Below, piece after piece: positions 1 through 63,421 of a DNA stretch of 63,421 nucleotides (position 1 is the first letter of the stretch; each line of letters starts with the position of its first letter). The notes beneath the pieces were generated by a model, which saw only the letters and a list, made by a program, of their open reading frames with translations, was not told the origin of the DNA and did not search any database. Both the position numbers and the translations under genes were made by a program. This stretch comes from an uncultured Bacteroidales bacterium (GTDB taxonomy: Bacteria > Bacteroidota > Bacteroidia > Bacteroidales > F082): the NCBI GenBank assembly GCA_946185535.1, contig CAMHJX010000019.1, positions 1 to 63,421 on the forward strand. The letters run 5' to 3'.

Positions 1-427
1 TCTCGCCCGAGAAATGGAGGTGCTTGCCCGCCATGTCGTGGTTGAAGTCCATCTTCACGTGCTTGTCGCCAATCTCACGGACAAGGCCCATGATCGGGCG
101 ACCGTCGGAGGTCTGCATCATCAGCTGGGCACCGACTTTCACCATGTCCATCAGCACATCGTTCTTCATAAACATGCTCTTGTCGAGGTCCATCACATAG
201 GCCTCATCGCGCTCACCGTAACCCTCTTCGGGGGTCAGGTGGAAGGCATAATGGTCGCCAGGCTCTTTGCCCATAAGGTTCTCCTCGAACTTGGGTAACA
301 GTTGATGCATGCCAAAGATGGCAACAAAGGGGTTCTCTTTCGTGGTCTCCTGAAGGATGGGACCGTTTTCGTCGTTTTCACGCAGGACGTAGGTCATCGT
401 GACGACAGCTTGATCTTGGATTTTCAT
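1..427 (-). CDS. slyD: SlyD/FKBP-type peptidyl-prolyl cis-trans isomerase (3' end outside window)
   Basis: Reading the minus strand from the ATG at 425-427 gives about 142 residues with no stop before the window edge, so the C-terminus is missing. The protein starts MKIQDQAVVTMTYVLREND, the short beta-rich FKBP beginning of SlyD. Around residues 68-85 it has EEGYGERDEAYV, which matches the SlyD flap region. Near residues 127-140 it has DFNHDMAGKHLHF, the second half of the split FKBP fold. SlyD proteins are cytoplasmic prolyl isomerases and chaperones with an insert-in-flap domain, often with a metal-binding His/Cys tail; whether that tail exists here cannot be seen. The upstream spacer (428-513) is filled with short direct repeats. 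The family call is firm. Confidence 0.85.
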   Translation of the reverse strand, partial: MKIQDQAVVTMTYVLRENDENGPILQETTKENPFVAIFGMHQLLPKFEENLMGKEPGDHYAFHLTPEEGYGERDEAYVMDLDKSMFMKNDVLMDMVKVGAQLMMQTSDGRPIMGLVREIGDKHVKMDFNHDMAGKHLHFSGE

Positions 428-438
428 AGTGTATTTGT

Positions 439-513
439 ATTTAAAGATTTAAGATTCAAAGATTTAAAAATTCAAAATTCCCAATTCAGCATTCAGCATT
501 CATAATTCAGCAT
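439..513. repeat. Low-complexity intergenic repeat (TTTAAAGATTCAAA and ATTCAGCATTCA types)
   Basis: The spacer between the slyD start and the 3' end of the VWA-like gene is built of near-tandem AT-rich words: AAGATTTAAGATTCAAAGATTTAAA, then ATTCAGCATTCAGCATTCA and another copy. Related strings occur at 34011-34095, 54002-54036 and, for the second type, 55384-55415. No coding potential is seen. Confidence 0.6.
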
Positions 514-2586
514 TCAATATGATCCAAACATTTTCCGTAGCAACCACTCTATTGCGGCCAAGCCAATAAGCACGAAGAAGATCCACTTGGAGTGAATCAG
601 GTCCTCGAAGCGGCTCTCATGGTGTTCAACGGAGGTGATGCGCGAATCATTGTGCAAGTCGGCAAAAAGTTGCTGCAACTCGCGAGCGGTATAGCAGTTT
701 CCGTTGGTCAGACGAGCAATGGTGCGCATCCGGTCGATGTCGGCGGTAAGCTGCTGAGCCTCAATGCCGATGGCCACCACGCTGAAGGTGCCGTTCACAT
801 TGATCTTGCGCTCGCCCATCTGCGCTTGTACCTTATATGTATACAAGCCTTCGGGTAGTAGGCCTGCGTTCAGTTCATAGTCGTGGTCGCGCTTCGAGAA
901 GGTGTAGTCGTAGGTCTCGCCTGTCAGTTTATTCTCGATTTGAATCGTCAAGTCGGGGTCGGTCACGAGTTCGTTGTTCGGGTTGCGCAACTCGGCGGTG
1001 ATGATGACAGGCTCGTTGCTGTAGTAGGTCTCCTTGGCATAGATGGCCGAGCCATCGTTGGCCGACAGCAACAAATATTTCAGCGTCTTGGAGAACATCT
1101 CGTCAAACACATCGTGGTTCTTGTTTTGGTAATACTCATACAGCCTCCAACGCCAAATGTTAGTACCATACAAGAAGGCCATCTTACGCCCATCATTGGC
1201 AAAGCTCAACAATGGCAGTCCCGACTTGATGCCCATCACCTCTTGTAGCAACAGGTCGTCGTGCGATTTCAAAGTGCTGATTTCCAGATGTGGCAAGGCC
1301 AAAGGCGGGTATTTCGCGATGAGTTGCTCCGACTTCGCATCGAAGGTGAAGGTCGAAAAGGCCGTGTTTTGGTGCGCCTTGACATCCATCAGGGTGTTGG
1401 TCGCGCCAGAATGCAAGGCAAAGACATTCTGCAACTTGCTTAACATATCGCGGTCGGTGTCGTTGCCAACGATGAAGAATACGGGCAATTTCACATTCTT
1501 GTCCAACTGTGTCTTCAAGGCATTGAAATCCGTTCGCGCCGAGGGTACCTGATGCAGGATAACCAGGTCGTAATTGCTGAACTCGGGCAAGTTCTCCTTG
1601 CCAAAGCAGAAGTCAACCTCATAGTTGTCGTTGAGCACACTGCGCAACGCACCCAAGTCGGGATGTGGCGAGGCTGCCACACAGAGCAGTTTGTATTTCT
1701 GGTCGAGCACCTCGACATAGATATGCCGCACATTATTGAGCAGTTGTTCCTCCTCGGCGATACCGCTCACCTCAATGTCGATGGCCATCACGCCTTTCTT
1801 GGTGGCATCAAGCATGAAGTCGATTTCCTTGGAAAAGCGATTGGAGGGAATCTCGATGTCGCGCTTCTCGATGAGGCGACCGCTTTCCTTGAGGGTCAGT
1901 TGGGCCTTGCGACCGGCCAAGTCGCGGGCAGCCACTGTTATGCGGATGGGGAATGTCGCACCGAGCGACACCACCTTATTATAATGCACGTTGCGGATGG
2001 CGAGGTCGGGATAGGACACCGTGTCGCCTAAAACCACAGTATGGATGGGGAACGGGAAGTTCTCCGCCACCAACTCCGGTTCGAAGCCACGGTTGTAGAT
2101 GCCATCGGAGAAGAGCAGCACTGCGCCCACATTGCGCTTGTAATATCTTCTGTCCAAGGTCTTTATAAGCGACGACAAGTCCGTCAGTTGGTCGGAGAAA
2201 TCGAGTTGCTCGAAATCACGGACTTCCTCACCAAAAAGGTATTCATCAACTTGAAAATCAGCGCTCAAGTCTTTCCTAAACTGCTCAAATTGGGTCTGGT
2301 AATCCTTTTTGTAATACACCGAATCCTTGCAAAGGACGACAGATGAAGAATTATCGTGGGCAAGAATAATCGTAGGCGTCTCCACCGAACTGAATTTCTG
2401 CCTTATCAGCGGGTTGAAAAGCAGCAACACCACCAATCCGACTATTAAGGTTCGTAGCGCAAACAAAATGACATTCAAGGCTTTGCCATAGTGTTGCTTC
2501 TTGTTTCGGAAATACAACACTGTAGTCGCCGCCAGACCAGCCAACAGCGATAAAGCCAACATCCATATTGGGATTCCGATATTCAT
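514..2586 (-). CDS. VWA-like integral membrane protein
   Basis: A 690-residue protein. Two hydrophobic segments at the N-terminus (about residues 7-25 and 38-61) and one near the C-terminus (about 667-683) bracket a large extracytoplasmic part. Residues about 72-190 resemble a von Willebrand factor A fold (IILAHDNSSSV, then VGAVLLFSDGIYNRG). A second alpha/beta segment around 300-400 (LLCVAASPHPDLGALR) resembles a class I glutamine amidotransferase-like fold without obvious catalytic residues. This arrangement is seen in uncharacterised Bacteroidota membrane proteins. The function is not known; a role in a surface or gliding-type complex would be a guess. It stands alone, upstream of slyD and downstream of the toxin-antitoxin pair. 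Confidence 0.75.
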   Translation of the reverse strand: MNIGIPIWMLALSLLAGLAATTVLYFRNKKQHYGKALNVILFALRTLIVGLVVLLLFNPLIRQKFSSVETPTIILAHDNSSSVVLCKDSVYYKKDYQTQFEQFRKDLSADFQVDEYLFGEEVRDFEQLDFSDQLTDLSSLIKTLDRRYYKRNVGAVLLFSDGIYNRGFEPELVAENFPFPIHTVVLGDTVSYPDLAIRNVHYNKVVSLGATFPIRITVAARDLAGRKAQLTLKESGRLIEKRDIEIPSNRFSKEIDFMLDATKKGVMAIDIEVSGIAEEEQLLNNVRHIYVEVLDQKYKLLCVAASPHPDLGALRSVLNDNYEVDFCFGKENLPEFSNYDLVILHQVPSARTDFNALKTQLDKNVKLPVFFIVGNDTDRDMLSKLQNVFALHSGATNTLMDVKAHQNTAFSTFTFDAKSEQLIAKYPPLALPHLEISTLKSHDDLLLQEVMGIKSGLPLLSFANDGRKMAFLYGTNIWRWRLYEYYQNKNHDVFDEMFSKTLKYLLLSANDGSAIYAKETYYSNEPVIITAELRNPNNELVTDPDLTIQIENKLTGETYDYTFSKRDHDYELNAGLLPEGLYTYKVQAQMGERKINVNGTFSVVAIGIEAQQLTADIDRMRTIARLTNGNCYTARELQQLFADLHNDSRITSVEHHESRFEDLIHSKWIFFVLIGLAAIEWLLRKMFGSY

Positions 2587-2617
2587 TTAGGGCTCAAATA
2601 TGTATTGCAAAAAAGCC

Positions 2618-2890
2618 TCACTTCTTGAAAAGCTTGGAATGTGACCCTACACGGACAAGTTTGATGGTGTCACCGCTTTTTTCAAACCAAATCAGAAGCA
2701 TATCGGGGCGAAGATGGGCTTCCAAATTATCCTTGTACTTGCCTTTAAGCGGATGTGTCAGATACGGATCGTATGGCAATGTGCCAGTTGTTGCAAGAAT
2801 ACCTAAAGCTGTCTCTAGAAGTTTTGTGTCAGAAGCAGAAAGTGCCTTGTAGTCCTTCTTGAATTGGGTTGACGATTCGAGGTTGTACAT
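2618..2890 (-). CDS. yafQ: YafQ-family type II toxin (mRNA interferase)
   Basis: A 90-residue basic protein of the RelE/ParE superfamily, YafQ branch. YafQ enzymes cleave mRNA at the ribosome and are held in check by a small DNA-binding antitoxin. Residues equivalent to the E. coli YafQ active site can all be found: His in THPLKG (about 46), His and Asp in EAHLRPD (about 59 and 63), and the near-terminal His in RVGSHSKLF (about 84). The catalytic set therefore looks intact. The start lies 3 nt after the stop of the antitoxin gene, the usual order. Family call is strong; the exact cleavage specificity cannot be read from sequence. Confidence 0.88.
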   Translation of the reverse strand: MYNLESSTQFKKDYKALSASDTKLLETALGILATTGTLPYDPYLTHPLKGKYKDNLEAHLRPDMLLIWFEKSGDTIKLVRVGSHSKLFKK

Positions 2891-2893
2891 GGG

Positions 2894-3097
2894 TCAGTTT
2901 CTGAGATAGTTCAACATATCCTGCAAGTTCGATGCCTTATAGGTTTTCCCAGACTTTACCTCCTCAATAGCCTTTATTGTTGTTGCATTAGGCTCGTCGT
3001 CCTTCAGAATCTTGAAAATTCCAAGACTCTCTATAAACTTGACGACAGCCTGTGCTGTCTTGTTGCGCTCATTATAGCTTAACGTTATTGTTGTCAT
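2894..3097 (-). CDS. Type II antitoxin of the YafQ-like pair
   Basis: A 67-residue protein starting MTTITLSYNERNKTAQAVV. The start at 3095-3097 was preferred over an upstream in-frame ATG (3145) because a good -7 element (TACTTTTG, minus strand, 3123-3130) lies between them. The N-terminal beta strand followed by helices fits a short antitoxin like those paired with YafQ toxins in Bacteroidota. The C-terminal half (TYKASNLQDMLNYLRN) would be the toxin-neutralising part. It is translationally coupled to the toxin (3-nt gap). Assignment rests on size, position and partner rather than a diagnostic motif. Confidence 0.78.
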   Translation of the reverse strand: MTTITLSYNERNKTAQAVVKFIESLGIFKILKDDEPNATTIKAIEEVKSGKTYKASNLQDMLNYLRN

Positions 3098-3122
3098 ATT
3101 GTTCACTTTTGTGTTTATGCTG

Positions 3123-3130
3123 CAAAAGTA
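3123..3130 (-). promoter_or_regulatory. -7 promoter element of the toxin-antitoxin pair
   Basis: TACTTTTGC on the minus strand matches the Bacteroidota -7 consensus TAnnTTTG and lies about 25 nt before the antitoxin ATG at 3097. Confidence 0.6.
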
Positions 3131-3251
3131 AGAAAAAATCTCCAAATCTTTCTTACCTCTCCGACTTCTTCGTCTATAGATACATTTTCATTTCAAAAAC
3201 ATCTGACGAAATAACCCGTCTATATCAGCCATAAAACGGTCTTTGTCAAAA

Positions 3252-3644
3252 TCAGTCACTTTTTTTTGGCACTTTCAAATTCTGAAAGGTATCGAGAACC
3301 TCTGAAGCAACTATTCTTTTTACTTCCTCGTCTTTTGCCGCCAACACCTTCTCATAATTCAATTTGATTTCTATTTCCAATGTCTTATGGCTGACAATCG
3401 GAATGGACCCAAAAGCCATTGTTTCCTTGTGCTCCGCATATCGAGGCCGACGAGGTTTAGAAAAATCATCATATACAGGTTCAACAACGATAAGTCCAAC
3501 AAGCATCTTTTCAATAGATTCACCATAATCATTTGATGCGACCAAATTGTTTGCCGCCTCCGACACTTCTTTTATCGCTTGCCTTTTTGATACGCTTTTC
3601 TCCCAAGAAATGCTAGAGTCAATTACACTAATTTTTAATTCCAT
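3252..3644 (-). CDS. Hypothetical protein, possibly Imm44-like immunity protein
   Basis: A 130-residue soluble protein, no signal peptide or membrane segment. It begins MELKISVIDSSISWEKS and contains NDYGESIEKMLVGLIVVEP and, near the C-terminus, LNYEKVLAAKDEEVKRIVASEVL. The order (YG-containing helix, hydrophobic strand, then a [LI]xY-x(4)-aaD-x-E-x(3)-[LI] pattern) recalls Imm44-type immunity proteins of polymorphic toxin systems, but the match is by eye and weak. It has its own -7 element (TACTTTTG, 3665-3672, minus) and a tandem palindromic operator just upstream (3700-3754). Its neighbours are a toxin-antitoxin pair and a phage-associated family, so an accessory role is plausible. Confidence 0.6.
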   Translation of the reverse strand: MELKISVIDSSISWEKSVSKRQAIKEVSEAANNLVASNDYGESIEKMLVGLIVVEPVYDDFSKPRRPRYAEHKETMAFGSIPIVSHKTLEIEIKLNYEKVLAAKDEEVKRIVASEVLDTFQNLKVPKKSD

Positions 3645-3664
3645 AATATTACTCCGTTTTGCGA

Positions 3665-3672
3665 CAAAAGTA
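3665..3672 (-). promoter_or_regulatory. -7 promoter element for the 130-residue hypothetical gene
   Basis: TACTTTTG on the minus strand, about 21 nt before the ATG at 3644; matches TAnnTTTG. Confidence 0.55.
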
Positions 3673-3699
3673 CAAATTTATTGAACAAAGCAGGTACTT

Positions 3700-3754
3700 T
3701 TTATCGTTTATAATCGACAAAAATACATTGTTTTCATCGATTATATTCGATAAA
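3700..3754. promoter_or_regulatory. Tandem palindromic operator (two TTATCG-N8-CGATAA sites)
   Basis: Two imperfect palindromes of the form TTATCG-N8-CGAYAA sit at 3701-3720 and 3734-3753, centres 33 bp apart (about three helical turns). Taken together, the 18-nt arms 3700-3717 and 3737-3754 form an inverted repeat with 16 of 18 positions matching. The array lies directly upstream of the -7 element for the 130-residue gene, in the position expected for a dimeric regulator. No obvious regulator gene is adjacent. Confidence 0.55.
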
Positions 3755-3824
3755 ATGCAACAACTTGCTCCACGGAACGCCAAAAGATTATTTGCTTTCA
3801 GGCTGTCAATGGTACAATCATTAG

Positions 3825-4628
3825 TCAATCGTGATAATCGCTGTCTTTCCATTCAAACTTCACCGTCGCGGGCACAAGGTATTTGCCTACCTTGTAGTCA
3901 ATGTTTGCCTTATGGGCCTGACTCAACTGGTAGCACCGTGGCACATAAAACATCTTTCCATCCTTGATGAAATGGGCACCCGTTTGATGAAAGCGAAAGG
4001 CGACATTTTTGGCGATACACTGCTCGCGAAGGGCAAGTATCCAATCGTAGTTGCATGGTCTTGCCTCAGCCCCCGACTCACCGCCTACCGACACTTCCTC
4101 TATCGTTTCATCGAGATAAGGGGTAATATCCATGGCTGTAATCAGCGGGGATGCAATAATGCTCTTGTGTTTGATGGGGAGCGACAAGAAAATGGGCAAA
4201 CGACAATCCGCCATCTCCTGATTCTCCACCGTACAACCCACGATGACATTGTCATAGCCATCGCCCCAGTCGTCGGGTACGCACTCCATGAAACGATCGA
4301 TGCGCTTGGTGAAAAAGAAAAACCAAAGGTCGCTCCGCTGCTTCATCATCTGCCAACATTCCGACCGCCATTCGTCCGCATCTTTTAGAAGAAAATCGGA
4401 GGTAAAACAGGTAAACACCAGTTTGCCGCTTTCAATCTTCCACGACTTGTCGCGCTTCCTCTTCATGGGGAGGTTGAAGTTGCCCGTCTTTCTGCATTCG
4501 CTGCTCGATATCTCGCTGCCGTACATCTCATCCTGGCGATACACATAGCAATACTTACACCCAGGACTTATCTTGGTGCAACCGTGCCATGGATTCCAGT
4601 CAGCGTATATTTCCCAATGCTCGGACAT
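3825..4628 (-). CDS. DUF5131 (phage Gp37/Gp68-like) radical-SAM-related protein
   Basis: A 267-residue protein beginning with the family signature: DWNPWHGCTKISPGCKYCY, giving Cys17, Cys24 and Cys27 in the cluster-binding arrangement of DUF5131 (Gp37Gp68) proteins. Further family features are FTKRIDRF in the middle and VGGESGAEARPC near residue 180-192, then FRFHQTGAHF. These proteins occur in phages and bacterial accessory regions and are distantly related to radical SAM enzymes; the reaction is not established. It is in the same orientation as the adjacent accessory genes and ends about 180 nt before the hypothetical gene at 3644. Confidence 0.82.
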   Translation of the reverse strand: MSEHWEIYADWNPWHGCTKISPGCKYCYVYRQDEMYGSEISSSECRKTGNFNLPMKRKRDKSWKIESGKLVFTCFTSDFLLKDADEWRSECWQMMKQRSDLWFFFFTKRIDRFMECVPDDWGDGYDNVIVGCTVENQEMADCRLPIFLSLPIKHKSIIASPLITAMDITPYLDETIEEVSVGGESGAEARPCNYDWILALREQCIAKNVAFRFHQTGAHFIKDGKMFYVPRCYQLSQAHKANIDYKVGKYLVPATVKFEWKDSDYHD

Positions 4629-4668
4629 AAAGTCTCACGAAAAGTCCACAAAAATAAGAAAAAAAGCC

Positions 4669-4676
4669 TACTTTTG
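4669..4676 (+). promoter_or_regulatory. -7 promoter element for the glycosyltransferase operon
   Basis: TACTTTTGC, matching TAnnTTTG, 17 nt before the ATG at 4693. It supports that start over the upstream in-frame ATG at 4573, which would read into the divergent DUF5131 gene. Confidence 0.6.
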
Positions 4677-4692
4677 CGGAAATTTTGAACGC

Positions 4693-5454
4693 ATGAACAC
4701 CCTCTCGGTCGTCATCATCACCTTCAACGAAGAGCAGAAAATCGCGCAATGCCTTGACTCCGTTAAGGATATTGCCGACGAGATTATCGTCGTTGACTCG
4801 CATTCCACTGATGCGACCGAGGCCATCTGCGACCGCTACGGCGTGAAGTTTTTCACCCAGGACTGGCTCGGCTACTCCGACCAGAAAAACCTCGCCGACG
4901 AACTCGCCACCTGCGACCTCATCTTCAGCATCGATGCCGATGAAGCCCTCTCGGACGAACTGAAACAGTCTATCAAAGCACTGAAAGACAAGGATATTGC
5001 CGAAAACGAGGTCTTTGCCATGAACCGTCTCAACAACTATTGCGGCCAATGGGTGAAGGGCTGCGGGCTTTATCCCGAGACCAAGATACGCATCTGGCGA
5101 CGCGGCTTCGCCGAGTGGGAAGGCATCATCCACGAATGGCTGAACTACAAGGCAACACCGAAGAAAACCCTGTTGCACGGCGACCTGCTGCACTATTCCT
5201 GGGACACGCCCGAAGCCTTCCGCAAGCAGCAGTTCCATTTCGCTGAGCTGGGCGCGCAGTCGTACTACGAACGCGGCAAGAAAACAGGCATCCTGCCATG
5301 GCTATTCAGCCCGAGCATCAACTTCATTCGCACCTATATAATAAAAGGCGGTTTCCTCTACGGCAAGACGGGATTCAGCATCTGCCGCACGATGATGCAG
5401 GCTAATAGGCATAAATACAATCTGTTAAGAGAGAAAATGAAACAAAACAAATAA
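4693..5454 (+). CDS. Family 2 glycosyltransferase (WaaE/KdtX-like)
   Basis: A 253-residue GT-A fold glycosyltransferase. It opens MNTLSVVIITFNEEQKIAQCLDS, the family 2 nucleotide-sugar binding start, and has the metal-binding motif SIDADEAL near residue 85-92. The WGRRG-like acceptor region (IWRRGFAEWEGIIHEW) and the short C-terminal amphipathic part (IRTYIIKGGFLYGKTGFSI) match WaaE-type enzymes that add a sugar to the lipopolysaccharide core. Likely acts on the cytoplasmic face of the inner membrane in LPS core synthesis, though the sugar and acceptor are not readable. It is followed 5 nt later by the tsaC-like gene, so the two are probably cotranscribed. Confidence 0.85.
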   Translation: MNTLSVVIITFNEEQKIAQCLDSVKDIADEIIVVDSHSTDATEAICDRYGVKFFTQDWLGYSDQKNLADELATCDLIFSIDADEALSDELKQSIKALKDKDIAENEVFAMNRLNNYCGQWVKGCGLYPETKIRIWRRGFAEWEGIIHEWLNYKATPKKTLLHGDLLHYSWDTPEAFRKQQFHFAELGAQSYYERGKKTGILPWLFSPSINFIRTYIIKGGFLYGKTGFSICRTMMQANRHKYNLLREKMKQNK

Positions 5455-5459
5455 GCATT

Positions 5460-6032
5460 ATGGAAGAAGCATTTGAACAAGAAGTGGAACGCACTGTGGC
5501 GGCGTTGAAAGCCGGAAAGACCATCCTCTACCCTACCGACACCATCTGGGGCGTGGGTTGCGACGCCACCAACAACAAGGCCTGCCTGCGCGTGTATGCC
5601 GTCAAGCAGAGGCCACTCAACAAGAGCCTCATCATCCTCGTCGATTCGGTGGAAAGGCTTCAAGATTATGTGGTTAACGTGCCCGCCATCGCCTACGACC
5701 TGATCAAGGGTGCCAAAAGTCCGCTGAGCATCATCTATCCCGAAAGCAAGAACTTGGCCAAGGCCGTTTCCGACGACAAGAGCATCTGCATCCGCGTGGT
5801 TGACAACGACTTCTGCAAGGAAGTCATTCGTCGCCTCGGGAAGCCCATCACCTCCACCTCGGCCAACCTAACCGGGCAACCTTCATCGATGATTTTCAGC
5901 GACATCTGCGATGAAATCAAAAACGAGGTCGATTACGTGGTGCAACTCTATCACGACAGCTTCTGCAAGCCCAAAAGCTCGACCATCATCAAGTTGAATG
6001 AGGATAATACTTTTGAGATTTTGAGACAATAA
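5460..6032 (+). CDS. tsaC: L-threonylcarbamoyladenylate synthase (TsaC/Sua5/YrdC family)
   Basis: A 190-residue protein of the YrdC fold. It shows the ATP/carbamoyl-binding N-terminal pattern GKTILYPTDTIWGVGCDA, KQRPLNKSLIILV, and the C-terminal GKPITSTSANLTGQPS. The enzyme makes threonylcarbamoyl-AMP from threonine, bicarbonate and ATP for the t6A modification at position 37 of ANN-decoding tRNAs. Length matches the short TsaC form without the extra Sua5 domain. It follows the glycosyltransferase by 5 nt, likely one transcript, although the two functions are unrelated. Confidence 0.93.
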   Translation: MEEAFEQEVERTVAALKAGKTILYPTDTIWGVGCDATNNKACLRVYAVKQRPLNKSLIILVDSVERLQDYVVNVPAIAYDLIKGAKSPLSIIYPESKNLAKAVSDDKSICIRVVDNDFCKEVIRRLGKPITSTSANLTGQPSSMIFSDICDEIKNEVDYVVQLYHDSFCKPKSSTIIKLNEDNTFEILRQ

Positions 6033-6057
6033 CATTATATATCAGAAAAAAACACGT

Positions 6058-6066
6058 TACGTTTTG
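6058..6066 (+). promoter_or_regulatory. Possible -7 element for the TonB-C gene
   Basis: TACGTTTTG, a near match to TAnnTTTG with one extra T, lies 26 nt before the ATG at 6093 and overlaps a small inverted repeat ACGTT-TTGC-AACGT (6059-6072). A second candidate, TACTTTTG, lies at 6008-6015 in the end of tsaC. Confidence 0.35.
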
Positions 6067-6092
6067 CAACGTTAACACAAAATACAAAACAA

Positions 6093-6539
6093 ATGAATAT
6101 AAAATCATTATTCGCATGCTTATTATTGCTCACGGCTTGTCTTTCCTATGCACATGCCCAACACGAAAGTGACTCCGTTGCTTTGACTACCGTAAAAGAG
6201 ATTGCAGCACCTGGTATTGACACAACCATTTATAACAATGTAGAAAAAATGCCGTCTTTTCCTGGGGGTGAATTTAAGATGTACGAATTCCTCGCCATGA
6301 ATATACGTTATCCACAACGAGCCAGAGAAGACGGCTACAGCGGCACTGTCTATGTCAGTTTCGTTGTCGAGCCCGATGGTAAGATAACCAATATTGAAGT
6401 TGCTAAAGGCGTGGGCGGAGGTTGCAGCGAAGAAGCCGTCCGTGTAGTCAAAATGATGCCGAACTGGATTCCCGGAGAGGCATTCGGAAAGAAAGTCAGG
6501 GTGACTTACACCTTACCTGTCAATTTCAGGTTGCAGTAA
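6093..6539 (+). CDS. Secreted TonB C-terminal domain protein
   Basis: A 148-residue protein with a signal peptide (MNIKSLFACLLLLTACLSYAHA, cut near residue 22) and then a lone TonB_C domain at about residues 52-148. Family features: MPSFPGGEFKMYEFLAMNIRYPQ, GTVYVSFVVEPDGKI, and the C-terminal VRVTYTLPVNFRL. It lacks the N-terminal membrane anchor and proline-rich spacer of a true energy transducer, so it is probably a periplasmic TonB-domain protein of the kind abundant in Bacteroidota. A Cys in the signal region (TACLS) makes a lipoprotein conceivable but the lipobox is poor. Function unknown. Confidence 0.8.
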   Translation: MNIKSLFACLLLLTACLSYAHAQHESDSVALTTVKEIAAPGIDTTIYNNVEKMPSFPGGEFKMYEFLAMNIRYPQRAREDGYSGTVYVSFVVEPDGKITNIEVAKGVGGGCSEEAVRVVKMMPNWIPGEAFGKKVRVTYTLPVNFRLQ

Positions 6540-6592
6540 AACTTATCAAATCAATTACGTCGCAATCAGAGAATGTGATAGAAAAAGTTGTG

Positions 6593-6600
6593 TAACTTTG
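6593..6600 (+). promoter_or_regulatory. -7 promoter element for the S41 peptidase
   Basis: TAACTTTGC matches TAnnTTTG. Its position excludes the upstream in-frame ATG at 6588 and supports the start at 6621. Confidence 0.6.
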
Positions 6601-6620
6601 CAGGCCAAAAAACTCGGCCT

Positions 6621-8234
6621 ATGAAATTCCTGAAAACATTCTTATTAGCCACGGCTTGCCTCTTTGCCTTGGCAGCAACGGCCCAAAACCAACCACAGAA
6701 GCCTCAAACCAAGGGGCAGATGAATTCCCAAAAACTGGCCACGACGCTTTATCTCATTGAGAATTTTTATGTCGACACGGCCAATATAGACAAGGTGACG
6801 GAAGACGCCATCATCGCCGCGCTGAAGGAGCTCGACCCCCATTCGGCTTACATCTCCAAGAAGGATGTGGAGAAAGCCAACGAGCCACTTGTGGGTAGCT
6901 TCGAGGGCATCGGCGTGACCTACCAACTCATTCGTGACACCATTACCGTCATTAGTCCAACGGCTGGTGGCCCATCCGAAAAAGTGGGCATTATGGCCGG
7001 CGACCAGTTCATCAAAATCGATGGTGAAGATGCCTTTGGCAAAAAGATTGACAGCGAATATGTTCAGAAACGTTTGCGCGGCAAGAAAGGCACAAAGGTC
7101 ACTGTGAGTGTGAAACGCGGCAACGACAAAGAACTCCTTGATTTCGAAATCATCCGCGACAAAATCCCGCTGAACAGCATCAACGCCTCGTACATGCTCG
7201 ACAAGCATGTCGGCTATATCAAACTCGACCGTTTCGCACAAGAGTCGACACAAGAGTTCAAGGAAGCCTTCAACAAGCTACAAGCCCAAGGCATGGAATC
7301 GCTCATCTTCGACCTCCGTGGCAACACGGGTGGCTACCTCAACACCGCTATTGACTTGGTAGACCAATTCCTTACCGAGAACCAACTCGTCGTATTCACA
7401 GAAGGCATCCACTCACCCTATCAAGAATGGCGCTGTACCAAAAACGGGCTCTATACCACAGGCAAGCTGGTCGTCCTCATCGACGAAGGCTCTGCCTCGG
7501 CCAGCGAAATCCTCTCGGGAGCCATCCAAGATCATGACCGCGGCATCGTGATAGGTAGGCGTTCATTTGGCAAAGGTTTGGTTCAAAGACCTTTCAATCT
7601 GCCTGATGGCTCGCAAATCCGTCTCACCACTTCGCGTTACCACACGCCTTCGGGACGCTGCATCCAACGCCCATACGAAAAAGGTGTTGAAGACTACGCC
7701 AAAGAAATGGAAAAACGCCTTAAGCACGGCGAATATTTCCATGCCGACAGCATCCACTTCCCCGATTCGCTGAAATACAAGACTGATGGCGGGCGCACAG
7801 TTTATGGAGGCGGAGGCATCATGCCCGACCTCTTCATCCCTGCCGACACGGCATACAATAGCAAACTCTACACTAACCTCGTCCGCAAGGGTGCCTTGAA
7901 CCGTTTCACCACCGACTACGGTCTGAAGCACCGCGATGAAATCAAGGCTCAATATGGTGATTTTGAACACTTCAACAAGTCGTTCATTATTGGCAGTGAC
8001 CTCATCGATGGGTTGAAGAAAGCCGCAGAAGAAGCCAAGGTGGAATGGAACGACGAGCAGTTTGCCCATTCCGAGAAGTTTCTCCTCTTGCAAATGAAGG
8101 CTTTGATTGCCCGAAACGTTTGGGAGACACAGCAATATTATCAAGTGATGGCCCAAACTGATCCAGGCATAAAGAAAGCCATGGAAGTACTTGGCAATGA
8201 AAAGGAATACAAACGCATCTTAAAAGGCAAATAA
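6621..8234 (+). CDS. S41 family C-terminal processing peptidase
   Basis: A 537-residue exported serine protease. The signal peptide is MKFLKTFLLATACLFALAATAQ. An N-terminal helical part is followed by a PDZ domain (about 90-180, with GSFEGIGVTYQL and VGIMAGDQFIKIDG) and the S41 catalytic domain (about 195-380). The Ser/Lys dyad is visible in GSASASEILSG and RRSFGKGLVQ, the serine and lysine being 25 residues apart as in tail-specific proteases. The C-terminal 150 residues are the helical extension typical of Bacteroidota members. It probably trims C-termini of periplasmic or outer-membrane proteins. It stands immediately upstream of a secreted gingipain-like protease but has separate promoters on either side. 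Confidence 0.9.
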   Translation: MKFLKTFLLATACLFALAATAQNQPQKPQTKGQMNSQKLATTLYLIENFYVDTANIDKVTEDAIIAALKELDPHSAYISKKDVEKANEPLVGSFEGIGVTYQLIRDTITVISPTAGGPSEKVGIMAGDQFIKIDGEDAFGKKIDSEYVQKRLRGKKGTKVTVSVKRGNDKELLDFEIIRDKIPLNSINASYMLDKHVGYIKLDRFAQESTQEFKEAFNKLQAQGMESLIFDLRGNTGGYLNTAIDLVDQFLTENQLVVFTEGIHSPYQEWRCTKNGLYTTGKLVVLIDEGSASASEILSGAIQDHDRGIVIGRRSFGKGLVQRPFNLPDGSQIRLTTSRYHTPSGRCIQRPYEKGVEDYAKEMEKRLKHGEYFHADSIHFPDSLKYKTDGGRTVYGGGGIMPDLFIPADTAYNSKLYTNLVRKGALNRFTTDYGLKHRDEIKAQYGDFEHFNKSFIIGSDLIDGLKKAAEEAKVEWNDEQFAHSEKFLLLQMKALIARNVWETQQYYQVMAQTDPGIKKAMEVLGNEKEYKRILKGK

Positions 8235-8280
8235 GCCAATTCAACTTTTTTTTGAAGCATCTGTAACTTTTTTGAGGTAT

Positions 8281-8301
8281 TTCCGTACGATTTCTACGGA
8301 A
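8281..8301. promoter_or_regulatory. Inverted repeat upstream of the first C25 protease promoter
   Basis: TTCCGTA (8281-8287) and TACGGAA (8295-8301) are perfect 7-nt arms with a 7-nt spacer, 8 nt before the -7 element at 8309, so a bound protein would cover the -33 region. Candidate operator only. Confidence 0.35.
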
Positions 8302-8308
8302 TTATTCC

Positions 8309-8316
8309 TAATTTTG
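8309..8316 (+). promoter_or_regulatory. -7 promoter element for the first C25 protease
   Basis: TAATTTTG matches TAnnTTTG and lies 69 nt before the ATG at 8385, leaving a long AT-rich leader. Confidence 0.5.
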
Positions 8317-8384
8317 TCGTTTCGAAACTTCCTTTTTGCAGGAATTAATCAACTAATTAAATATCAACTAATTAAATCCAAACA

Positions 8385-11300
8385 ATGAAGAAATTTGGTT
8401 TACTCACCGCAGCATTCCTGATGATTGGATTGTTGTTTGGCACGCAAGCAATGGCTCAGCACATTGAACTCGGCGTGGCCAAGTCGGCACAAAGCTGTGC
8501 CAACGTGACTGACGAAGGCTTCACAGCCTCTTTTTCCTTCAGCAGCATCGACGCCACTGAAGTCACCACCGAAAAAGGTGTTTTCTCCAACATCACCATC
8601 GAAGGTACCTATCCTTCCGGCAATGTAGGCGACCCTTCGCTTCCTGCCGCTCACCAACTGATTTCTGTTCCTTACGGTGCAAAGATTGCCTCTTTGGAAG
8701 TAAAGAGCTACAGCACTACTACTTACAGCCTCGCTGACTACAACATTAAAACTGTCATGCCTCAGCAACCTTCTGTTCGCAAGAATCAGAAGCCCGAGGA
8801 TGTGAAGTTCGTTTACAACGAGAAAGCTTACGCTGCCAAATCGTTCAACGAGCGTCCCATCGCCACCATGGAGATTAAAGGTACCATGCGCGGCATCCAA
8901 GTCGGTTCACTAACCATCAACCCTGTGCAGTACAACCCCTCCACTAACAGCATTCGTGTATTCAACAACATAGAGATTGAAGTGCGCTACGACGACTACG
9001 ACAAATCCGCTGCCTACAACGAATTTGCCCGCACATTCAGCCCCTATTTCGCCTCCGTTTACAAGGCCATGTTCAACTGGCGCGACGATGTGTACGACCA
9101 GCATCCTGACCTTTGGCAAGCTCCTGTGAAGATGCTCGTCATCGCTGACCGTATGTTCGAAGAATGCATGCAGGAATGGATTGCATGGAAGACCATGAAG
9201 GGCTTCTATATGGACGTGAACTACACCGACCAAATTGGCACTACAGCCTCTGCTATCCGCAGCTTCATCCAAGGCAAATATGCCGAAGACGCTCCTACCT
9301 TCGTCATCATCTTCGGTGACAAGAACCAAGTAGCCGCCAGCGGTACGGGTAGCGAGACCCACTGCGTCACCGACTTGCAATACATGAGTGTTGACAACGA
9401 TGATTTCCCGGACATCTACCACAGCCGTATGTGTGCTGAAAATGTCCAACAAATGACGAACATCATCACCAAGACGCTTTGGTACGAGAAGCTGCAATTC
9501 GAAACTCCTATGCGCGACATCAGCTATCTCGGCAACGTGTTGCTCATTGCTGGTTGGGACGGCAACTGGAATCCGAAAGTTGGCAAACCCACCATCCAAT
9601 ATGCCATGGAGTACTACTACAACGCCGAACACGGATTCAACAATGTTTACAACTGGCTTCAACAACCCTATACGGGCTGCTACGCTCCTTTGAACACCGG
9701 TGTCGGTTTCGTGAACTACACAGCTCATGGTGGCAACGATTGTTGGGCTGACCCGCAATTCACTGTTAGCAATGTGAATGGCCTGACCAATGAAGGCATG
9801 CCTTTCTTGGCAATGGGTAACTGCTGTGAGGCTGCCGACTGGGGCATCAGTGGCACCTGCTTCGGCGAAGCCATGATCCGCAACAATATGGCCGCTGCTT
9901 ACGCTTACATTGGTTCCTGCCCCAGCACCTATTGGTGGGAGGACTATTACTTTGGCGTGGGTGCCACCAACGTGACCAACCGAATGCCCACATACGAAGA
10001 GACTGCATACGGTTGCTATGATGCCATCTGGAACGATGATGAATACAATTGCGTCTCTGCCATCCCAGTCATCGGCAACCTCGCTGTATGCTATAGCCAT
10101 GCCAACGGTTACCAAGGCAGTGTTTCCGACAAGTATTACTGGCAAGCCTACCACGCTCTCGGCGACGGTTCTGTCATGCCTTTCCGCGTGATTCCTACCT
10201 CCAACAATGTCAGCCACATGGCCATCTTCCCTATTGGCATGCCTACATACGAAGTGAGCGCTGACCCAGGTTCATACGTTGCCATCAGCAAGGACGGCGT
10301 ACTTCATGGTGTCGGTTTGGTTGATGAAAGTGGTGTCATCGTAATTGATGTTGATCCCGTCACTTCCAGTGGTGATGTCACCATTTGTGTGACTGGTCTC
10401 GACAAGATTCCTTATATCGCCACTGTTCCTGCCGCCGCCTTGGAAGGTCCTTATGTCTCCGTTGACAGCTACACGCCTGCCAATGTTCATGTTGGCGACG
10501 AGTCATCAATGAGCATTACCTTCAAGAATGTTGGTTCTTCCGCCACCAATGGCACTACCACGGTGTCCTTGAGTTGTAATGACGAGCACCTCACCATTAT
10601 CGAAGGTACCGGCTCGTTCGAAAGCCTTGAACCCGAAGCTACCGTTCAAATTAGCGGCTTCAGATACAGCATCGCCGAAGGCGTTCCTGACGGCACTCGC
10701 TTCACTATCAACACTACTGCTGTTTGTGGCAACGATACTTGGGAAGGTAGAACGGTCATCACCGCTGGCGAAGCAGTGCTTGAATTTAACGGCTTGACCA
10801 CTCCTGGAGGTTTCGTCCCTGGTGAAACCATCGCAATAACCGCCTCATTCAAGAATACTGGACATTACAAAGCCACCAATGCCATCGCTCACATCGCCTC
10901 AATGAGTGATTATGTCAGCTTTGAAAACGACACCTTTGAAGTTGGAACACTCGATCCGACGGGAATCGCCACTTGTGTATTCAATGTCACCATCGATGCC
11001 GACTGCCCCATGACCGAGCAACTGCCTTTGACTTTCACTCTGAACGCTGATGGCGATCTCATGGCCGAGGGTACTGGTGTCATAAAGAACGCCTGCAATG
11101 TCGTCTTCGAACTCAGCGACTCTTACGGTGATGGTTGGAACGGCAACTACCTGAATGTCAGCTTCAGCGATGGTACGCCCGCCCAGAGTCTGACCATTCA
11201 AGACGGATCCTCTGCCAATTATGTCATCGAAATCGGCAATGGCGTTCATGTCACTCTGACCTGGACTATGGGCCAATGGCCTACCGAGTGTTCCTTCGTT

Positions 11301-11891
11301 GTCCACTATGAGGATGGCGATGTGATTTGCCAAGCATCAAGCCTCAACGGTACTTACTCGTTCGATTTTGACTGCAACTGCGCTGTTGGCGCTCCTGTTG
11401 GCAATTTCGACCCCGTAGAGGATCTGCAAGCTGAAGCCACCGAGACAGGCGTCACTTTGGCTTGGAATGCTCCTGAGGGTGCCATCAATTACATCATTTA
11501 CCGTAACGGCATCGAAATCGCCCAGACGACTGAGACCACCTACACCGACAACATTATCAGTAAAGACGGCTTCTACACTTATTGCATTGTGGCCGAATAT
11601 GCTGAAGGTGTCTCGGTGCCTGATTGCGTCATCGTTGAATTCCTCGATGCCATCATCGAAAATGAAGCTGAATTTGCCATCTATCCCAACCCCGTCAACA
11701 ACACCTTGTATGTGAGTAGCGGCAACACCGATTTCAGCTACGAGATGTTCAACGGCATGGGACAAAAAGTTGCCAGCGGCAATGCCACGGGCAACGCGCA
11801 AATCAATGTCAACGACATGACTAAGGGCATCTACTTCCTCCGCCTCACCACTGGTACGCAAGTGCGTATGGAAAAGGTTGTCGTGGAATAA
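8385..11891 (+). CDS. Gingipain-like C25 cysteine peptidase with T9SS sorting domain (1)
   Basis: A 1168-residue secreted protein. Order: signal peptide (1-24), gingipain propeptide-like region (about 40-230), C25 catalytic domain (about 250-600), Ig-like/CARDB-like modules (about 690-900), a DSYGDGWNG module (about 905-1000), a fibronectin III-like domain (about 1010-1085) and a T9SS type A domain at the end (FAIYPNPVNNTLYVSS through GIYFLRLTTGTQ). His448 (NYTAHGG) and Cys481 (MGNCCEAAD) are 33 residues apart, the same spacing as the catalytic pair of RgpB. It should be exported by Sec, moved across the outer membrane by T9SS and attached or released at the surface. Substrate specificity (Arg, Lys or other) cannot be told. 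A terminator follows at 11917. Confidence 0.9.
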   Translation: MKKFGLLTAAFLMIGLLFGTQAMAQHIELGVAKSAQSCANVTDEGFTASFSFSSIDATEVTTEKGVFSNITIEGTYPSGNVGDPSLPAAHQLISVPYGAKIASLEVKSYSTTTYSLADYNIKTVMPQQPSVRKNQKPEDVKFVYNEKAYAAKSFNERPIATMEIKGTMRGIQVGSLTINPVQYNPSTNSIRVFNNIEIEVRYDDYDKSAAYNEFARTFSPYFASVYKAMFNWRDDVYDQHPDLWQAPVKMLVIADRMFEECMQEWIAWKTMKGFYMDVNYTDQIGTTASAIRSFIQGKYAEDAPTFVIIFGDKNQVAASGTGSETHCVTDLQYMSVDNDDFPDIYHSRMCAENVQQMTNIITKTLWYEKLQFETPMRDISYLGNVLLIAGWDGNWNPKVGKPTIQYAMEYYYNAEHGFNNVYNWLQQPYTGCYAPLNTGVGFVNYTAHGGNDCWADPQFTVSNVNGLTNEGMPFLAMGNCCEAADWGISGTCFGEAMIRNNMAAAYAYIGSCPSTYWWEDYYFGVGATNVTNRMPTYEETAYGCYDAIWNDDEYNCVSAIPVIGNLAVCYSHANGYQGSVSDKYYWQAYHALGDGSVMPFRVIPTSNNVSHMAIFPIGMPTYEVSADPGSYVAISKDGVLHGVGLVDESGVIVIDVDPVTSSGDVTICVTGLDKIPYIATVPAAALEGPYVSVDSYTPANVHVGDESSMSITFKNVGSSATNGTTTVSLSCNDEHLTIIEGTGSFESLEPEATVQISGFRYSIAEGVPDGTRFTINTTAVCGNDTWEGRTVITAGEAVLEFNGLTTPGGFVPGETIAITASFKNTGHYKATNAIAHIASMSDYVSFENDTFEVGTLDPTGIATCVFNVTIDADCPMTEQLPLTFTLNADGDLMAEGTGVIKNACNVVFELSDSYGDGWNGNYLNVSFSDGTPAQSLTIQDGSSANYVIEIGNGVHVTLTWTMGQWPTECSFVVHYEDGDVICQASSLNGTYSFDFDCNCAVGAPVGNFDPVEDLQAEATETGVTLAWNAPEGAINYIIYRNGIEIAQTTETTYTDNIISKDGFYTYCIVAEYAEGVSVPDCVIVEFLDAIIENEAEFAIYPNPVNNTLYVSSGNTDFSYEMFNGMGQKVASGNATGNAQINVNDMTKGIYFLRLTTGTQVRMEKVVVE

Positions 11892-11916
11892 CCACCCTCG
11901 CAGAGATGCATTAAGA

Positions 11917-11946
11917 AAGGTCGTCCGTGTGGGCGACCTTTTTTTG
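11917..11946 (+). terminator. Rho-independent terminator after C25 protease 1
   Basis: AGGTCGTCC (11918-11926), loop GTGT, GGGCGACCT (11931-11939) with one G-U pair, followed by a run of seven T counting the final stem base. Confidence 0.85.
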
Positions 11947-11947
11947 T

Positions 11948-12054
11948 ATCACGCAGAATACGCAGAACTATATGAAAGAGCGTATTATTCAACTTTTAGT
12001 CTCTGCGTACTCAGCGGATTAACTTCGTTGATCTACGATTTCTGCGTAAAAAAG
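11948..12054. repeat. ACGCAGA/TCTGCGT dispersed repeat
   Basis: The spacer after the terminator holds ACGCAGAATACGCAGAA at the left and TCTGCGTACTCAGCGG and TTTCTGCGTAAAA at the right: short direct repeats on each side that are inverted to one another. This looks like an extragenic repeat element rather than a gene. It lies between convergent genes. Confidence 0.5.
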
Positions 12055-12056
12055 AA

Positions 12057-12791
12057 TCAAATTCCACGCTGTTTCTTGATGGTTTCGTAGGCTGCGTTGA
12101 TTTCCTGGAACTTCTTCTCGGCGGCTTGCCGCACCTCATCGCCAAGGTTGCTCACCAAGTCGGGGTGATTCTTCTTGGCCATTTCGCGGTAGGCTTTCTT
12201 CACCTCTTCGTCAGTAGCGGAAGGCTCAATGCCAAGAATCTTATAGGCACTGTCTGTTTCCTTGATGAACATGGCTTTCACGGAAGCGAAATCGCTGTTG
12301 GTGATACCCATATAGTCCGAAATCGTGTTGATCACATTCAACTCTTGAGGCGACACCACCCCATCCGATTCGGCAATACCAAAAAGATAATGAAGCAGTT
12401 GGAGACGCGTGGAATAGTCCATGTAACGTCCCACCTGTTGGCTCACTTCATAGATATTGTAATCCTTTTGCAATATCTCGCGAAGCATCTTGATGTAGTT
12501 CTCGGCGCGTTGCTGTCCAAAATTCTGCAAAAAGAAACGTTTCACATAATCCAGCTCAGAGCGTTTCACATTGCCATCGGCCTTCATAACTGCTGCTGAA
12601 AGCACGAGCAAAGTCACATTGAAATCGCGTTTTTCCTCGGTATTGCCAAAAGTATCCGTCACTTCGGAACGGATGACACGCGGACTCCCTCCGGAGAAAA
12701 GGCTACCTATCGCATAACCGATGATACCTCCCAATGGGCCGCCAAACGACCATCCCAACCCTGTCAAAATCAGTTTCAAAAAGAATCCCAT
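12057..12791 (-). CDS. DjlA-like TerB/DnaJ domain membrane protein
   Basis: A 244-residue protein. A glycine-rich hydrophobic N-terminus (about 5-35) is followed by a TerB-like helical domain (about 50-155, with [25 protein letters not shown] and [10 protein letters not shown]) and a C-terminal J domain (about 178-242). The J domain keeps the essential HPD tripeptide (KKNHPDLV), so it can stimulate DnaK ATPase activity. This is the DjlA arrangement: membrane-anchored, J domain in the cytoplasm. The gene is monocistronic, divergent from the second C25 protease. A -7 element (TACCTTTG, minus) is at 12837-12844. Confidence 0.87.
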
Positions 12792-12836
12792 AGTTATCGA
12801 GTTTATCGAAAAATAGCTAGCGTTTTAATCATGCGG

Positions 12837-12844
12837 CAAAGGTA
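12837..12844 (-). promoter_or_regulatory. -7 promoter element for the DjlA-like gene
   Basis: TACCTTTGC on the minus strand, about 46 nt before the ATG at 12791; matches TAnnTTTG. Confidence 0.55.
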
Positions 12845-12912
12845 CACAAAAAACAGCACCTAAAGGTGAAAAATAATTCCGCTGAAAATCAGCTACCACA
12901 GAAAAAGATTTG

Positions 12913-12920
12913 TATTTTTG
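12913..12920 (+). promoter_or_regulatory. -7 promoter element for the second C25 protease
   Basis: TATTTTTGC matches TAnnTTTG, 40 nt before the ATG at 12960; divergent from the promoter at 12837. Confidence 0.6.
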
Positions 12921-12959
12921 CAGTTTTAAAGTCAATCAACAATTTTAATTTCATCACAC

Positions 12960-15900
12960 ATGAAAAGAGTACTTTTTTCTCTCGTGTTTGTGGCTTTGTC
13001 AGCAATGACATTTGCCCAACAATGGACGAGCCTTGGCAAGAGCACTCCTTCCAAACCTGAGGTTAAGTTGGTATCGAGCAGCGAACGGCAAATCGTTATC
13101 GACTTCTCATTGGGAGGTTTCTATTTGAGCAAGGTGAACACTCCAAACGGCGTCCAGCAAGTTGTGTCCGTCCCAAAGATGGCCTCCATGCTTGAAGCCG
13201 CTGCTCCCGATCTTCCACAATTTCCAGTTCCCACCATAATTGGTGACCTGGCTGAGATGGAGGTTAATGTCACCAAGAGCGACTTTACGGATTACCAAAA
13301 TGTTGTAATCGCTCCTTCGAAAGGCAATTTCAGCCGTCAGATCGACCCTAAAACTGTGCCTTACACCTACGGCGAGATGTACAACCAAAATGCTTTCTAT
13401 CCTGCTGCACAAGCCTATCTCGAAACGCCTTACATCCTCCGCGACTTCCGTGGTCAAAACATCATGGTGCGACCCTTCGCCTACAACCCTGTGACGAAGA
13501 CCCTTCGCGTGTATCACAACATGACCATTGAGATGCGCAAAGTGAGCGACAACGGCGTAAACCAAAAGGTGAGCCGCAAGGCCATCCAAAAGATTACCCC
13601 AGAAATGGAGGATGCCTACAGTCACCGTTTCATCAACTTCACGGAAAGCACTTCTAAGTACAACTTCATTCAGGACCGTGGCGAGATGCTTGTCATTTGC
13701 CCCGACCAGTACATGGAAAGCATGCAACCCTTCGTCGAATGGAAGAACCAATCCGGCCGTCCCACCACTATCGTGAGCATCTCAGAAGCAGGCGGCAACA
13801 ACGACAACCAAATCAAGAATTACATCCGAAGCATCTACGATGACCCGGCACACAACCTTGAGTTCATCCTCCTTGTCGGCGACTATGCCGACCTCACACC
13901 TCATTCGATGAGCGGAGGCCGTTCCGACAACTGGTTTGGTCAATTGGAAGGTAATGACTACTACCTTGAAGTCCTCACTGGCCGTTTCTCGGTGCAAAGC
14001 ATTAACGATGTGGAAACCCATATCGAGAAAGTGTTGTATTACGAGCGCGACATGCCTGAAGGCCTCACTTGGCTTAACCAAGGCATCGGAATCGGTGCCA
14101 ACGAAGGCGCTGGCAATGGTCACAATGGCGGCGAAGCTGACTATGTGCACATCAATTACATCCGCGACACCTTGATGCACTACACCTACGAAAACGTCAC
14201 GCAACAGTACAGCGGCGTGGGTGGCGGCACCAGTGCCACTGCCATCAGTGCCGATTTCAATGCAGGAAAGAGCATCTGCAACTATTGCAACCACGGTTCC
14301 CAAACAAGCTGGGCTGTTGCCAACTATAGCAATAGCAACGTCAACGCGTTGGTGAACGACGACAAATGGCCTTTCATTTGGTCCGTTGCATGCAATAATG
14401 GTGAGTTTAATGGAAACTGCTTCGGAGAAGCATGGCTGAGAGCAACCAACAATACCACTGGACGTCCTACCGGAGCTGTTGGTGGTATGTTCAGCTGGAT
14501 TTCACAACCTTGGGTGCCTCCAATGACAGGTCAAGACGAAATGGTCAACATCCTCACCGGATGGAAGCATGACGACAAGTACTGCCACACTTTCGGTGGT
14601 GCTTCGTTGAACGGCAGCATGTATATGCTTGACATGCACCCTAATGACCAAGGTGACACTCACAACACCTGGATTCTCTTTGGTGACCCGAGCCTGATGG
14701 TCCGCACCGACAATCCTGTCAGCATGAACATCACTTGCACACCATCGGTACTGATGCTCGGCATGAGCGAGCTCGAAGTCTCTGCTGAAAACACCGCGTA
14801 TGGTATCGTCACTTTGATGATGGACGGAGAAGTAATTGCTACAGGTTCCATCTTTGACGGTGTTTGCAGCCTCAGCTTCCCACCGTTGAGCACGGTCGGC
14901 ACGGCAACTCTCACCGTCATAGGCTATAACAAGGTGACTGAAGTCCAAGCCATGGAAATCCTTCCTGCCGAAGGTCCCTATGTCACTGTGACGGAATACA
15001 CGCCCACTTTCGCTCCAGTCAATGTGGAGACTAGCCTCTCTCTTAGCTTCAAGAATGTGGGTGTCGATCCCACTGCAGGCAGCACCAATGTCAACTTAAC
15101 CTGCAACGATCCTCGTTTGAGCATCATCGACGGCACAGAGACATTCGATGTGTTGAACGCTGAAGATACTATCACCCTGCAAAATGCCTTTAGCTTCATC
15201 ATTTCTGAAGGTGTCGAGGACGAAACCCGTTTCCAAATCGATGTCAACATGACCGATGGCAGACAAACCTGGAGTGGAAGGGTCTTTGTCACTGCTGGAC
15301 AGGCCGTCCTTGAATACGCCAACTCTGAATGGGCAGGCAGCTTCGTGCCGGGTGAGACAGTAACCATCGTGACCAATTTCAAGAACGTTGGACATTACAT
15401 GGCTACCAATGCTGTTGCCACCATCGCCTGTGAAAGCGAATATGTCACCCTTCTCAATCCTAGCGTTGAGTTAGGCACCCTCGACCCAGAAGGCATCGGC
15501 ACTTGCGTGTTCACCATTCAAATCGATGAGAGCTGCCCTGAAACCGAACTGATTCCTGTGAGCTTTATGATGCAAGCCGATGGTGACCTATCAGCAGAAG
15601 GCGACCTCACCCTAAGAAATTCCTGCAACGTCGTATTCGCACTCACCGACTCTTACGGTGACGGTTGGAATGGCAACTACTTAAACGTCAGCTTTAGCGA
15701 TGGCACGCCCGCACAACACTTGACCATCCAAGATGGTTTCACCGACAACTATATCATTGAGATTGGCAACGGCGTCCATGTCACTTTAGGCTGGACCATG
15801 GGCCAATGGTCTTCCGAGTGTTCATTTGTCATTCGCTATGAGGGTGGTGATGTCATCTGCGAAGCTTCAAGCCCCAGCAGCTCATACTCGTTCGAATTCG

Positions 15901-16418
15901 ACTGCAACTGCGCTGGCGGACAAACTACCAACACCTACGGCCCAGTCGAAAACCTCACTGCCGAAACGGACATGGGAACAATCAAACTCACCTGGGATGC
16001 GCCTGAAGGTGCTGTCAACTACATCGTCAAACGCAACGGCATTGAGATTGGACAAACGAGAGAACCCGAATTTACAGACGAAGTCTTCTCCGAACTCCAC
16101 TACACCTATTGCATCGTTGCTGAATATGCCGATGGCTTCAGCATTCCTGAGTGCATTATGATTAAATCCGAACTTGGTATTGACGAGTTCGAGACAGAGT
16201 TTGCCATCTACCCCATCCCGGTCAACAATACGTTATACATCAACGGTGGCAATGCCGAGTACAGCTATGCAATGTACAACAGCATGGGTCAGGTGGTTGC
16301 CAACGGCAATGCCAAAGGCACTGAACAAATCAGTGTAGATGGCATGACCAAGGGCATCTACTTCCTGCACATCACCTCTGGCACACAAGTGCTCGTGGAA
16401 AAGGTTGTGGTGAAGTAA
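12960..16418 (+). CDS. Gingipain-like C25 cysteine peptidase with T9SS sorting domain (2)
   Basis: A 1152-residue secreted protein: signal peptide (MKRVLFSLVFVALSAMTFAQ), propeptide-like region, C25 catalytic domain (about 240-580), Ig-like modules, a DSYGDGWNG module, a fibronectin III-like domain and a terminal T9SS type A domain (FAIYPIPVNNTLYINGG). The catalytic pair is His445 (CNHGSQTSW) and Cys478 (SVACNNGEF), 33 apart as in RgpB. The N-terminal and catalytic parts resemble the third protease (21924-25499), while the stretch from the Ig-like modules to the C-terminus closely matches the first protease (8385-11891), so the gene looks like a mosaic of the two. A terminator-like hairpin follows at 16440. 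Confidence 0.9.
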   Translation: MKRVLFSLVFVALSAMTFAQQWTSLGKSTPSKPEVKLVSSSERQIVIDFSLGGFYLSKVNTPNGVQQVVSVPKMASMLEAAAPDLPQFPVPTIIGDLAEMEVNVTKSDFTDYQNVVIAPSKGNFSRQIDPKTVPYTYGEMYNQNAFYPAAQAYLETPYILRDFRGQNIMVRPFAYNPVTKTLRVYHNMTIEMRKVSDNGVNQKVSRKAIQKITPEMEDAYSHRFINFTESTSKYNFIQDRGEMLVICPDQYMESMQPFVEWKNQSGRPTTIVSISEAGGNNDNQIKNYIRSIYDDPAHNLEFILLVGDYADLTPHSMSGGRSDNWFGQLEGNDYYLEVLTGRFSVQSINDVETHIEKVLYYERDMPEGLTWLNQGIGIGANEGAGNGHNGGEADYVHINYIRDTLMHYTYENVTQQYSGVGGGTSATAISADFNAGKSICNYCNHGSQTSWAVANYSNSNVNALVNDDKWPFIWSVACNNGEFNGNCFGEAWLRATNNTTGRPTGAVGGMFSWISQPWVPPMTGQDEMVNILTGWKHDDKYCHTFGGASLNGSMYMLDMHPNDQGDTHNTWILFGDPSLMVRTDNPVSMNITCTPSVLMLGMSELEVSAENTAYGIVTLMMDGEVIATGSIFDGVCSLSFPPLSTVGTATLTVIGYNKVTEVQAMEILPAEGPYVTVTEYTPTFAPVNVETSLSLSFKNVGVDPTAGSTNVNLTCNDPRLSIIDGTETFDVLNAEDTITLQNAFSFIISEGVEDETRFQIDVNMTDGRQTWSGRVFVTAGQAVLEYANSEWAGSFVPGETVTIVTNFKNVGHYMATNAVATIACESEYVTLLNPSVELGTLDPEGIGTCVFTIQIDESCPETELIPVSFMMQADGDLSAEGDLTLRNSCNVVFALTDSYGDGWNGNYLNVSFSDGTPAQHLTIQDGFTDNYIIEIGNGVHVTLGWTMGQWSSECSFVIRYEGGDVICEASSPSSSYSFEFDCNCAGGQTTNTYGPVENLTAETDMGTIKLTWDAPEGAVNYIVKRNGIEIGQTREPEFTDEVFSELHYTYCIVAEYADGFSIPECIMIKSELGIDEFETEFAIYPIPVNNTLYINGGNAEYSYAMYNSMGQVVANGNAKGTEQISVDGMTKGIYFLHITSGTQVLVEKVVVK

Positions 16419-16439
16419 TAGTACACAGACCTTAAACAT

Positions 16440-16471
16440 GAGAGGCGGTCTCGTTTGCGGGACCGCCTCTC
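16440..16471. terminator. Hairpin terminator between convergent genes
   Basis: GAGAGGCGGTC (16440-16450) and GACCGCCTCTC (16461-16471) form a perfect 11-bp stem with a 10-nt loop. The T-tracts on either side are poor. It lies between the end of the second C25 protease and the end of the DUF4249 operon, so it may serve both directions. Confidence 0.65.
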
Positions 16472-16495
16472 TCATTTAGCATAGTTCATAAACTA

Positions 16496-17416
16496 CTATT
16501 CAAACATATTCTCATGATAAATGTTCTCGCCTTCAATGACCGAAGTGGCATTGAACCATCCTATGGCATTGCAATTGGAAAAAAGGTTGGAGAACACGGC
16601 TGGGAAGGCCCCCATGATAGGATTAACTCCTATGGCCAGCTTTTGACCCGCCAAGAAATACATGTAATCCTTTGAGATGCTGTAAAGCTTCACCCCTATC
16701 ACATCACCCTCGTGCAAATACGACTTGTTCATTATGCCAACTGGAACCTCTGCATTGTTTTTCAACATCTCAGGGCCGTTAAAATAATATCCGGCATAGC
16801 CTTCCATGGAAAACAGATTGAACAATCTGGATGGTCTGTTCTTGAAAAGCCTACCATTCAGATATAATTCCACTTGATAGATGATATTCTCATTAGAAAG
16901 GGTCTGAAAATAGGGGCACACACACACTGCTGCATTCTCATCGACAAAAGGCAAGCCTTCTTCGTTTCGCAAAGGCAGCAAACCCACTGAGTCAATGCCA
17001 GAAGCATTATTGGACATTTTTGTGTCTGCATATATATGGATAGGTGCGGTAAAAAGCGTGTTGTCTTCAGCATTGATTTCCAAATGATACCATCTGTTCT
17101 TAATCCCAGCCAACGAATCAGAGAGATAATGACCCGGCTTATTATCCTGCTCGTAAAACCAAATAGTATCATCATTGCGCGTCACATACACTTCTGCACC
17201 AGTAATCATCTCTTTACTATCCGTGCTATACAATTCCGAAGAATAGCTGAGTATTACCTCATGACGCTTACATTCATTCGTAATGGAACCTTCCACCACT
17301 GGCACCTTTCTTCCTTCAGGCAAATCCATCATGATATCCTCAGTGCAAGATGCCGTAATCAAGCCAAGGACAAGCATCAAACCAATATGTAATTTCCTAT
17401 TTACCATAATTCTCAA
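16496..17416 (-). CDS. DUF4249 family outer-membrane lipoprotein (2)
   Basis: A 306-residue lipoprotein. The signal peptide ends in a lipobox (GLITASC), making the Cys after it the lipidated residue, followed by TEDIMMDLPEGRKVPVVEGSIT, the family start. DUF4249 proteins are predicted beta-rich lipoproteins encoded next to TonB-dependent receptors and are thought to act as surface partners in uptake or signalling; the ligand is unknown. It starts directly after the stop of a paralogous DUF4249 gene and is third in the operon with the receptor. The two paralogues share layout (VIEG-type start, ITGAEVYVT, YFNGPEMLKNN) but are clearly diverged. Confidence 0.85.
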   Translation of the reverse strand: MRIMVNRKLHIGLMLVLGLITASCTEDIMMDLPEGRKVPVVEGSITNECKRHEVILSYSSELYSTDSKEMITGAEVYVTRNDDTIWFYEQDNKPGHYLSDSLAGIKNRWYHLEINAEDNTLFTAPIHIYADTKMSNNASGIDSVGLLPLRNEEGLPFVDENAAVCVCPYFQTLSNENIIYQVELYLNGRLFKNRPSRLFNLFSMEGYAGYYFNGPEMLKNNAEVPVGIMNKSYLHEGDVIGVKLYSISKDYMYFLAGQKLAIGVNPIMGAFPAVFSNLFSNCNAIGWFNATSVIEGENIYHENMFE

Positions 17417-18316
17417 TCATTTTTGAAAAACCGTTTCTGAAGACACGACAGATGCCGTAAAAAACCATCCAACACCCTTACCTTCAGGCTGGATATTGGT
17501 GCTCACATTGGCTGGCGCACCCAACAAGGGATTGCTACCCGACGAAATCAAAAGACTATAGAAATAATAATAATACTCTGGAGTGATACTATACAAATCT
17601 GCATGAATCCTATCTCCATCCCTCAGCTGTGATCTGCGAAAATAGGCAATAGGGATTTCTTTGTTGGATTGGAGCATTTCAGGACCATTCACATAATAGC
17701 CAGCGAATCCTCCTTGTGCAATCATCATGCGCATTTTCAAACTGTCAGTTAAAGAAGTGTCATTCTTCGAGATCATAGGCATATAAATGATATTGGGATC
17801 AGGAAGGCTTTGGAAATAAGGATAAAGCCACTCTATGGTATCCATGAAAAACGTTGAGGGCATTGTATCGTCCACCCCGTTGAAATGCTTCACCACCAAG
17901 CTGTCGATACTTTCCACATTTTCGGGTATTATGCTTTCTGCAAAAACCTGTTGAACAGTTCCATCGGGTTCGGGAATTTCAACACAAAGACGATACATAG
18001 TATTCTTTTTTCCTGCAACCGAATCAGTAAAATAATGGCCGATTTGCTCCGCATCCTCATAATAATAGGCTGTGTCCAAGCCATCGGTAACATACACAGT
18101 AGCACCACTCACCATACGTATTTCATTCCCATGGTAAAACTCTGACGTATAGCTTAATATGGCCTCATGATGCTTCAGTTGGTCAGTAAAATAAGCTTCC
18201 ACACCTATCATAGGTTCGCCTTTCTCCACGTCAATCACAATATCTTCCTTACACGAGGAAAATATCACGAAAGCAAAAAGTGCCATAATACCATGCAGCC
18301 TTTTCATCACAATCAA
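17417..18316 (-). CDS. DUF4249 family outer-membrane lipoprotein (1)
   Basis: A 299-residue lipoprotein with lipobox VIFSSC and then KEDIVIDVEKGEPMIGVEAYFTDQ. The middle carries VSGATVYVTDGLDTAYYYEDAE and the family motif YYVNGPEMLQSNKEIPIAYF. It overlaps the upstream TonB-dependent receptor stop by 4 nt (ATGA), so translation is coupled; a second ATG at 18305-18307 (MKRL) is an alternative start. With the receptor and the second DUF4249 gene it forms a three-gene operon. Likely role is an outer-membrane accessory lipoprotein of the receptor; substrate not known. Confidence 0.85.
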   Translation of the reverse strand: MIVMKRLHGIMALFAFVIFSSCKEDIVIDVEKGEPMIGVEAYFTDQLKHHEAILSYTSEFYHGNEIRMVSGATVYVTDGLDTAYYYEDAEQIGHYFTDSVAGKKNTMYRLCVEIPEPDGTVQQVFAESIIPENVESIDSLVVKHFNGVDDTMPSTFFMDTIEWLYPYFQSLPDPNIIYMPMISKNDTSLTDSLKMRMMIAQGGFAGYYVNGPEMLQSNKEIPIAYFRRSQLRDGDRIHADLYSITPEYYYYFYSLLISSGSNPLLGAPANVSTNIQPEGKGVGWFFTASVVSSETVFQK

Positions 18317-20658
18317 TATTTGAAGTTGTACGAAATGGAAGGCACGGCTGAAAACAGATACATGTTCTTCGTCTCGATGCTACCGTTTTTGCCTTGTTCG
18401 AAAGTAATTGCCCACGTGTTATGACGGGCATACGCATTGTATACCGAGACATTGATCTCGTGTTGCCAGCGGCGATTGTCAAGCTTGCCCAACTTGCAAG
18501 TGAACGACAAGTCGAGACGATGGTAATCAGGATAACGGCTTTCGTTGCGTTTGCCGTTATATACGGCGTAAGTCATGCCATTGAGGGTGTATTGACCGTA
18601 AGGGAAAGTCACTGGCTGCCCGGTATTGTAAATCCAGTTGGCTGCCAAGGTGATACGCGGATTAAGTTCATAGCTACCCACGATAACGATATTGTGAGGG
18701 CGGTCGTATGGGGAGCGATATTCCAATCCCTGACTGATTCCTTTGATAGTGCGGAACGTGCGTGAATAGGTGTAAGAAATCCACCCCGTAAACTTGCCTA
18801 CGTTTTTCCTGACGAGAAACTCAGCACCATACGAGCGACCTTTACCGACACGCAACTCACCGTCAATCAGGAGATAGCCGTAAGTGATGGCATTGTCCTT
18901 GAAGTCGATGACATTCTTCATGTTCTTATAATACAACTCAACCGAGGTCTCTATGGCATCGTTATCGAAATTACGGAAGTAGCCAAGGGCAAATTGGTCA
19001 CATTTCTGAGGCTTTACATTGGGACCTGTCGGGAACCACACATCGAAAGGCAATCCACCCGTTGCTGACGAAGCCACCTGGGCATATTGCACCGTGCGCG
19101 AATAGGAAGCTTTGACCGACGAATGCTCGTCCAACTGATACTTAGCTGCAAAGCGTGGTTCAGGATTGATAACCGTGTTAAACACCTCGCCCTTACCATA
19201 ATACAAAGTATCCGTAACAAGATAGACGACATCATCAAAGACAAACAATTCTTCTTCACCAATATTCTGGAAACACGACAATCTCATGCCTGCTCGGAAA
19301 GAAAGTCGTGGTGTAGGCGTGTAATCATGGGTGAAATATAAAGCATGTTCCAATCCTTTACGTGCCACTGACTTCGACTGATCAATTTGGAGATATTGTG
19401 AAAGCGCGCCACCTCTGTCATCGATTTCACCTTGTAGATAAGATTGTATACCAGTGGTAAGGCCAAACTTCGAATTATGCTTGTCGTTCCAATGCATAGC
19501 GAAGTCATAGTTGAGGCTGACCGCATCAGTGCCTGCCTTGATAGCAAAGTCGTAGGGGCTGTAATTCATGTCAATGTCATAGCGATATCGTGAACCTATC
19601 AAGGAAAGATTGGATACAAGACGGTCGGAAAAGATATGACTCCACCTAAGGGTAGCGCTACTGTTTCCATATCCCAAGCCTATCATTTGCTGCATCGAAA
19701 ATTGATCGTGGCCATTATATAAGGAAAGGAAAAGTCGGTCGTTCTTACCTAGTGTCTGCGTCACCTTGGCATTTATATCATAGAAATTAATCTTCGATTT
19801 GTTGAGGTCTTCGCCCAAGAATGGGAGGACAAGACCTGCATATGTCCTACGACCCGCCAACATCACTGAGGTCTTATGATCAAAGAGTGGGGATTCGAGC
19901 ATCAAATGGCTCGTCACCAATCCAATACCACCTTGGATTCCAAAACGTTTCGGCATCTCATCTTTCACTGAAACATCGAGGACAGAGGACAGACGGCCAC
20001 CAAAATAAGCGGGAATATCACCTTTGTATAATGTGGCATCTTTCACCACATCGTTGTTGAACACCGAAAAAAAGCCCAAAAAATGCGAAGCATTGTAAAT
20101 TGGGGCACCGTCAAGAAGAATAAGGTTTTGGTCGGTGGCACCGCCACGCACGCTGAAACCCGACGACCCTTCTGAAGCCGATTGCACACCTGGCAACAAT
20201 GTGATGGACTTGATGACGTCCACCTCACCCATCAAAGCAGGAATCTTCTTGATGGTAATCATGTCGAGGGTCTGGACGCTCATCGACATGGCCGTCACGT
20301 TGCGATCCTTGCGCTCACTGGTGACTTGCACCTCAGAGAGCTTTTCCGATTCGGGTTGCAACTTGATATTGACAGTAATAGGCTTAGCTCCTATGTTTAC
20401 ATTTTTGTAAAGTGTAGTATAGCCGATGTAGGAAATGCGCAAAGAATGCTCTCCTACAGGCAAATCCAATTCATAATGGCCTTTTTCGTCGGTCGTTGTA
20501 CCCACTTGTAATTTTTCCTCATAAATGGAAACGCCAATCAAAGTCCCATTGGTCTCGGCATCCTTTATAATGCCAACAACTTGACCTTTTTGTTGAGCAA
20601 ACAAGTTGATTACCAAGCTAAAAAGGCAAATCAATAACAATACTAATCTTCGATGCAT
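18313..20658 (-). CDS. TonB-dependent receptor with CarboxypepD-reg-like domain
   Basis: A 781-residue outer-membrane protein. Signal peptide MHRRLVLLLICLFSLVINLFAQ, then a CarboxypepD_reg-like beta-sandwich (about 25-110; GQVVGIIKDAETNGTLIGVS, DEKGHYELDLPVGEHSLRISY), the plug domain (about 120-230; SGFSVRGGATDQNLILLDGAPI) and a beta barrel to the C-terminus ending in an aromatic-rich strand (SISYNFKY). The start at 20656-20658 was chosen because the -7 element at 20681-20688 lies downstream of the longer ORF start. It imports an unknown substrate with TonB energy, together with two coupled DUF4249 lipoproteins. At about 780 residues it is smaller than SusC-type receptors and has no SusD partner. 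Confidence 0.9.
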   Translation of the reverse strand: MHRRLVLLLICLFSLVINLFAQQKGQVVGIIKDAETNGTLIGVSIYEEKLQVGTTTDEKGHYELDLPVGEHSLRISYIGYTTLYKNVNIGAKPITVNIKLQPESEKLSEVQVTSERKDRNVTAMSMSVQTLDMITIKKIPALMGEVDVIKSITLLPGVQSASEGSSGFSVRGGATDQNLILLDGAPIYNASHFLGFFSVFNNDVVKDATLYKGDIPAYFGGRLSSVLDVSVKDEMPKRFGIQGGIGLVTSHLMLESPLFDHKTSVMLAGRRTYAGLVLPFLGEDLNKSKINFYDINAKVTQTLGKNDRLFLSLYNGHDQFSMQQMIGLGYGNSSATLRWSHIFSDRLVSNLSLIGSRYRYDIDMNYSPYDFAIKAGTDAVSLNYDFAMHWNDKHNSKFGLTTGIQSYLQGEIDDRGGALSQYLQIDQSKSVARKGLEHALYFTHDYTPTPRLSFRAGMRLSCFQNIGEEELFVFDDVVYLVTDTLYYGKGEVFNTVINPEPRFAAKYQLDEHSSVKASYSRTVQYAQVASSATGGLPFDVWFPTGPNVKPQKCDQFALGYFRNFDNDAIETSVELYYKNMKNVIDFKDNAITYGYLLIDGELRVGKGRSYGAEFLVRKNVGKFTGWISYTYSRTFRTIKGISQGLEYRSPYDRPHNIVIVGSYELNPRITLAANWIYNTGQPVTFPYGQYTLNGMTYAVYNGKRNESRYPDYHRLDLSFTCKLGKLDNRRWQHEINVSVYNAYARHNTWAITFEQGKNGSIETKNMYLFSAVPSISYNFKY

Positions 20659-20680
20659 TTTAATTCCGATAAAATTTGTG

Positions 20681-20688
20681 CAAAAATA
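20681..20688 (-). promoter_or_regulatory. -7 promoter element for the receptor/DUF4249 operon
   Basis: TATTTTTGC on the minus strand, 22 nt before the ATG at 20658; matches TAnnTTTG. It sits at the 3' end of the yjjG-like gene. Confidence 0.6.
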
Positions 20689-20698
20689 CAAAACTAAA

Positions 20699-21394
20699 TT
20701 AAAGTAACTCTTTTATTTTCAACAAATCGTACACCGCAAAAGTAGATTTTCCCTCTACTTCTTCTCTTTTCAGGTTCAAGAAAACCGTATCCATTCCAAT
20801 CGCACGGGCGCCATCAATGTCGACGGCCATCTCATCACCAATCATGAGACTCTCTCCAACAATGGCATGAGCCTTGCGCAAAGCATAATAGAAAATCTCT
20901 GGATTGGGCTTTTTCACCCCGGCTTCCTCCGAAACGGTCAAAGTCTCAAAAAAAGGCTCCAAGCCTGAACCGTTCAACTTGGTGTGCTGAACTTCTTGGA
21001 AGCCATTGGTAATCAGATGCAAATGGTAGTTTGGCTTCAAATACTCCAGCAATTCCATTGTGCCTGGAACCAACCTGACGATGCGTGGTGACCAATACAC
21101 ATAGTCCTCACTGAGATGATCGGCCAAATCAGTGTCGTTAATGCCGTAATGTTCCAAAGGCAATACGAAGCGGGTGCGATTCAAATCCTCTTTTGTAATT
21201 TTGTCCTCACGGTAAAGTTCCCAAAGACGCTCATTCAGTGGATGATACACTTCATGAAACTCATGCGCACTTGGAATGCCAAGGTTTTTCAAGTTATACT
21301 TCTCATAGATGCGTTCAAAGGCCACTTCAGCGGCAGCATCAAAATCCCACAACGTACGGTCGAGGTCAAAGAAAATATGTTTGTAATGCTTCAT
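20699..21394 (-). CDS. yjjG: YjjG-family HAD nucleotidase
   Basis: A 231-residue haloacid dehalogenase phosphatase. Motif I is FFDLDRTLWDF (nucleophile and acid Asp), motif II TNGF, motif III KKPNPEIF (Lys) and motif IV GDEMAVDIDGA. The cap insert after motif I places it in subfamily I, like YjjG, which removes phosphate from non-canonical pyrimidine nucleotides. The start at 21392-21394 was chosen because it overlaps the stop of the upstream methyltransferase (ATGA), giving tight coupling. A further 8 residues upstream are possible but less likely. Confidence 0.85.
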   Translation of the reverse strand: MKHYKHIFFDLDRTLWDFDAAAEVAFERIYEKYNLKNLGIPSAHEFHEVYHPLNERLWELYREDKITKEDLNRTRFVLPLEHYGINDTDLADHLSEDYVYWSPRIVRLVPGTMELLEYLKPNYHLHLITNGFQEVQHTKLNGSGLEPFFETLTVSEEAGVKKPNPEIFYYALRKAHAIVGESLMIGDEMAVDIDGARAIGMDTVFLNLKREEVEGKSTFAVYDLLKIKELL

Positions 21395-21912
21395 CTTTCT
21401 CGCATTTGCCGTTGCCATTCAAACAATGCCACCGCAGCGGCATGGCTGACGTTGAGCGAACGGGTTGGACCAGGCACGGGAATATAGATCACCATGTCAC
21501 ATTGACTAAGCAAATCTTCACTTAGTCCATGGCTCTCGCTTCCAACAATAAAAGCTACATTCTCAGGAAGTTTAGTATCATAAATGCAAGTGGCATTATC
21601 GGCAGTCTCAATGGCGACGATGGCCTTGTCTTCCGGAATGATTTTGCGCAAATCACTCTCTTCACTAAAGTACCAATGAATGTTATCACGGCTTGAAGCA
21701 GCAGCACGACGCACTTTACCAAGACGATGTTCTTCTTCCCTACCCAAAAAGCAAACTTCGTTGGCACCGATGTTATCGGCCAAACGTATCAATGCACCCA
21801 TATTGTCAGGTGTCAGCAAATGGTCAGCTATTAGGATAGGATGCGGCACTCGATTATACAGTTTTTCAGGAGCGAGCTCTCCAAACAAATCATTGGATTT
21901 CAAATAGGCCAT
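21391..21912 (-). CDS. TrmH/SpoU family RNA 2'-O-methyltransferase
   Basis: A 173-residue SPOUT-class methyltransferase. The knot motifs are visible: PDNMGALIRLADNIGANEVCFLG (motif 1, near 35-57), VAFIVGSESHGLSEDLLSQCD (motif 2, near 118-138) and VPGPTRSLNVSHAAAVALFEW (motif 3). It should transfer a methyl group from S-adenosylmethionine to a ribose 2'-OH in tRNA or rRNA; the target cannot be told. It lacks the extra N-terminal substrate-binding domain of RlmB-type members. It lies 11 nt after the third C25 protease and overlaps the phosphatase by 4 nt. Confidence 0.87.
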   Translation of the reverse strand: MAYLKSNDLFGELAPEKLYNRVPHPILIADHLLTPDNMGALIRLADNIGANEVCFLGREEEHRLGKVRRAAASSRDNIHWYFSEESDLRKIIPEDKAIVAIETADNATCIYDTKLPENVAFIVGSESHGLSEDLLSQCDMVIYIPVPGPTRSLNVSHAAAVALFEWQRQMRER

Positions 21913-21923
21913 GACCTGCCAAG

Positions 21924-24900
21924 TTATTGAACGATGATTTTCTTAGTATAAACTTTTGTCTCCGTGGCAACGAACAAGATATACACACCTTGCGGCAATG
22001 CACGACAATCTATCTGAGTGTTGCCTTCACTTTCACCGAACCATATTTGATGCCCAACACTGTTGAAAAGCCTATAGCTAAACGGCTGTTCGTAGCTGAT
22101 ATTCAAATAGTCACGCACAGGATTAGGATACAGGCGAAGCGTATTCTCAATGCTATCAATTCCAAGCATAGTAATCTCCACCGTGGCAAAGGCTGGTATA
22201 GATTGCAAGCCCTCACTGCTGATAGTCGTAACGCTATAAGTGTATGAACCCAGATTAAGCCATTCTGAAAACGTCGTTTCATGTTGCATGGCTATGGGCG
22301 TTCCATTGCGCCTAATGAGGTAGTCATCCGTCGGGTTTTGCATTGGCCAAGTTAAAGTCACTTCGTTTTCAACTACTTGGGCTTCCAACTCAAATGCCGG
22401 CAACATCGAGAATGTATGGGAAGCAGGGAACTGTACATCGTCAATCCAACAGCAGTCATCACCATAACTTCCACTACCATTCTTCATATAAATCCACCTA
22501 AACCTGTGCACGCCAGCGGACACTGGGAAAGATGCATGACTCCAATCCGTCTCGCCTGACCAAACATCCTTGGTCTCATTGTCAATATAGAAAGTCAGCT
22601 TGTCCTTGTCACCTTCGGAGCTGGTTTTTAAGAAGAAACTGATTTCGCCGTCTTCGACGACTATCACTTTCACTTGGAGTGAACTGAGATTGTTATCACT
22701 AATGGCTCCCGAGCGTGCACTATAGGTTCCCGAATGAGCAGTACTACTATCGATATACCATGATGAGCTGCCAAGACTTTCCCACTCAAAAGCACCGAAA
22801 TCTCCGGTCTCAAAAGATTCATTGATAGGGCCAATGTTTAGGAACTTAGTGCCGCTGTATGAAAATGGCGCAGCATCTAGAGCGTAAAACACCTCAAAAT
22901 TCGATCCATTGGGAATATTCGAGGAACAGTTAAAGGAGGCCAACACAATCGCATCTCCTCCTGATAAGATCTCTCCAAAATCGTGAGCAATAGGATTGAA
23001 AACCAATTCAGTAGAGCTGCTATACAACTCTATCTTAACATTACGGGCAGCTGAAGAACCTGTATTTCTGACTCCGACCACCAGATTCCCAATTTCGCCA
23101 GGATAGGGGGTATTCATGGGCCTAAACTCTGAAACGACGAGAGATGGCGCATGCAAAGTCACACGAAAACGGCTGGTCCAGATGTCGGTACCATCAGTGC
23201 AAGTGATTACAAATTCAGCTTGGCTACCATCAGAAATTGCTTCGTTTACTGCGATTTCAAATGCATTGGCAATAGTATAATGCTCCAAAGAGGCAACATA
23301 TGGAATGCTAGCATTACCATGAACGACTTCCACCAAGGGAGAATCGGTACTGAGCATGGCCTGTACATTTGAGGCATCAGCGTTTCCAATGTTTTTGATG
23401 GTCACGTTAATGCCAACCGTATCCCCATAGTCAGCTTGGCTGTCTTCGTCATTGACGAGAAAACTATCGTAGGTAAGATAAGCTCCGTTGCTAGGAATAA
23501 CTGCAATATCGCGAACTTCTGTAACTCTGTTATAAGCGGTCACCACAAGTTGCAAATTACCAACTTCAGTTGGACTGACGAAACTAAGTGTGCCTTCACC
23601 GTTAACAATAGGAGTGCAAGCAAGCACTTCTCCATTATTTGAAAGGGTGGCAATGGCATAGTCTGCATCAGCGGTAACGAAGAGTTCGGTTTGTCCAAGA
23701 AAAACAACATCTGGTTGGCAGCTGACATTAAGGTCAGTAGGAGCTTTTGTACGCAGCAACAGGCTTGGGTCGCCAAAGAGAATCCAAGTATTGTGGGTCT
23801 TGCCTTGGTCGGAAGGATGCATGTCAAGGATTCTCATATTGCCATTAAGTGAGGCACCGCCAAAGGTATGGTGAAACCGGTCAGCCGAACGCCATTCACA
23901 AAGAATGTCCACCATTTCATCCTGACCCGTCATAGGCGGTTGCCAAGGTTGGGAGGTCCAACTGAACATGCCACCAATGGCACCTGTAGGTACACCCGTA
24001 ACATTGTTGGTGGCACGCAACCATGCCTCAGCAAAACAATTCACATCAAACTGACCATTGTAGCATGCCGTTGACCAGATGAATGGCAATTTATAGTCAT
24101 TGGTCAGCCTATTCACGTGAAAAGTGCCAAAACCGCCGACGGACCAACCCGTTGTGGAACCATGATTGCAATAATTGCAAATGCCCACACCCTCGTTGAA
24201 GTTTTGGCTCAACATGGACGAATTGGTGCCTGCACCTACACCATTATAATGTTGCGAAACCTCAGTGTAGGTGTAATGCATCAATGTGTCACGGATAAAA
24301 TCAACATGTTGGTAATCAGCCTCGCCACCATTATGTCCATTGCCTGCGCCTTCCACAGAGCCAATGCCAATGCCTTTACCCAACCAGTCGGCATCAGCGG
24401 TGATGTCGCGCTCATAGTAAATCACTTTAGCCACTTGATTCTGAACATGGGTTACGTTCTCTGCCGAAAAACGGCCAACAAAAACCTCTGGATAATAGTC
24501 ATTGCCTTCCAATTGACCGAACCAAATATCGGAAGCACCGTCGTTCATGGCTCTTGGCGTGATTTGATTGTAGTCACCTACAAGAAGCACATAGCAAAGG
24601 TTCTCGTTAGGATTATTGTAATGGCTGAGGATGAAAGACTTGATCTGATCCGTATTGTTACCGCCAATGTCGGAAAGGCTGACCAAGGTCGTTGGGCGGC
24701 CCGACTCGTTTTTCCAAGCCACAAAAGGCTGCATGGCATCAAGAAACTCGGGAGGACAAATGACCAACATCTCACCCTCATCGGGGATAAAGTTGTATTT
24801 TGCTGCCCGTTCCCGATAGTTGACGAAACGATGCTGATACATGGCGTTGGCTTCAGCTGTCATTCTCGTTTGGCTTGACTTGCGGCTCAGTTTGGGATTG

Positions 24901-25499
24901 CTGCCGTTTTCGCCCATCTTGCGCATCTCGAGTGTCAGTTGGGTGTAAACTCTAAGGGTTTTCGTGATGGGATTGTAGGCAAAAGGATAGACCAAAATGT
25001 TCTGTCCACGAAAGTCGCGGAGAATGTAAGGCTTATCCAATTGTGCCTGAAAACCAGGGAAGAAGCGATTTCGTTCATATGCATCGCCATAGCGGAATGG
25101 CACTTCATCGGGATTGATCTCGCGGCTGAGATTGCCTTTGGACGGTGCGATCTCGATGCCTTCAAAGTCTTGGTATTTAGCCTCCTTGACTTGGACTTCC
25201 ATCGCGGCCAAGTCGTCGATGAGCACGGGGATGGCATAAAGTGGAAGGTCGGGCGAGCCTTCCTCGAGTATCGAAGCCATCTTAGGCACCTTGATGATGT
25301 ATTGCAAGCCTTTTGGTGTGTTGACTTCTTCCTTAAAGAAACCACCCAAGGCAAAATTCAATTCTGTTTTCTGCTCTGTGTCAGAAATCATTTTGACCTT
25401 GGGAGCGATGGGAGTCTGTTGGGGACAGCCCACCCATTTCTGTGCAAGCAAGTTGATGGATGCTAGACAGATGACAAGAAACAGCAATCCTTTTTTCAT
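21924..25499 (-). CDS. Gingipain-like C25 cysteine peptidase with T9SS sorting domain (3)
   Basis: A 1191-residue secreted protein. Signal peptide MKKGLLFLVICLASINLLAQ, propeptide-like region, C25 domain (about 240-590), CARDB/Ig-like modules, a jelly-roll-like module (about 930-1040; ESFETGDFGAFEWESLGSSSW, typical of MAM-like or carbohydrate-binding folds in T9SS cargo) and a type A sorting domain (LRLYPNPVRDYLNISYEQ). The catalytic pair is in CNHGSTTGW and STACYNGQF, 33 residues apart. The first two thirds resemble protease 2; the C-terminal third does not share its DSYGDGWNG module. Followed after 11 nt by the TrmH-family gene. Confidence 0.9.
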   Translation of the reverse strand: MKKGLLFLVICLASINLLAQKWVGCPQQTPIAPKVKMISDTEQKTELNFALGGFFKEEVNTPKGLQYIIKVPKMASILEEGSPDLPLYAIPVLIDDLAAMEVQVKEAKYQDFEGIEIAPSKGNLSREINPDEVPFRYGDAYERNRFFPGFQAQLDKPYILRDFRGQNILVYPFAYNPITKTLRVYTQLTLEMRKMGENGSNPKLSRKSSQTRMTAEANAMYQHRFVNYRERAAKYNFIPDEGEMLVICPPEFLDAMQPFVAWKNESGRPTTLVSLSDIGGNNTDQIKSFILSHYNNPNENLCYVLLVGDYNQITPRAMNDGASDIWFGQLEGNDYYPEVFVGRFSAENVTHVQNQVAKVIYYERDITADADWLGKGIGIGSVEGAGNGHNGGEADYQHVDFIRDTLMHYTYTEVSQHYNGVGAGTNSSMLSQNFNEGVGICNYCNHGSTTGWSVGGFGTFHVNRLTNDYKLPFIWSTACYNGQFDVNCFAEAWLRATNNVTGVPTGAIGGMFSWTSQPWQPPMTGQDEMVDILCEWRSADRFHHTFGGASLNGNMRILDMHPSDQGKTHNTWILFGDPSLLLRTKAPTDLNVSCQPDVVFLGQTELFVTADADYAIATLSNNGEVLACTPIVNGEGTLSFVSPTEVGNLQLVVTAYNRVTEVRDIAVIPSNGAYLTYDSFLVNDEDSQADYGDTVGINVTIKNIGNADASNVQAMLSTDSPLVEVVHGNASIPYVASLEHYTIANAFEIAVNEAISDGSQAEFVITCTDGTDIWTSRFRVTLHAPSLVVSEFRPMNTPYPGEIGNLVVGVRNTGSSAARNVKIELYSSSTELVFNPIAHDFGEILSGGDAIVLASFNCSSNIPNGSNFEVFYALDAAPFSYSGTKFLNIGPINESFETGDFGAFEWESLGSSSWYIDSSTAHSGTYSARSGAISDNNLSSLQVKVIVVEDGEISFFLKTSSEGDKDKLTFYIDNETKDVWSGETDWSHASFPVSAGVHRFRWIYMKNGSGSYGDDCCWIDDVQFPASHTFSMLPAFELEAQVVENEVTLTWPMQNPTDDYLIRRNGTPIAMQHETTFSEWLNLGSYTYSVTTISSEGLQSIPAFATVEITMLGIDSIENTLRLYPNPVRDYLNISYEQPFSYRLFNSVGHQIWFGESEGNTQIDCRALPQGVYILFVATETKVYTKKIIVQ

Positions 25500-25518
25500 T
25501 TCTCGAATGTATTTTGCG

Positions 25519-25526
25519 CAAAAATA
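25519..25526 (-). promoter_or_regulatory. -7 promoter element for the third C25 protease
   Basis: TATTTTTGC on the minus strand, 19 nt before the ATG at 25499. Confidence 0.55.
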
Positions 25527-25569
25527 AGACTTTTTTGCCGTTCGAATGCACTTGGAAAGAATAATTGGC

Positions 25570-25611
25570 GTAAAATAACAACAAACGGACTCCCAAAAGG
25601 AAGCCCGTTTG
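25570..25611 (-). terminator. Terminator at the end of the dcw cluster (after ftsZ)
   Basis: Minus-strand stem CAAACGGGCTTCC (25611-25599), loop TTTT, GGGAGTCCGTTTG (25594-25582), 11 of 13 pairs Watson-Crick, followed by TTGTTATTTTA. Confidence 0.7.
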
Positions 25612-25652
25612 CCTCGTCGGATCTCAAATAGTCTGTAACGATAAGTTATAAA

Positions 25653-27518
25653 TTAGTCCACGCGTTTATGAAGATACGAGTTCTCCCCGCTAATGCCGTA
25701 TTGGGAAGCCGAATAATCCGACAATTCCTCATCGGCTTGGTTGATTTCCACATTGCGGCGCAAGTAAGCGGGTTGGTTTTCCAGTTCCTCCAATCCACGA
25801 GCCGTCCTGAAGTTCATGCTCAAGGCGCGCAGACGCTGCTTTTTCAGTTGCTCTTTCGGGTCGGCTTGCTTGGCTTTCTTGGCCTCCAACACGGCGATTT
25901 CCTGCTCGGCTTTGGCTTGAGCCTCTTCCTGTGTGATGATGCGCGAGGTGATTTCGAAACCGTCATCATCGTTACTGCTGCTTGAGCGGAAGGGATTGTC
26001 GAACACCCTCACCACGGGTTTTTCTTCTTCATAATGGATCGTGCGAGGGGTTTCTGGAACAGGAGCCGGTGTTGGTTCAATGGTAGGCTCGAAGAGTGGT
26101 GTGTCGTCTTCTGTAGATTGGGTCGGCCCTTCGACAGGCTCAGGGACCTTGGGCTCAACGGCCTTAGGCTCGACAGGTTTTATAGTATTGGTCGGCCCTT
26201 CGACAGGCTCAGGGACCTTAGGCTCAGGGACCTTAGGCTCAGGGACCTCGGTAACTGGAGTGAACAAGGAATGGACCGTCTTTTCTTCATGTTTTTCAAC
26301 GGGCTGTTCTTCCTTTGGAAACACCTTCTCAACCTCGGTAGCCGCAACCGAACCCACAGCCAGATTTGCCGGCTGAGCAGGTTCTTCGACCTTTCGGCTC
26401 TGCTCAGGGGTCTCAGTTGTTTCGCCTTTCACCTTGCCACTCAAGTCGTAAACCTTCTTCGGCTGGACAGGGCCGGCAGGGTTGACAGGGTTCTGCTTTT
26501 CGGCAATAACAGCACTGTAAGGCTTGGCATCGTGGTTGAAACCCGTGGCAATCAAGGTGACGCTGAGAGCCTCGCCGAGGCTTTCGTCAGTGCCATTACC
26601 CCAGATGACATCGGAGTTGTTGCCGCACGCGTTCTGGGCGATTTCGAGGATTTCGTCCACTTCGTCCAAGGAGACTTCGTCAGTGCCCGAGGTGATATAA
26701 AGCAGGATGTTTTTCGCACCCTCAATATTCGAGTCGTTGAGCAGAGGCGAATGGATGGCGTCTTTGATGGCTTTCTCGGCGCGGTTCTCGCCTTCGGCGA
26801 CTCCCGAGCCCATAATGGCCTTGCCGCTGTCTTTCATGACGGTCTTCACATCCTCGAAGTCGACATTGACATAGCCAGGCACGGTGATGATTTCAGCGAT
26901 GCCTCGGGCTGCCGTGGCCAACACATCGTCAGCCTTCTTGAAAGCTTCGGAAAGCTTCATGTTGCCGTATTGGTCGCGCAGTTTGTCGGTGCTGATGAGA
27001 ATGAGCGTATCAACACACTTCTTCAATTCATCGATGCCCGACAAGGCTTGCAGCTTGCGGCGACGGCCTTCGCGCTCCATAGGCATGGTAACGATGCCTA
27101 CGGTGAGAATGCCTTTATCCTTGGCCATCTTGGCCACCACGGGAGCAGCGCCAGTGCCCGTACCGCCACCCATACCAGCGGTGACAAACAGCATTTTGGT
27201 ATCGTCATCCATCAAAGCCTCAAGCTCGTCGCGGCTCATCTCGGCGGCTTCGCGACCGATGTTGGGGTCGTTGCCGGCACCCAACTCGCGTTTGCCAAGG
27301 TGAACGGTGGTCTTGACCTTACTCTTCAGCAAAGCTTGATGGTCAGTATTGCAAAGTACAAAGTCAACGCCTTGGATGCCTTCCTCCATCATGTGGTTAA
27401 CAGCATTGCCACCGCCGCCACCGACACCGATGACCTTGATATAGTTGGGTTTCTCCACGTCAACGGGCTTGAACAACTCGTTTTGGGCGTTTGGGTTAGT
27501 CATGTAGTCTTCTGCCAT
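25653..27518 (-). CDS. ftsZ: Cell division protein FtsZ with expanded C-terminal linker
   Basis: A 621-residue tubulin homologue. It has the N-terminal GVGGGGGNAVNHM, the tubulin signature GGGTGTGAAPVVAKMAKD (about residue 120) and a normal GTPase/polymerisation body to about residue 340. After that comes a linker of roughly 270 residues, much longer than usual, rich in Pro/Glu/Lys, with repeats of KVPEP and PEPVEGPT at about 420-470. The end (QPAYLRRNVEINQ, then NSYLHKRVD) matches the conserved C-terminus of Bacteroidota FtsZ, which binds FtsA. FtsZ polymerises at mid-cell to build the division ring. It is last in the dcw cluster, 20 nt after ftsA, with a terminator downstream. The linker repeats coincide with a REP-like DNA motif (26130-26250). 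Confidence 0.97.
   Translation of the reverse strand: MAEDYMTNPNAQNELFKPVDVEKPNYIKVIGVGGGGGNAVNHMMEEGIQGVDFVLCNTDHQALLKSKVKTTVHLGKRELGAGNDPNIGREAAEMSRDELEALMDDDTKMLFVTAGMGGGTGTGAAPVVAKMAKDKGILTVGIVTMPMEREGRRRKLQALSGIDELKKCVDTLILISTDKLRDQYGNMKLSEAFKKADDVLATAARGIAEIITVPGYVNVDFEDVKTVMKDSGKAIMGSGVAEGENRAEKAIKDAIHSPLLNDSNIEGAKNILLYITSGTDEVSLDEVDEILEIAQNACGNNSDVIWGNGTDESLGEALSVTLIATGFNHDAKPYSAVIAEKQNPVNPAGPVQPKKVYDLSGKVKGETTETPEQSRKVEEPAQPANLAVGSVAATEVEKVFPKEEQPVEKHEEKTVHSLFTPVTEVPEPKVPEPKVPEPVEGPTNTIKPVEPKAVEPKVPEPVEGPTQSTEDDTPLFEPTIEPTPAPVPETPRTIHYEEEKPVVRVFDNPFRSSSSNDDDGFEITSRIITQEEAQAKAEQEIAVLEAKKAKQADPKEQLKKQRLRALSMNFRTARGLEELENQPAYLRRNVEINQADEELSDYSASQYGISGENSYLHKRVD
26130..26250. repeat. REP-like TTCGACAGGCTCAGGGACC repeats inside ftsZ
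   Basis: The 19-mer TTCGACAGGCTCAGGGACC occurs at 26130-26148 and 26199-26217. The second copy runs into three tandem 15-mers GGCTCAGGGACCTTA/CTCG (26206-26220, 26221-26235, 26236-26250). On the coding strand they read KVPEPVEGPT and KVPEP in frame. The same 17-mer core occurs in the intergenic palindrome at 31029. Confidence 0.8.
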
Positions 27519-27538
27519 AGTGCTGTAGTTTTGATGGT

Positions 27539-28906
27539 TTATTCAATGTTGTCGGGTGTGAAGAAATCTGTGAGGGAAGCTATAATTCCTTTTACGTCGA
27601 AGCCTTTTTTCTTTGGCTTTTTCTTGCTATCGTTTTCGTCTTTGGTATCCTCGGCATCCTCCTCTTCAGGATTCACGGCAGGGATTTCCACTTTTTGCTG
27701 GGCTTCGAGACGAGATGCCTCAGCGGCTTTTGAGGCTTTCAGATACTCATCGTGTTCCATGCGGGCGATGGTCTCGATGACAATACCGATACCTGTCGAG
27801 TACATTGGGCTCGACATTTCCTTCATCTCGGTCTGGTTGAGATGTTCGTTAGGATAGCCGATACGCACCTCCAAACCCGTCTTGAACTCAGCGAGTTGCT
27901 GGATGTGCTTCATCATTGCGCCACCACCAGTCAGCACGATGCCGGCGATAAGCTGGTTGTCGGTCTTGGCCTTCTGGATCTCGTAGTTGACCAGTTCAAA
28001 GATTTCCTCCAAACGAGCCTGGATGATATGAGCCAAGTTCTTGAAAGAGATTTCCTTGGGCTCTCTGCCACGGATGCCGGGGATGGAGACCACTTCATCG
28101 TCGCGGTTCTCGCTGGCCAAAGCAGAGCCGAACTTCACCTTCACCTCTTCAGCGTAATGCTTGATGATGGAGCAACCTGTGCAGATATCCTCTGTGATGA
28201 TGTTGCCACCAAAAGGAATCACGGCGGTGTGCTGGATTTTCTTGTCCTTAAAGATGGCAATATCGGTAGTGCCGCCGCCAATGTCGACGAGCACCACACC
28301 CGCGTCCTTTTCCTCTTCGTCAAGTACAGCCTGTGCCGAGGCAATAGGCTCAAGGATCATGTAATCCATGTCCAAACCAGCGTTTTGGATGCAATGAATG
28401 ATGTTTTTGGCCGCCGAGGTCTGGCCGATGATGACATGGAAGTTTGCTTCAATCTTATTCCCCAACATTCCCACAGGGTTGGTGGCCAACTCGCCATCGA
28501 CATAGGTGTCCTGACGAATGACATCGATGATTTCCTCGCCAGGCGTCATGTTGATCTTAAAGGTATCGTTGCGCAGACGCTCCAGTTCTGCCTCCGAGAT
28601 TTCGGTCTCGTGGTTGTCGCGCATCAAAACGCCACGGTGCTGCAAACTCTTGATGTGCTGACCAGCAATACCCACACTGACACGGTTGATTTCGACGCCC
28701 GACTGGTCGGAGGCTTGCTTGACCGCCGTCTTGATGGCCTCGACGGTGTCGAAGATATTGGTGACCACGCCACGCCGCACGCCTGTGGATACGGTCTTGC
28801 CGTACCCCAAGATTTCAATTTTTCCTTTGTCGGACTTCCGGCCCACGATACAAGCCACTTTGGTGGTGCCGATGTCCAATCCGACGATGATTTTTCCTTC
28901 GCTCAT
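27539..28906 (-). CDS. ftsA: Cell division protein FtsA
   Basis: A 455-residue actin-fold ATPase that tethers FtsZ to the membrane. It begins IVGLDIGTTKVACIVG (phosphate 1), has VVLVDIGGGTTDIAIF (phosphate 2) and IVLTGGGAMMKHI (adenosine motif). The SHS2/1C domain follows the first motif. After residue about 400 comes a charged tail ending KKKPKKKGFDVKGIIASLTDFF, whose last part would be the amphipathic membrane-targeting helix. It lies between ftsQ (4-nt gap) and ftsZ (20-nt gap), the standard dcw order. Confidence 0.97.
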   Translation of the reverse strand: MSEGKIIVGLDIGTTKVACIVGRKSDKGKIEILGYGKTVSTGVRRGVVTNIFDTVEAIKTAVKQASDQSGVEINRVSVGIAGQHIKSLQHRGVLMRDNHETEISEAELERLRNDTFKINMTPGEEIIDVIRQDTYVDGELATNPVGMLGNKIEANFHVIIGQTSAAKNIIHCIQNAGLDMDYMILEPIASAQAVLDEEEKDAGVVLVDIGGGTTDIAIFKDKKIQHTAVIPFGGNIITEDICTGCSIIKHYAEEVKVKFGSALASENRDDEVVSIPGIRGREPKEISFKNLAHIIQARLEEIFELVNYEIQKAKTDNQLIAGIVLTGGGAMMKHIQQLAEFKTGLEVRIGYPNEHLNQTEMKEMSSPMYSTGIGIVIETIARMEHDEYLKASKAAEASRLEAQQKVEIPAVNPEEEDAEDTKDENDSKKKPKKKGFDVKGIIASLTDFFTPDNIE

Positions 28907-28910
28907 AACA

Positions 28911-29675
28911 TTATCGTTTTGTACAGACTATTTGATTTTTATAATTCAGATTGATGCTTTTCAAGGTCTTGGTCTCAGGGCTCTCGACGCGCTGCTTCAT
29001 GAAGATTTCCAAACGCTTCAGTTTATCCGAGGCATCGCAGGTGTCCCCCACAATCACTCTACCATCGAAGCCCTTCACAGTGAGTTCGAACTGGTTTCTT
29101 TTGTTGCAATAAAGTTGCCCGATGCAATGGCTCACAAAGTCATTCCCCTCAATGGCTTCGCACCAATGCAAGGCATTCAGCAGGTTCCGGTCGCTTTCAA
29201 GGGTATCGGTAAGTTGATAAGTGACCGAGTCACTCCTAAGCTCAAAATTGCCGCTGGTCACCAACACATAAGGTGTATAGGTACGGCTCGAAGGGATAAC
29301 GAAACCTTCGCGGGTGACATAGACGGAATGTCCGTTCTTGCCAAACACCCTAAACCATGGCTCATATTCCTGGAAACTGACATTAAGCGTACCGTCAAGG
29401 TCGATGTATGAAGCACTGTTCTCTATCCAAGCGTTGCTTTCCAATGCTTTTTGGATGGCAATCATATTGACAGTACCGATGTTCGACTTGCCACAAATCC
29501 GTCCGATCTCGTCGTGCAATGCCGTCTTCCTGACAAAGCCCGTATCAGCAGCTGGAATCAGCTGGATTGACTTCAAAGGCGTGGTCAAGTAGTTCTCTCT
29601 CGCGAAGACGAACAAAACCACCAGTCCAGCGGCTGTGGCAACCCACAATAATATGCTCAATATCTTCTTTACCAT
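28911..29675 (-). CDS. ftsQ: Cell division protein FtsQ/DivIB
   Basis: A 254-residue bitopic membrane protein. One N-terminal transmembrane helix (about 5-24, ILSILLWVATAAGLVVLFVFA) is followed by a periplasmic POTRA-like region (IGTVNMIAIQKALESNAWIENSA) and beta domain ending in SINLNYKNQIVC. Sequence conservation in this family is low; the call rests on the membrane topology, the POTRA pattern and the position between murC and ftsA. It overlaps murC by 7 nt and precedes ftsA by 4 nt. It links early and late divisome proteins. Confidence 0.9.
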   Translation of the reverse strand: MVKKILSILLWVATAAGLVVLFVFARENYLTTPLKSIQLIPAADTGFVRKTALHDEIGRICGKSNIGTVNMIAIQKALESNAWIENSASYIDLDGTLNVSFQEYEPWFRVFGKNGHSVYVTREGFVIPSSRTYTPYVLVTSGNFELRSDSVTYQLTDTLESDRNLLNALHWCEAIEGNDFVSHCIGQLYCNKRNQFELTVKGFDGRVIVGDTCDASDKLKRLEIFMKQRVESPETKTLKSINLNYKNQIVCTKR

Positions 29676-31012
29676 GTCTTTATCAGTTCTTCAAGGGGTT
29701 CAACAAAACGGTCAATGTCGCCAGCACCCATCGTAATCAGCAACTCAGGCTTTTCGCTGTCAATCAAGCCGATAAGCTCCAACTTTGAGCAGACTCTCTT
29801 GTTAGCCATCGGGACCTTTTCCAATAAGGCGGAAGAGGTGACACCTTCGATGGGCTGCTCACGGGCAGGATAGATGTCCAAGAGAATAAGTTCGTCGGCC
29901 AAAGCCAAAACCGATGCGAATTCGTCCATGAAATCGCGGGTACGGCTGAACAAATGAGGTTGGAAAACCAATGTGATGCGTTTTCCAAGATATGAAGCTC
30001 TCACGGCGGTCAAGCAGGAACGAATTTCCTCAGGATGATGTGCGTAATCATCTATATAGCAATGTTTTTCATTGTTGACACGGATATCGAAGCGACGCTT
30101 CACGCCTTTAAAGCTCGACAAAGCCTCAGCAATGGCCTGTGCTGGCAATCCCACTTGACGAGTTGCAATGAAGGCAGCCGTGGCATTCAGCACATTATGG
30201 TTGCCTGCCATAGGCAACCTAACCTCAGTCTTTTGGCCTTCGCCTTCAATCACGAAATCCGTGACACCTTTTTCTGACTTGACAACTTCGGCACGGTAGT
30301 CACAAGTTTCACCAAAGCCGAAACGAATGCAATTCTCCACCTCGATGTCCAAGCCCTCTTTGACGATGACTTTATCCTGTGTGAGATGCGCGAAGTCGTT
30401 GAAACTCTGCACCAAATGCTTTCGGTCGCCATAGATGTCCAAGTGGTCGGCATCAATGGAATTGATGATGCTAATGTTGGGATGAAGTCGCAGGAAGGAA
30501 TGGTCGAACTCATCGGCCTCCACAACCAAAGTGCTATCCGTGCCTTCACCCAAAAGCAGGTTGCTATTGAAGTTGTTGGCGATGCCGCCGATGAAAGCGG
30601 TGGTGTTCACTTTGCATTGATGCAAAATATGAGCAACCATAGCCGTGGTTGTAGTCTTGCCATGCGTGCCAGCCACCGCGATGGTGAAGTGACCTTCCGT
30701 GATTTTGCCCAAAGCTTCAGCGCGTTTCAGAATCGGCAGGTTGCGCTGTCTGAGAGTCTCAAACTCTTTGAGGTCGTATGGCACAGCAGGAGTGTAGATG
30801 ACCGACTCAATGAGGGCGGGCAATAAGTTGTTGTTATCTTCATAATGGATTGCCACGCCCTCATTTTCCAATTGCCGAGTCAGCGGAGAAGGCGTGCGGT
30901 CGTAACCTGCCACTGTGTAGCCCAGGCTACGGTAATACCGAGCCAAGGCGCTCATCCCGATGCCGCCAATGCCTAAAAAATAAATCGTATGTCCTTCTCC
31001 GTGTTTCATCAT
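29669..31012 (-). CDS. murC: UDP-N-acetylmuramate--L-alanine ligase
   Basis: A 447-residue Mur ligase, close to the usual length. It has the N-terminal UDP-binding start IYFLGIGGIGMSALARYYRS, the ATP-binding VAGTHGKTTTTAMVAHIL (about 108-125), the central EADEFDHSFLRLHP and the C-terminal DDYAHHPEEIRSCL. It adds L-alanine to UDP-MurNAc, the first amino acid of the peptidoglycan stem, in the cytoplasm. It overlaps ftsQ by 7 nt; the 84-nt gap to murG contains a REP-like palindrome. Confidence 0.97.
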   Translation of the reverse strand: MMKHGEGHTIYFLGIGGIGMSALARYYRSLGYTVAGYDRTPSPLTRQLENEGVAIHYEDNNNLLPALIESVIYTPAVPYDLKEFETLRQRNLPILKRAEALGKITEGHFTIAVAGTHGKTTTTAMVAHILHQCKVNTTAFIGGIANNFNSNLLLGEGTDSTLVVEADEFDHSFLRLHPNISIINSIDADHLDIYGDRKHLVQSFNDFAHLTQDKVIVKEGLDIEVENCIRFGFGETCDYRAEVVKSEKGVTDFVIEGEGQKTEVRLPMAGNHNVLNATAAFIATRQVGLPAQAIAEALSSFKGVKRRFDIRVNNEKHCYIDDYAHHPEEIRSCLTAVRASYLGKRITLVFQPHLFSRTRDFMDEFASVLALADELILLDIYPAREQPIEGVTSSALLEKVPMANKRVCSKLELIGLIDSEKPELLITMGAGDIDRFVEPLEELIKTW

Positions 31013-31028
31013 TCTTTCTTTTCAGGGG

Positions 31029-31068
31029 TTCGACAGGCTCAGGGACCGAAGTCCCCAAGCTTGCCGAA
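31029..31068. repeat. REP-like palindrome between murG and murC
   Basis: TTCGACAGGCTCAGGGA (31029-31045) and TCCCCAAGCTTGCCGAA (31052-31068) are inverted arms matching at 13 of 17 positions with a 6-nt loop. The left arm is identical to the core found twice inside ftsZ. Confidence 0.7.
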
Positions 31069-31096
31069 GGTTAACATAACTATTAACACTTAAATA

Positions 31097-32194
31097 TCAA
31101 ACAATAACATTAACAATTTGATCTACAATATCATCAGCAGCATTCGGTCGGGCGAACTTGCCGATGTTTTTACTTAATTTATCCTGCAACTCATGATCGT
31201 CTTTCAGTCGGAACAAAGCTGGGACGAGTTCTTTCTCCGCATCAGCGTTGCGCACCATAAGGGCGGCTTCCGCATCGACGAGTTGCTGGGCATTCTTGGT
31301 CTGATGATCTTCGGCTGCCGTGGGCAGGGGCACGAAGATGACAGGCTTTTGCACCAAGGCCAATTCCGAGATCGACATAGCACCTGCACGCGAGATGACC
31401 ACATCGGCAAGACCATATGCCAAATCCATGCGGTCGATGAAGACGGTGGGCTTCACCTGATTTTCAAGCCCCAAAGCTTTCACCTCGGCTTCAGCTTGAC
31501 TAATGTATGTCTTGCCCGTCTGCCAAATGAGTTGCAAATCACTGTCCTTGAAGGCAGCAAGTTGCGCACTGATGCCCTTGTTGATGCCTAAAGCACCTTG
31601 GCTGCCACCAACTAACAAGGCGACAGGCTTCGTCGGGTCGAGATTAAAGAACTCAGCTGCTTCTTCACGAGTACCATTGAGGGTGATGTTGGCCCTCAAG
31701 GGGTTGCCTGTGAAGTGTATCTTCTCAGCAGGGAACCATTGGTCGAGATGGTCGTAGGCTACGCAAATGGCTCTTGCCTTCTTTCCTACATTGCGGTTAG
31801 TCTTGCCCGGATAGGAGTTCTGTTCCTGTATGACAGTTGGGATGCCGAGGTAATTGGCAGCCATCAAGGTAGGTCCGCTGGCAAACCCACCAACGCCAAT
31901 CACCACATCGGGCTTGAAGCGCTTCAGGATAGCAATGGCATGGTTGATACTACTCGTTAGCTTTAAGGGAAGTAAAAGCGACTTGATATCTCTGGTCATG
32001 CCACTAATCCACAGCCCCTCAATACGATAGCCAGCCTTAGGCACTCTTTCCATCTCCATGCGGCCTTTTGCACCAATAAAGAGGATGTCGGCCTCAGGAA
32101 ACCTCCGTTTCAAGGCATCTGCAATGGCAATGGCGGGAAAGATGTGACCGCCTGTGCCACCACCACTAATCACGACTTTCAGGTTCTCTTTCAT
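31097..32194 (-). CDS. murG: Undecaprenyl-PP-MurNAc-pentapeptide GlcNAc transferase MurG
   Basis: A 365-residue GT-B glycosyltransferase. N-terminal glycine loop VVISGGGTGGHIFPAIAIADAL and second G loop IGVGGFASGPTL; the C-terminal domain carries GGSQGALGIN and the sugar-nucleotide site VVISRAGAMSISELALVQKPVIFVPLP, AAEDHQTKNAQ. It transfers GlcNAc to lipid I, making lipid II at the inner leaflet of the membrane. Its start overlaps the end of ftsW by 29 nt. Confidence 0.97.
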   Translation of the reverse strand: MKENLKVVISGGGTGGHIFPAIAIADALKRRFPEADILFIGAKGRMEMERVPKAGYRIEGLWISGMTRDIKSLLLPLKLTSSINHAIAILKRFKPDVVIGVGGFASGPTLMAANYLGIPTVIQEQNSYPGKTNRNVGKKARAICVAYDHLDQWFPAEKIHFTGNPLRANITLNGTREEAAEFFNLDPTKPVALLVGGSQGALGINKGISAQLAAFKDSDLQLIWQTGKTYISQAEAEVKALGLENQVKPTVFIDRMDLAYGLADVVISRAGAMSISELALVQKPVIFVPLPTAAEDHQTKNAQQLVDAEAALMVRNADAEKELVPALFRLKDDHELQDKLSKNIGKFARPNAADDIVDQIVNVIV

Positions 32195-33455
32195 CTTCAG
32201 TAGTTTCTGTAAGTGCTTGTATCTCTTGTTCTTTATTCATTTCCTCGTCTTCCATGCTCCGCGTAACGCTCAATATCATGCCCAAGATAAGACCCGTGGC
32301 CATCAACGAGGTACCGCCCATGCTTACCATAGGTAAGGGCTGTCCCGTGACCGGCAGCAATCCTATGGAAACACCCATGTTAATCATCGCCTGCAAGATG
32401 ACCAAAAAGCCCAATCCGAAGGCCATCAGCGCGCCAAAACTGAGCGGACGCTTGATGACGATGCGCAGCACCCGAGTGAAGAGAATCACATAGAGCAGCA
32501 ACACGACAATACCACCAATGAGTCCGTATTCCTCTACAATGATGGCATAGATGAAATCGGAATAAGGGTGCGGCAGGAAGTTACGCTGCTCACTCTTTCC
32601 TGGGCCTTTGCCAAAGACCGAACTCGAAGCTACGGCAATGTCGGCGTAGGTGCGTTGCAAATGCTTATCATCAAAGGGGTCGACTTTCTCCTTGTCCTCT
32701 CCCATCGACTTCAGGCGGTTGGTCCAAGTCTGGATTCGGTTCTGCCTCACCTTATATATTTCTATCGATTCACCTTTAGCCAAGGCTTCCTGCTGAGCCT
32801 TCACGCCACGATTGTTCAGGATGCTGGTCTTGGCGGCATCGAAGCCCAAATAAGCGGCCATGCCAATAATACAAATCCCGATAAGTGCCAAAATGTGGAG
32901 AATCTTTACCCTACCGATGAAAAGCAGTACGAGGCATACCGCTATCAAAATGACAGCAGTGGAGAGGTTCTCGGAGAAAATCAAGGCAGCCGTCAACAAG
33001 ATGGGCGCGGCTAATTTAATTAGGAAGTCTTTGAAAAGATAAACCGAGCCTTCCATCATAATGATCTGGCGCGACAAGTAGGTGATGAGGATGATTTTGG
33101 CCATCTCACTGGGCTGGAACGAAAAACCGCCAAGATTGATGGAACGGCTGGCATCGTTGATGTTGCGGCCGAACACCAAAGTGTAGAGCAACAAGGCCAA
33201 GCTGGGAATCATAAGCAGCAAGGCCAGCTTCGCATAGCGCTTGTAGTTGATTCGCGAGGCACCAATCATCATCAATATGCCGAAAACCAGCATACCCAGA
33301 TGCTTCATCATCAGGCGACCCGTGTTGCCATCGTATTTTGAGACTGCCAAGACGCTGGTGGCGCTATACACCACAATCAGCGAGATGATGCTCAAAATCA
33401 AGGCGACAATCCAAATCACCTTGTCACCCTTCATTATTTTATTGATGACGTTCAT
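32166..33455 (-). CDS. ftsW: Peptidoglycan polymerase FtsW (SEDS family)
   Basis: A 429-residue SEDS protein with about ten hydrophobic segments. Family features include FSFQPSEMAKIILITYLSR near the SEDS catalytic region, and the C-terminal LLPVTGQPLPMVSMGGTSL. It polymerises lipid II glycan at the septum with its partner FtsI. The end of the truncated murD overlaps its start by 17 nt and its own end overlaps murG by 29 nt, so expression looks tightly coupled. A second Met at residue 8 (33434) is a possible alternative start just after the murD remnant stop. The protein ends in a charged cytoplasmic tail. Confidence 0.96.
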   Translation of the reverse strand: MNVINKIMKGDKVIWIVALILSIISLIVVYSATSVLAVSKYDGNTGRLMMKHLGMLVFGILMMIGASRINYKRYAKLALLLMIPSLALLLYTLVFGRNINDASRSINLGGFSFQPSEMAKIILITYLSRQIIMMEGSVYLFKDFLIKLAAPILLTAALIFSENLSTAVILIAVCLVLLFIGRVKILHILALIGICIIGMAAYLGFDAAKTSILNNRGVKAQQEALAKGESIEIYKVRQNRIQTWTNRLKSMGEDKEKVDPFDDKHLQRTYADIAVASSSVFGKGPGKSEQRNFLPHPYSDFIYAIIVEEYGLIGGIVVLLLYVILFTRVLRIVIKRPLSFGALMAFGLGFLVILQAMINMGVSIGLLPVTGQPLPMVSMGGTSLMATGLILGMILSVTRSMEDEEMNKEQEIQALTETTEDEREPESRD

Positions 33456-34002
33456 GCTCCATTCTCCTTACGGTTTCAGTGAATTGGCTGCCGCGTTCGG
33501 TGTAGGTCTCCCCTGTCGCCGATTTGCAGGCAGGCGAAAACAGCACAATATCGTTGTCCTGGGCAAGCAATGAAGCCAAATTGACTGCTTCATCGATGCT
33601 CTCAACTTCAAACAAATCCGTTATGTCTTTATGAAAAGCCTTCTTCAACTTGGCATTGCCCTCACCAACACAAACCATGGCTCTCACCTTTTGCTTCACG
33701 ACCTTTTTCAAGTCCTTGAAATCAGCCATACTGTCGTCACCACCCGCAATCCAAACGACAGGTTTGACGATGTTCTGGAAGGTGAACCAAGTGGCGTTGA
33801 CATTTTCGGCACGCGAATCGTCGTAATACATCACACCGTCAACAGTGGCAATATACTCCTGACGATGGTCAACAGTATTCAAGTCACTGAGGCTCAGTTT
33901 GATGCTCTCCTTCCTGATTTGCAAAACCTTTGATGATATACTTGCCACCATAGTGGAGGGCTGCTTGGGTTTCGTGTTGATCAATTCCTCAAAATAAGTC
34001 AT
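33439..34002 (-). CDS. murD: Truncated MurD: C-terminal ligase domain only
   Basis: A 187-residue product in the murD position of the dcw cluster. Full MurD is about 445 residues; this one keeps only the end of the central domain (STMVASISSKVLQIRKESI) and the C-terminal ligand-binding domain (HRQEYIATVDGVMYYDDSR, VKPVVWIAGGDDSM, VLFSPACKSATGETYTERG). The UDP-binding domain and the ATP P-loop are absent, and the 93-nt gap to mraY cannot hold them. Residues that contact D-Glu in MurD also differ: DSKATNV is DSRAENV here, and the SPACASFDLF segment has become SPACKSATG. The ORF is otherwise intact and overlaps ftsW by 17 nt. It cannot by itself add D-glutamate; it may be a remnant kept for coupling or have a new role. 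Confidence 0.85.
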   Translation of the reverse strand: MTYFEELINTKPKQPSTMVASISSKVLQIRKESIKLSLSDLNTVDHRQEYIATVDGVMYYDDSRAENVNATWFTFQNIVKPVVWIAGGDDSMADFKDLKKVVKQKVRAMVCVGEGNAKLKKAFHKDITDLFEVESIDEAVNLASLLAQDNDIVLFSPACKSATGETYTERGSQFTETVRRMEHERHQ

Positions 34003-34010
34003 GGTTGATT

Positions 34011-34095
34011 AGTTGTTCAGTTGTCAGTTATTCAGTTGTTCAGTTAAAATGTTCGATTCTTGAATTTTAAATCTTGAATCTTTGAATTATCAAAT
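34011..34095. repeat. Low-complexity intergenic repeat upstream of truncated murD
   Basis: AGTTGTTCAGTTGTCAGTTATTCAGTTGTTCAGTT (34011-34045) is a tandem of CAGTT[AG]TT-type words. It is followed by TTGAATTTTAAATCTTGAATCTTTGAATT, related to the repeats at 439-513 and 54002-54036. It occupies exactly the place where the missing 5' part of murD would have been. Confidence 0.65.
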
Positions 34096-35373
34096 CTATC
34101 TGATTTTAAATGTAAGAAGCGTGAATGCAGCCAGCAAGATGGTGACAATCCAGAATCGAATGGTAATCTTCACCTCATGATGGACGGTATTGAATCCTTC
34201 TCCACGCCCCTTGAAGGTGACGGTGGAGTTGGGCCAAGCTTTCTTGAAGTCACTATAGCTGGTGCGGAAGTGGTCATGCAAAGGACCTTTCTTCCAAATG
34301 CGGTGCTTCTTACCCGTCTTGACAAAGCGCTTCACGTCCAAGTCGGAAAGGATCTCAAACAGGAACACGCCGCAAAGCAAAGGCAACAGCAACTCCTTGT
34401 GCATAATGATAGCCGACACCGCGATGATGCCACCGATGGTCAGGCTACCCGTGTCGCCCATAAAGATCTGTGCCGGGAAAGAGTTGAACCACAAAAAGCC
34501 GACAAGGGCACCTACAAAAGCAGCCATAAACACGACAAGTTCCTCACTTCCTGGGATATACATCACATCGAAATGGCTAGCTGTGACCGCATTACTGGAG
34601 ATATAAGCCAAAATGACCAATGTAATTCCTATGATGGCCGAATTGCCCGAAGCCATACCATCCATACCATCGTTGAGATTGGAGCCGTTGCTGACAGCAG
34701 CCACGACAAAGACAGTAAGCAGCACAAAGAAAATCCATGCAAGGTTGTACATCCACTTGGGACCAGCCCACTTGAACAAGTCGGCATAATTGAGGTTGTG
34801 GTTTTTCAGGAACGGAATGGTGGTCTTTGTCGACTTCACATCGGGACTCTTCACCACGATTTCCTTGTTATCCTCAATCTTCAACTGTACGGTCTCATTG
34901 ATTTGCACCGCAGGGCTGAAACGCAAGGTCAAGCCGACAAGGAGACCGAGCAGAATCTGTCCGCCTAACTTTACAGCAGGCTTCAATCCGTCTTTCTTGC
35001 CTCTAAAGGTCTTCACAAAGTCGTCGGCAAAACCTAAGACTCCTAAAATCAATGTAGTGGCAATCATCAAGATGGTGTAAACACTATGAAGTTTGCACAC
35101 CAAAAGCACAGGGATCAAAATGGCGGCAATAATGATTACGCCACCCATAGTGGGTACACCAACTTTCTTGGTGTTATATGGATCAACGGACTCATCACGC
35201 TGGGTCTCAACGATTTTCTTACGCTTCAACATCTTGATGAACCAATTGCCAAACCACACGGCCACAACCAATGAGAGGATGATGGCAACGGCAGCCCGGA
35301 AGGTGACGTAGTTGAACACACCCGCACCCGGAAAATCGCATTGTTGCAGATAATTGAACAGATAGTACAACAT
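34096..35373 (-). CDS. mraY: Phospho-N-acetylmuramoyl-pentapeptide transferase MraY
   Basis: A 425-residue polytopic membrane enzyme. It has the family motifs KKVGVPTMGGVIIIAAILIP (about 70-90), FADDFVKTF with the paired Asp residues, NLNDGMDGMASG and FMGDTGSLTIGG, and near the C-terminus KKGPLHDHF with the catalytic His region. The insert between helices, with KSPDVKSTKTTIPFL, is typical of the longer Bacteroidota MraY. It transfers phospho-MurNAc-pentapeptide to undecaprenyl phosphate, giving lipid I. It follows murE by 3 nt. Confidence 0.97.
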   Translation of the reverse strand: MLYYLFNYLQQCDFPGAGVFNYVTFRAAVAIILSLVVAVWFGNWFIKMLKRKKIVETQRDESVDPYNTKKVGVPTMGGVIIIAAILIPVLLVCKLHSVYTILMIATTLILGVLGFADDFVKTFRGKKDGLKPAVKLGGQILLGLLVGLTLRFSPAVQINETVQLKIEDNKEIVVKSPDVKSTKTTIPFLKNHNLNYADLFKWAGPKWMYNLAWIFFVLLTVFVVAAVSNGSNLNDGMDGMASGNSAIIGITLVILAYISSNAVTASHFDVMYIPGSEELVVFMAAFVGALVGFLWFNSFPAQIFMGDTGSLTIGGIIAVSAIIMHKELLLPLLCGVFLFEILSDLDVKRFVKTGKKHRIWKKGPLHDHFRTSYSDFKKAWPNSTVTFKGRGEGFNTVHHEVKITIRFWIVTILLAAFTLLTFKIR

Positions 35374-35376
35374 GGC

Positions 35377-36834
35377 TTATGCCTCCTTCAATGCTTCCGA
35401 CAACACTTCCTTGTCATCGAAATGGTTCTTTACTCCGTTGATTTCCTGATAGTTCTCATGACCTTTGCCTGCCAAAAGGATGATATCACCCCGTTTAGCC
35501 AAGGCCACAGCAGTACGAATAGCCTCGCGACGGTTGGTGATGCTCAACACTTTACCTCGGTCCTCATCGGCCACACCAGCTTTCATCTGACGAATTATTT
35601 CGTCAGGGTCTTCGTAGCGCGGATTATCGCTGGTGAGGATGACACGGTCGCTGAGCTTCACAGCGACGGCAGCCATCTCGGGACGCTTTGTGGTGTCACG
35701 GTTGCCGCCACAGCCCACCACGGTGATGAGCGTCTCCTTGTGGCAACGCACCTCATTGATGGTCACCAACACATTCTCCAATGCGTCAGGCGTGTGGGCA
35801 TAGTCAACAATACCAACAATACCTTGTTCAGAATGCACCATGTCGAAACGACCATTAGCACCACGCAACTTGCTGATTTCGACCAGCAGCTCATCCTTAT
35901 TGAATCCCAAAGCCGTAGCCGCACCATAAATGGCCAAGAGGTTACTGGCATTGAACCCGCCGACAAGTTGTGTGAACATCTCAATACCATTCACCTTAAG
36001 CAGCATACCGTCGAAATGGCTTTCCATGATGACACCTTTGAAGTCAGCATCGTGTTTCAAGGCATAGCTCAACTTGCGGGCTTGCGTGTTTTGCAACATA
36101 AACGCGCCGTTCTTGTCATCCAAGTTGGTCAAGGCGAATGCGGACTGCGGCAAACCGTCGAAGAACTTCTTCTTGGCGTTGCGATAGTTAGCCATGGTCT
36201 TGTGGTAATCCAAGTGGTCGTGCGTCAAGTTGGTGAAAATGCCACCAGCGAAATGCAATCCCGCGATGCGGTCTTGCGCAACACTGTGGGAGCTCACCTC
36301 CATAAAAGCGAACTCACAGCCCTTGTCAACCATCTGCTGCAACAAGGTGTTCAGCTCGATAGGATCAGGAGTCGTGTGCGTTGAAGGAACGACCTCACGG
36401 TTGACAATGTTCTCAATCGTCGAGAGCAAACCGCAACTATAGCCCGCTTCAGTGAAAAGCCTATATAATAAGGTGGCGATGGTGGTCTTGCCGTTGGTAC
36501 CTGTCACGCCCACCAACTTCAACTTCTCCGAAGGATTGCCGAAGAAATTGGAAGCGCCAACACCCAATACGTATGCCGAGTTATCTACTTTCACGTAGGT
36601 GACATTTTCAGCTTTTTTACGGGGCAGTTTCTCACACACAATCACCGAAGCGCCTTTTTCGATGGCACCGTCAATGTAGTCGTGGCCATCGACCTGCGTA
36701 CCTTTGACGGCAAAAAACAAAGTGCCTTGGCTTACCTTACGGGAATCGAAAGTGATGTCGGCAACATCGACATCTTTCTCTCCAACGATCTCCAAAAGGT
36801 TGCAATTCGTCAATATGTCTTTGAGTTTCATCAT
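35377..36834 (-). CDS. murE: UDP-MurNAc-tripeptide synthetase MurE (meso-DAP type)
   Basis: A 485-residue Mur ligase. N-terminal ADITFDSRKVSQGTLFFAVKG, ATP-binding GVTGTNGKTTIATLLYRLF, central FMEVSSHSVAQDRIAGL and the C-terminal ILTSDNPRYEDPDEII. The DNPR motif is the signature of enzymes that add meso-diaminopimelate rather than lysine, so the stem peptide should be of the DAP type. It overlaps ftsI by 4 nt and precedes mraY by 3 nt. Confidence 0.97.
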   Translation of the reverse strand: MMKLKDILTNCNLLEIVGEKDVDVADITFDSRKVSQGTLFFAVKGTQVDGHDYIDGAIEKGASVIVCEKLPRKKAENVTYVKVDNSAYVLGVGASNFFGNPSEKLKLVGVTGTNGKTTIATLLYRLFTEAGYSCGLLSTIENIVNREVVPSTHTTPDPIELNTLLQQMVDKGCEFAFMEVSSHSVAQDRIAGLHFAGGIFTNLTHDHLDYHKTMANYRNAKKKFFDGLPQSAFALTNLDDKNGAFMLQNTQARKLSYALKHDADFKGVIMESHFDGMLLKVNGIEMFTQLVGGFNASNLLAIYGAATALGFNKDELLVEISKLRGANGRFDMVHSEQGIVGIVDYAHTPDALENVLVTINEVRCHKETLITVVGCGGNRDTTKRPEMAAVAVKLSDRVILTSDNPRYEDPDEIIRQMKAGVADEDRGKVLSITNRREAIRTAVALAKRGDIILLAGKGHENYQEINGVKNHFDDKEVLSEALKEA

Positions 36835-38984
36835 TTTTCAAGTTTTAAGTGCATTGTGCTATTGGATTTGACGGTATCGCCAGCGTGCAGCGACTGCTCT
36901 TTGACAACACCTTGACCCGTGAATTCCGTACTGATGCCCATATTCTCAAGGAGATAAATGGCATCCGTGATGTCCATACCGACCACATCAGGCACAACAC
37001 AATTGGAAAGTTTGGCCTCGCGCATGGTGATTTGGCCATTCTCATTGCTCTCAACCGTTACCCAGTCGCCATTGATGGCATAGTCACTGTAGTTTTTGGC
37101 TATGCCTTTAAGATACTGCGACTCCTTGTCGTGACGCACTATGACAGGGGCCTTAGCTTTATCCGCTTTCATCACGACGCTGTCGTCTTCCATGATTCCA
37201 ATGCGCGTGGCATACACCTTTTCGGCAATCTCCCTGAAACCTGGTGCCGACACGCCACCAGCAGCCCATTTGGCGCCACGGGCGCGGCTCACCATGATGA
37301 TGCAACTGTAGCGCGGCTTATCGGTGGGGAAATAACCCACAAAAGTGGTGTTGTACAGTTTCCTGCCAATGCCCGGTTCATGGTAAGCATAGCCCTGTAC
37401 CTTATCATAGTATTGTGCAGTGCCCGTCTTGCCCGCCACTCCAACAACACAGTCGGCAAACTGACGCTTGGCCGTGCCTCTAATCACCACACCCTCAAGC
37501 ATAGTCTGTATTTTCTTTATGGCCTCTGGCGAAGCGATATGCTCATTGAGCACGATGGGGTCAAACTTCTCCACAGTCTGTTCGCCACGACGGATTTCTG
37601 TGACAAATTGGGGTTTCATCATGCGACCTCCATTGGCTATGGCATTATAAAGCATCAAGAGCTGCATCGGGGTGACATTCACCTCATAGCCGATTGACAT
37701 CCACGGCAAGGACACATTCGACCAAAGCTTGCGGCCGTCCTTAGTCTTGTCATTCGGGTGCTTGATGACAGGCTGAGCTTCACCCGTGATGCCCGTACCG
37801 ATTTTCTTGTTCAGGCCCAAGGCATACAGGCCATCGACATATCTCTCAGGATGGGCGGCAAAGTTTTTGGTAACCAGCACTGCAGTGCCTTTGTTAGATG
37901 ACTGCTCAATGACCTCCTGCACAGTGCAGATGCCACCTTTGGCAAAGCTATGGTCGTCCTTCATCGTACGATTTGAGAACTTGATGGGGCCCGTACCGAT
38001 GTTCACCTTATCGCTGAGGTTCATGTTCTCGTTGTTGTTGAGCAGCACGACCATCGAAGCAATCTTGAACACCGAACCCGGCTCGTAGCGCTCAGTCAAG
38101 GCCACATTGTACAGTTCCTCATATTTACCTGTTTCATGGTTGAGGCTCAAGTTGGCCAAGGCCTTGACATAACCCGTCTCCACATCCATCAGGATGGCGC
38201 AACCTTGTTCCGCCTTGTTGACGGTCAACGTATTGTTGAGCGCACTCTCCACAATATCCTGCAACTTGATGTCGAAGGTAGTGATGACATCATCGCCGTT
38301 TTGGGCATCGGTGTTGTCTTCTGAGTCGACGGGAATCCAACCGCCATGGTGAATCCTACGCACCAATTGCCTGCCGTTTTGTCCTCTGAGGTAGTCATTG
38401 TAAGCGCCCTCAAGACCGAAAAAGTAGCCCTTCTTCTCGTTGGCCATGCCAAGCATGAGGCTAGCCAGGTTCTTATAGGGATGTTCACGCCTGATCTTCT
38501 TTTCAACGATGATGCCACCCTTGTAGATGCCACGGTTGAAGATGACAAAGCTCTGCATCTTGCGCAGTTCCGCTTGGGTGATGTTCAGTGCTATCTTGTA
38601 GTGACGGTTTTTTTTGGCCTTGCCTTCGGCGAAGAAAGCCTTCCATTGGGCAGCATTACGCTTGGGAAGCAACTCTGCCATCTGTACGCAAAGCGAATCG
38701 ATGTTTTCGGCCAAAACAACCGAGTCAACTGCCTTGTAATCGAAAAAGACATCATAGAGCGGGATGGTGGTTGCCATCAGTTGCCCATCAGCAGAAAAGA
38801 TGTTACCGCGTGACGCTTCCAAAGTGTCGACACGGTATTCACGCTGCTCGGCGAGCTTCACCAACTCCTTATTGTCCTTGGTCTGCACCACGATGATCTT
38901 CGCGATGATGGCGATGCCAAAGACGAGGACGAGGAAATAAACCAGGTAGGTCTTCCAAAGCGTATCGGTTTTCGGATCAATCAT
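36831..38984 (-). CDS. ftsI: Septal transpeptidase FtsI/PBP3 with PASTA domain
   Basis: A 717-residue class B penicillin-binding protein. One N-terminal transmembrane helix (about 13-33) is followed by the dimerisation domain and the transpeptidase domain. The catalytic motifs are YEPGSVFKIAS (SxxK, about 305), the SSN triad in VIEQSSNKGTAV and AGKTGTAQYY (KTG, about 516). A C-terminal PASTA domain spans about 655-715 (VVPDVVGMDITDAIYLLENMG). It cross-links septal peptidoglycan with FtsW. It overlaps ftsL by 4 nt and murE by 4 nt. Confidence 0.97.
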   Translation of the reverse strand: MIDPKTDTLWKTYLVYFLVLVFGIAIIAKIIVVQTKDNKELVKLAEQREYRVDTLEASRGNIFSADGQLMATTIPLYDVFFDYKAVDSVVLAENIDSLCVQMAELLPKRNAAQWKAFFAEGKAKKNRHYKIALNITQAELRKMQSFVIFNRGIYKGGIIVEKKIRREHPYKNLASLMLGMANEKKGYFFGLEGAYNDYLRGQNGRQLVRRIHHGGWIPVDSEDNTDAQNGDDVITTFDIKLQDIVESALNNTLTVNKAEQGCAILMDVETGYVKALANLSLNHETGKYEELYNVALTERYEPGSVFKIASMVVLLNNNENMNLSDKVNIGTGPIKFSNRTMKDDHSFAKGGICTVQEVIEQSSNKGTAVLVTKNFAAHPERYVDGLYALGLNKKIGTGITGEAQPVIKHPNDKTKDGRKLWSNVSLPWMSIGYEVNVTPMQLLMLYNAIANGGRMMKPQFVTEIRRGEQTVEKFDPIVLNEHIASPEAIKKIQTMLEGVVIRGTAKRQFADCVVGVAGKTGTAQYYDKVQGYAYHEPGIGRKLYNTTFVGYFPTDKPRYSCIIMVSRARGAKWAAGGVSAPGFREIAEKVYATRIGIMEDDSVVMKADKAKAPVIVRHDKESQYLKGIAKNYSDYAINGDWVTVESNENGQITMREAKLSNCVVPDVVGMDITDAIYLLENMGISTEFTGQGVVKEQSLHAGDTVKSNSTMHLKLEK

Positions 38985-39349
38985 GGCTCCTCTTTCTTTT
39001 CAGGTTCGACATTCATGTTGATGCGCTTCAGGGGCTCAGTGGCTTCCTTCAACCCTGTACCTTGCAGCCTTTTGACCAGCACCGATTGTTTTGAGGCCTC
39101 CATAATGGCTGACTTCACCTGTATGTATTCCACCTGCAAATCGTTGAGGTGCTTGTTGGCCTTGACTAGTTCACGGTTCTTCTCCTCGGCGATATAGGTA
39201 TTGGTGATGATGACCATCAGCAAGATGGTGACATACGCAAGGAAAAGAAACTGCTTGGTGAATTTCTCCCTTACGAGGAAAGTGCCGCCCAGGACCGACA
39301 TCACTCTCTTACTGCTCTTCTTTTTCTTTGTCTCTTTCTGTTCTTTCAT
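38981..39349 (-). CDS. ftsL: FtsL-like division protein
   Basis: A 122-residue bitopic protein: basic cytoplasmic N-terminus (KETKKKKSSKRVM), one transmembrane helix (about 32-52, LFLAYVTILLMVIITNTYIA), then a periplasmic coiled coil (about 54-110). The sequence is poorly conserved in this family; identity rests on topology, coiled coil and position between rsmH (4-nt gap) and ftsI (4-nt overlap). It would form the FtsQLB-type complex in the divisome. Confidence 0.85.
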   Translation of the reverse strand: MKEQKETKKKKSSKRVMSVLGGTFLVREKFTKQFLFLAYVTILLMVIITNTYIAEEKNRELVKANKHLNDLQVEYIQVKSAIMEASKQSVLVKRLQGTGLKEATEPLKRINMNVEPEKKEEP

Positions 39350-39353
39350 GTCG

Positions 39354-40250
39354 TCATTTCCTTTCCGCGATTCTGAGTTTGGCGCTGCGTGCCCTGTTGT
39401 TGTTTTCCATCTCCTCGTCGGAGGGAACGATGGGCTTGCGTGTAATAATAGTATAAGGTGTCAGAAGGTTGCCATAGAAGTCTTTATTCTCCTTGCCTTC
39501 GGCATTGCCGGTCTTCATAAAGTTCTTCACAAGACGGTCTTCCAACGAATGGTACGACATCACCACAAGACGGCCACCCTGCTTTAAAACATCTGGGCAC
39601 TGCGTGAGAAAGGCGCTGATGGCTTCAAGCTCTTGGTTCACCTCAATGCGCAAGGCTTGGAAGAGCTGGGCCAGCACCTTGTTTTCCTTGCCGCGTGGCA
39701 GACGACGCTGAACCGCCGCTTTCAACTGTTCCGTGGTCTCGATAGGCTCAGCCTCGCGTGCCATGATGATGTCGGAGGCCATGAGTTGGGGCTGTTGCAT
39801 CTCGCCATAGAGACGAAAGATGCGCGTCAGGTCGGCATGGTCGTAAGTGTTCACTACTGTGGCGGCATCGTTAGGTGTCATCTGGCTCATGCGCATGTCC
39901 AAAGGACCGTCGAAGCGGGTCGAGAACCCTTTCTCAGGTGTGTCGAACTGATGCGAGGAAACGCCCAAGTCGGCGATGATGCCGTCAATTTTGCGTTCGC
40001 CTTGATAGAGTTGGATAAAGTTCTTGAAGTACTTGAAGTTTTGGGGAATGAAGGTGAAGCGCTCGTCGTCAAAAACATTGGCTTCGGCATCTTCGTCCTG
40101 GTCGAAAGCATAGAGGTGACCCGTCGTCAACCTTTCAAGGATGGCGCGCGAATGGCCGCCACCGCCAAAGGTAACATCGGCGTAGATGCCCTCGGGGTTG
40201 ATGTTCAAGCCCTCGATGCACTCTTTCAACATGACCGGATTGTGATACAT
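39354..40250 (-). CDS. rsmH: 16S rRNA (cytosine1402-N4)-methyltransferase RsmH
   Basis: A 298-residue S-adenosylmethionine-dependent methyltransferase (MraW). It starts MYHNPVMLKECIEGL, with the AdoMet loop DVTFGGGGHSRAIL, then IDGIIADLGVSSHQFD with the family motif for the substrate site, TRFDGPLDMRM, and VMSYHSLEDRLVKNF. It methylates C1402 in the decoding centre of 16S rRNA. It stands after mraZ (11-nt gap) as in most dcw clusters. Confidence 0.97.
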   Translation of the reverse strand: MYHNPVMLKECIEGLNINPEGIYADVTFGGGGHSRAILERLTTGHLYAFDQDEDAEANVFDDERFTFIPQNFKYFKNFIQLYQGERKIDGIIADLGVSSHQFDTPEKGFSTRFDGPLDMRMSQMTPNDAATVVNTYDHADLTRIFRLYGEMQQPQLMASDIIMAREAEPIETTEQLKAAVQRRLPRGKENKVLAQLFQALRIEVNQELEAISAFLTQCPDVLKQGGRLVVMSYHSLEDRLVKNFMKTGNAEGKENKDFYGNLLTPYTIITRKPIVPSDEEMENNNRARSAKLRIAERK

Positions 40251-40261
40251 GTTTATCCTCC

Positions 40262-40711
40262 CTATTTGATGTTTTCGCCAAGCAGGTTGAAGAACTCCTC
40301 GTCGTCAAGCTCGTCGATGGACTGTTCGTAGAGGTTCTTGTCCCAGATTTCCATCTTCGTCGTGACCGAAGTGATGACAAGGTCTTTCACGAGCGCACCT
40401 TTTTCGATGAGGTCCTTGGGGATCTGTAGTCTGCCACTGCCGTCAAGTCGCACAAAGCGGGCTCCAGCATTGTATTTGCGCAGCACTGCCTCCTGCTTCG
40501 CCTTGAATTGGCTGAATGCAGCACGCAGCTGGTCTTGCACCTCGTCCCAGTCTTTTCTCGTGTAGAGTTCAAGGCAGGTGGCATGAAGTCCAGGACGAAG
40601 GACGAAGCCTTCTTCCACTTGACTTCCCAATTGCTCCTTGAATTCGCTAGGCACCAAAAGACGGCCTTTCGAATCCAATTTGCAGTTATAATGTCCTACC
40701 AAGTAACTCAT
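40262..40711 (-). CDS. mraZ: Transcriptional regulator MraZ
   Basis: A 149-residue protein with two AbrB-like swapped-hairpin repeats. Each has the DxxxR signature: DSKGRLLVPSEF (about 14-25) and DGSGRLQIPKDL (about 91-102). MraZ forms a ring and binds direct repeats in the dcw promoter, repressing or modulating its own cluster. A 10-bp-period array of such sites lies directly in its promoter (40749-40788). It is the first gene of the 15-kb dcw transcript. Confidence 0.95.
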   Translation of the reverse strand: MSYLVGHYNCKLDSKGRLLVPSEFKEQLGSQVEEGFVLRPGLHATCLELYTRKDWDEVQDQLRAAFSQFKAKQEAVLRKYNAGARFVRLDGSGRLQIPKDLIEKGALVKDLVITSVTTKMEIWDKNLYEQSIDELDDEEFFNLLGENIK

Positions 40712-40738
40712 TGTCGTTTGTCATCATTTTTCCAGCTG

Positions 40739-40746
40739 CAAAGATA
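40739..40746 (-). promoter_or_regulatory. dcw cluster promoter (-7 element)
   Basis: TATCTTTGC on the minus strand, matching TAnnTTTG, 28 nt before the mraZ ATG at 40711. A TTTG at 40765-40768 lies 18 nt upstream, a good -33 partner. Confidence 0.7.
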
Positions 40747-40748
40747 TA

Positions 40749-40788
40749 CACTTTTTCCCACTTACAAACACTTTTCTACACAAATTAA
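40749..40788 (-). promoter_or_regulatory. MraZ-box array (four GTG repeats, 10-bp period)
   Basis: On the minus strand, reading toward mraZ, GTG occurs at exact 10-nt steps with CAC at 40749, 40759, 40769 and 40779 on the plus strand. Three copies fit [AT]AAGTG[TG]: AAAGTGT, TAAGTGG and AAAGTGT; the fourth, most upstream, is weaker. Known MraZ sites are GTG/TGGG-type direct repeats with 10-bp spacing, and the AAAGTG form is the one described for mollicutes. The array covers the space between and around the -33 and -7 elements. Confidence 0.7.
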
Positions 40789-40794
40789 AAACAA

Positions 40795-40819
40795 GTTATC
40801 AACAAAATTTGTTCATAAC
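40795..40819. promoter_or_regulatory. 25-bp pseudo-palindrome between mraZ and ysxC
   Basis: GTTAT-C-AACAAA-A-TTTGTT-C-ATAAC: 11 of 12 positions per arm are symmetric about the central base. It lies in the AT-rich divergent spacer. Could be an operator; its left part resembles a DnaA box with a mismatch (TTATCAACA). No further evidence. Confidence 0.35.
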
Positions 40820-40908
40820 TTTGTTTATGTCTTGTTGAAATCTTGTTAATTTTTTAGAGTTCAAAGCAATATTTTTCAACAAAAACAATGGATTTCGGCT
40901 TTTTTTGT

Positions 40909-40916
40909 TACTTTTG
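40909..40916 (+). promoter_or_regulatory. -7 promoter element for ysxC
   Basis: TACTTTTGC, matching TAnnTTTG, 28 nt before the ATG at 40944. Confidence 0.6.
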
Positions 40917-40943
40917 CAAAATAGTTGAAAAAACACCGCACTT

Positions 40944-41567
40944 ATGGACATCAAAAAAGCCGAATTCCTGATGAGCAACACTCGCTTTGAGTTTTTGCCG
41001 AACGACAACATTCCCGAATATGCCTTCATTGGCCGTTCCAATGTGGGCAAATCGTCGCTAATCAACATGTTGGTGCAACGCAAGGGTTTAGCCAAGACTT
41101 CATCGGTGCCTGGAAAAACGGTGGCCATCAACCATTTCATCGTCAACGACGCATGGTATCTCGTCGACCTTCCAGGCTATGGCTATGCACAGCACTCGAA
41201 GAAGACTCGCGAGCAATGGCGTGTGATGATCAACAACTACATCAGCCGCCGCCGCAATCTGGTGTGCACTTTCGTTTTGATCGACTCGCGCATCGAGCCC
41301 CAAAACAACGATTTGGGCTTTGTAGAATGGTTAGGTGAAAACCAAGTGCCTTTCTGCATTGTGTTCACCAAATCCGACAAGGTCTCAAAAGCCGAACTTG
41401 AAAGAAATGTGGAAGCCTTCAAGGCGAAACTTTTGGAAGAGTGGGAAGAGCTGCCTCCCATCTTTATCACTTCAGCGGAGAAAAAGACTGGCCGCGATGA
41501 TGTTCTCAATTACATCGAACAGCAAAACAACGAAATTGCTGATTTAATGAATAAGGAAAGCCACTAA
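40944..41567 (+). CDS. ysxC: Ribosome biogenesis GTPase YsxC/EngB
   Basis: A 207-residue TRAFAC-class GTPase. G1 is [15 protein letters not shown] (about 29-43), G3 [10 protein letters not shown]4 TKSDK and G5 near ITSAEKKTG. Family-specific start [15 protein letters not shown]. YsxC helps late assembly of the 50S ribosomal subunit and is usually essential. It is divergent from the dcw cluster and has its own promoter; a small membrane protein gene follows. Confidence 0.95.
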
Positions 41568-41642
41568 AGCCCAACCATCATTTTATCTCCAGACCATGAA
41601 ACCCTGAATTCTATAAATTTAAACCTTTAAATATCATTCATT

Positions 41643-41888
41643 ATGGCAGGTATTCTTTTATCCGTATTGATTGGAGCCATTGCTGGCTTCATCGCTAGCA
41701 AAATCACCAAAAAAGGCATGGGCCTTTTGATTTGCATTCTAGTCGGCATCATTGGCGGATTCCTGGGCAGCTGGATTTTCAGCTTGCTAGGACTCGCTCC
41801 TAAGACGACATTCTGGGGTCAACTTTTGGTCGGCACTGTAGGATCTGTGGTGCTGATTTGGGTTCTATCCCTATTCAAGAAGAAGTAA
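41643..41888 (+). CDS. GlsB/YeaQ/YmgE-type small membrane protein
   Basis: An 81-residue protein with three hydrophobic segments and glycine-rich turns: GILLSVLIGAIAGFIASKI, MGLLICILVGIIGGFLGSWI and LLVGTVGSVVLIWVLSLF, ending in FKKK. This is the transglycosylase-associated/GlsB stress-response family. Its exact function is not known; members are often induced by envelope or osmotic stress. A strong hairpin terminator follows at 41915. Confidence 0.88.
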   Translation: MAGILLSVLIGAIAGFIASKITKKGMGLLICILVGIIGGFLGSWIFSLLGLAPKTTFWGQLLVGTVGSVVLIWVLSLFKKK

Positions 41889-41914
41889 TTCCTAAAAGAG
41901 TTATTCCAAACAAA

Positions 41915-41957
41915 AAAAATGCATGGGCGGGTCATCACGACAAGCCCATGCATTTTT
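41915..41957. terminator. Bidirectional terminator hairpin
   Basis: AAAAATGCATGGGC (41915-41928) and GCCCATGCATTTTT (41944-41957): a perfect 14-bp stem with a 15-nt loop. The A and T ends give U-tracts on both strands, so it can serve the GlsB-like gene and the convergent small secreted protein gene. Confidence 0.85.
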
Positions 41958-42011
41958 AAACAAATGATATAGAATGCTTACGTCTAAATAAGACGTTTTT
42001 GTTTCAATCCA

Positions 42012-42275
42012 TTATTGGTCATCTTTGGATTTTTTCCGCAATAGGTACAAGCCACCAAGACAGCCTAAGACCAAGATCTCACCACCCAAAGGTGCATATT
42101 GGTCGTATGTGCTGTCAAGCTTAGGAATGTAAGGTAGATCCTCAGGAAGAGTGTTCGCACGCATACTATAATGCATATCTTCGTCACTCAAGAAAATCTG
42201 GGCCTGCACAGTATTCATCATGAAACCAAACAGCATCGTCAGTATTGCCATAGTGGTTATGATTCTTTTTTTCAT
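42012..42275 (-). CDS. Small secreted protein with C-terminal membrane anchor
   Basis: An 87-residue protein: Sec signal peptide (MKKRIITTMAILTMLFGFMMNTVQA, about 1-25), a short acidic linker beginning QIFLSDEDMHYSMRANTLPED, then YAPLGGEILVLGCLGGLYLLRKK at about 60-82, a hydrophobic segment followed by a basic cluster and stop. The tripartite tail (PLG motif, hydrophobic stretch, RKK) has the shape of a sorting or anchor signal. The gene starts 20 nt after the stop of the giant beta-helix protein gene in the same orientation, so it is probably cotranscribed. I know of no assigned function; similar small proteins seem common in Bacteroidales. Confidence 0.7.
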   Translation of the reverse strand: MKKRIITTMAILTMLFGFMMNTVQAQIFLSDEDMHYSMRANTLPEDLPYIPKLDSTYDQYAPLGGEILVLGCLGGLYLLRKKSKDDQ

Positions 42276-42295
42276 TTCTATTGTCTCCTTTCTGT

Positions 42296-45200
42296 TTATT
42301 TGTTGATGACCATCTTTTGAACTTTCACTTGTTTTGCTTCGGTAAGACGCAAAACATACATGCCGCTGGCAACGGTCGGCAGGGCAACGCTGCTCTGGCC
42401 ACCATGGATTTCACAACCCATCACCATACGGCCATTCATGTCGAACATCTCAAGGTTGCCCTCTCCGTTCACCACGACCTCGTCGCCGCATTGGAAAGCA
42501 AAGGATTCAAACTGTGTCGAAGCTCCATCCTCGTTCTCCTCTATACCTGTGAAATCGAATACCAAACGAAAACGCGAGGTGTAGTCCATCTTTTTGCCTT
42601 CAAACACATATTCCGAAGCCGTCAGACAGTCGATGTCAGCACCAGTAATATTATCTATTAAATGCAGATAGTGGAAGTCTGCATTAGCCATATTCCAACG
42701 CAACGTGAACACACCGTCATTGTATGCTCTAAAGCGTAACGGAGCACTCGTTGTGCCTTCTGGAGCAAAGGCCACTTGCAAGTCTTGCTCATCCAAGCAG
42801 AACCAAATATTAGCATCACCTGAACGCAAACCTTTGATCTTCTCGCCACCACCCTTTTCAGGACGATCAAGTTCGATGGTAGCGACGTCGTTGCGACCTT
42901 GAGCATCCGAACAAATCATGTTCACCATCGCATAATGAGGTGCTTCTTGCCTGAAGGGCGAGTCTAATGTGGCTTTTCTCATAGTCTGATTGAAATTCAA
43001 CGAACCTGTATTTTGTACACGGACGAAGAAAGCCTGATGCGGATGGAGGTATTGAGGCGCATTATAATCGACCACGAATGGCTCCGCATCTTCCTCGGCA
43101 GGTGTCGAACCACCTGCAACACGGGCAATGTAGCCTTGTGCGTCAGCATCAAGGATATAATAGGTTGTCAAGCCATTTTGGGTAAGGAACGCATCGGCAT
43201 CGATATAGCTCTGGTAAGGATTGCCCACCATGTTGACACCAATCAACGGCACTTCGTAACCATAAAGCTGCGTTTTCGTGACTGAGGCAGGAATATCACC
43301 TGTATTCAGCACACCATCAGCCATCAGTATCGAAGGCTCACTCACAGCCATCAAGTAACCCTTGCCGACTTCCATCACCTCTTCATTCTCATATGGGATA
43401 TGGAGGTGCATGAAATCATTCGTCTGGTCCTCATGCCAGTGGTCCAAGTAGTCATAGCCGACCGTACTCTTATTGGCAAGAGCTCCCTCACGCTTGAAGT
43501 TGACCCAGTGATAGTAATACTCGCTGTAGAAATAGAAGTCGAAACTTCCTCTGTTATCGGGGGTACCACGCCACGTGCCGTAAGGCGAATCTGTTGGGAA
43601 ATAGCCAATCTTTTCAGGAGCATAAGTAGCAGCAGTATTGTCGTCAGACTGGAACCATTCGGTCTTCGGAGGATCCATAAAGCCAACATTCAGCCAATCC
43701 GTATGCGGAATACCATTAGCAGTAAGATTGCTATAATCGTCGCGGACAGAATAGGGTCCCACATTGCTGTGATAGAGGAGTCCCATTGGAGCAGCCTCAA
43801 GAGCAGACGAGAACATGTGCCAGTCGTAATAAGCACCACCTAGCCAGCTCCCATCCGAGTTGTCGAAGGCAACGCCAACGCGAGCATCGAGTCTGTTGTC
43901 ATCCGTCTGAAGAATACCAATATTCGGGGCGATGTAAACTCGCACATCAGTTCCCGTGTTTGTGCTCACCACAGTAGGATTGGTATCGTAAAGGTAGATA
44001 CAACCACCTTCTTGGTTGCCATTCATAAGGCTGATGGTGGTTTCAAGATCATTCCTATTGACGAGGCCAATCAAGTCGTTGAGGTCGGGACGGTAAAGGA
44101 GGTAAATACTGTCTTTAGTACCAGCACCGACGAAGTCGACGAACTCAAGGATTGGGTAATCGTCGTTCATCGGGCTGGCCATGGTACGCGTCCATGTTGA
44201 GAACCCCTCTTCAGCATCTTGATCTTCTACCCAGTTGTTCAACGTGGCCAATAGGCCTTTCAGCTCGCCTAAGTCGTCAACAGGACCGTTCTCTTTGTAG
44301 TCGTTTTCGGCTGTAATCTGCTGGTCAGTGTGGGCAAAGCCATACTTGCCACTCACCAAAGCAGTCGGGTTATAGTTACCGTGCCCCATTGGATCATCAC
44401 CTTCAAAAACATAGTTGGTCTTACCATTAGGAGCATAGCAAATCTTTATTGTTCCGTTGTTATGACATGCAAACCAGCCGAAGTGTCCTGGTTCAGCACC
44501 TTGCAAACGAACATAACAGTTCTCAACAGTACCTTTGTTAAATCCAACCAGACCACCAGCTTTGCAGCCATTATTACTAGTAGTAATGCTTGCGTTGCTG
44601 TAGCTGTTCTTCAAATCGCCACCTGCTTCCATTTCACCTACTAAGCCGCCCATGGTATGAGCATTGCCGCTTATTATCGGCATGGCCATCGAAGAGTGGA
44701 CATGAACGTCATCTCCGTCCACAAGTCCAACCAAACCACCTATGACCGTATTTGACCAGTGATCCGACTCCATAAAGCCACGTGCCTCGCAATTACGGAT
44801 GGTGCCTCCATTAGCCGTTCCTGCAACACCTCCCATATAGTATGTAAATCCATGGTTAGCTGCAACATTGGCCGCAATATTGGAATAGTTATCAAGGAAG
44901 ATGTTTTTCAGCGTACCCTGGGTTGCACCGAACATACCGTAGAGGCTAATGCCAGAAAGGAAACCGTTTCTGATGCCAGTGACGAGATAGCCTTGGCCAT
45001 CGAATTCGCCAGTGTAGTAATGGTCGCCTAGATAATCACGCTCGGCAAATGTACTTGATGCCACATCATATGAAGTGACAGCACCAATGGGTACCCAACG
45101 GTTGGCTGACATATCAATATCAGCCTCGATAAATGCATTGGTGTCACGGTGCTCACCCGAACAACCATTCAAGTTGTTCACGTAGGAAATAAACCAAGCC

Positions 45201-48200
45201 AAACCCTGAGGAGTATAGATATGCCATCCATCATCTTCCACAACGAAGTGATGAGCGACTCCTGTAGGCAAAGGATAGATGTCTAGATTTTGCTCAGGAT
45301 CCTTTGTAACCGCTGTCGTCCAGCAACCGTCAAAATAGAGATAATCCGTATAGAATTTTTGGGAAGGATAGTCTTCGCGTGTGTGGATGGCAATATGGGT
45401 CTCTGTGTCATCAAACACAGAACCATTGCCTGCCGAAATGCGATCCATCAACTTATAGAGCCATTCTTCCTCGGTCTCGACATTCTCAACATAAACCACT
45501 GGATGAGGATGTGGTTCGCTAGGCTTGGTAGTGATGCCAATTTTAGTAATGTAGGTTTGCATGTCCGATTGTTCAGAAATATCTGACTTCAAAGTGATGT
45601 ATTTGCTGTTGTTAGGCAGATAGACGTTGTTTTGCGTTGCCTCCGAATAGCTCTCACCAGCATAGTTCGTGTAGGCTTTCAACGTTTGTTTCTCATCGAC
45701 TGATCCGCCGCCCAGATTGAACGTACCGTTCATGAATACGCCACCGCCTCTACCTCCAGCATCCACATGGTTGTCCTTAATTTCAGCTTCGTCCCTCAAA
45801 TTAAGTACAGCACCTTCGTTGACATAGATACCTCCGCCATCAGTTGTTGCATAGTTTCCAGCGAAGATACCTCCGTTGAAATAAACACTGCCGCCATTCA
45901 AATATAGACCTCCGCCTCGGATAGCAGTGTTGGCACTACCCGCTGTCTCTTTGCTCGTTTCGTATGTGCCAATCTTAGTATTGTCTTTCACCAAGATGGA
46001 GCCGTCGTTGATGAAGATTCCTCCTCCTTGCTTGGCTGTATTTCCTGTGACGATAGGCCCACTTAAGGTGATGTCGCCACTGGCAAAATACATGCCACCA
46101 CCGTTATTCATGGCAGTGTCATTCTGAATTATGGTTTCTGAAAACAGATTGACCACAGGTGTATAATCTGCATTACCAGGTTTTGTAACATAAATACCAC
46201 CACCATTGCCGTTATTTCCACGAGAGGCTTTATTGCCATTGAACGTAGTATAATCTATCTCAACTATCTTGCCAGATGCATAGAGGCCACCGCCATGACG
46301 AGCCTTGTTGCAATCGAACAACGATTTCTTAGACGTTTCGTCGACTCTGTTGATATAAACTTCTGTATTATTGCCAAGGGCATATATACCTCCACCTGAT
46401 GATGTTGCTTCATTACCTATTAAATCCGTGCTTTTCACATAGACTTTTCCACCATTCGCATAGATGCCGCCACCATTAGCATCAGTTCCATCTTCCATTT
46501 TATTATAATTGATCTCGCCATTGTTGATAAACACATTACCCGCGTTGATGTAAGCACCAGCACCACCTGTTCTGCATTTATTGTAACTTAGCGAGCCACC
46601 TTCTATGGTAAAGGTACCATAGTTTACATAAGCGCCACCGCCAGTGCCTAAAGAATAGTTTCCGTTGCCCTCACCATCCTTGCCAATGGATCCTCCTAGC
46701 AAGGTAAAGGTTCCACTATTCACAAAGACACCACCACCACGGTTATTACCACTATTTTCATTTGTAGCTTGGTTGCCTATAATGCTGGTTTCACTTCCTT
46801 CTATCTCTTCTTCTGCAATAACAAGCTGTCCTTGATCGACATAGGCACCTCCACCCCTGTGTGCAATGTTATTGCTGATAATGGCAGCAGTTGAGTCATT
46901 GTTGATGACGACCTCGTCTTGCACACTTACAAAGAAACCTCCGCCATATCTTTCGGCAGTATTCTCTGTAATGGTACCACCATGCACCGCGACCGTTCCT
47001 CCAATGACGTAGTAGCCGCCACCATCGCCATCAGTGCCATTTGGATTGTCTGCTGAATTATTGGTAACCAACCCTTTCACCATAACAAGGTCGCCTCCAT
47101 CAATATAAATGCCACCACCATTGATAGCAGTGTTGTACTCCATAGTCAGAAGTTCATCTTGCCATGAAGGTCTCATTGAGCCAACACGAGCCTGTATGGG
47201 TTGAGCTACAATATCATTCCAATATATGTTCAAATATGGATCATAATAAGTCTGACCTGGTCGAACGGTATAATTAGACTCTAGCAACTCTGTAAGAGCA
47301 AGTCCACCTCCGTTTCCTTTAGCTGTGTTGTTTTGAATATTTCCAAAATTTAGATGAGCCTCCAATCCATAGAAGTCAGTGGTTCTGTTCATGTAGACGC
47401 CACCACCATCCCCTTCTGCAACGTTGTTCTCAATCGTGGCTCCGTTTACATTAAGCTGAACCTTAAAGTATTCTCCGTTTTCATGTCGATAGAACATCAC
47501 ATCTGGATCTGTTTGAGTAAACCGAATAAAATCACTTTGAAAATGCAATCCACCTCCATGTTCGCCCGACCAATTGTTTGTGACGAAAGTGCCATCACCA
47601 AGGGTTAAAACACCATCATGTGGATCCCACTTGCCATTATTTGCATTAAGGTGATTTTCATTTCCTGAATTGAAAACGCCAATTGAGATGCCGCCGCCGC
47701 CAAAATCCGCCCTATTGTTATCAAAAGTACAGTTCTCGACCGATGCCAAAGCATCAACACGCATTCCACCGCCACGACGGTATGCCCAGTTATTGTAAAC
47801 TTCTGTTCCGTTCTTGATCTCTAAAGGACGAATTAAGACAGAGTTCCATCTGATCCCTCCGCCATCGCAGTTTGTGTAGCAGTCATGAATGCTACAATTG
47901 TCTATGGTCATTTCACATCTGTTCTCACCCATGGATCTTATACCGCCGCCGCCGCCACCAGCCAATGTAAAAACTCCATTTTCTGTATAGTCGTATGGAT
48001 GGTCATAGAAAACGTAGCAATTTCTTATTTCAGAGTTTTTAAGTTCAAAATTGGAACCATCTGTAAGAGCGCTTTTGTTGTTCAAATAAATCGCACCTCC
48101 ATGGTCTATGGCCCTGAGCCATTCAAATAGGCCATGATCCACAGTTACATAGCTAGCGCGAATTTGACTTGTTGGATCACTCTTAATTGTAATACCAGCT

Positions 48201-48859
48201 CCAGCGCCATTGTCTTTCCAATGGTTGCGTATAGTGACGTAATCCAAGTTCACATATCCACCTTGAATAAACATAATCGGTGCTACTATGCCTTTATTGT
48301 CCACGATAGTGCCACCATAATCTTTGACAAAATTGTAAAACGGTTTTCCGCTTCCATAAGGGTCGTTGTTAGTTTCAACAAGATGCATGCCACAATTACC
48401 GTCTAACACAAATTGGTGTTCAGGAGTTCCTGTTATATTAACATGAATTCGGTTAGGATCATTATTTCCAAGATTAGTCCGAATAAAAGAGTAGGCTTCA
48501 TTCCTCATATTATTACCCGTGTAACGTATTATCGTGGGTTCAGGATAGCTTGTATTTGTCCCAAAGCTCATGTTAATCGTGCCATTTGAGCAGGTTATCG
48601 TTCCATTCAGTTGAACTGGTCTAGTCGTATTAAATTCTAGGTTCAACGTGGAACCATTGTTTACTGTAATAGAACCTATACCTAGATAATTAGTACCATT
48701 TACTCTAATATAGTTTCCATAAGTCGTTATAGTATAGGTGCCACTACTGGGAGTCCACCAATTCTGTGCCCTCAGCGGCACAGCACTAAAACATAGCAAT
48801 GCCAAGACGAGCATCGCTGACCATTTTTTCAGTTTTCTTTTCTTTGTAAATCTTTTCAT
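42296..48859 (-). CDS. Giant beta-helix surface protein with GLUG repeats and T9SS sorting domain
   Basis: A 2187-residue secreted protein. Signal peptide about 1-31 (LLCFSAVPLRAQNWW). Residues about 150-1120 form a long right-handed beta helix whose rungs repeat GGG[IVAL]Y and NxAxxGGG motifs, similar to chlamydial Pmp and other adhesins. Residues about 1260-1500 carry GLUG-type repeats (MGGLVGEMEAGGDLKNSYSN, AGGLVGFNKGTVENCYVR). A large beta-rich part follows (about 1560-2090), and the end (EMFDMNGRMVMGCEIHGG through GMYVLRLTEAKQVKVQKMVINK) is a T9SS type A domain. It should be displayed on or released from the cell surface; adhesion is the likely role but this is inferred. The gene has its own promoter (48970) and is followed by the 87-residue gene. 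Confidence 0.9.
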   Translation of the reverse strand: MKRFTKKRKLKKWSAMLVLALLCFSAVPLRAQNWWTPSSGTYTITTYGNYIRVNGTNYLGIGSITVNNGSTLNLEFNTTRPVQLNGTITCSNGTINMSFGTNTSYPEPTIIRYTGNNMRNEAYSFIRTNLGNNDPNRIHVNITGTPEHQFVLDGNCGMHLVETNNDPYGSGKPFYNFVKDYGGTIVDNKGIVAPIMFIQGGYVNLDYVTIRNHWKDNGAGAGITIKSDPTSQIRASYVTVDHGLFEWLRAIDHGGAIYLNNKSALTDGSNFELKNSEIRNCYVFYDHPYDYTENGVFTLAGGGGGGIRSMGENRCEMTIDNCSIHDCYTNCDGGGIRWNSVLIRPLEIKNGTEVYNNWAYRRGGGMRVDALASVENCTFDNNRADFGGGGISIGVFNSGNENHLNANNGKWDPHDGVLTLGDGTFVTNNWSGEHGGGLHFQSDFIRFTQTDPDVMFYRHENGEYFKVQLNVNGATIENNVAEGDGGGVYMNRTTDFYGLEAHLNFGNIQNNTAKGNGGGLALTELLESNYTVRPGQTYYDPYLNIYWNDIVAQPIQARVGSMRPSWQDELLTMEYNTAINGGGIYIDGGDLVMVKGLVTNNSADNPNGTDGDGGGYYVIGGTVAVHGGTITENTAERYGGGFFVSVQDEVVINNDSTAAIISNNIAHRGGGAYVDQGQLVIAEEEIEGSETSIIGNQATNENSGNNRGGGVFVNSGTFTLLGGSIGKDGEGNGNYSLGTGGGAYVNYGTFTIEGGSLSYNKCRTGGAGAYINAGNVFINNGEINYNKMEDGTDANGGGIYANGGKVYVKSTDLIGNEATSSGGGIYALGNNTEVYINRVDETSKKSLFDCNKARHGGGLYASGKIVEIDYTTFNGNKASRGNNGNGGGIYVTKPGNADYTPVVNLFSETIIQNDTAMNNGGGMYFASGDITLSGPIVTGNTAKQGGGIFINDGSILVKDNTKIGTYETSKETAGSANTAIRGGGLYLNGGSVYFNGGIFAGNYATTDGGGIYVNEGAVLNLRDEAEIKDNHVDAGGRGGGVFMNGTFNLGGGSVDEKQTLKAYTNYAGESYSEATQNNVYLPNNSKYITLKSDISEQSDMQTYITKIGITTKPSEPHPHPVVYVENVETEEEWLYKLMDRISAGNGSVFDDTETHIAIHTREDYPSQKFYTDYLYFDGCWTTAVTKDPEQNLDIYPLPTGVAHHFVVEDDGWHIYTPQGLAWFISYVNNLNGCSGEHRDTNAFIEADIDMSANRWVPIGAVTSYDVASSTFAERDYLGDHYYTGEFDGQGYLVTGIRNGFLSGISLYGMFGATQGTLKNIFLDNYSNIAANVAANHGFTYYMGGVAGTANGGTIRNCEARGFMESDHWSNTVIGGLVGLVDGDDVHVHSSMAMPIISGNAHTMGGLVGEMEAGGDLKNSYSNASITTSNNGCKAGGLVGFNKGTVENCYVRLQGAEPGHFGWFACHNNGTIKICYAPNGKTNYVFEGDDPMGHGNYNPTALVSGKYGFAHTDQQITAENDYKENGPVDDLGELKGLLATLNNWVEDQDAEEGFSTWTRTMASPMNDDYPILEFVDFVGAGTKDSIYLLYRPDLNDLIGLVNRNDLETTISLMNGNQEGGCIYLYDTNPTVVSTNTGTDVRVYIAPNIGILQTDDNRLDARVGVAFDNSDGSWLGGAYYDWHMFSSALEAAPMGLLYHSNVGPYSVRDDYSNLTANGIPHTDWLNVGFMDPPKTEWFQSDDNTAATYAPEKIGYFPTDSPYGTWRGTPDNRGSFDFYFYSEYYYHWVNFKREGALANKSTVGYDYLDHWHEDQTNDFMHLHIPYENEEVMEVGKGYLMAVSEPSILMADGVLNTGDIPASVTKTQLYGYEVPLIGVNMVGNPYQSYIDADAFLTQNGLTTYYILDADAQGYIARVAGGSTPAEEDAEPFVVDYNAPQYLHPHQAFFVRVQNTGSLNFNQTMRKATLDSPFRQEAPHYAMVNMICSDAQGRNDVATIELDRPEKGGGEKIKGLRSGDANIWFCLDEQDLQVAFAPEGTTSAPLRFRAYNDGVFTLRWNMANADFHYLHLIDNITGADIDCLTASEYVFEGKKMDYTSRFRLVFDFTGIEENEDGASTQFESFAFQCGDEVVVNGEGNLEMFDMNGRMVMGCEIHGGQSSVALPTVASGMYVLRLTEAKQVKVQKMVINK

Positions 48860-48969
48860 CTTTTTTAATTAAATATTTATTACTTATTGATTTTCAAACA
48901 ATTATAATTCACACTTTCAAGTTTTTCCCTCGTAATCAAGGCAAAAACTTGCTAGCCAAAATAAAAGTG

Positions 48970-48977
48970 CAAAAGTA
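48970..48977 (-). promoter_or_regulatory. -7 promoter element for the giant surface protein
   Basis: TACTTTTGC on the minus strand matches TAnnTTTG; it lies 110 nt before the ATG at 48859, leaving a long untranslated leader. Confidence 0.5.
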
Positions 48978-49031
48978 GTGCTTTTTTACCAAAAAAACCA
49001 CCCAGATCAGGAACTGAAAAACATATATTTA

Positions 49032-49049
49032 TGTAACAAATATGTTACA
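49032..49049. promoter_or_regulatory. TGTAAC-N6-GTTACA palindrome
   Basis: Perfect 6-nt arms with a 6-nt spacer, 55 nt upstream of the -7 element at 48970. Suitable for a dimeric regulator; the XRE protein encoded just upstream (49183-49416) is one candidate. Confidence 0.4.
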
Positions 49050-49182
49050 AAAGAAAAAGTTTTATTAAACTATGAATCAAAGTTTTTTCGAATTCCACAC
49101 GATAAATCCAGGTGTTGTGCCACCTTCTCCTCAAAGGCTTGCAAAGCATAAATATAAAACCCGCTTCCCTTGCACAGGAAAA

Positions 49183-49416
49183 TCAATCACCATTCAAATC
49201 ATCGTTTTTTAGGCTTTCAGAATAAGTCTTGAAGAAATCCACGCCAAGCACGCTGGAAATGCGGTAAAGGATCTGCGTGTCAATGCTGTAGTTGTCGAAG
49301 ATACGGTAACAAGCCATACGGCTTGTGCCAAGCTGTCGGCTCAGCCACGTCACAGTGCGCCCCTGCCTCTTCAATTCTTTATATATCGCCTTCCCTATGT
49401 TGACATTGTTGGCCAT
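49183..49416 (-). CDS. Small XRE-family HTH protein
   Basis: A 77-residue DNA-binding protein. The helix-turn-helix is at about residues 20-42 (TVTWLSRQLGTSRMACYRIF), with the following helices typical of XRE/Cro repressors (DTQILYRISSVLGVDFFKTY). No effector domain. It is transcribed toward the giant surface protein gene, with about 320 nt between them including a palindrome, so it might regulate that gene; this is inference from position only. It lies 73 nt downstream of mutS2 in reading direction. Confidence 0.85.
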   Translation of the reverse strand: MANNVNIGKAIYKELKRQGRTVTWLSRQLGTSRMACYRIFDNYSIDTQILYRISSVLGVDFFKTYSESLKNDDLNGD

Positions 49417-49489
49417 ATTGAGTAGATGGACAATTTATAATTAACTAGTAACTATAAGGCATTGATTTGTGTCCGTTGTGAAAGACTTT

Positions 49490-51880
49490 TTATCTAAAAT
49501 AAACCCTAGTAATTCCCGTTCCGCCCGTCTCCAGCGAAGCATCGCAGAACCGTTCCACCTCACGGATATGGCTGAGTTTCTCACGAATGAGCTTGCGCAG
49601 GATGCCGTTACCCTTGCCGTGAAGGATACTCACTTCCTTGATGCTCAATAATTTGGCTTCGTCCAAATACTTATCCACGATATCCAAGGCTTCTTCAGCG
49701 CGTTTGCCGCGCACATCAAGGGTAAGTTCAAAATGCTCAGCTTTCTCGCTGAGGTCCTCAGCGATGCCGTTCTGCCAGCGACGCTGGGTCTTGCGGGCTT
49801 CGGCGCGGCTCACCTTGCGGAGTTTGTCGGGGCTGGTGCGCAGACGTATATTGTCAAAAAGAATGGTGGCATCAGTGTCGCTGATGCTAAGGATTTCACC
49901 CACCACCTGCATGTCATCGATGCAGACGGTGTCGCCAACCTTGAGTACCACCTCGGCCTCTTCTTTCTTTTTCTCTTCGGCAACTTCCTTGGCTTTCTGA
50001 GCTATTTCCTCTTTTGTCTTTTCAAGGTTCTGGCGGATTTCCTTGGTCTTGGTCTTCTCGGCCTGTGCCTCTTTGATTTCCTTGATGGTGCGCTCGATTT
50101 GGCTGTTGGCTTTCCGGATCAGTTCCTGCGCCTCGGCGGCGGCATCGCGGAGGTATTGCTTCTTCTTGCCTTCAAGTTCAGCAAGCAAGCCTTTGTATTT
50201 CTCTACCACCTCAGTCAATAGTTGGTCGGCAATACGCAGGTCTTGTTCCTTCTTGCGGATGGCTTTCTTGTCGACTTCAAGCTGTTGCAATTGTTTCTCG
50301 AACTTGAGGTGTTGGTCGCCAGTGATGTTGGCCGCGTCATCAAGAATCTGTTTTGGGAAGCCGATTTTCTTGGCAATTTCGAAAGCGAAGGATGAACCAG
50401 GCTTGCCCGTCATCATGATATACATGGGTTGCATGAACCTCGTGTCAAACAGCATGGCACCGTTAACGATGCCCTCATGGTTGTCGGCCAAAAGTTTGAG
50501 ATTGGCATAGTGCGTAGTGACCATGCCAAAAGCCTGCTTTTTGTTGAGTTCCAAAAGGATGGCTTCAGCTATGGCGCCACCCAACTGAGGTTCTGTGCCC
50601 GTGCCAAACTCATCGATGAGGAATAATGTCTTCTCATCGGCCTGTTCCAGCAGAGCCTTCATATTAATAAGGTGTGAGCTGTAGGTAGACAGGTCGTCCA
50701 AAATCGACTGCTCATCGCCGATATCGATGAAAAGGCTTTCAAACAAGCCACACTGCGAATCGACACGCATGGGTAGCATAAGACCACATTGCAACATGTA
50801 TTGCAGTAAGCCCGTGGTCTTTAGGCAAACTGACTTGCCACCCGCATTGGGACCGCTGATGACTAAAATTCGGTCGGTTTCATCCAACTTCAAATCCAAC
50901 GGGACAACCTGCTTGCCTTGAGCTTTCAATTTGTGTTCCAAGAGCGGGTGTCGTGCTTGCTGCCAATTGATACAAGGTGTATCCAGCAATTCGGGCTTTA
51001 CGCCTCCGATTTCGTTAGCCAGCAAAGCCTTGGCACGAATGAAGTCGAGTTCGCCCAAAAGGTTCCATGCCTTACGCAATTCAGAGAGATAAGGCCTTAA
51101 CAGTCGGGTAAATGCAAGCAAAATACGGTGAATCTCACGCCGTTCGGCATATTCCAGCTCCTTGATTTCGTTGGAGGTGTCGAAAATCTCTGCAGGCTCG
51201 ATGTAGACAGTCTGTCCCGTGGCCGACTCATCGTGGATGAAACCTCTTATAGCGCGCTTGTCACCTGCCTTCACAGGGATGACCAACCTCCCGTCACGGA
51301 CGGTAAGCTCTGATTTTTGATCGACCCAGCCAGCGGTTTTGGCGTCACTCATAATTTGGCGAATGCGCTTCTCGATACCGCCTTGCTTGCGGCGAATGCT
51401 CTGACGGATTTCAAGCAGTTCAGTGGAAGCATCGTCAGGAATTTCGCCTTTATCGTCAACGAGGCGGTTGACCTCGGTGAAGATGATACGCTCGATGAAG
51501 ATGTTCTCAATCAGCGACTTGATGCGTGGTGTAGCATCGGCACTTTCGGAGTGTCCATAGCGCAGGATGGCTTCAACGACATTCAGCGAAGGCTTTAGGG
51601 CGAAGAGATCCTCCACGTTGAGGCAGGTGCCTTCAATTTGTATTTGATGGAAGGCCTCGCGTAAGTCGTGGAAGTCGCGCATGGGGAAAGGCACACCGGA
51701 TTGCAGCAAACTGATGAATTCTTCGGTTTGCTCCAGACTCTTAAGGATGGAAACTCTGTCGGCAGAGAATGCCATAGTCTCCACATGCTCCAGTCCCATC
51801 TGGCTGATACAATGGTCAGAAAGCATCTGACGGACGCTGGCGAAACCGATTTTTTGTTCGAAGTTTGTTGGGTAGATCAC
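49490..51880 (-). CDS. mutS2: MutS2 endonuclease/ribosome rescue ATPase
   Basis: A 796-residue protein starting with a GTG codon: IYPTNFEQKIGFASVRQML. The longer reading frame (to 51913) would start upstream of the -7 element at 51901-51908, so GTG at 51880 is preferred, and it matches the usual family start. It has the core and clamp domains, the ATPase Walker A VISGPNAGGKSVCLKTTGL, the DEFGTGTEP Walker B region, a long coiled coil (about 510-640) and a C-terminal Smr domain with LDVRGKRAEEA and LHGKGNGIL (about 720-796). MutS2 is linked to suppression of recombination and, in Bacillus, to splitting collided ribosomes. Confidence 0.94.
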   Translation of the reverse strand: MIYPTNFEQKIGFASVRQMLSDHCISQMGLEHVETMAFSADRVSILKSLEQTEEFISLLQSGVPFPMRDFHDLREAFHQIQIEGTCLNVEDLFALKPSLNVVEAILRYGHSESADATPRIKSLIENIFIERIIFTEVNRLVDDKGEIPDDASTELLEIRQSIRRKQGGIEKRIRQIMSDAKTAGWVDQKSELTVRDGRLVIPVKAGDKRAIRGFIHDESATGQTVYIEPAEIFDTSNEIKELEYAERREIHRILLAFTRLLRPYLSELRKAWNLLGELDFIRAKALLANEIGGVKPELLDTPCINWQQARHPLLEHKLKAQGKQVVPLDLKLDETDRILVISGPNAGGKSVCLKTTGLLQYMLQCGLMLPMRVDSQCGLFESLFIDIGDEQSILDDLSTYSSHLINMKALLEQADEKTLFLIDEFGTGTEPQLGGAIAEAILLELNKKQAFGMVTTHYANLKLLADNHEGIVNGAMLFDTRFMQPMYIMMTGKPGSSFAFEIAKKIGFPKQILDDAANITGDQHLKFEKQLQQLEVDKKAIRKKEQDLRIADQLLTEVVEKYKGLLAELEGKKKQYLRDAAAEAQELIRKANSQIERTIKEIKEAQAEKTKTKEIRQNLEKTKEEIAQKAKEVAEEKKKEEAEVVLKVGDTVCIDDMQVVGEILSISDTDATILFDNIRLRTSPDKLRKVSRAEARKTQRRWQNGIAEDLSEKAEHFELTLDVRGKRAEEALDIVDKYLDEAKLLSIKEVSILHGKGNGILRKLIREKLSHIREVERFCDASLETGGTGITRVYFR

Positions 51881-51900
51881 TGATTGAGGGTTTTGTGACG

Positions 51901-51908
51901 CAAAAGTA
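51901..51908 (-). promoter_or_regulatory. -7 promoter element for mutS2
   Basis: TACTTTTGC on the minus strand, 20 nt before the GTG start at 51880; it decides against the longer ORF start at 51913. Confidence 0.6.
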
Positions 51909-51920
51909 CACATTTTTATG

Positions 51921-52049
51921 AGATTCCCTTCGGGAATGGAACAAATTCACCTATATGACATGCGGCGGCATGTAAAGCTTACAAACCATAAGCTGCCACA
52001 AGCCGCCGCTGTTCAATTAATAGCGATACTCCATTCCCGAAGGGAATCT
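51921..52049. repeat. Long structured palindromic element between mutS2 and the lipoprotein gene
   Basis: A perfect 20-bp inverted repeat (51921-51940 with 52030-52049; AGATTCCCTTCGGGAATGGA) flanks 89 nt. Each arm is itself a small palindrome (TTCCCTTCGGGAA). Inside is a second nested hairpin: GCGGCGGC (51962-51969) with GCCGCCGC (52002-52009), TGT with ACA, and AGCTTA (51976-51981) with TAAGCT (51989-51994), closing on a 7-nt loop. It starts 7 nt after the lipoprotein stop. It could act as a 3' stabiliser or terminator, or be a mobile MITE-like repeat. Confidence 0.8.
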
Positions 52050-52055
52050 TAATCC

Positions 52056-53030
52056 TTACAGGCTCAGCTCATACATATAGCCAGTGTATTGCAGCGAGCC
52101 GTCGATAATGGGCCAATGTTCGTGTTCAAGGTTCTTCAGCTTGAGGTTCTCCATGATGACGGTCTTGGTGCCGTCGTCGTTGGAGATGACCTTCAGGGTG
52201 CCTTCCTTGGCGATATAGCCCGTTTGGGGTGTCATGGTCCAGAAGTCGGAGTCGAGAGCCACATGGACGCAAGGCAGGATGGGCAGATAAGGAGTAAAGG
52301 CATAGCCAAGGCTGTACTCGTCGTCAACGAGTTGCCCACCGCCATAGCTGACGATGAAGGAACGCTTGCGGTCAGCCGACATGAAGAGCATGGATTTCAC
52401 GTCGAGGCCCAAAGGACTCAAGCCGTTCAGAGCCGTTATGCCTGCCAATCCGATGGGGCTTTCCCTGTCGCCAATCTTGAACTTGTTGTCGGCATTGAAC
52501 TGATAAGGCGGCAATGTGCCACTGAAGTTCAAGGCCAACTGCATGGTTTGACCGTTGGCATTGGTGCCCATGCTTTGTGACAAAACGACTGTGTAGGTAC
52601 CATTATTTTCAGTGACTGACAACAAGCCGTTCATCCAATAGTAGGTGTCGCCATAGAACAAGGTGTCGGCGCCCATGATAAAAGGCAGCTCACCAAGGTT
52701 GAACTCGTGGAAGCCGACCACAGTGGGGACGGGATCCTTCGTGTTATTGCCCATCGTGTAGGTACCAGGGACAATGTTGCCGTTGAAGATGATGGCGATG
52801 CCTTCGTTGTCGGCAGCGGTCATCTCCTTGGAAGCGAGGACAATGGCGTTCTTTTGCCCATACTTAATGGTCTTGGCAGTAACGATGTTATCGGTGTTAT
52901 TGCCTACCGTCATGGCACCAGCTTGAACTTCGGGTGTCACATTGTTGTTGTTGCTGTTGTTGTCTTTGCAACTAGTGCTGATCATGGCCAAGCCACAGAG
53001 GAGCATCAAACTTAAAAATACTTTTCTCAT
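52056..53030 (-). CDS. Hypothetical lipoprotein
   Basis: A 324-residue protein. The start at 53028-53030 (MRKVFLSLMLLCGLAMISTSC) gives a clean signal peptide with lipobox ISTSC; the longer frame to 53144 would run into a hairpin repeat. After the lipidated Cys comes an Asn-rich linker (KDNNSNNNN) and a beta-rich body with NGNIVPGTYTMGNNTKDPVP and YYWMNGLLSVTENNGTYTVVLS. No family is recognised with confidence; such Bacteroidota lipoproteins are often surface exposed. It lies between two long palindromic elements. Confidence 0.75.
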   Translation of the reverse strand: MRKVFLSLMLLCGLAMISTSCKDNNSNNNNVTPEVQAGAMTVGNNTDNIVTAKTIKYGQKNAIVLASKEMTAADNEGIAIIFNGNIVPGTYTMGNNTKDPVPTVVGFHEFNLGELPFIMGADTLFYGDTYYWMNGLLSVTENNGTYTVVLSQSMGTNANGQTMQLALNFSGTLPPYQFNADNKFKIGDRESPIGLAGITALNGLSPLGLDVKSMLFMSADRKRSFIVSYGGGQLVDDEYSLGYAFTPYLPILPCVHVALDSDFWTMTPQTGYIAKEGTLKVISNDDGTKTVIMENLKLKNLEHEHWPIIDGSLQYTGYMYELSL

Positions 53031-53096
53031 GACAATTTTGGGTTTTAGTGTTATCTTTATTACATAACGAATAATAATCGCAAAAATTGTGCCTAA

Positions 53097-53175
53097 TGGC
53101 TGTTGGGCTGTCGTATTACGGCAGCCGTTATTGGAATTCGGCAACGGCTGCCATGATGTGACAGCCCTACAGCCA
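53097..53175. repeat. Nested palindromic element upstream of the lipoprotein gene
   Basis: Outer arms TGGCTGTTGGGCTGTC (53097-53112) and GACAGCCCTACAGCCA (53160-53175) match at 15 of 16 positions; inner arms GGCAGCCGTT (53120-53129) and AACGGCTGCC (53143-53152) match perfectly with a 13-nt loop. The whole folds into one two-step hairpin. It lies between the start of the lipoprotein gene and the 3' end of the XRE-S24 gene. Confidence 0.8.
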
Positions 53176-53181
53176 ACCGGA

Positions 53182-53991
53182 TTAAATATTCAGCTTCAGC
53201 TGTATCTCCTCCACCTGCCGCTTCAGTTCCTGAACGGTTTGGATAAGTTCCTCCTCGCGAAAACGGTTTTCACGTTGCTCGGGCATCTCTGCGCTGATAT
53301 AATGCACAAACTTCCACACCTCTTTGATGTCGGCCGCTGGCAAATCGTAAGGGTGATAGAGCGGGTTGAGCGAACTAAGTGTGAGTTTACTTTCATGCTC
53401 AATTTTATTCTCCACGATTTTGAAAACAATACCGTCGTCCTGCGTAAGCACAATGTAAGGCTGGCCACTGCGAATGTAAGTCCAGTCGAGGACATATTCA
53501 CCCGTGACATAAGAACCATCGGGAATGGGCAGCATCGAGTCGCCGCTGATTTGGAAGGTGCGGTATTTGCGGTCACGCGAGAGGAAGGGCATGGTGAATG
53601 TCGGCAGCACCTTGATATATTCGGGGTCGGAGAAGCCCGTGGCATAGCCCGCCTTGGCCTTCTCGGTCACGAGTTCGATGTTCTCGTCATTGTCGTTGTT
53701 GACCGTAGTGGCCAACACGCGCAAATTGCTGCCCTTCAGATGCACATCATAGCCGCGTTCCAGTTGCGAGAGCTGACTTGGACTGATGCTGCTCAAGTCT
53801 ACTTTCACCAAAGTATCAATAGCGATGCCGAAATATTTTGAGAAAGCTACCAAGGCTTCAAGGTTGGGCTCGGATACACCATTTTCATAGCCACTCAGCG
53901 TGGAGCGTTTCATTCCGAGGGCAAAAGCGATGTCATCTTGGGTGTGATGGCGGTGCTTGCGCAAAAATTTTATGTTCGAATTGAAGTACAT
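53182..53991 (-). CDS. XRE-S24 (LexA/UmuD-like) transcriptional regulator
   Basis: A 269-residue regulator. N-terminal XRE helix-turn-helix at about 10-60 (TQDDIAFALGMKRSTLSGYENG). A C-terminal S24 peptidase fold spans about 100-230, with FQISGDSMLPIPDGSYVTG holding the nucleophilic Ser and a downstream Lys in DDGIVFKIVENK. An Ala-Gly pair in KAGYATGF, just before the S24 domain, is where such proteins self-cleave. A C-terminal coiled coil follows (about 242-268). It is divergent from dinB with a shared 175-nt promoter region, so it probably represses dinB and itself and is inactivated after DNA damage, as LexA or CI would be. That regulation is inferred, not seen. Confidence 0.85.
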   Translation of the reverse strand: MYFNSNIKFLRKHRHHTQDDIAFALGMKRSTLSGYENGVSEPNLEALVAFSKYFGIAIDTLVKVDLSSISPSQLSQLERGYDVHLKGSNLRVLATTVNNDNDENIELVTEKAKAGYATGFSDPEYIKVLPTFTMPFLSRDRKYRTFQISGDSMLPIPDGSYVTGEYVLDWTYIRSGQPYIVLTQDDGIVFKIVENKIEHESKLTLSSLNPLYHPYDLPAADIKEVWKFVHYISAEMPEQRENRFREEELIQTVQELKRQVEEIQLKLNI

Positions 53992-54001
53992 GATATTGTG
54001 G

Positions 54002-54036
54002 GATTTAAAATTTAAAATTCAAGATTTAAAAATTTT
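54002..54036. repeat. AT-rich TTTAAAATTCAAGATTTAAA repeat
   Basis: GATTTAAAATTTAAAATTC followed by AAGATTTAAAAATTT, in the leader of the XRE-S24 gene. Related to the strings at 439-513 and 34060-34090. Confidence 0.5.
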
Positions 54037-54107
54037 CTCTGCTTTTTTATATGTTATTTCAAATATAATGATTAGTTTTAAGGCAAAATTTTTGATTAAA
54101 AACACGT

Positions 54108-54115
54108 CAAAGGTA
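54108..54115 (-). promoter_or_regulatory. -7 promoter element for the XRE-S24 regulator
   Basis: TACCTTTG on the minus strand matches TAnnTTTG; 117 nt before the ATG at 53991, leaving a long AT-rich leader that contains the repeat at 54002. Confidence 0.45.
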
Positions 54116-54153
54116 CGACTTTTTTGGAATATGCAAGCTTTTTGAGCAAAAAA

Positions 54154-54160
54154 AGGAGGA
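54154..54160 (+). promoter_or_regulatory. Strong Shine-Dalgarno site of dinB
   Basis: AGGAGGA, 6 nt before the ATG at 54167. A near-perfect Shine-Dalgarno is unusual here: the other genes in the window have none this strong. It fixes the dinB start. Confidence 0.7.
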
Positions 54161-54166
54161 AATTTT

Positions 54167-55303
54167 ATGGAAAGGACGATTTTGCATTTGGATTTGGACA
54201 CCTTTTTCGTTTCGGTGGAACGGTTGGTGAACCCATCACTGGAAGGCAAGCCCGTCATTGTGGGCGGCATGTCGGACCGTGGCGTGGTGTCGACATGCAG
54301 TTATGAGGCTAGAAAGTTTGGCGTACACTCGGCCATGCCCATGCGCATGGCACGACAGCTTTGCGGGCAGGCCGTGTTCATCCGTGGCGACATGGAACTC
54401 TACAGCCGTTATTCGCGCCTCGTGACCAACATTATCGCCGACAGCGCGCCCGTGTATGAGAAGATGTCCATCGATGAGCATTACTTAGACCTGACGGGAA
54501 TGGATCGCTTCCACAACTGCCAGCTGTGGTCGCACGAACTGCGGCAAAAGATCATCAAGGAGACAGGCCTCCCGATTTCGTTTGGACTATCAGAGAACAA
54601 AACTGTGTCGAAGATTGCCACGGGACAGGCCAAGCCCAACGGCGAGCTAGAGGTGCCTACACCTTATATTAATATGTTCCTCGACCCACTTTCGGTGCAA
54701 AAGATTCCTATGGTGGGCGAAAAGACCTATGCCCTACTCCGCTCGATGGGTGTGGAGAAAATTGGCACCTTGCGCCGACTGCCACCTTTGGCTATGGAAC
54801 GCGCCATGGGCAAGCACGGCCTCGACATTTGGAAGAAGGCCAACGGGCAAGACAGCACGCCCGTGTGCCCTTACCAAGAACGGAAATCCATCAGCAAGGA
54901 ACGCACTTTCGAACAAGATACCATTGATGTGACGACCATCAAGCAATGCCTTGCGCGCATGGTAGAGAGCCTCGGTTTCGACCTGCGCTCGCAACACAAG
55001 CTGACGGGCTGCGTGACGGTGAAAATCCGCTACTCGAACTTCGACACACACGATATGCAGCAGCGCATCCCCTACACTGCCTTCGACCATGTGCTGCACG
55101 AAACAGTGAACGGCATCTTCGACAAACTGTACAACCGAAGGATGATGATTCGGTTGATTGGTGTGCGTCTCAGCGAATTGGTCAGCGGGGCACCGCAACT
55201 GGCCTTGTTTGACGATAACGCCGAGCTGACAAACCTCTATTCCGCAATGGACAAAATCAAAATGCGGTTTGGGGAACAAATCATACATCGGGCGGCGGGG
55301 TGA
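54167..55303 (+). CDS. dinB: DNA polymerase IV (Y-family translesion polymerase)
   Basis: A 378-residue Y-family polymerase. Active-site motifs: ILHLDLDTFFVSVE (first Asp pair, about 6-16), the nucleotide-binding VVSTCSYEARKFGV and YEKMSIDEHYLDLTG with the catalytic Asp-Glu (about 103-104). The little-finger domain covers about 240-345. The protein ends near residue 378 without a clear beta-clamp binding peptide, though QLALFDD near 346-352 could serve (consensus QLxLF). It bypasses damaged bases with low fidelity. It is divergent from an XRE-S24 regulator and followed by a DnaE2-like polymerase, a pairing that resembles the ImuB-ImuC translesion cassette. Confidence 0.93.
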   Translation: MERTILHLDLDTFFVSVERLVNPSLEGKPVIVGGMSDRGVVSTCSYEARKFGVHSAMPMRMARQLCGQAVFIRGDMELYSRYSRLVTNIIADSAPVYEKMSIDEHYLDLTGMDRFHNCQLWSHELRQKIIKETGLPISFGLSENKTVSKIATGQAKPNGELEVPTPYINMFLDPLSVQKIPMVGEKTYALLRSMGVEKIGTLRRLPPLAMERAMGKHGLDIWKKANGQDSTPVCPYQERKSISKERTFEQDTIDVTTIKQCLARMVESLGFDLRSQHKLTGCVTVKIRYSNFDTHDMQQRIPYTAFDHVLHETVNGIFDKLYNRRMMIRLIGVRLSELVSGAPQLALFDDNAELTNLYSAMDKIKMRFGEQIIHRAAG

Positions 55304-55307
55304 CGAC

Positions 55308-55385
55308 TATGGCCTATAGCCTATGGCCAATGGCTTGCCTTTACATTGAGGCAGCCATAGACCATTAGCCATCAGCCATAGGCCA
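55308..55385. repeat. TATGGCC-type palindromic repeat between dinB and the dnaE2-like gene
   Basis: Left side TATGGCCTATAGCC followed by TATGGCCAATGGCTTGCCT (to 55340); right side AGGCAGCCATAGACC followed by ATTAGCCATCAGCCATAGGCCA (55349-55385). The inner 10 bp pair nearly perfectly around an 8-nt loop, and each side also has internal direct repeats of ATGGC. It begins 5 nt after the dinB stop. Confidence 0.7.
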
Positions 55386-55415
55386 ACTGAATAACTATAT
55401 AACTAAATAACTGAA
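55384..55415. repeat. CAACTGAATAACT-type tandem repeat at the dnaE2-like start
   Basis: CAACTGAATAACTATATAACT followed by AAATAACTGAA: three near copies of a 10-nt word. On the minus strand it reads AGTTATTTAGTTATATAGTTATTCAG, the same type as 34011-34045. The TTG start of the next gene abuts it directly. Confidence 0.55.
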
Positions 55416-58334
55416 TTGCTACTCAACGTACATTCATATAACAGCCTATGCTACGGCACGATGCCAATTGCGGACTTAGTCACAAAGGCCGCAACAATGG
55501 GCTATGCCGTCTTGCCTTTGACCGACATCAACACGACGATGGGTGCCGCCGACTTCGTGGTGGAATGCCAAAGAAAAGGCATTCGGCCCGTCGTAGGCGT
55601 GGAGGTGCGCAACGGCAATGAACTGCTCTATGTGGCCTTGGCCAAAAACAATGAGGGCTTTGCCGAACTGAACCGTTTCTTGACGCAGCACAACCTCACC
55701 AAACAGCCTTTTCCCGAAATCGCACCCGATTGGGAACAAGTTTTCGTGATTTACCCTTTCGGAAAACGAAAACAGAGCTTGCTGAAAGAGAATGAATTCC
55801 TTGGTGTTCGTTTCTCACAATTGACCAAATTGTACAACTGCGAATCCTTTGAGAAGCTGGTCGCCATGCAACCTGTCACCTTTGCCGAAGAAGGTGATTT
55901 TCAATTGCATCAGTGCATGAGGGCCATTGATGAAAATGTACTGATTTCGCGCCTTGACTCTACCGCCTGTGCCGCTCCCGATGAAATTTTGCTACCTATC
56001 GAAAGGCTGAGAACGACTTTCGCACTCTATCCGCAACTTATTGAAAATGCAGAGCATATCCTGAATGAATGCGAAATCAACTTGGATGCAGATGTGAAAA
56101 ACAAACACACATATACGGACAATGTCTTTGATGATAGGGAACTGTTGCGCCAAAAAGCCTTTGAAGGAATGATTTATCGTTATGGGACGAGAAGCAAGAA
56201 TGCCTACCGCCGTATCGAGAAGGAACTCGACATCATTGAGAAGATGGGCTTTTGCGCTTATTTTCTTATCGCATGGGACATCGTGTGCTTCGCCATGAAG
56301 CAAGGCTTCTACCATGTCGGGCGAGGCAGCGGAGCCAATAGTGTAGTAGCTTATTGCTTGAAAATCACCGATGTGGATCCAATCGAACTGGATTTGTACT
56401 TTGAGCGTTTCCTCAACCCCAAGCGGAGCAGCCCACCCGACTTTGACCTTGATTTTTCGTGGAAGGATAGGGACCAAGTCATCGCCTACATTTTTAATAA
56501 ATACGGCAAGGAATATGTGGCTTTGCTTGGCGCGACGGTCACCTTCCAGAGCAATTCGCTTTGCCGCGAATTGGGCAAAGTGTTTGGCCTGCCCAAAGGC
56601 GAAATCGACCTGATGGAACGCAACCCCGAGGCTTTCGCCCGACAGAGCGAAATTGGGCGGCAGATTCTGGCCATTGCCGAGCGCCTCCGCGACTTTCCGC
56701 AGCAGCGTTCCATCCACGCGGGCGGCGTGTTGATTACGGAAGAACCGATTACCAACTATGCCGCACTCGACCTGCCACCCAAGGGCTTTCCAACCACGCA
56801 ATACGATATGTATTCCGCCGAAAAAGTTGGACTTATCAAAATTGACATCCTAAGCCAACGGGGTATCGCACACATCCGTGAAGCTGTGGAGATGGTGGAG
56901 CGCAGTCGGGGGTTGCGCATTGACATTCAACAAATTAACGCATTAAAACAAGATGAACTGATTCGTCGTCAGTTGCTTAAAGCCGAGACCTGCGGCTGTT
57001 TTTACATTGAAAGTCCAGCCATGCGCGGATTATTGCGCAAGCTGCGTTGTTCCGACTATAAGACCTTGGTGGCAGCCAGTTCCATCATCCGGCCGGGCGT
57101 GGCCAAGTCGGGCATGATGCGCGAATACATCAATCGTTTCCATCATCCTGAAACAGTGGACTATAAACATCCTGTACTGAAAGAACTTTTGGCCGAGACT
57201 TACGGTGTGATGATTTATCAGGAAGATGTTTTGAAGGTCGGGCATTATTTTGCAGGCTTGGACTTGGCCGAGGCTGATGTGCTGCGCCGCATGATGGGTC
57301 ACAAGATGCGTGATAAGTCTGAATTTGAAGAGGTTACAAAGCGCTTCTTCGACAACTGCAAAGCCAAGGGTTACCCTGATGACTTGGTGCGTGAACTTTG
57401 GCGACAAATTGAGTCGTTTTCGGGTTATTCCTTTTCCAAAGCGCACTCGGCCTCATACGCGGTGGAGAGTTACCAAAGCCTCTATCTGAAAAGCCATTAT
57501 CCGCTTGAGTTTCAGGTGGCTGTGATTAACAATTTCGGTGGGTTCTACCAAACTTGGTTCTACTTCAACGAGGCGCGGCGCATGGGGGCAAAGATCCATC
57601 TGCCTTGCGTCAATCGCAGCGATTACCTCACCGCTTTGAATGGTCGGACGATTTTCATGGGCTTTGTGCTTTTGCAAGGCATTGAGCAACAATTTGTTGA
57701 ACGATTCGTTGCCGAGCGCAAGGCTCACGGGCCTTTCATTAGTTTGGAAAACTTCATTACGCGTGTGCCGTTTTCGTTGGAACAACTCGTATTGCTCATT
57801 CGTGGGGGTGCGTTCAGTTTCACGAAAAAAACGAAAGCTGAACTTCTATGGCAGGCGCATCTCAACAAAAGCGAAGGCAAGAAAGAACAGCCTGAAACAC
57901 TTTTTGAGCTTGAGAACCAACACTTTGAGTTCCCGAGTTTTTCGGTCAATGCCTTGCAGAACGCTTACGATGAGATTGAACTATACGGTTTTCCTGTCTC
58001 CTTGACTTGGTTCGACTTGTTGAAGACCAAGTTCCGTGGTGAGTTGATGGCCTCTCAGATGCTACATTTCGTAGGGAGTCATTACAGGATGTTGGGCAAA
58101 TTGGTCACAGTGAAATATGTGCGTACCTGCAAAGGCGACACAATGGCGCTGGGCACCTTTGTCGATGTCACGGGTGAGGCTTTCGATACGGTGCATTTTC
58201 CGCAAACACTCAAAGCGTGGCCTTTTCAGGGCGACGGCGTGTATTTGCTTTTGGGCAAAGTTACCGAGGAATTTGGGCAACCATCGTTGGAAGTCGAAAA
58301 AATGGGAAGGTTGGAATATAAGGAATTAGGATAA
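55416..58334 (+). CDS. dnaE2: Error-prone-type DNA polymerase III alpha subunit (DnaE2/ImuC-like)
   Basis: A 972-residue C-family polymerase, shorter than replicative DnaE (about 1160-1250). A PHP domain is at about 1-200 (NVHSYNSLCYGTMPIADL; its metal ligands look incomplete). The polymerase core has the catalytic Asp motif SPPDFDLDFSW (about 343-350) and the third Asp in LIKIDILSQRGI, with HAGGVLI and the fingers region RRMMGHKMRDKSEFEE. A helix-hairpin-helix and OB-like part fill the rest; no clear C-terminal tau-binding domain. The start is TTG, the only candidate after an in-frame stop at 55404-55406. Directly downstream of dinB, it likely extends past lesions as ImuC does. Confidence 0.9.
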   Translation: MLLNVHSYNSLCYGTMPIADLVTKAATMGYAVLPLTDINTTMGAADFVVECQRKGIRPVVGVEVRNGNELLYVALAKNNEGFAELNRFLTQHNLTKQPFPEIAPDWEQVFVIYPFGKRKQSLLKENEFLGVRFSQLTKLYNCESFEKLVAMQPVTFAEEGDFQLHQCMRAIDENVLISRLDSTACAAPDEILLPIERLRTTFALYPQLIENAEHILNECEINLDADVKNKHTYTDNVFDDRELLRQKAFEGMIYRYGTRSKNAYRRIEKELDIIEKMGFCAYFLIAWDIVCFAMKQGFYHVGRGSGANSVVAYCLKITDVDPIELDLYFERFLNPKRSSPPDFDLDFSWKDRDQVIAYIFNKYGKEYVALLGATVTFQSNSLCRELGKVFGLPKGEIDLMERNPEAFARQSEIGRQILAIAERLRDFPQQRSIHAGGVLITEEPITNYAALDLPPKGFPTTQYDMYSAEKVGLIKIDILSQRGIAHIREAVEMVERSRGLRIDIQQINALKQDELIRRQLLKAETCGCFYIESPAMRGLLRKLRCSDYKTLVAASSIIRPGVAKSGMMREYINRFHHPETVDYKHPVLKELLAETYGVMIYQEDVLKVGHYFAGLDLAEADVLRRMMGHKMRDKSEFEEVTKRFFDNCKAKGYPDDLVRELWRQIESFSGYSFSKAHSASYAVESYQSLYLKSHYPLEFQVAVINNFGGFYQTWFYFNEARRMGAKIHLPCVNRSDYLTALNGRTIFMGFVLLQGIEQQFVERFVAERKAHGPFISLENFITRVPFSLEQLVLLIRGGAFSFTKKTKAELLWQAHLNKSEGKKEQPETLFELENQHFEFPSFSVNALQNAYDEIELYGFPVSLTWFDLLKTKFRGELMASQMLHFVGSHYRMLGKLVTVKYVRTCKGDTMALGTFVDVTGEAFDTVHFPQTLKAWPFQGDGVYLLLGKVTEEFGQPSLEVEKMGRLEYKELG

Positions 58335-58341
58335 GACAAGC

Positions 58342-59016
58342 TTATTTCAGTATGGCCAAAACCGTTTCCTTACCTGTCGTTTTGTCACCGATTTTCACTT
58401 TGATCTCGGCATCCAAGGGCAGGAAGACATCCACACGCGAGCCAAAGCGAATCATGCCCAGTTCCTCTCCTACTACGGCTTGGTCGCCAGGCTCCAAAGC
58501 GCAAACGATGCGGCGCGCCACAAAACCAGCAATCTGTCGTACCAGTATTTCTCGACCTTTAGTGTCCTTCAGGATAATCGTGTTATGCTCATTATCCGTC
58601 GACGATTTGGGGTTGAACGCCAACAAGAACTTGCCGGGATGATATTTGTAGTAAGTCACCTCACCATCGAACGGGAAGAAATTGATGTGAACATCATAAA
58701 TCGACATGAAAATGGAAAGCTGACGACGTTTTTCATGGAAGTACTCATCTTCCAGCACCTCTTCGTTGGCCGCCACAATACCGTCGGCAGGCGACAGCAC
58801 GGCATTTTCCTCAATAGTTGTTTTCCGCCATATCGGGACACGGAAAAAGCGTACGGTCAAGACTAAAACCACAAGTTCAAACGCATACAAAAGGTAATGC
58901 CATACCGTTTGAGAAGGCCAAAGCCAGTTGACCAAAAGAACCGTTACCGCAATGACAGCAAGGGTGATGAGAATGGCGACCGTTCCTTCTTCGTGTAACC
59001 TTTTATGGATCTTCAT
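58342..59016 (-). CDS. psd: Phosphatidylserine decarboxylase
   Basis: A 224-residue membrane-associated enzyme of the short PSD type. Two hydrophobic segments lie at about 12-33 and 39-58. The body has VLSPADGIVAANEEV, the substrate-site VHINFFPFDGEVTYYKYHPGKFLLAFNPKS and the C-terminal MIRFGSRVDVFLP, where cleavage before the Ser of GS would create the pyruvoyl group. It converts phosphatidylserine to phosphatidylethanolamine. It overlaps cdsA by 4 nt (ATGA), so the two phospholipid steps are coupled. Convergent with the dnaE2-like gene. Confidence 0.93.
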   Translation of the reverse strand: MKIHKRLHEEGTVAILITLAVIAVTVLLVNWLWPSQTVWHYLLYAFELVVLVLTVRFFRVPIWRKTTIEENAVLSPADGIVAANEEVLEDEYFHEKRRQLSIFMSIYDVHINFFPFDGEVTYYKYHPGKFLLAFNPKSSTDNEHNTIILKDTKGREILVRQIAGFVARRIVCALEPGDQAVVGEELGMIRFGSRVDVFLPLDAEIKVKIGDKTTGKETVLAILK

Positions 59017-59825
59017 AGCAGCAGCAAATAAACGAAAATAAACGGTACGCTGAACATAATGGAGTCGAAACGGTCCAAAATTCCGCCATGGCCTGGTATC
59101 AGTTTACCGGAATCTTTCACCCCAGCCTGCCGTTTGAACATCGATTCACACAGGTCACCCAAGGTACCGAAAACGACAGCAATGGCAGCCAAGCCGACGG
59201 CATGAGGAATGGGGAACCAACCGGAATAATGGCAGAACACAATAAGCGAAACCATAGTGAAAACAAGTCCTCCAATACTGCCTTCAATGGTTTTACCAGG
59301 AGAGATCCGAGGGAAGAGCTTATGCCGACCGAGAAGTTTGCCAGTCAGGTAAGCAAAGATATCATTGACCCACAGCAAGCAGAACACCAAAACAATAAGC
59401 TTTGGTCCTGCAAGCGTGCCAAAGAGGTCTTCGCGATACATGAAAAGCATCAGAGAAGACGGCAGGCTCAAGAAAATGAGTGAGGCATAAAGGTAGGTGA
59501 ATATAGGTTTTGCGTCATGTTTAACTGAAAACAAGGCGTAAAGGAAAGGCATCAACGCAATGAGCATATCAAGCAGAAGCCAACGGGATGTTATAACACG
59601 GAGAGCTACCAATGCAGGCAAGGCAAAAAAGCTGAGGGAAAGTGCTTCGCCAATGATGATGCCAGTTATTGAATTCAATTGCTGGAGTCGCGACATTTCG
59701 AAAGTACCCACAGCAATGATAAACAGTAACAATGCGAACCAAGTCCAAGATGAGATGAAAACACAGGTGAGGAGCACAATGCCCATCAACAAACCTGAAA
59801 TCGTACGAATCAGTAACTCTTTCAT
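59013..59825 (-). CDS. cdsA: Phosphatidate cytidylyltransferase CdsA
   Basis: A 270-residue polytopic membrane enzyme with about seven hydrophobic segments. The C-terminal CDP-diglyceride synthetase signature is complete: SMFKRQAGVKDSGKLIPGHG followed by GILDRFD. The start at 59823-59825 (MKELLIRTISGLL) is preferred over 59846 because the -7 element at 59844-59851 overlaps the longer frame. It makes CDP-diacylglycerol from phosphatidic acid and CTP, the precursor used for phosphatidylserine and then, via the coupled psd gene, phosphatidylethanolamine. Confidence 0.95.
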   Translation of the reverse strand: MKELLIRTISGLLMGIVLLTCVFISSWTWFALLLFIIAVGTFEMSRLQQLNSITGIIIGEALSLSFFALPALVALRVITSRWLLLDMLIALMPFLYALFSVKHDAKPIFTYLYASLIFLSLPSSLMLFMYREDLFGTLAGPKLIVLVFCLLWVNDIFAYLTGKLLGRHKLFPRISPGKTIEGSIGGLVFTMVSLIVFCHYSGWFPIPHAVGLAAIAVVFGTLGDLCESMFKRQAGVKDSGKLIPGHGGILDRFDSIMFSVPFIFVYLLLL

Positions 59826-59843
59826 GACATCACAAATGATTTG

Positions 59844-59851
59844 CAAACTTA
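59844..59851 (-). promoter_or_regulatory. -7 promoter element for cdsA-psd
   Basis: TAAGTTTGC on the minus strand matches TAnnTTTG, 18 nt before the ATG at 59825. Confidence 0.55.
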
Positions 59852-59886
59852 CGTAAAAAACTCGAATTACAAATCAGAGAATAATT

Positions 59887-61632
59887 CTACGGAGCGGAAC
59901 GCACTGGTCGGACAGACTGACCAAGGCAACGGCCGAAATTGAACAAGAGATATCCTTCCGAATTGAAATAGAAGTTGCATGCGCCATCTGTATTAATCAT
60001 ATATAGCGAACTCGACCAATAAAGGCCACGCCAGTCTGAGAGTTCAAGAGTGCTTGCGTAGTAGTAGCCAGCAGCAGGTATGAAAAGACTATTGCCATTG
60101 CTGGCAGTGAACAATCTACCATTCACATCATTGACTGTATCCCATGTTACGGTCGTGTTTTGAACAAGTTCCTGCCATTCTTCTATGGTAGGCATGCGCC
60201 AACCACCTCCCCAGTTGGCTACGGCGGCATCATCCTCAGGTAGTAGCGTGGTCAGGCCATCGCTTCCTGTGTATTTAGTCACATTGCTACCATCGTAGAG
60301 CTGATAGGTTCCCCAGTTGTAGACACTCTTTGGCGTTGTCTCGCCCCAAGCGAAGTATTCGCCGTAATCCTCTGGAGCATCAGCGCCTATGTTGCAGGTG
60401 GCCCACAAAAGACCGCTCGGTAGACCGAGGTCAACGTAGGCATGGTCATCATTGCTGGAAACAAAATTTGCAACCAAGGTTCGGTTGTTCGTCACAGTAA
60501 AGGTATAGTTGGCGCTAGTGGAAACCTGTGTGCCATTCTCCGTCCAATTGACAAAGGTATAAAATTCACTTGCCACAGCGGTCAAAGTGCATGATTCACC
60601 ATTATTGTAAATGCCTGTGCCAGTAATAGTACCCCCATCAGCAGGATTTGAGACAGCAATGATTTCAAAGCCGCTGGTTGTAAAGACAGCAACATAACTA
60701 GCACTTTCGGTCACAGAGAAACTGTAAGTTGGATTGGTAGAGACCTGTATGCCGTTCTTGGTCCATTTGTTAAAGACGAAGCCCTCATTTGCCGTGGCAC
60801 TTAAAGTAGCTGTCTCGCCGTAGTTGTATGTGCCAGCGCCATTGACGCTACCACTCTCAGGCGGGTTTGCTGTAGCCGTAATTGTGTAACTGTCCTGCAC
60901 GAAGTTAGCAACAAATGACGCATCTGTCGTCACCGTGAAGCTATAGGTGGGATCGTTGGAAACCACATTTCCGTTCTCCGTCCAATTGAGAAAGATGTAT
61001 CCAGTGTTGGCTGTAGCTTGTAACATGCAGTTCTGGCCTTGCTCGTATGTTCCACCTCCAGTCACCATGCCGCCTTCCGGTGGGTTGGAGGATACGGTCA
61101 CGGTATAGCTTGGCAACGGCTCAGTTGTGAAGCTAGTTTCATTGCCATAGATATACTCATTGCCAAGATGCACATAAGCCCGCACATGGTAAGTGGTGTT
61201 GGCCGACAAACCTGTCATATTGCAGTTGAAGCTACCTATGCCAGAGCCATCGCTGGCGTGGTTGTCTGCAAAGGTTGGCATGCCATCTGTGTTCCAGCAG
61301 ATGCCGCGTTCTGTCACATCCACATAGTCAGCTGCTATAATGCTACCTCCGCATGTAGCAGTAGTTTGGGTGATATTGGTTACGGACTGAGTAATCAAGG
61401 TTAACCTAAAAATATACACAGTATCCATCTCCGCCAAAGGCGACCATTCCATTCCATCACTATGAATCAACTCTTGCCCAAAGGTATCAATGTGAATGTT
61501 ATTGACGGATTGGGTATTGTGATAAATGATATCGCCCTGAGTTTGGTACCTGATGACATAGTGCCTCACGTTTTGGCAGAAGCCAAAAAGCCCAATGAAC
61601 AAAAAAACTATGATTAGTACAGCTTTTTTCAT
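59887..61632 (-). CDS. Secreted protein with divergent InlB repeats and a FISUMP domain
   Basis: A 581-residue protein. Signal peptide MKKAVLIIVFLFIGLFGFCQ. Next comes a short domain (about 20-75), a fibronectin III-like module (about 80-170; VTNITQTTATCGG, RGICWNT), three divergent InlB B-repeats (about 178-395; pattern G-x-V-x-G-x-G-x-Y then Y-x-F-x-x-W-T-x-N-G) and a C-terminal FISUMP domain (about 400-578; YVDLGLPSGLLWATCNIG, WGGGWRMPTIEEW). No T9SS sorting domain is present. Its start overlaps the stop of the upstream T9SS protein by 4 nt, so the two are translated together and may form a surface pair. Function unknown; such repeats are often adhesive. Confidence 0.85.
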   Translation of the reverse strand: MKKAVLIIVFLFIGLFGFCQNVRHYVIRYQTQGDIIYHNTQSVNNIHIDTFGQELIHSDGMEWSPLAEMDTVYIFRLTLITQSVTNITQTTATCGGSIIAADYVDVTERGICWNTDGMPTFADNHASDGSGIGSFNCNMTGLSANTTYHVRAYVHLGNEYIYGNETSFTTEPLPSYTVTVSSNPPEGGMVTGGGTYEQGQNCMLQATANTGYIFLNWTENGNVVSNDPTYSFTVTTDASFVANFVQDSYTITATANPPESGSVNGAGTYNYGETATLSATANEGFVFNKWTKNGIQVSTNPTYSFSVTESASYVAVFTTSGFEIIAVSNPADGGTITGTGIYNNGESCTLTAVASEFYTFVNWTENGTQVSTSANYTFTVTNNRTLVANFVSSNDDHAYVDLGLPSGLLWATCNIGADAPEDYGEYFAWGETTPKSVYNWGTYQLYDGSNVTKYTGSDGLTTLLPEDDAAVANWGGGWRMPTIEEWQELVQNTTVTWDTVNDVNGRLFTASNGNSLFIPAAGYYYASTLELSDWRGLYWSSSLYMINTDGACNFYFNSEGYLLFNFGRCLGQSVRPVRSAP

Positions 61633-63218
61633 CTTCTTACGAATTTAATGGATTGGTTGTTAACTTTGATAACGTATAAGGTGTTTGGCACAAGCCATGA
61701 CAGGTCAATAACGCACGTCTCCCCAATTTTTTTGTTGTACACAACTCTTCCCATCAAATCCGAAATGATAACGGATCCATCTTTATTAGGACTTCTGACA
61801 TACAATTTGTCACCTATGACAGGACTGTCAGGCAACTCATCTATCCCCATCTCACCACGGAAATGGATGGTGTAAGGTTCATCTACGCTGCCCACAATAG
61901 CGTTGGCGATGAAATTTGCTTGTTCTTCGGCATTGTGGATTTCCTCGCCCGTTTTGGTATTGTAGAGGCTGAAACGAAGCTCGGAAATGTCATCTCCTGA
62001 AATAGTCAAGAAAGCGAGATAACGATGGATGGGTTCAACGTATACAAGTCGTACACTACCTCGACAATCACCGTTGGCAAAGGCAGCCAACTCATAGTTC
62101 TCTGAACTGAGTTCCACATCATTGAGTTCGACTACGGCAGTCATACTCATGTTGTCAGGATAGGCAAAGGTATTCGGCAACCAGTGATTATCCTCAGCGG
62201 TAAGGTTGGCTTTCAGTTCGCCTCCACTGCCGTTATCAGGATAGGTAAAGGTAACCGTCTCGCCGTTGGCTGAATAATACATTAGACCCATACCTGGCTC
62301 AATGGTGTTGAGAGAGCCATACCAACCGTAATCCAAATAGTAGTCCGCAAAGCAATGTTGCGACTTCAACCTATCACCAGATGCTGGAGTTATGCCGGCC
62401 ATCGCAGCATCTACATCCATGGCGAAAGAAGGCACATAGCCAATCCATGTCCAACCTTGGTTAAGGGTAATAGGATGCTGTGAGGGCAAAGCAGCATTGC
62501 CAGTCATGGTAACAGCGCAAGGCTCACTAGTTATCACTCTGTACGACGACTCGTTGTTGATATCCGTAAGTGAGCCGAACCAACCATAGTCAGGATAATA
62601 GTCAGTGTAGCCATCAGTCTGTGAAAAGATGGAAATGCCATTGTCGCCCAAGGCTTCCTGCAACGTGTCTAGTCCATTGATGTCGTCCAACTCAATATAG
62701 CTCGACCACCAGTTGTAGCCTTGAGAGAAATTGGTGACCTGAGTAATTTCGCCTTGATCCTGAATAAAGTTAGCAACAAACGAGGCACTTTCTGTCACGG
62801 TGAATGTATAAGTAGGACTGACAGAGACCGCAGTGTCGTTCTTGGTCCAATTGACAAAATTGTAACCCTGATTGGCCGTAGCAGTCAGAGTGCAAGTATC
62901 GCCATAGGTATAATTGCCATCTCCACTTTGGCTAACGGAACCTCCATCAATAGGATTGGCAGCGACAGTGATATTATAGGTGCTTGCATGCCCTCTGGAG
63001 AAATAGTACTTGACTATATTTTCCATATAAAAGCTCAAGTCATTCACTACTATTATGGAATCCTGGAATTGGATGTCAACGCCATTTGCCAGTTCATAGC
63101 TGACCAATGAATTGTCGGGGAGGACGAGGTTCAAGTATCTCGACCCACCCATGTCCTGAGCCCTAAGCCCTTGGCATACGACAGATGCCAACAAGAGAAT
63201 TAGCAATCGTTTCTTCAT
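61629..63218 (-). CDS. Secreted InlB-repeat protein with C-terminal T9SS-like domain
   Basis: A 529-residue protein starting MKKRLLILLLASVVCQGLRAQ (signal peptide). The longer frame to 63314 starts upstream of the promoter at 63262-63269 and is rejected. An N-terminal domain with YLNLVLPDNSLVSYELANG (about 28-60) precedes one divergent InlB repeat (about 85-155), then repeated NxWSSYIELDDINGLD / GWTWIGYVPS-type modules and a beta-rich domain. The end (KLYVRSPNKDGSVIISDLMG through NTLYVIKVNNQSIKFVRR) has the shape of a T9SS type A sorting domain. It overlaps the next gene by 4 nt. A 5' hairpin lies in its leader (63235-63254). Confidence 0.82.
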   Translation of the reverse strand: MKKRLLILLLASVVCQGLRAQDMGGSRYLNLVLPDNSLVSYELANGVDIQFQDSIIVVNDLSFYMENIVKYYFSRGHASTYNITVAANPIDGGSVSQSGDGNYTYGDTCTLTATANQGYNFVNWTKNDTAVSVSPTYTFTVTESASFVANFIQDQGEITQVTNFSQGYNWWSSYIELDDINGLDTLQEALGDNGISIFSQTDGYTDYYPDYGWFGSLTDINNESSYRVITSEPCAVTMTGNAALPSQHPITLNQGWTWIGYVPSFAMDVDAAMAGITPASGDRLKSQHCFADYYLDYGWYGSLNTIEPGMGLMYYSANGETVTFTYPDNGSGGELKANLTAEDNHWLPNTFAYPDNMSMTAVVELNDVELSSENYELAAFANGDCRGSVRLVYVEPIHRYLAFLTISGDDISELRFSLYNTKTGEEIHNAEEQANFIANAIVGSVDEPYTIHFRGEMGIDELPDSPVIGDKLYVRSPNKDGSVIISDLMGRVVYNKKIGETCVIDLSWLVPNTLYVIKVNNQSIKFVRR

Positions 63219-63234
63219 ACTCGTGTTTGTTGAT

Positions 63235-63254
63235 TTGGACGGGACTCCGTCCAA
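63235..63254 (-). promoter_or_regulatory. Hairpin at the 5' end of the InlB-repeat mRNA
   Basis: TTGGACGG (63235-63242), loop of 4, CCGTCCAA (63247-63254): a perfect 8-bp stem. It starts only a few nt after the predicted transcription start, 17 nt before the ATG at 63218; it could stabilise the mRNA or modulate initiation. Confidence 0.45.
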
Positions 63255-63261
63255 TGACCTG

Positions 63262-63269
63262 CAAAGGTA
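63262..63269 (-). promoter_or_regulatory. -7 promoter element for the InlB-repeat operon
   Basis: TACCTTTGC on the minus strand matches TAnnTTTG; supports the start at 63218. Confidence 0.55.
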
Positions 63270-63330
63270 GCAATAAATCGGTTTCGGCAAACGACAACGC
63301 GGATTTTTCTGCAACGGGACAAGAACTTAC

Positions 63331-63366
63331 TAAAAACAGACAAGCCCGCCAGCAGTGCTGACGGGC
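63331..63366 (-). terminator. rRNA operon terminator
   Basis: Minus-strand stem GCCCGTCAGCA / TGCTGGCGGGC (63366-63356 with 63354-63344, one G-T pair) followed by TTGTCTGTTTTTA. It lies 15 nt after the 5S rRNA 3' end. Confidence 0.8.
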
Positions 63367-63381
63367 TTTCCGTTGTGGGTG

Positions 63382-63421
63382 GGCGGCGAACTACTTTCCC
63401 ACGGTCTCCCGCAGTATCATC
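63382..63421 (-). rRNA. rrf: 5S ribosomal RNA, 3' end (partial)
   Basis: The minus strand from the window edge reads GATGATACTGCGGGAGACCG followed by TGGGAAAGTAGTTCGCCGCC, the conserved 3' arm of bacterial 5S rRNA (TGGGA-GAGTAGG-CGCC pattern). The 5' two thirds lie outside the window. An rRNA operon therefore enters from the right and ends at the terminator downstream. Confidence 0.85.

Follow-up and report, generated by a model that had tools for sequence, protein, structure and literature searches.

The closest described counterparts of the locus reported here come from two bodies of work. Xanthomonas oryzae has a MurD2/MurL route (Feng 2017, as recounted in review PMC8788868), in which a residue pair, Glu at D182 and Arg at K348, is reported to set the use of L-Glu by MurD2; the review's account of this route mentions no leftover MurD domain. 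In T. maritima, MurG and MreB are reported to bind MurD, MurE, and MurF (PMC6420597), and these three ligases are described as showing no mutual binding without MreB or MurG (PMC4929429). Among the matches listed in open-access literature searches, there was nothing on MurD2/MurL in Bacteroid- taxa, on truncated MurD together with dcw, or on internal starts or isoforms of MurD, and nothing on topic for Limimorpha together with peptidoglycan.

Here we describe a standalone MurD C-terminal domain, murD-C, in the dcw cluster of an uncultured Bacteroidales bacterium. The window (the whole 63,421-nucleotide stretch of DNA that was analyzed) belongs to a genome of 3.67 Mb that is 93.5% complete, and the features of the locus are collected in Table 1. 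An additional ORF (28911-29675, minus strand) had no Pfam match at E 1e-5; going by gene order, we take it to be the ftsQ-position ORF.

Table 1. Features of the dcw locus, with coordinates in the window
Feature	Coordinates	Strand	Basis
murE, complete	35377..36834	-	NF001126, E 1.7e-190, above cut-off
mraY, upstream neighbour of murD-C	34096..35373	-	PF00953, E 1.5e-27
93-nt gap between mraY and murD-C, short imperfect direct repeats	34003..34095	.	
murD-C, 187 aa, standalone MurD C-terminal domain	33439..34002	-	ORF call, TIGR01087 and PF02875
ftsW, downstream neighbour of murD-C	32166..33455	-	PF01098, E 5.6e-67
murG-position ORF, 365 aa	31097..32194	-	named from position and similarity within relatives' loci, no profile test
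murC, complete	29669..31012	-	TIGR01082, E 7.2e-119, above cut-off

A single MurD domain in the murD slot

Like canonical MurD, murD-C lies in the dcw slot between mraY and ftsW and has the homologous C-terminal domain, but it is without the UDP-binding and ATPase domains, and its K319, T321, K348, and F422 columns are altered. A MurD ligase was taken to be a whole protein with three domains and a score of at least 211.95 bits, the cut-off of the MurD profile TIGR01087. murD-C scored 123.7 bits (E 1e-35) over profile positions 278-440 of 441, and it is made up of the end of the MurD middle domain (the linker helix) and the C-terminal domain. PF02875 (Mur_ligase_C) matched with 45.9 bits (E 1.2e-11), over the gathering cut-off of 28.4; Pfam up to E 1 gave no other match, the ATPase domain PF08245 being absent, and neither this search nor the 93 nt upstream left a P-loop of the central ATPase domain. 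The gap is of insufficient length for the missing domains and carries imperfect direct repeats of 19 and 22 nt. The first residue of murD-C is a Met that is internal in full-length MurD, and ftsW, which begins at 33455, overlaps the gene by 17 nt. A reading made from the sequence alone had described a 187-residue ORF covering only the C-terminal part of MurD, preceded by a gap too short for the other two domains, and the profile searches bear this out.

The same sequence-only reading had pointed to a change of DSKATNV to DSRAENV and to remodelling of the SPACASFDLFK region. Alignment to full-length Bacteroidales MurD agrees, with DSKATN replaced by DSRAEN and SPACASFDLF by SPACKSATGE. The columns of K319, T321, K348, S415, and F422 read R, E, S, S, and G, leaving S415 as the sole one of five C-terminal ligand residues that is kept. 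The numbers K319 and K348 follow PMC8788868. An AlphaFold2 model of murD-C, built with 71 sequences, had a mean pLDDT of 83.6, with block means of 92-98 over residues 51-180 and 44-62 over residues 1-50. The protein matched 11 distinct solved MurD sequences, the best being 7sy9 (E 2.8e-18).

Across 29 lone domains, H301, R302, E304, and D317 were better retained than the D-Glu residues: D317 and an R or K at position 302 were present in all 29 and the Trp in 28, with K348 kept in only 7 and F422 in 12. R302 and D317 presumably face the nucleotide in E. coli MurD, and the way this group of residues outlasts the D-Glu contacts would suit a regulator or sensor that binds a nucleotide or muropeptide precursor and either regulates MurD2, MurE, and MurF or works with them in trans. 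We regard such a function as unlikely, though not negligible; none of 18 representatives has the His of the GKHN motif, there is no P-loop, and conservation of these residues may reflect no more than the needs of the fold.

Conservation and selection among relatives

The lone domain was found in 32 of 35 same-genus genomes, and the remaining three (62-72% complete) lack MraY too, so that their dcw region is missing from the assembly. Scanning named genomes yielded 76 loci, some of them the same contigs as in the same-genus set and one of them a record of Candidatus Limimorpha equi (Bacteroidales), which makes Limimorpha the probable genus. All 76 encode an open protein of 176-190 aa with FtsW next after it, and MraY stands before it in 72. 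In the other four loci (L148, L151, L155, and L156), which show no MraY match, the lone domain still precedes ftsW and has stayed with ftsW rather than mraY. The lone MurD domain is old, and the comparison with related genomes that the sequence-only reading had proposed shows that the truncation is common to the genus and not a property of this contig alone.

The named records are mostly metagenome assemblies, and the window spans a complete contig from a draft assembly, which would fit an assembly or binning artefact. However, the same structure recurs in 76 named records from different projects, and the lone domain lies in contigs of up to 1.38 Mb (L147) and 5.26 Mb (G183, from another family). 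An artefact is next to inconceivable, and a misassembly that collapsed an intact murD, which the first description had named as a refuting outcome, is contradicted by the same short gene in the 32 same-genus genomes and by the 5.26-Mb contig. The lone MurD domain in the murD slot is confirmed as a real observation with no assembly fault. The low-complexity repeats that had been placed at the deletion point do lie in the gap, but a recent repeat-mediated deletion is unsupported: the distance between mraY and the lone domain spans 6-128 nt in 72 named loci and the truncation is genus-wide, so the repeats are uninformative on its origin.

Estimates of dN/dS, also suggested by the first description, were 0.027-0.190 by NG86 in 13 of 15 pairs (of the other two, one was saturated and one gave no result) and reached up to 0.29 by YN00, in one close pair; among five further pairs, three were saturated and the other two gave 0.064 and 0.125. 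murD-C is under purifying selection. In the 24 loci of 40-60% identity, the lone domain averaged 50%, FtsW 55%, and MraY 81%; the sequence of the lone domain changes more rapidly than that of FtsW and far more rapidly than that of MraY. A neutral remnant that is being lost would explain why the D-Glu contact residues drift in this genus, but we consider it extremely improbable given NG86 values of 0.03-0.19, a frame of 176-190 aa that is open in 76 of 76 loci, and, among the 50 MurL-positive genomes described below, a single apparent loss as against 45 genomes that retain a dcw copy (lone in 23, full-length in 22). A pseudogene reading of murD-C was rejected on the dN/dS values and the open frames.

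Alternatively, the gene could be a spacer for translational coupling, in which only the frame running into ftsW counts, the protein itself being a by-product; retention for coupling alone was one of two options put forward from the sequence. Beyond the 17-nt overlap in the window, the lone domain overlaps the projected ftsW start in 43 of the 76 named loci. No overlap exists in the other 33 (range, -23 to +43 nt), and in a locus of one other family (L207) the distance to ftsW is about 290 nt. Selection acts on the amino acids, moreover, and D317 and the Trp hardly vary between truncations that arose separately. A mere spacer is therefore very unlikely.

A MurD2/MurL-type pair elsewhere in the genome

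The source genome encodes one other MurD, full-length and above the cut-off, at C7:86401-87732; we refer to it as MurD2. The ORF directly upstream is MurL-like (NF041275, E 7.9e-78), as anticipated by the suggestion that a MurD2/MurL-type route might be encoded elsewhere. Its score of 261.9 bits over positions 5-402 of 447 lies under the 700-bit cut-off of a model that is named for Xanthomonadales. The glutamate racemase MurI was found neither in the source genome nor in any of the 35 same-genus genomes. Adjacency to MurD2 and the absence of MurI are only consistent with the predicted epimerase role of the C7 MurL. The MurD2/MurL locus of the source genome corresponds to L001 1480-4237 and is also seen in L086.

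MurL was present in 31 of the 35 same-genus genomes and was not found in G002, G003, and G016 (71-77% complete) or in G023 (97% complete). We examined 13 MurD2 genes (from the source genome, 10 same-genus genomes, G036, and G040); all 13 combine E at D182 with R at K348, and in 12 of them MurL is part of the MurD2 locus. The arrangement thus resembles the X. oryzae route in both stereo-determining sites of MurD2, in the adjoining MurL-like gene, and in that MurI was not found, but differs in its Bacteroidales host and in a MurL of 262 bits against the 700-bit Xanthomonadales cut-off. MurD2, a predicted L-Glu ligase, and MurL, a predicted epimerase, seem able to cover the glutamate step in most carriers examined, and we infer these enzymatic activities in Bacteroidales from sequence.

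The bypass is not visible in every lone-domain carrier. G023 and G050 (98% complete) have the lone domain, yet MurI, MurL, and a MurD above the cut-off were not found in either; an assembly gap is possible in G023, and G050, which belongs to another family, is also without MurD2. The G050 lone domain lies at L083 2549-3058, and this genome shows just four Mur_ligase_M proteins.

Two side observations concern the MurD2 and MurL frames. In G019, G021, G024, G028, and G031, the MurD2 and MurL matches fall in frames of equal length (901-996 aa), likely MurD2-MurL fusions, and the MurL frames of G111 (885 aa) and G136 (949 aa) are similarly long. A repeat near GTCCCTGAGCCTGTCGAAGG occurs within the coding frames of ftsZ, murD2, and murL, where it gives PEPVEGPT-like peptides, and a single copy immediately precedes murC; such sites lie at 26128-26147, 26197-26216, and 31027-31046 of the window and at 6559, 6640, and 7856 of L086, with a mean of 0.00 expected by chance in each source.

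Distribution and repeated truncation in Bacteroidales

In a survey of 148 Bacteroidales genomes (requested completeness, at least 90%), MurL was found in 50 and MurI above the cut-off in 93, with no overlap, although one MurL-positive genome, G075, has a weak MurI-like match under the cut-off. The MurL-like genes of all 50 score under the NF041275 cut-off. Sorted by open frames, these 50 genomes comprise 23 with the lone domain and 22 with a full-length dcw MurD; of the other five, one is cut by a contig end (G136) and four are without a dcw match. The dcw position was checked in the loci for the lone domains (in G040 the contig stops on the upstream side) and for every full-length gene except that of G179, 21 of 22 in all. 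G109 (91% complete) looks like a loss of the dcw MurD: its mraY is adjoined by an ORF that, by reading, is not ftsW, and its only match (467 aa, 88 bits) scores like MurD2. G085 was rejected as a loss, since a Mur_ligase_M match in a 315-aa frame lies about 0.4 kb past the mraY match, where the locus ends. MraY was not found in G055 and G156, and these two, together with G136 and G085, are the four MurL-positive genomes left unclassified.

G050 is the one genome among the 98 MurL-negative ones with a lone domain that does not run into a contig end, and there was no other short frame among the matches listed in a phylum-wide search of 296 genomes. The candidates G041:C60, G136, and G178 were rejected as short frames whose coordinates stop at a contig end. 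In the 22 full-length MurD proteins of MurL-positive genomes, 25 of 29 checked residue columns are invariant and the other four, including N271 (D in two genes), vary in one or two genes each; by these residues, the proteins are probably still ligases. At L213 to L232, for example, the canonical MurD residues are mostly intact, in genomes that have MurL and lack MurI above the cut-off.

A tree of MurE, MraY, FtsW, and MurG, built by a quick method from 67 rows (29 lone, 22 full-length MurL-positive, and 16 MurI-positive), required 13 changes between the lone and full-length states, of which at least 8 were forced by well-supported (starred) branches. Families f27, f35, and f49 contain both states, and a single clade of 28 lone rows (all but G050) was rejected (p-AU 2.9e-5). 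Within Bacteroidales, full-length dcw MurD has been cut back to the same piece more than once. Most of the 13 changes should be separate truncations, because the return of two lost domains is unlikely; transfer of the whole cluster between lineages is an alternative.

A shared start codon and a possible internal start

One alignment column is Met in 42 of 46 distinct full-length murD genes, and 23 of the 29 lone rows also place a Met there, the Met at which most lone domains start; the residues that follow agree as well (T, L/I, E, E/D), with the reservation that the alignment may favour Met-on-Met placement at this column. Bacteroidetes mRNAs are reported to have no Shine-Dalgarno sites, initiation being tuned by low structure from -20 to +20 and by A at -3, -6, -12, and -13 (PMC6847099). 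We measured these properties around the internal Met in 22 full-length MurL-positive genes from 22 families (21 surveyed genes, not that of G179, plus G048) and in 24 MurL-negative genes (23 with MurI above the cut-off, and G107 with neither). Near the internal Met (codons 260-276), the MurL-positive genes were on average 1.74 kcal less structured than synonymous shuffles, against -0.53 kcal elsewhere in the same genes; 20 of 22 exceeded their own background (Wilcoxon p 2.4e-6), and the A content before the Met equalled that of annotated starts (0.47 in both). The MurL-negative genes gave +0.48 against -0.68 elsewhere (p 0.006) and an A content of 0.35. The signal was stronger in the MurL-positive set (p 0.011), a split chosen post hoc after a first structure scan. 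Of all in-frame internal ATGs, that of the internal Met was the least structured in 16 of the 20 MurL-positive genes that contain it, against 2.8 expected, and in 8 of 22 MurL-negative genes, against 2.6 expected.

Other results weigh against an internal start. The Met is absent in 2 of the 22 MurL-positive genes, and A at -6 is not enriched (0.15). Twelve closely related MurD2 genes have an internal peak as high as that of MurD (+3.4), and FtsW (70 genes) reaches +1.58 toward the 3' end. Sets that are small and made up of close relatives can mislead, as the MurD2 peak indicates, and we therefore relied on the matched control, in which 20 of the same loci gave peaks of +1.35 for MraY, +1.38 for FtsW, and +2.34 for MurD. 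The evidence for an internal start in full-length murD is suggestive and falls short of proof, as an AT-rich patch with a different reason for being kept would give a similar picture.

It is conceivable, if somewhat more doubtful than not, that full-length murD of MurL-positive genomes yields two products, the ligase and, from the conserved internal ATG, a separate C-terminal domain. The lone genes would then be the internal-start isoform with the long form deleted, which would account for separate truncations that restart at the same methionine, and murD-C itself was possibly first made from such a start.

Possible role of the lone domain

The first description left two options, a remnant coupled to ftsW or a new non-catalytic role, and the second is favoured because of purifying selection and the retention of the same piece in separate truncations; overall, that interpretation is partly supported. 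The association of the lone domain with MurL is partly trivial, because MurD is otherwise essential, and only the retention of the domain instead of its loss is informative. That murD-C is a non-catalytic protein under selection is highly probable. A docking or scaffold role in particular is tentative, and we would place it a little short of an even chance. Taken together, we think it reasonably likely that murD-C is a conserved non-catalytic protein, probably a docking or scaffold domain left after MurD2/MurL took over.

The ancestral MurD would have had two jobs, ligation and a structural role of its C-terminal domain, the latter being to dock cytoplasmic precursor enzymes at the MraY/MurG/FtsW complex. 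Once MurD2/MurL had taken over ligation, the UDP-binding and ATPase domains would have become dispensable and been deleted, and the docking domain would have been kept. Complexes scaffolded by MurG and MreB offer a likeness in that MurD is reported to dock to both in T. maritima, but there the whole enzyme docks, and the report's account of these complexes describes no free C-terminal domain (PMC6420597). Both the non-catalytic function of murD-C and its partners are predictions.

MurL-like genes occur in about one third of the Bacteroidales sampled (50 of 148), a group that goes unnamed in the pathway review PMC8788868, whose main text lacks the word stem Bacteroid. The lone domains represent a natural, repeated domain deletion of an essential, drug-targeted enzyme, in which, given a second route, two domains go and one stays in the cluster. 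A single small protein thereby allows a direct test of the structural role that has been proposed for Mur ligases at the membrane complex. If the internal start is true, murD would encode two products, the shorter of which would have a structural role of its own.
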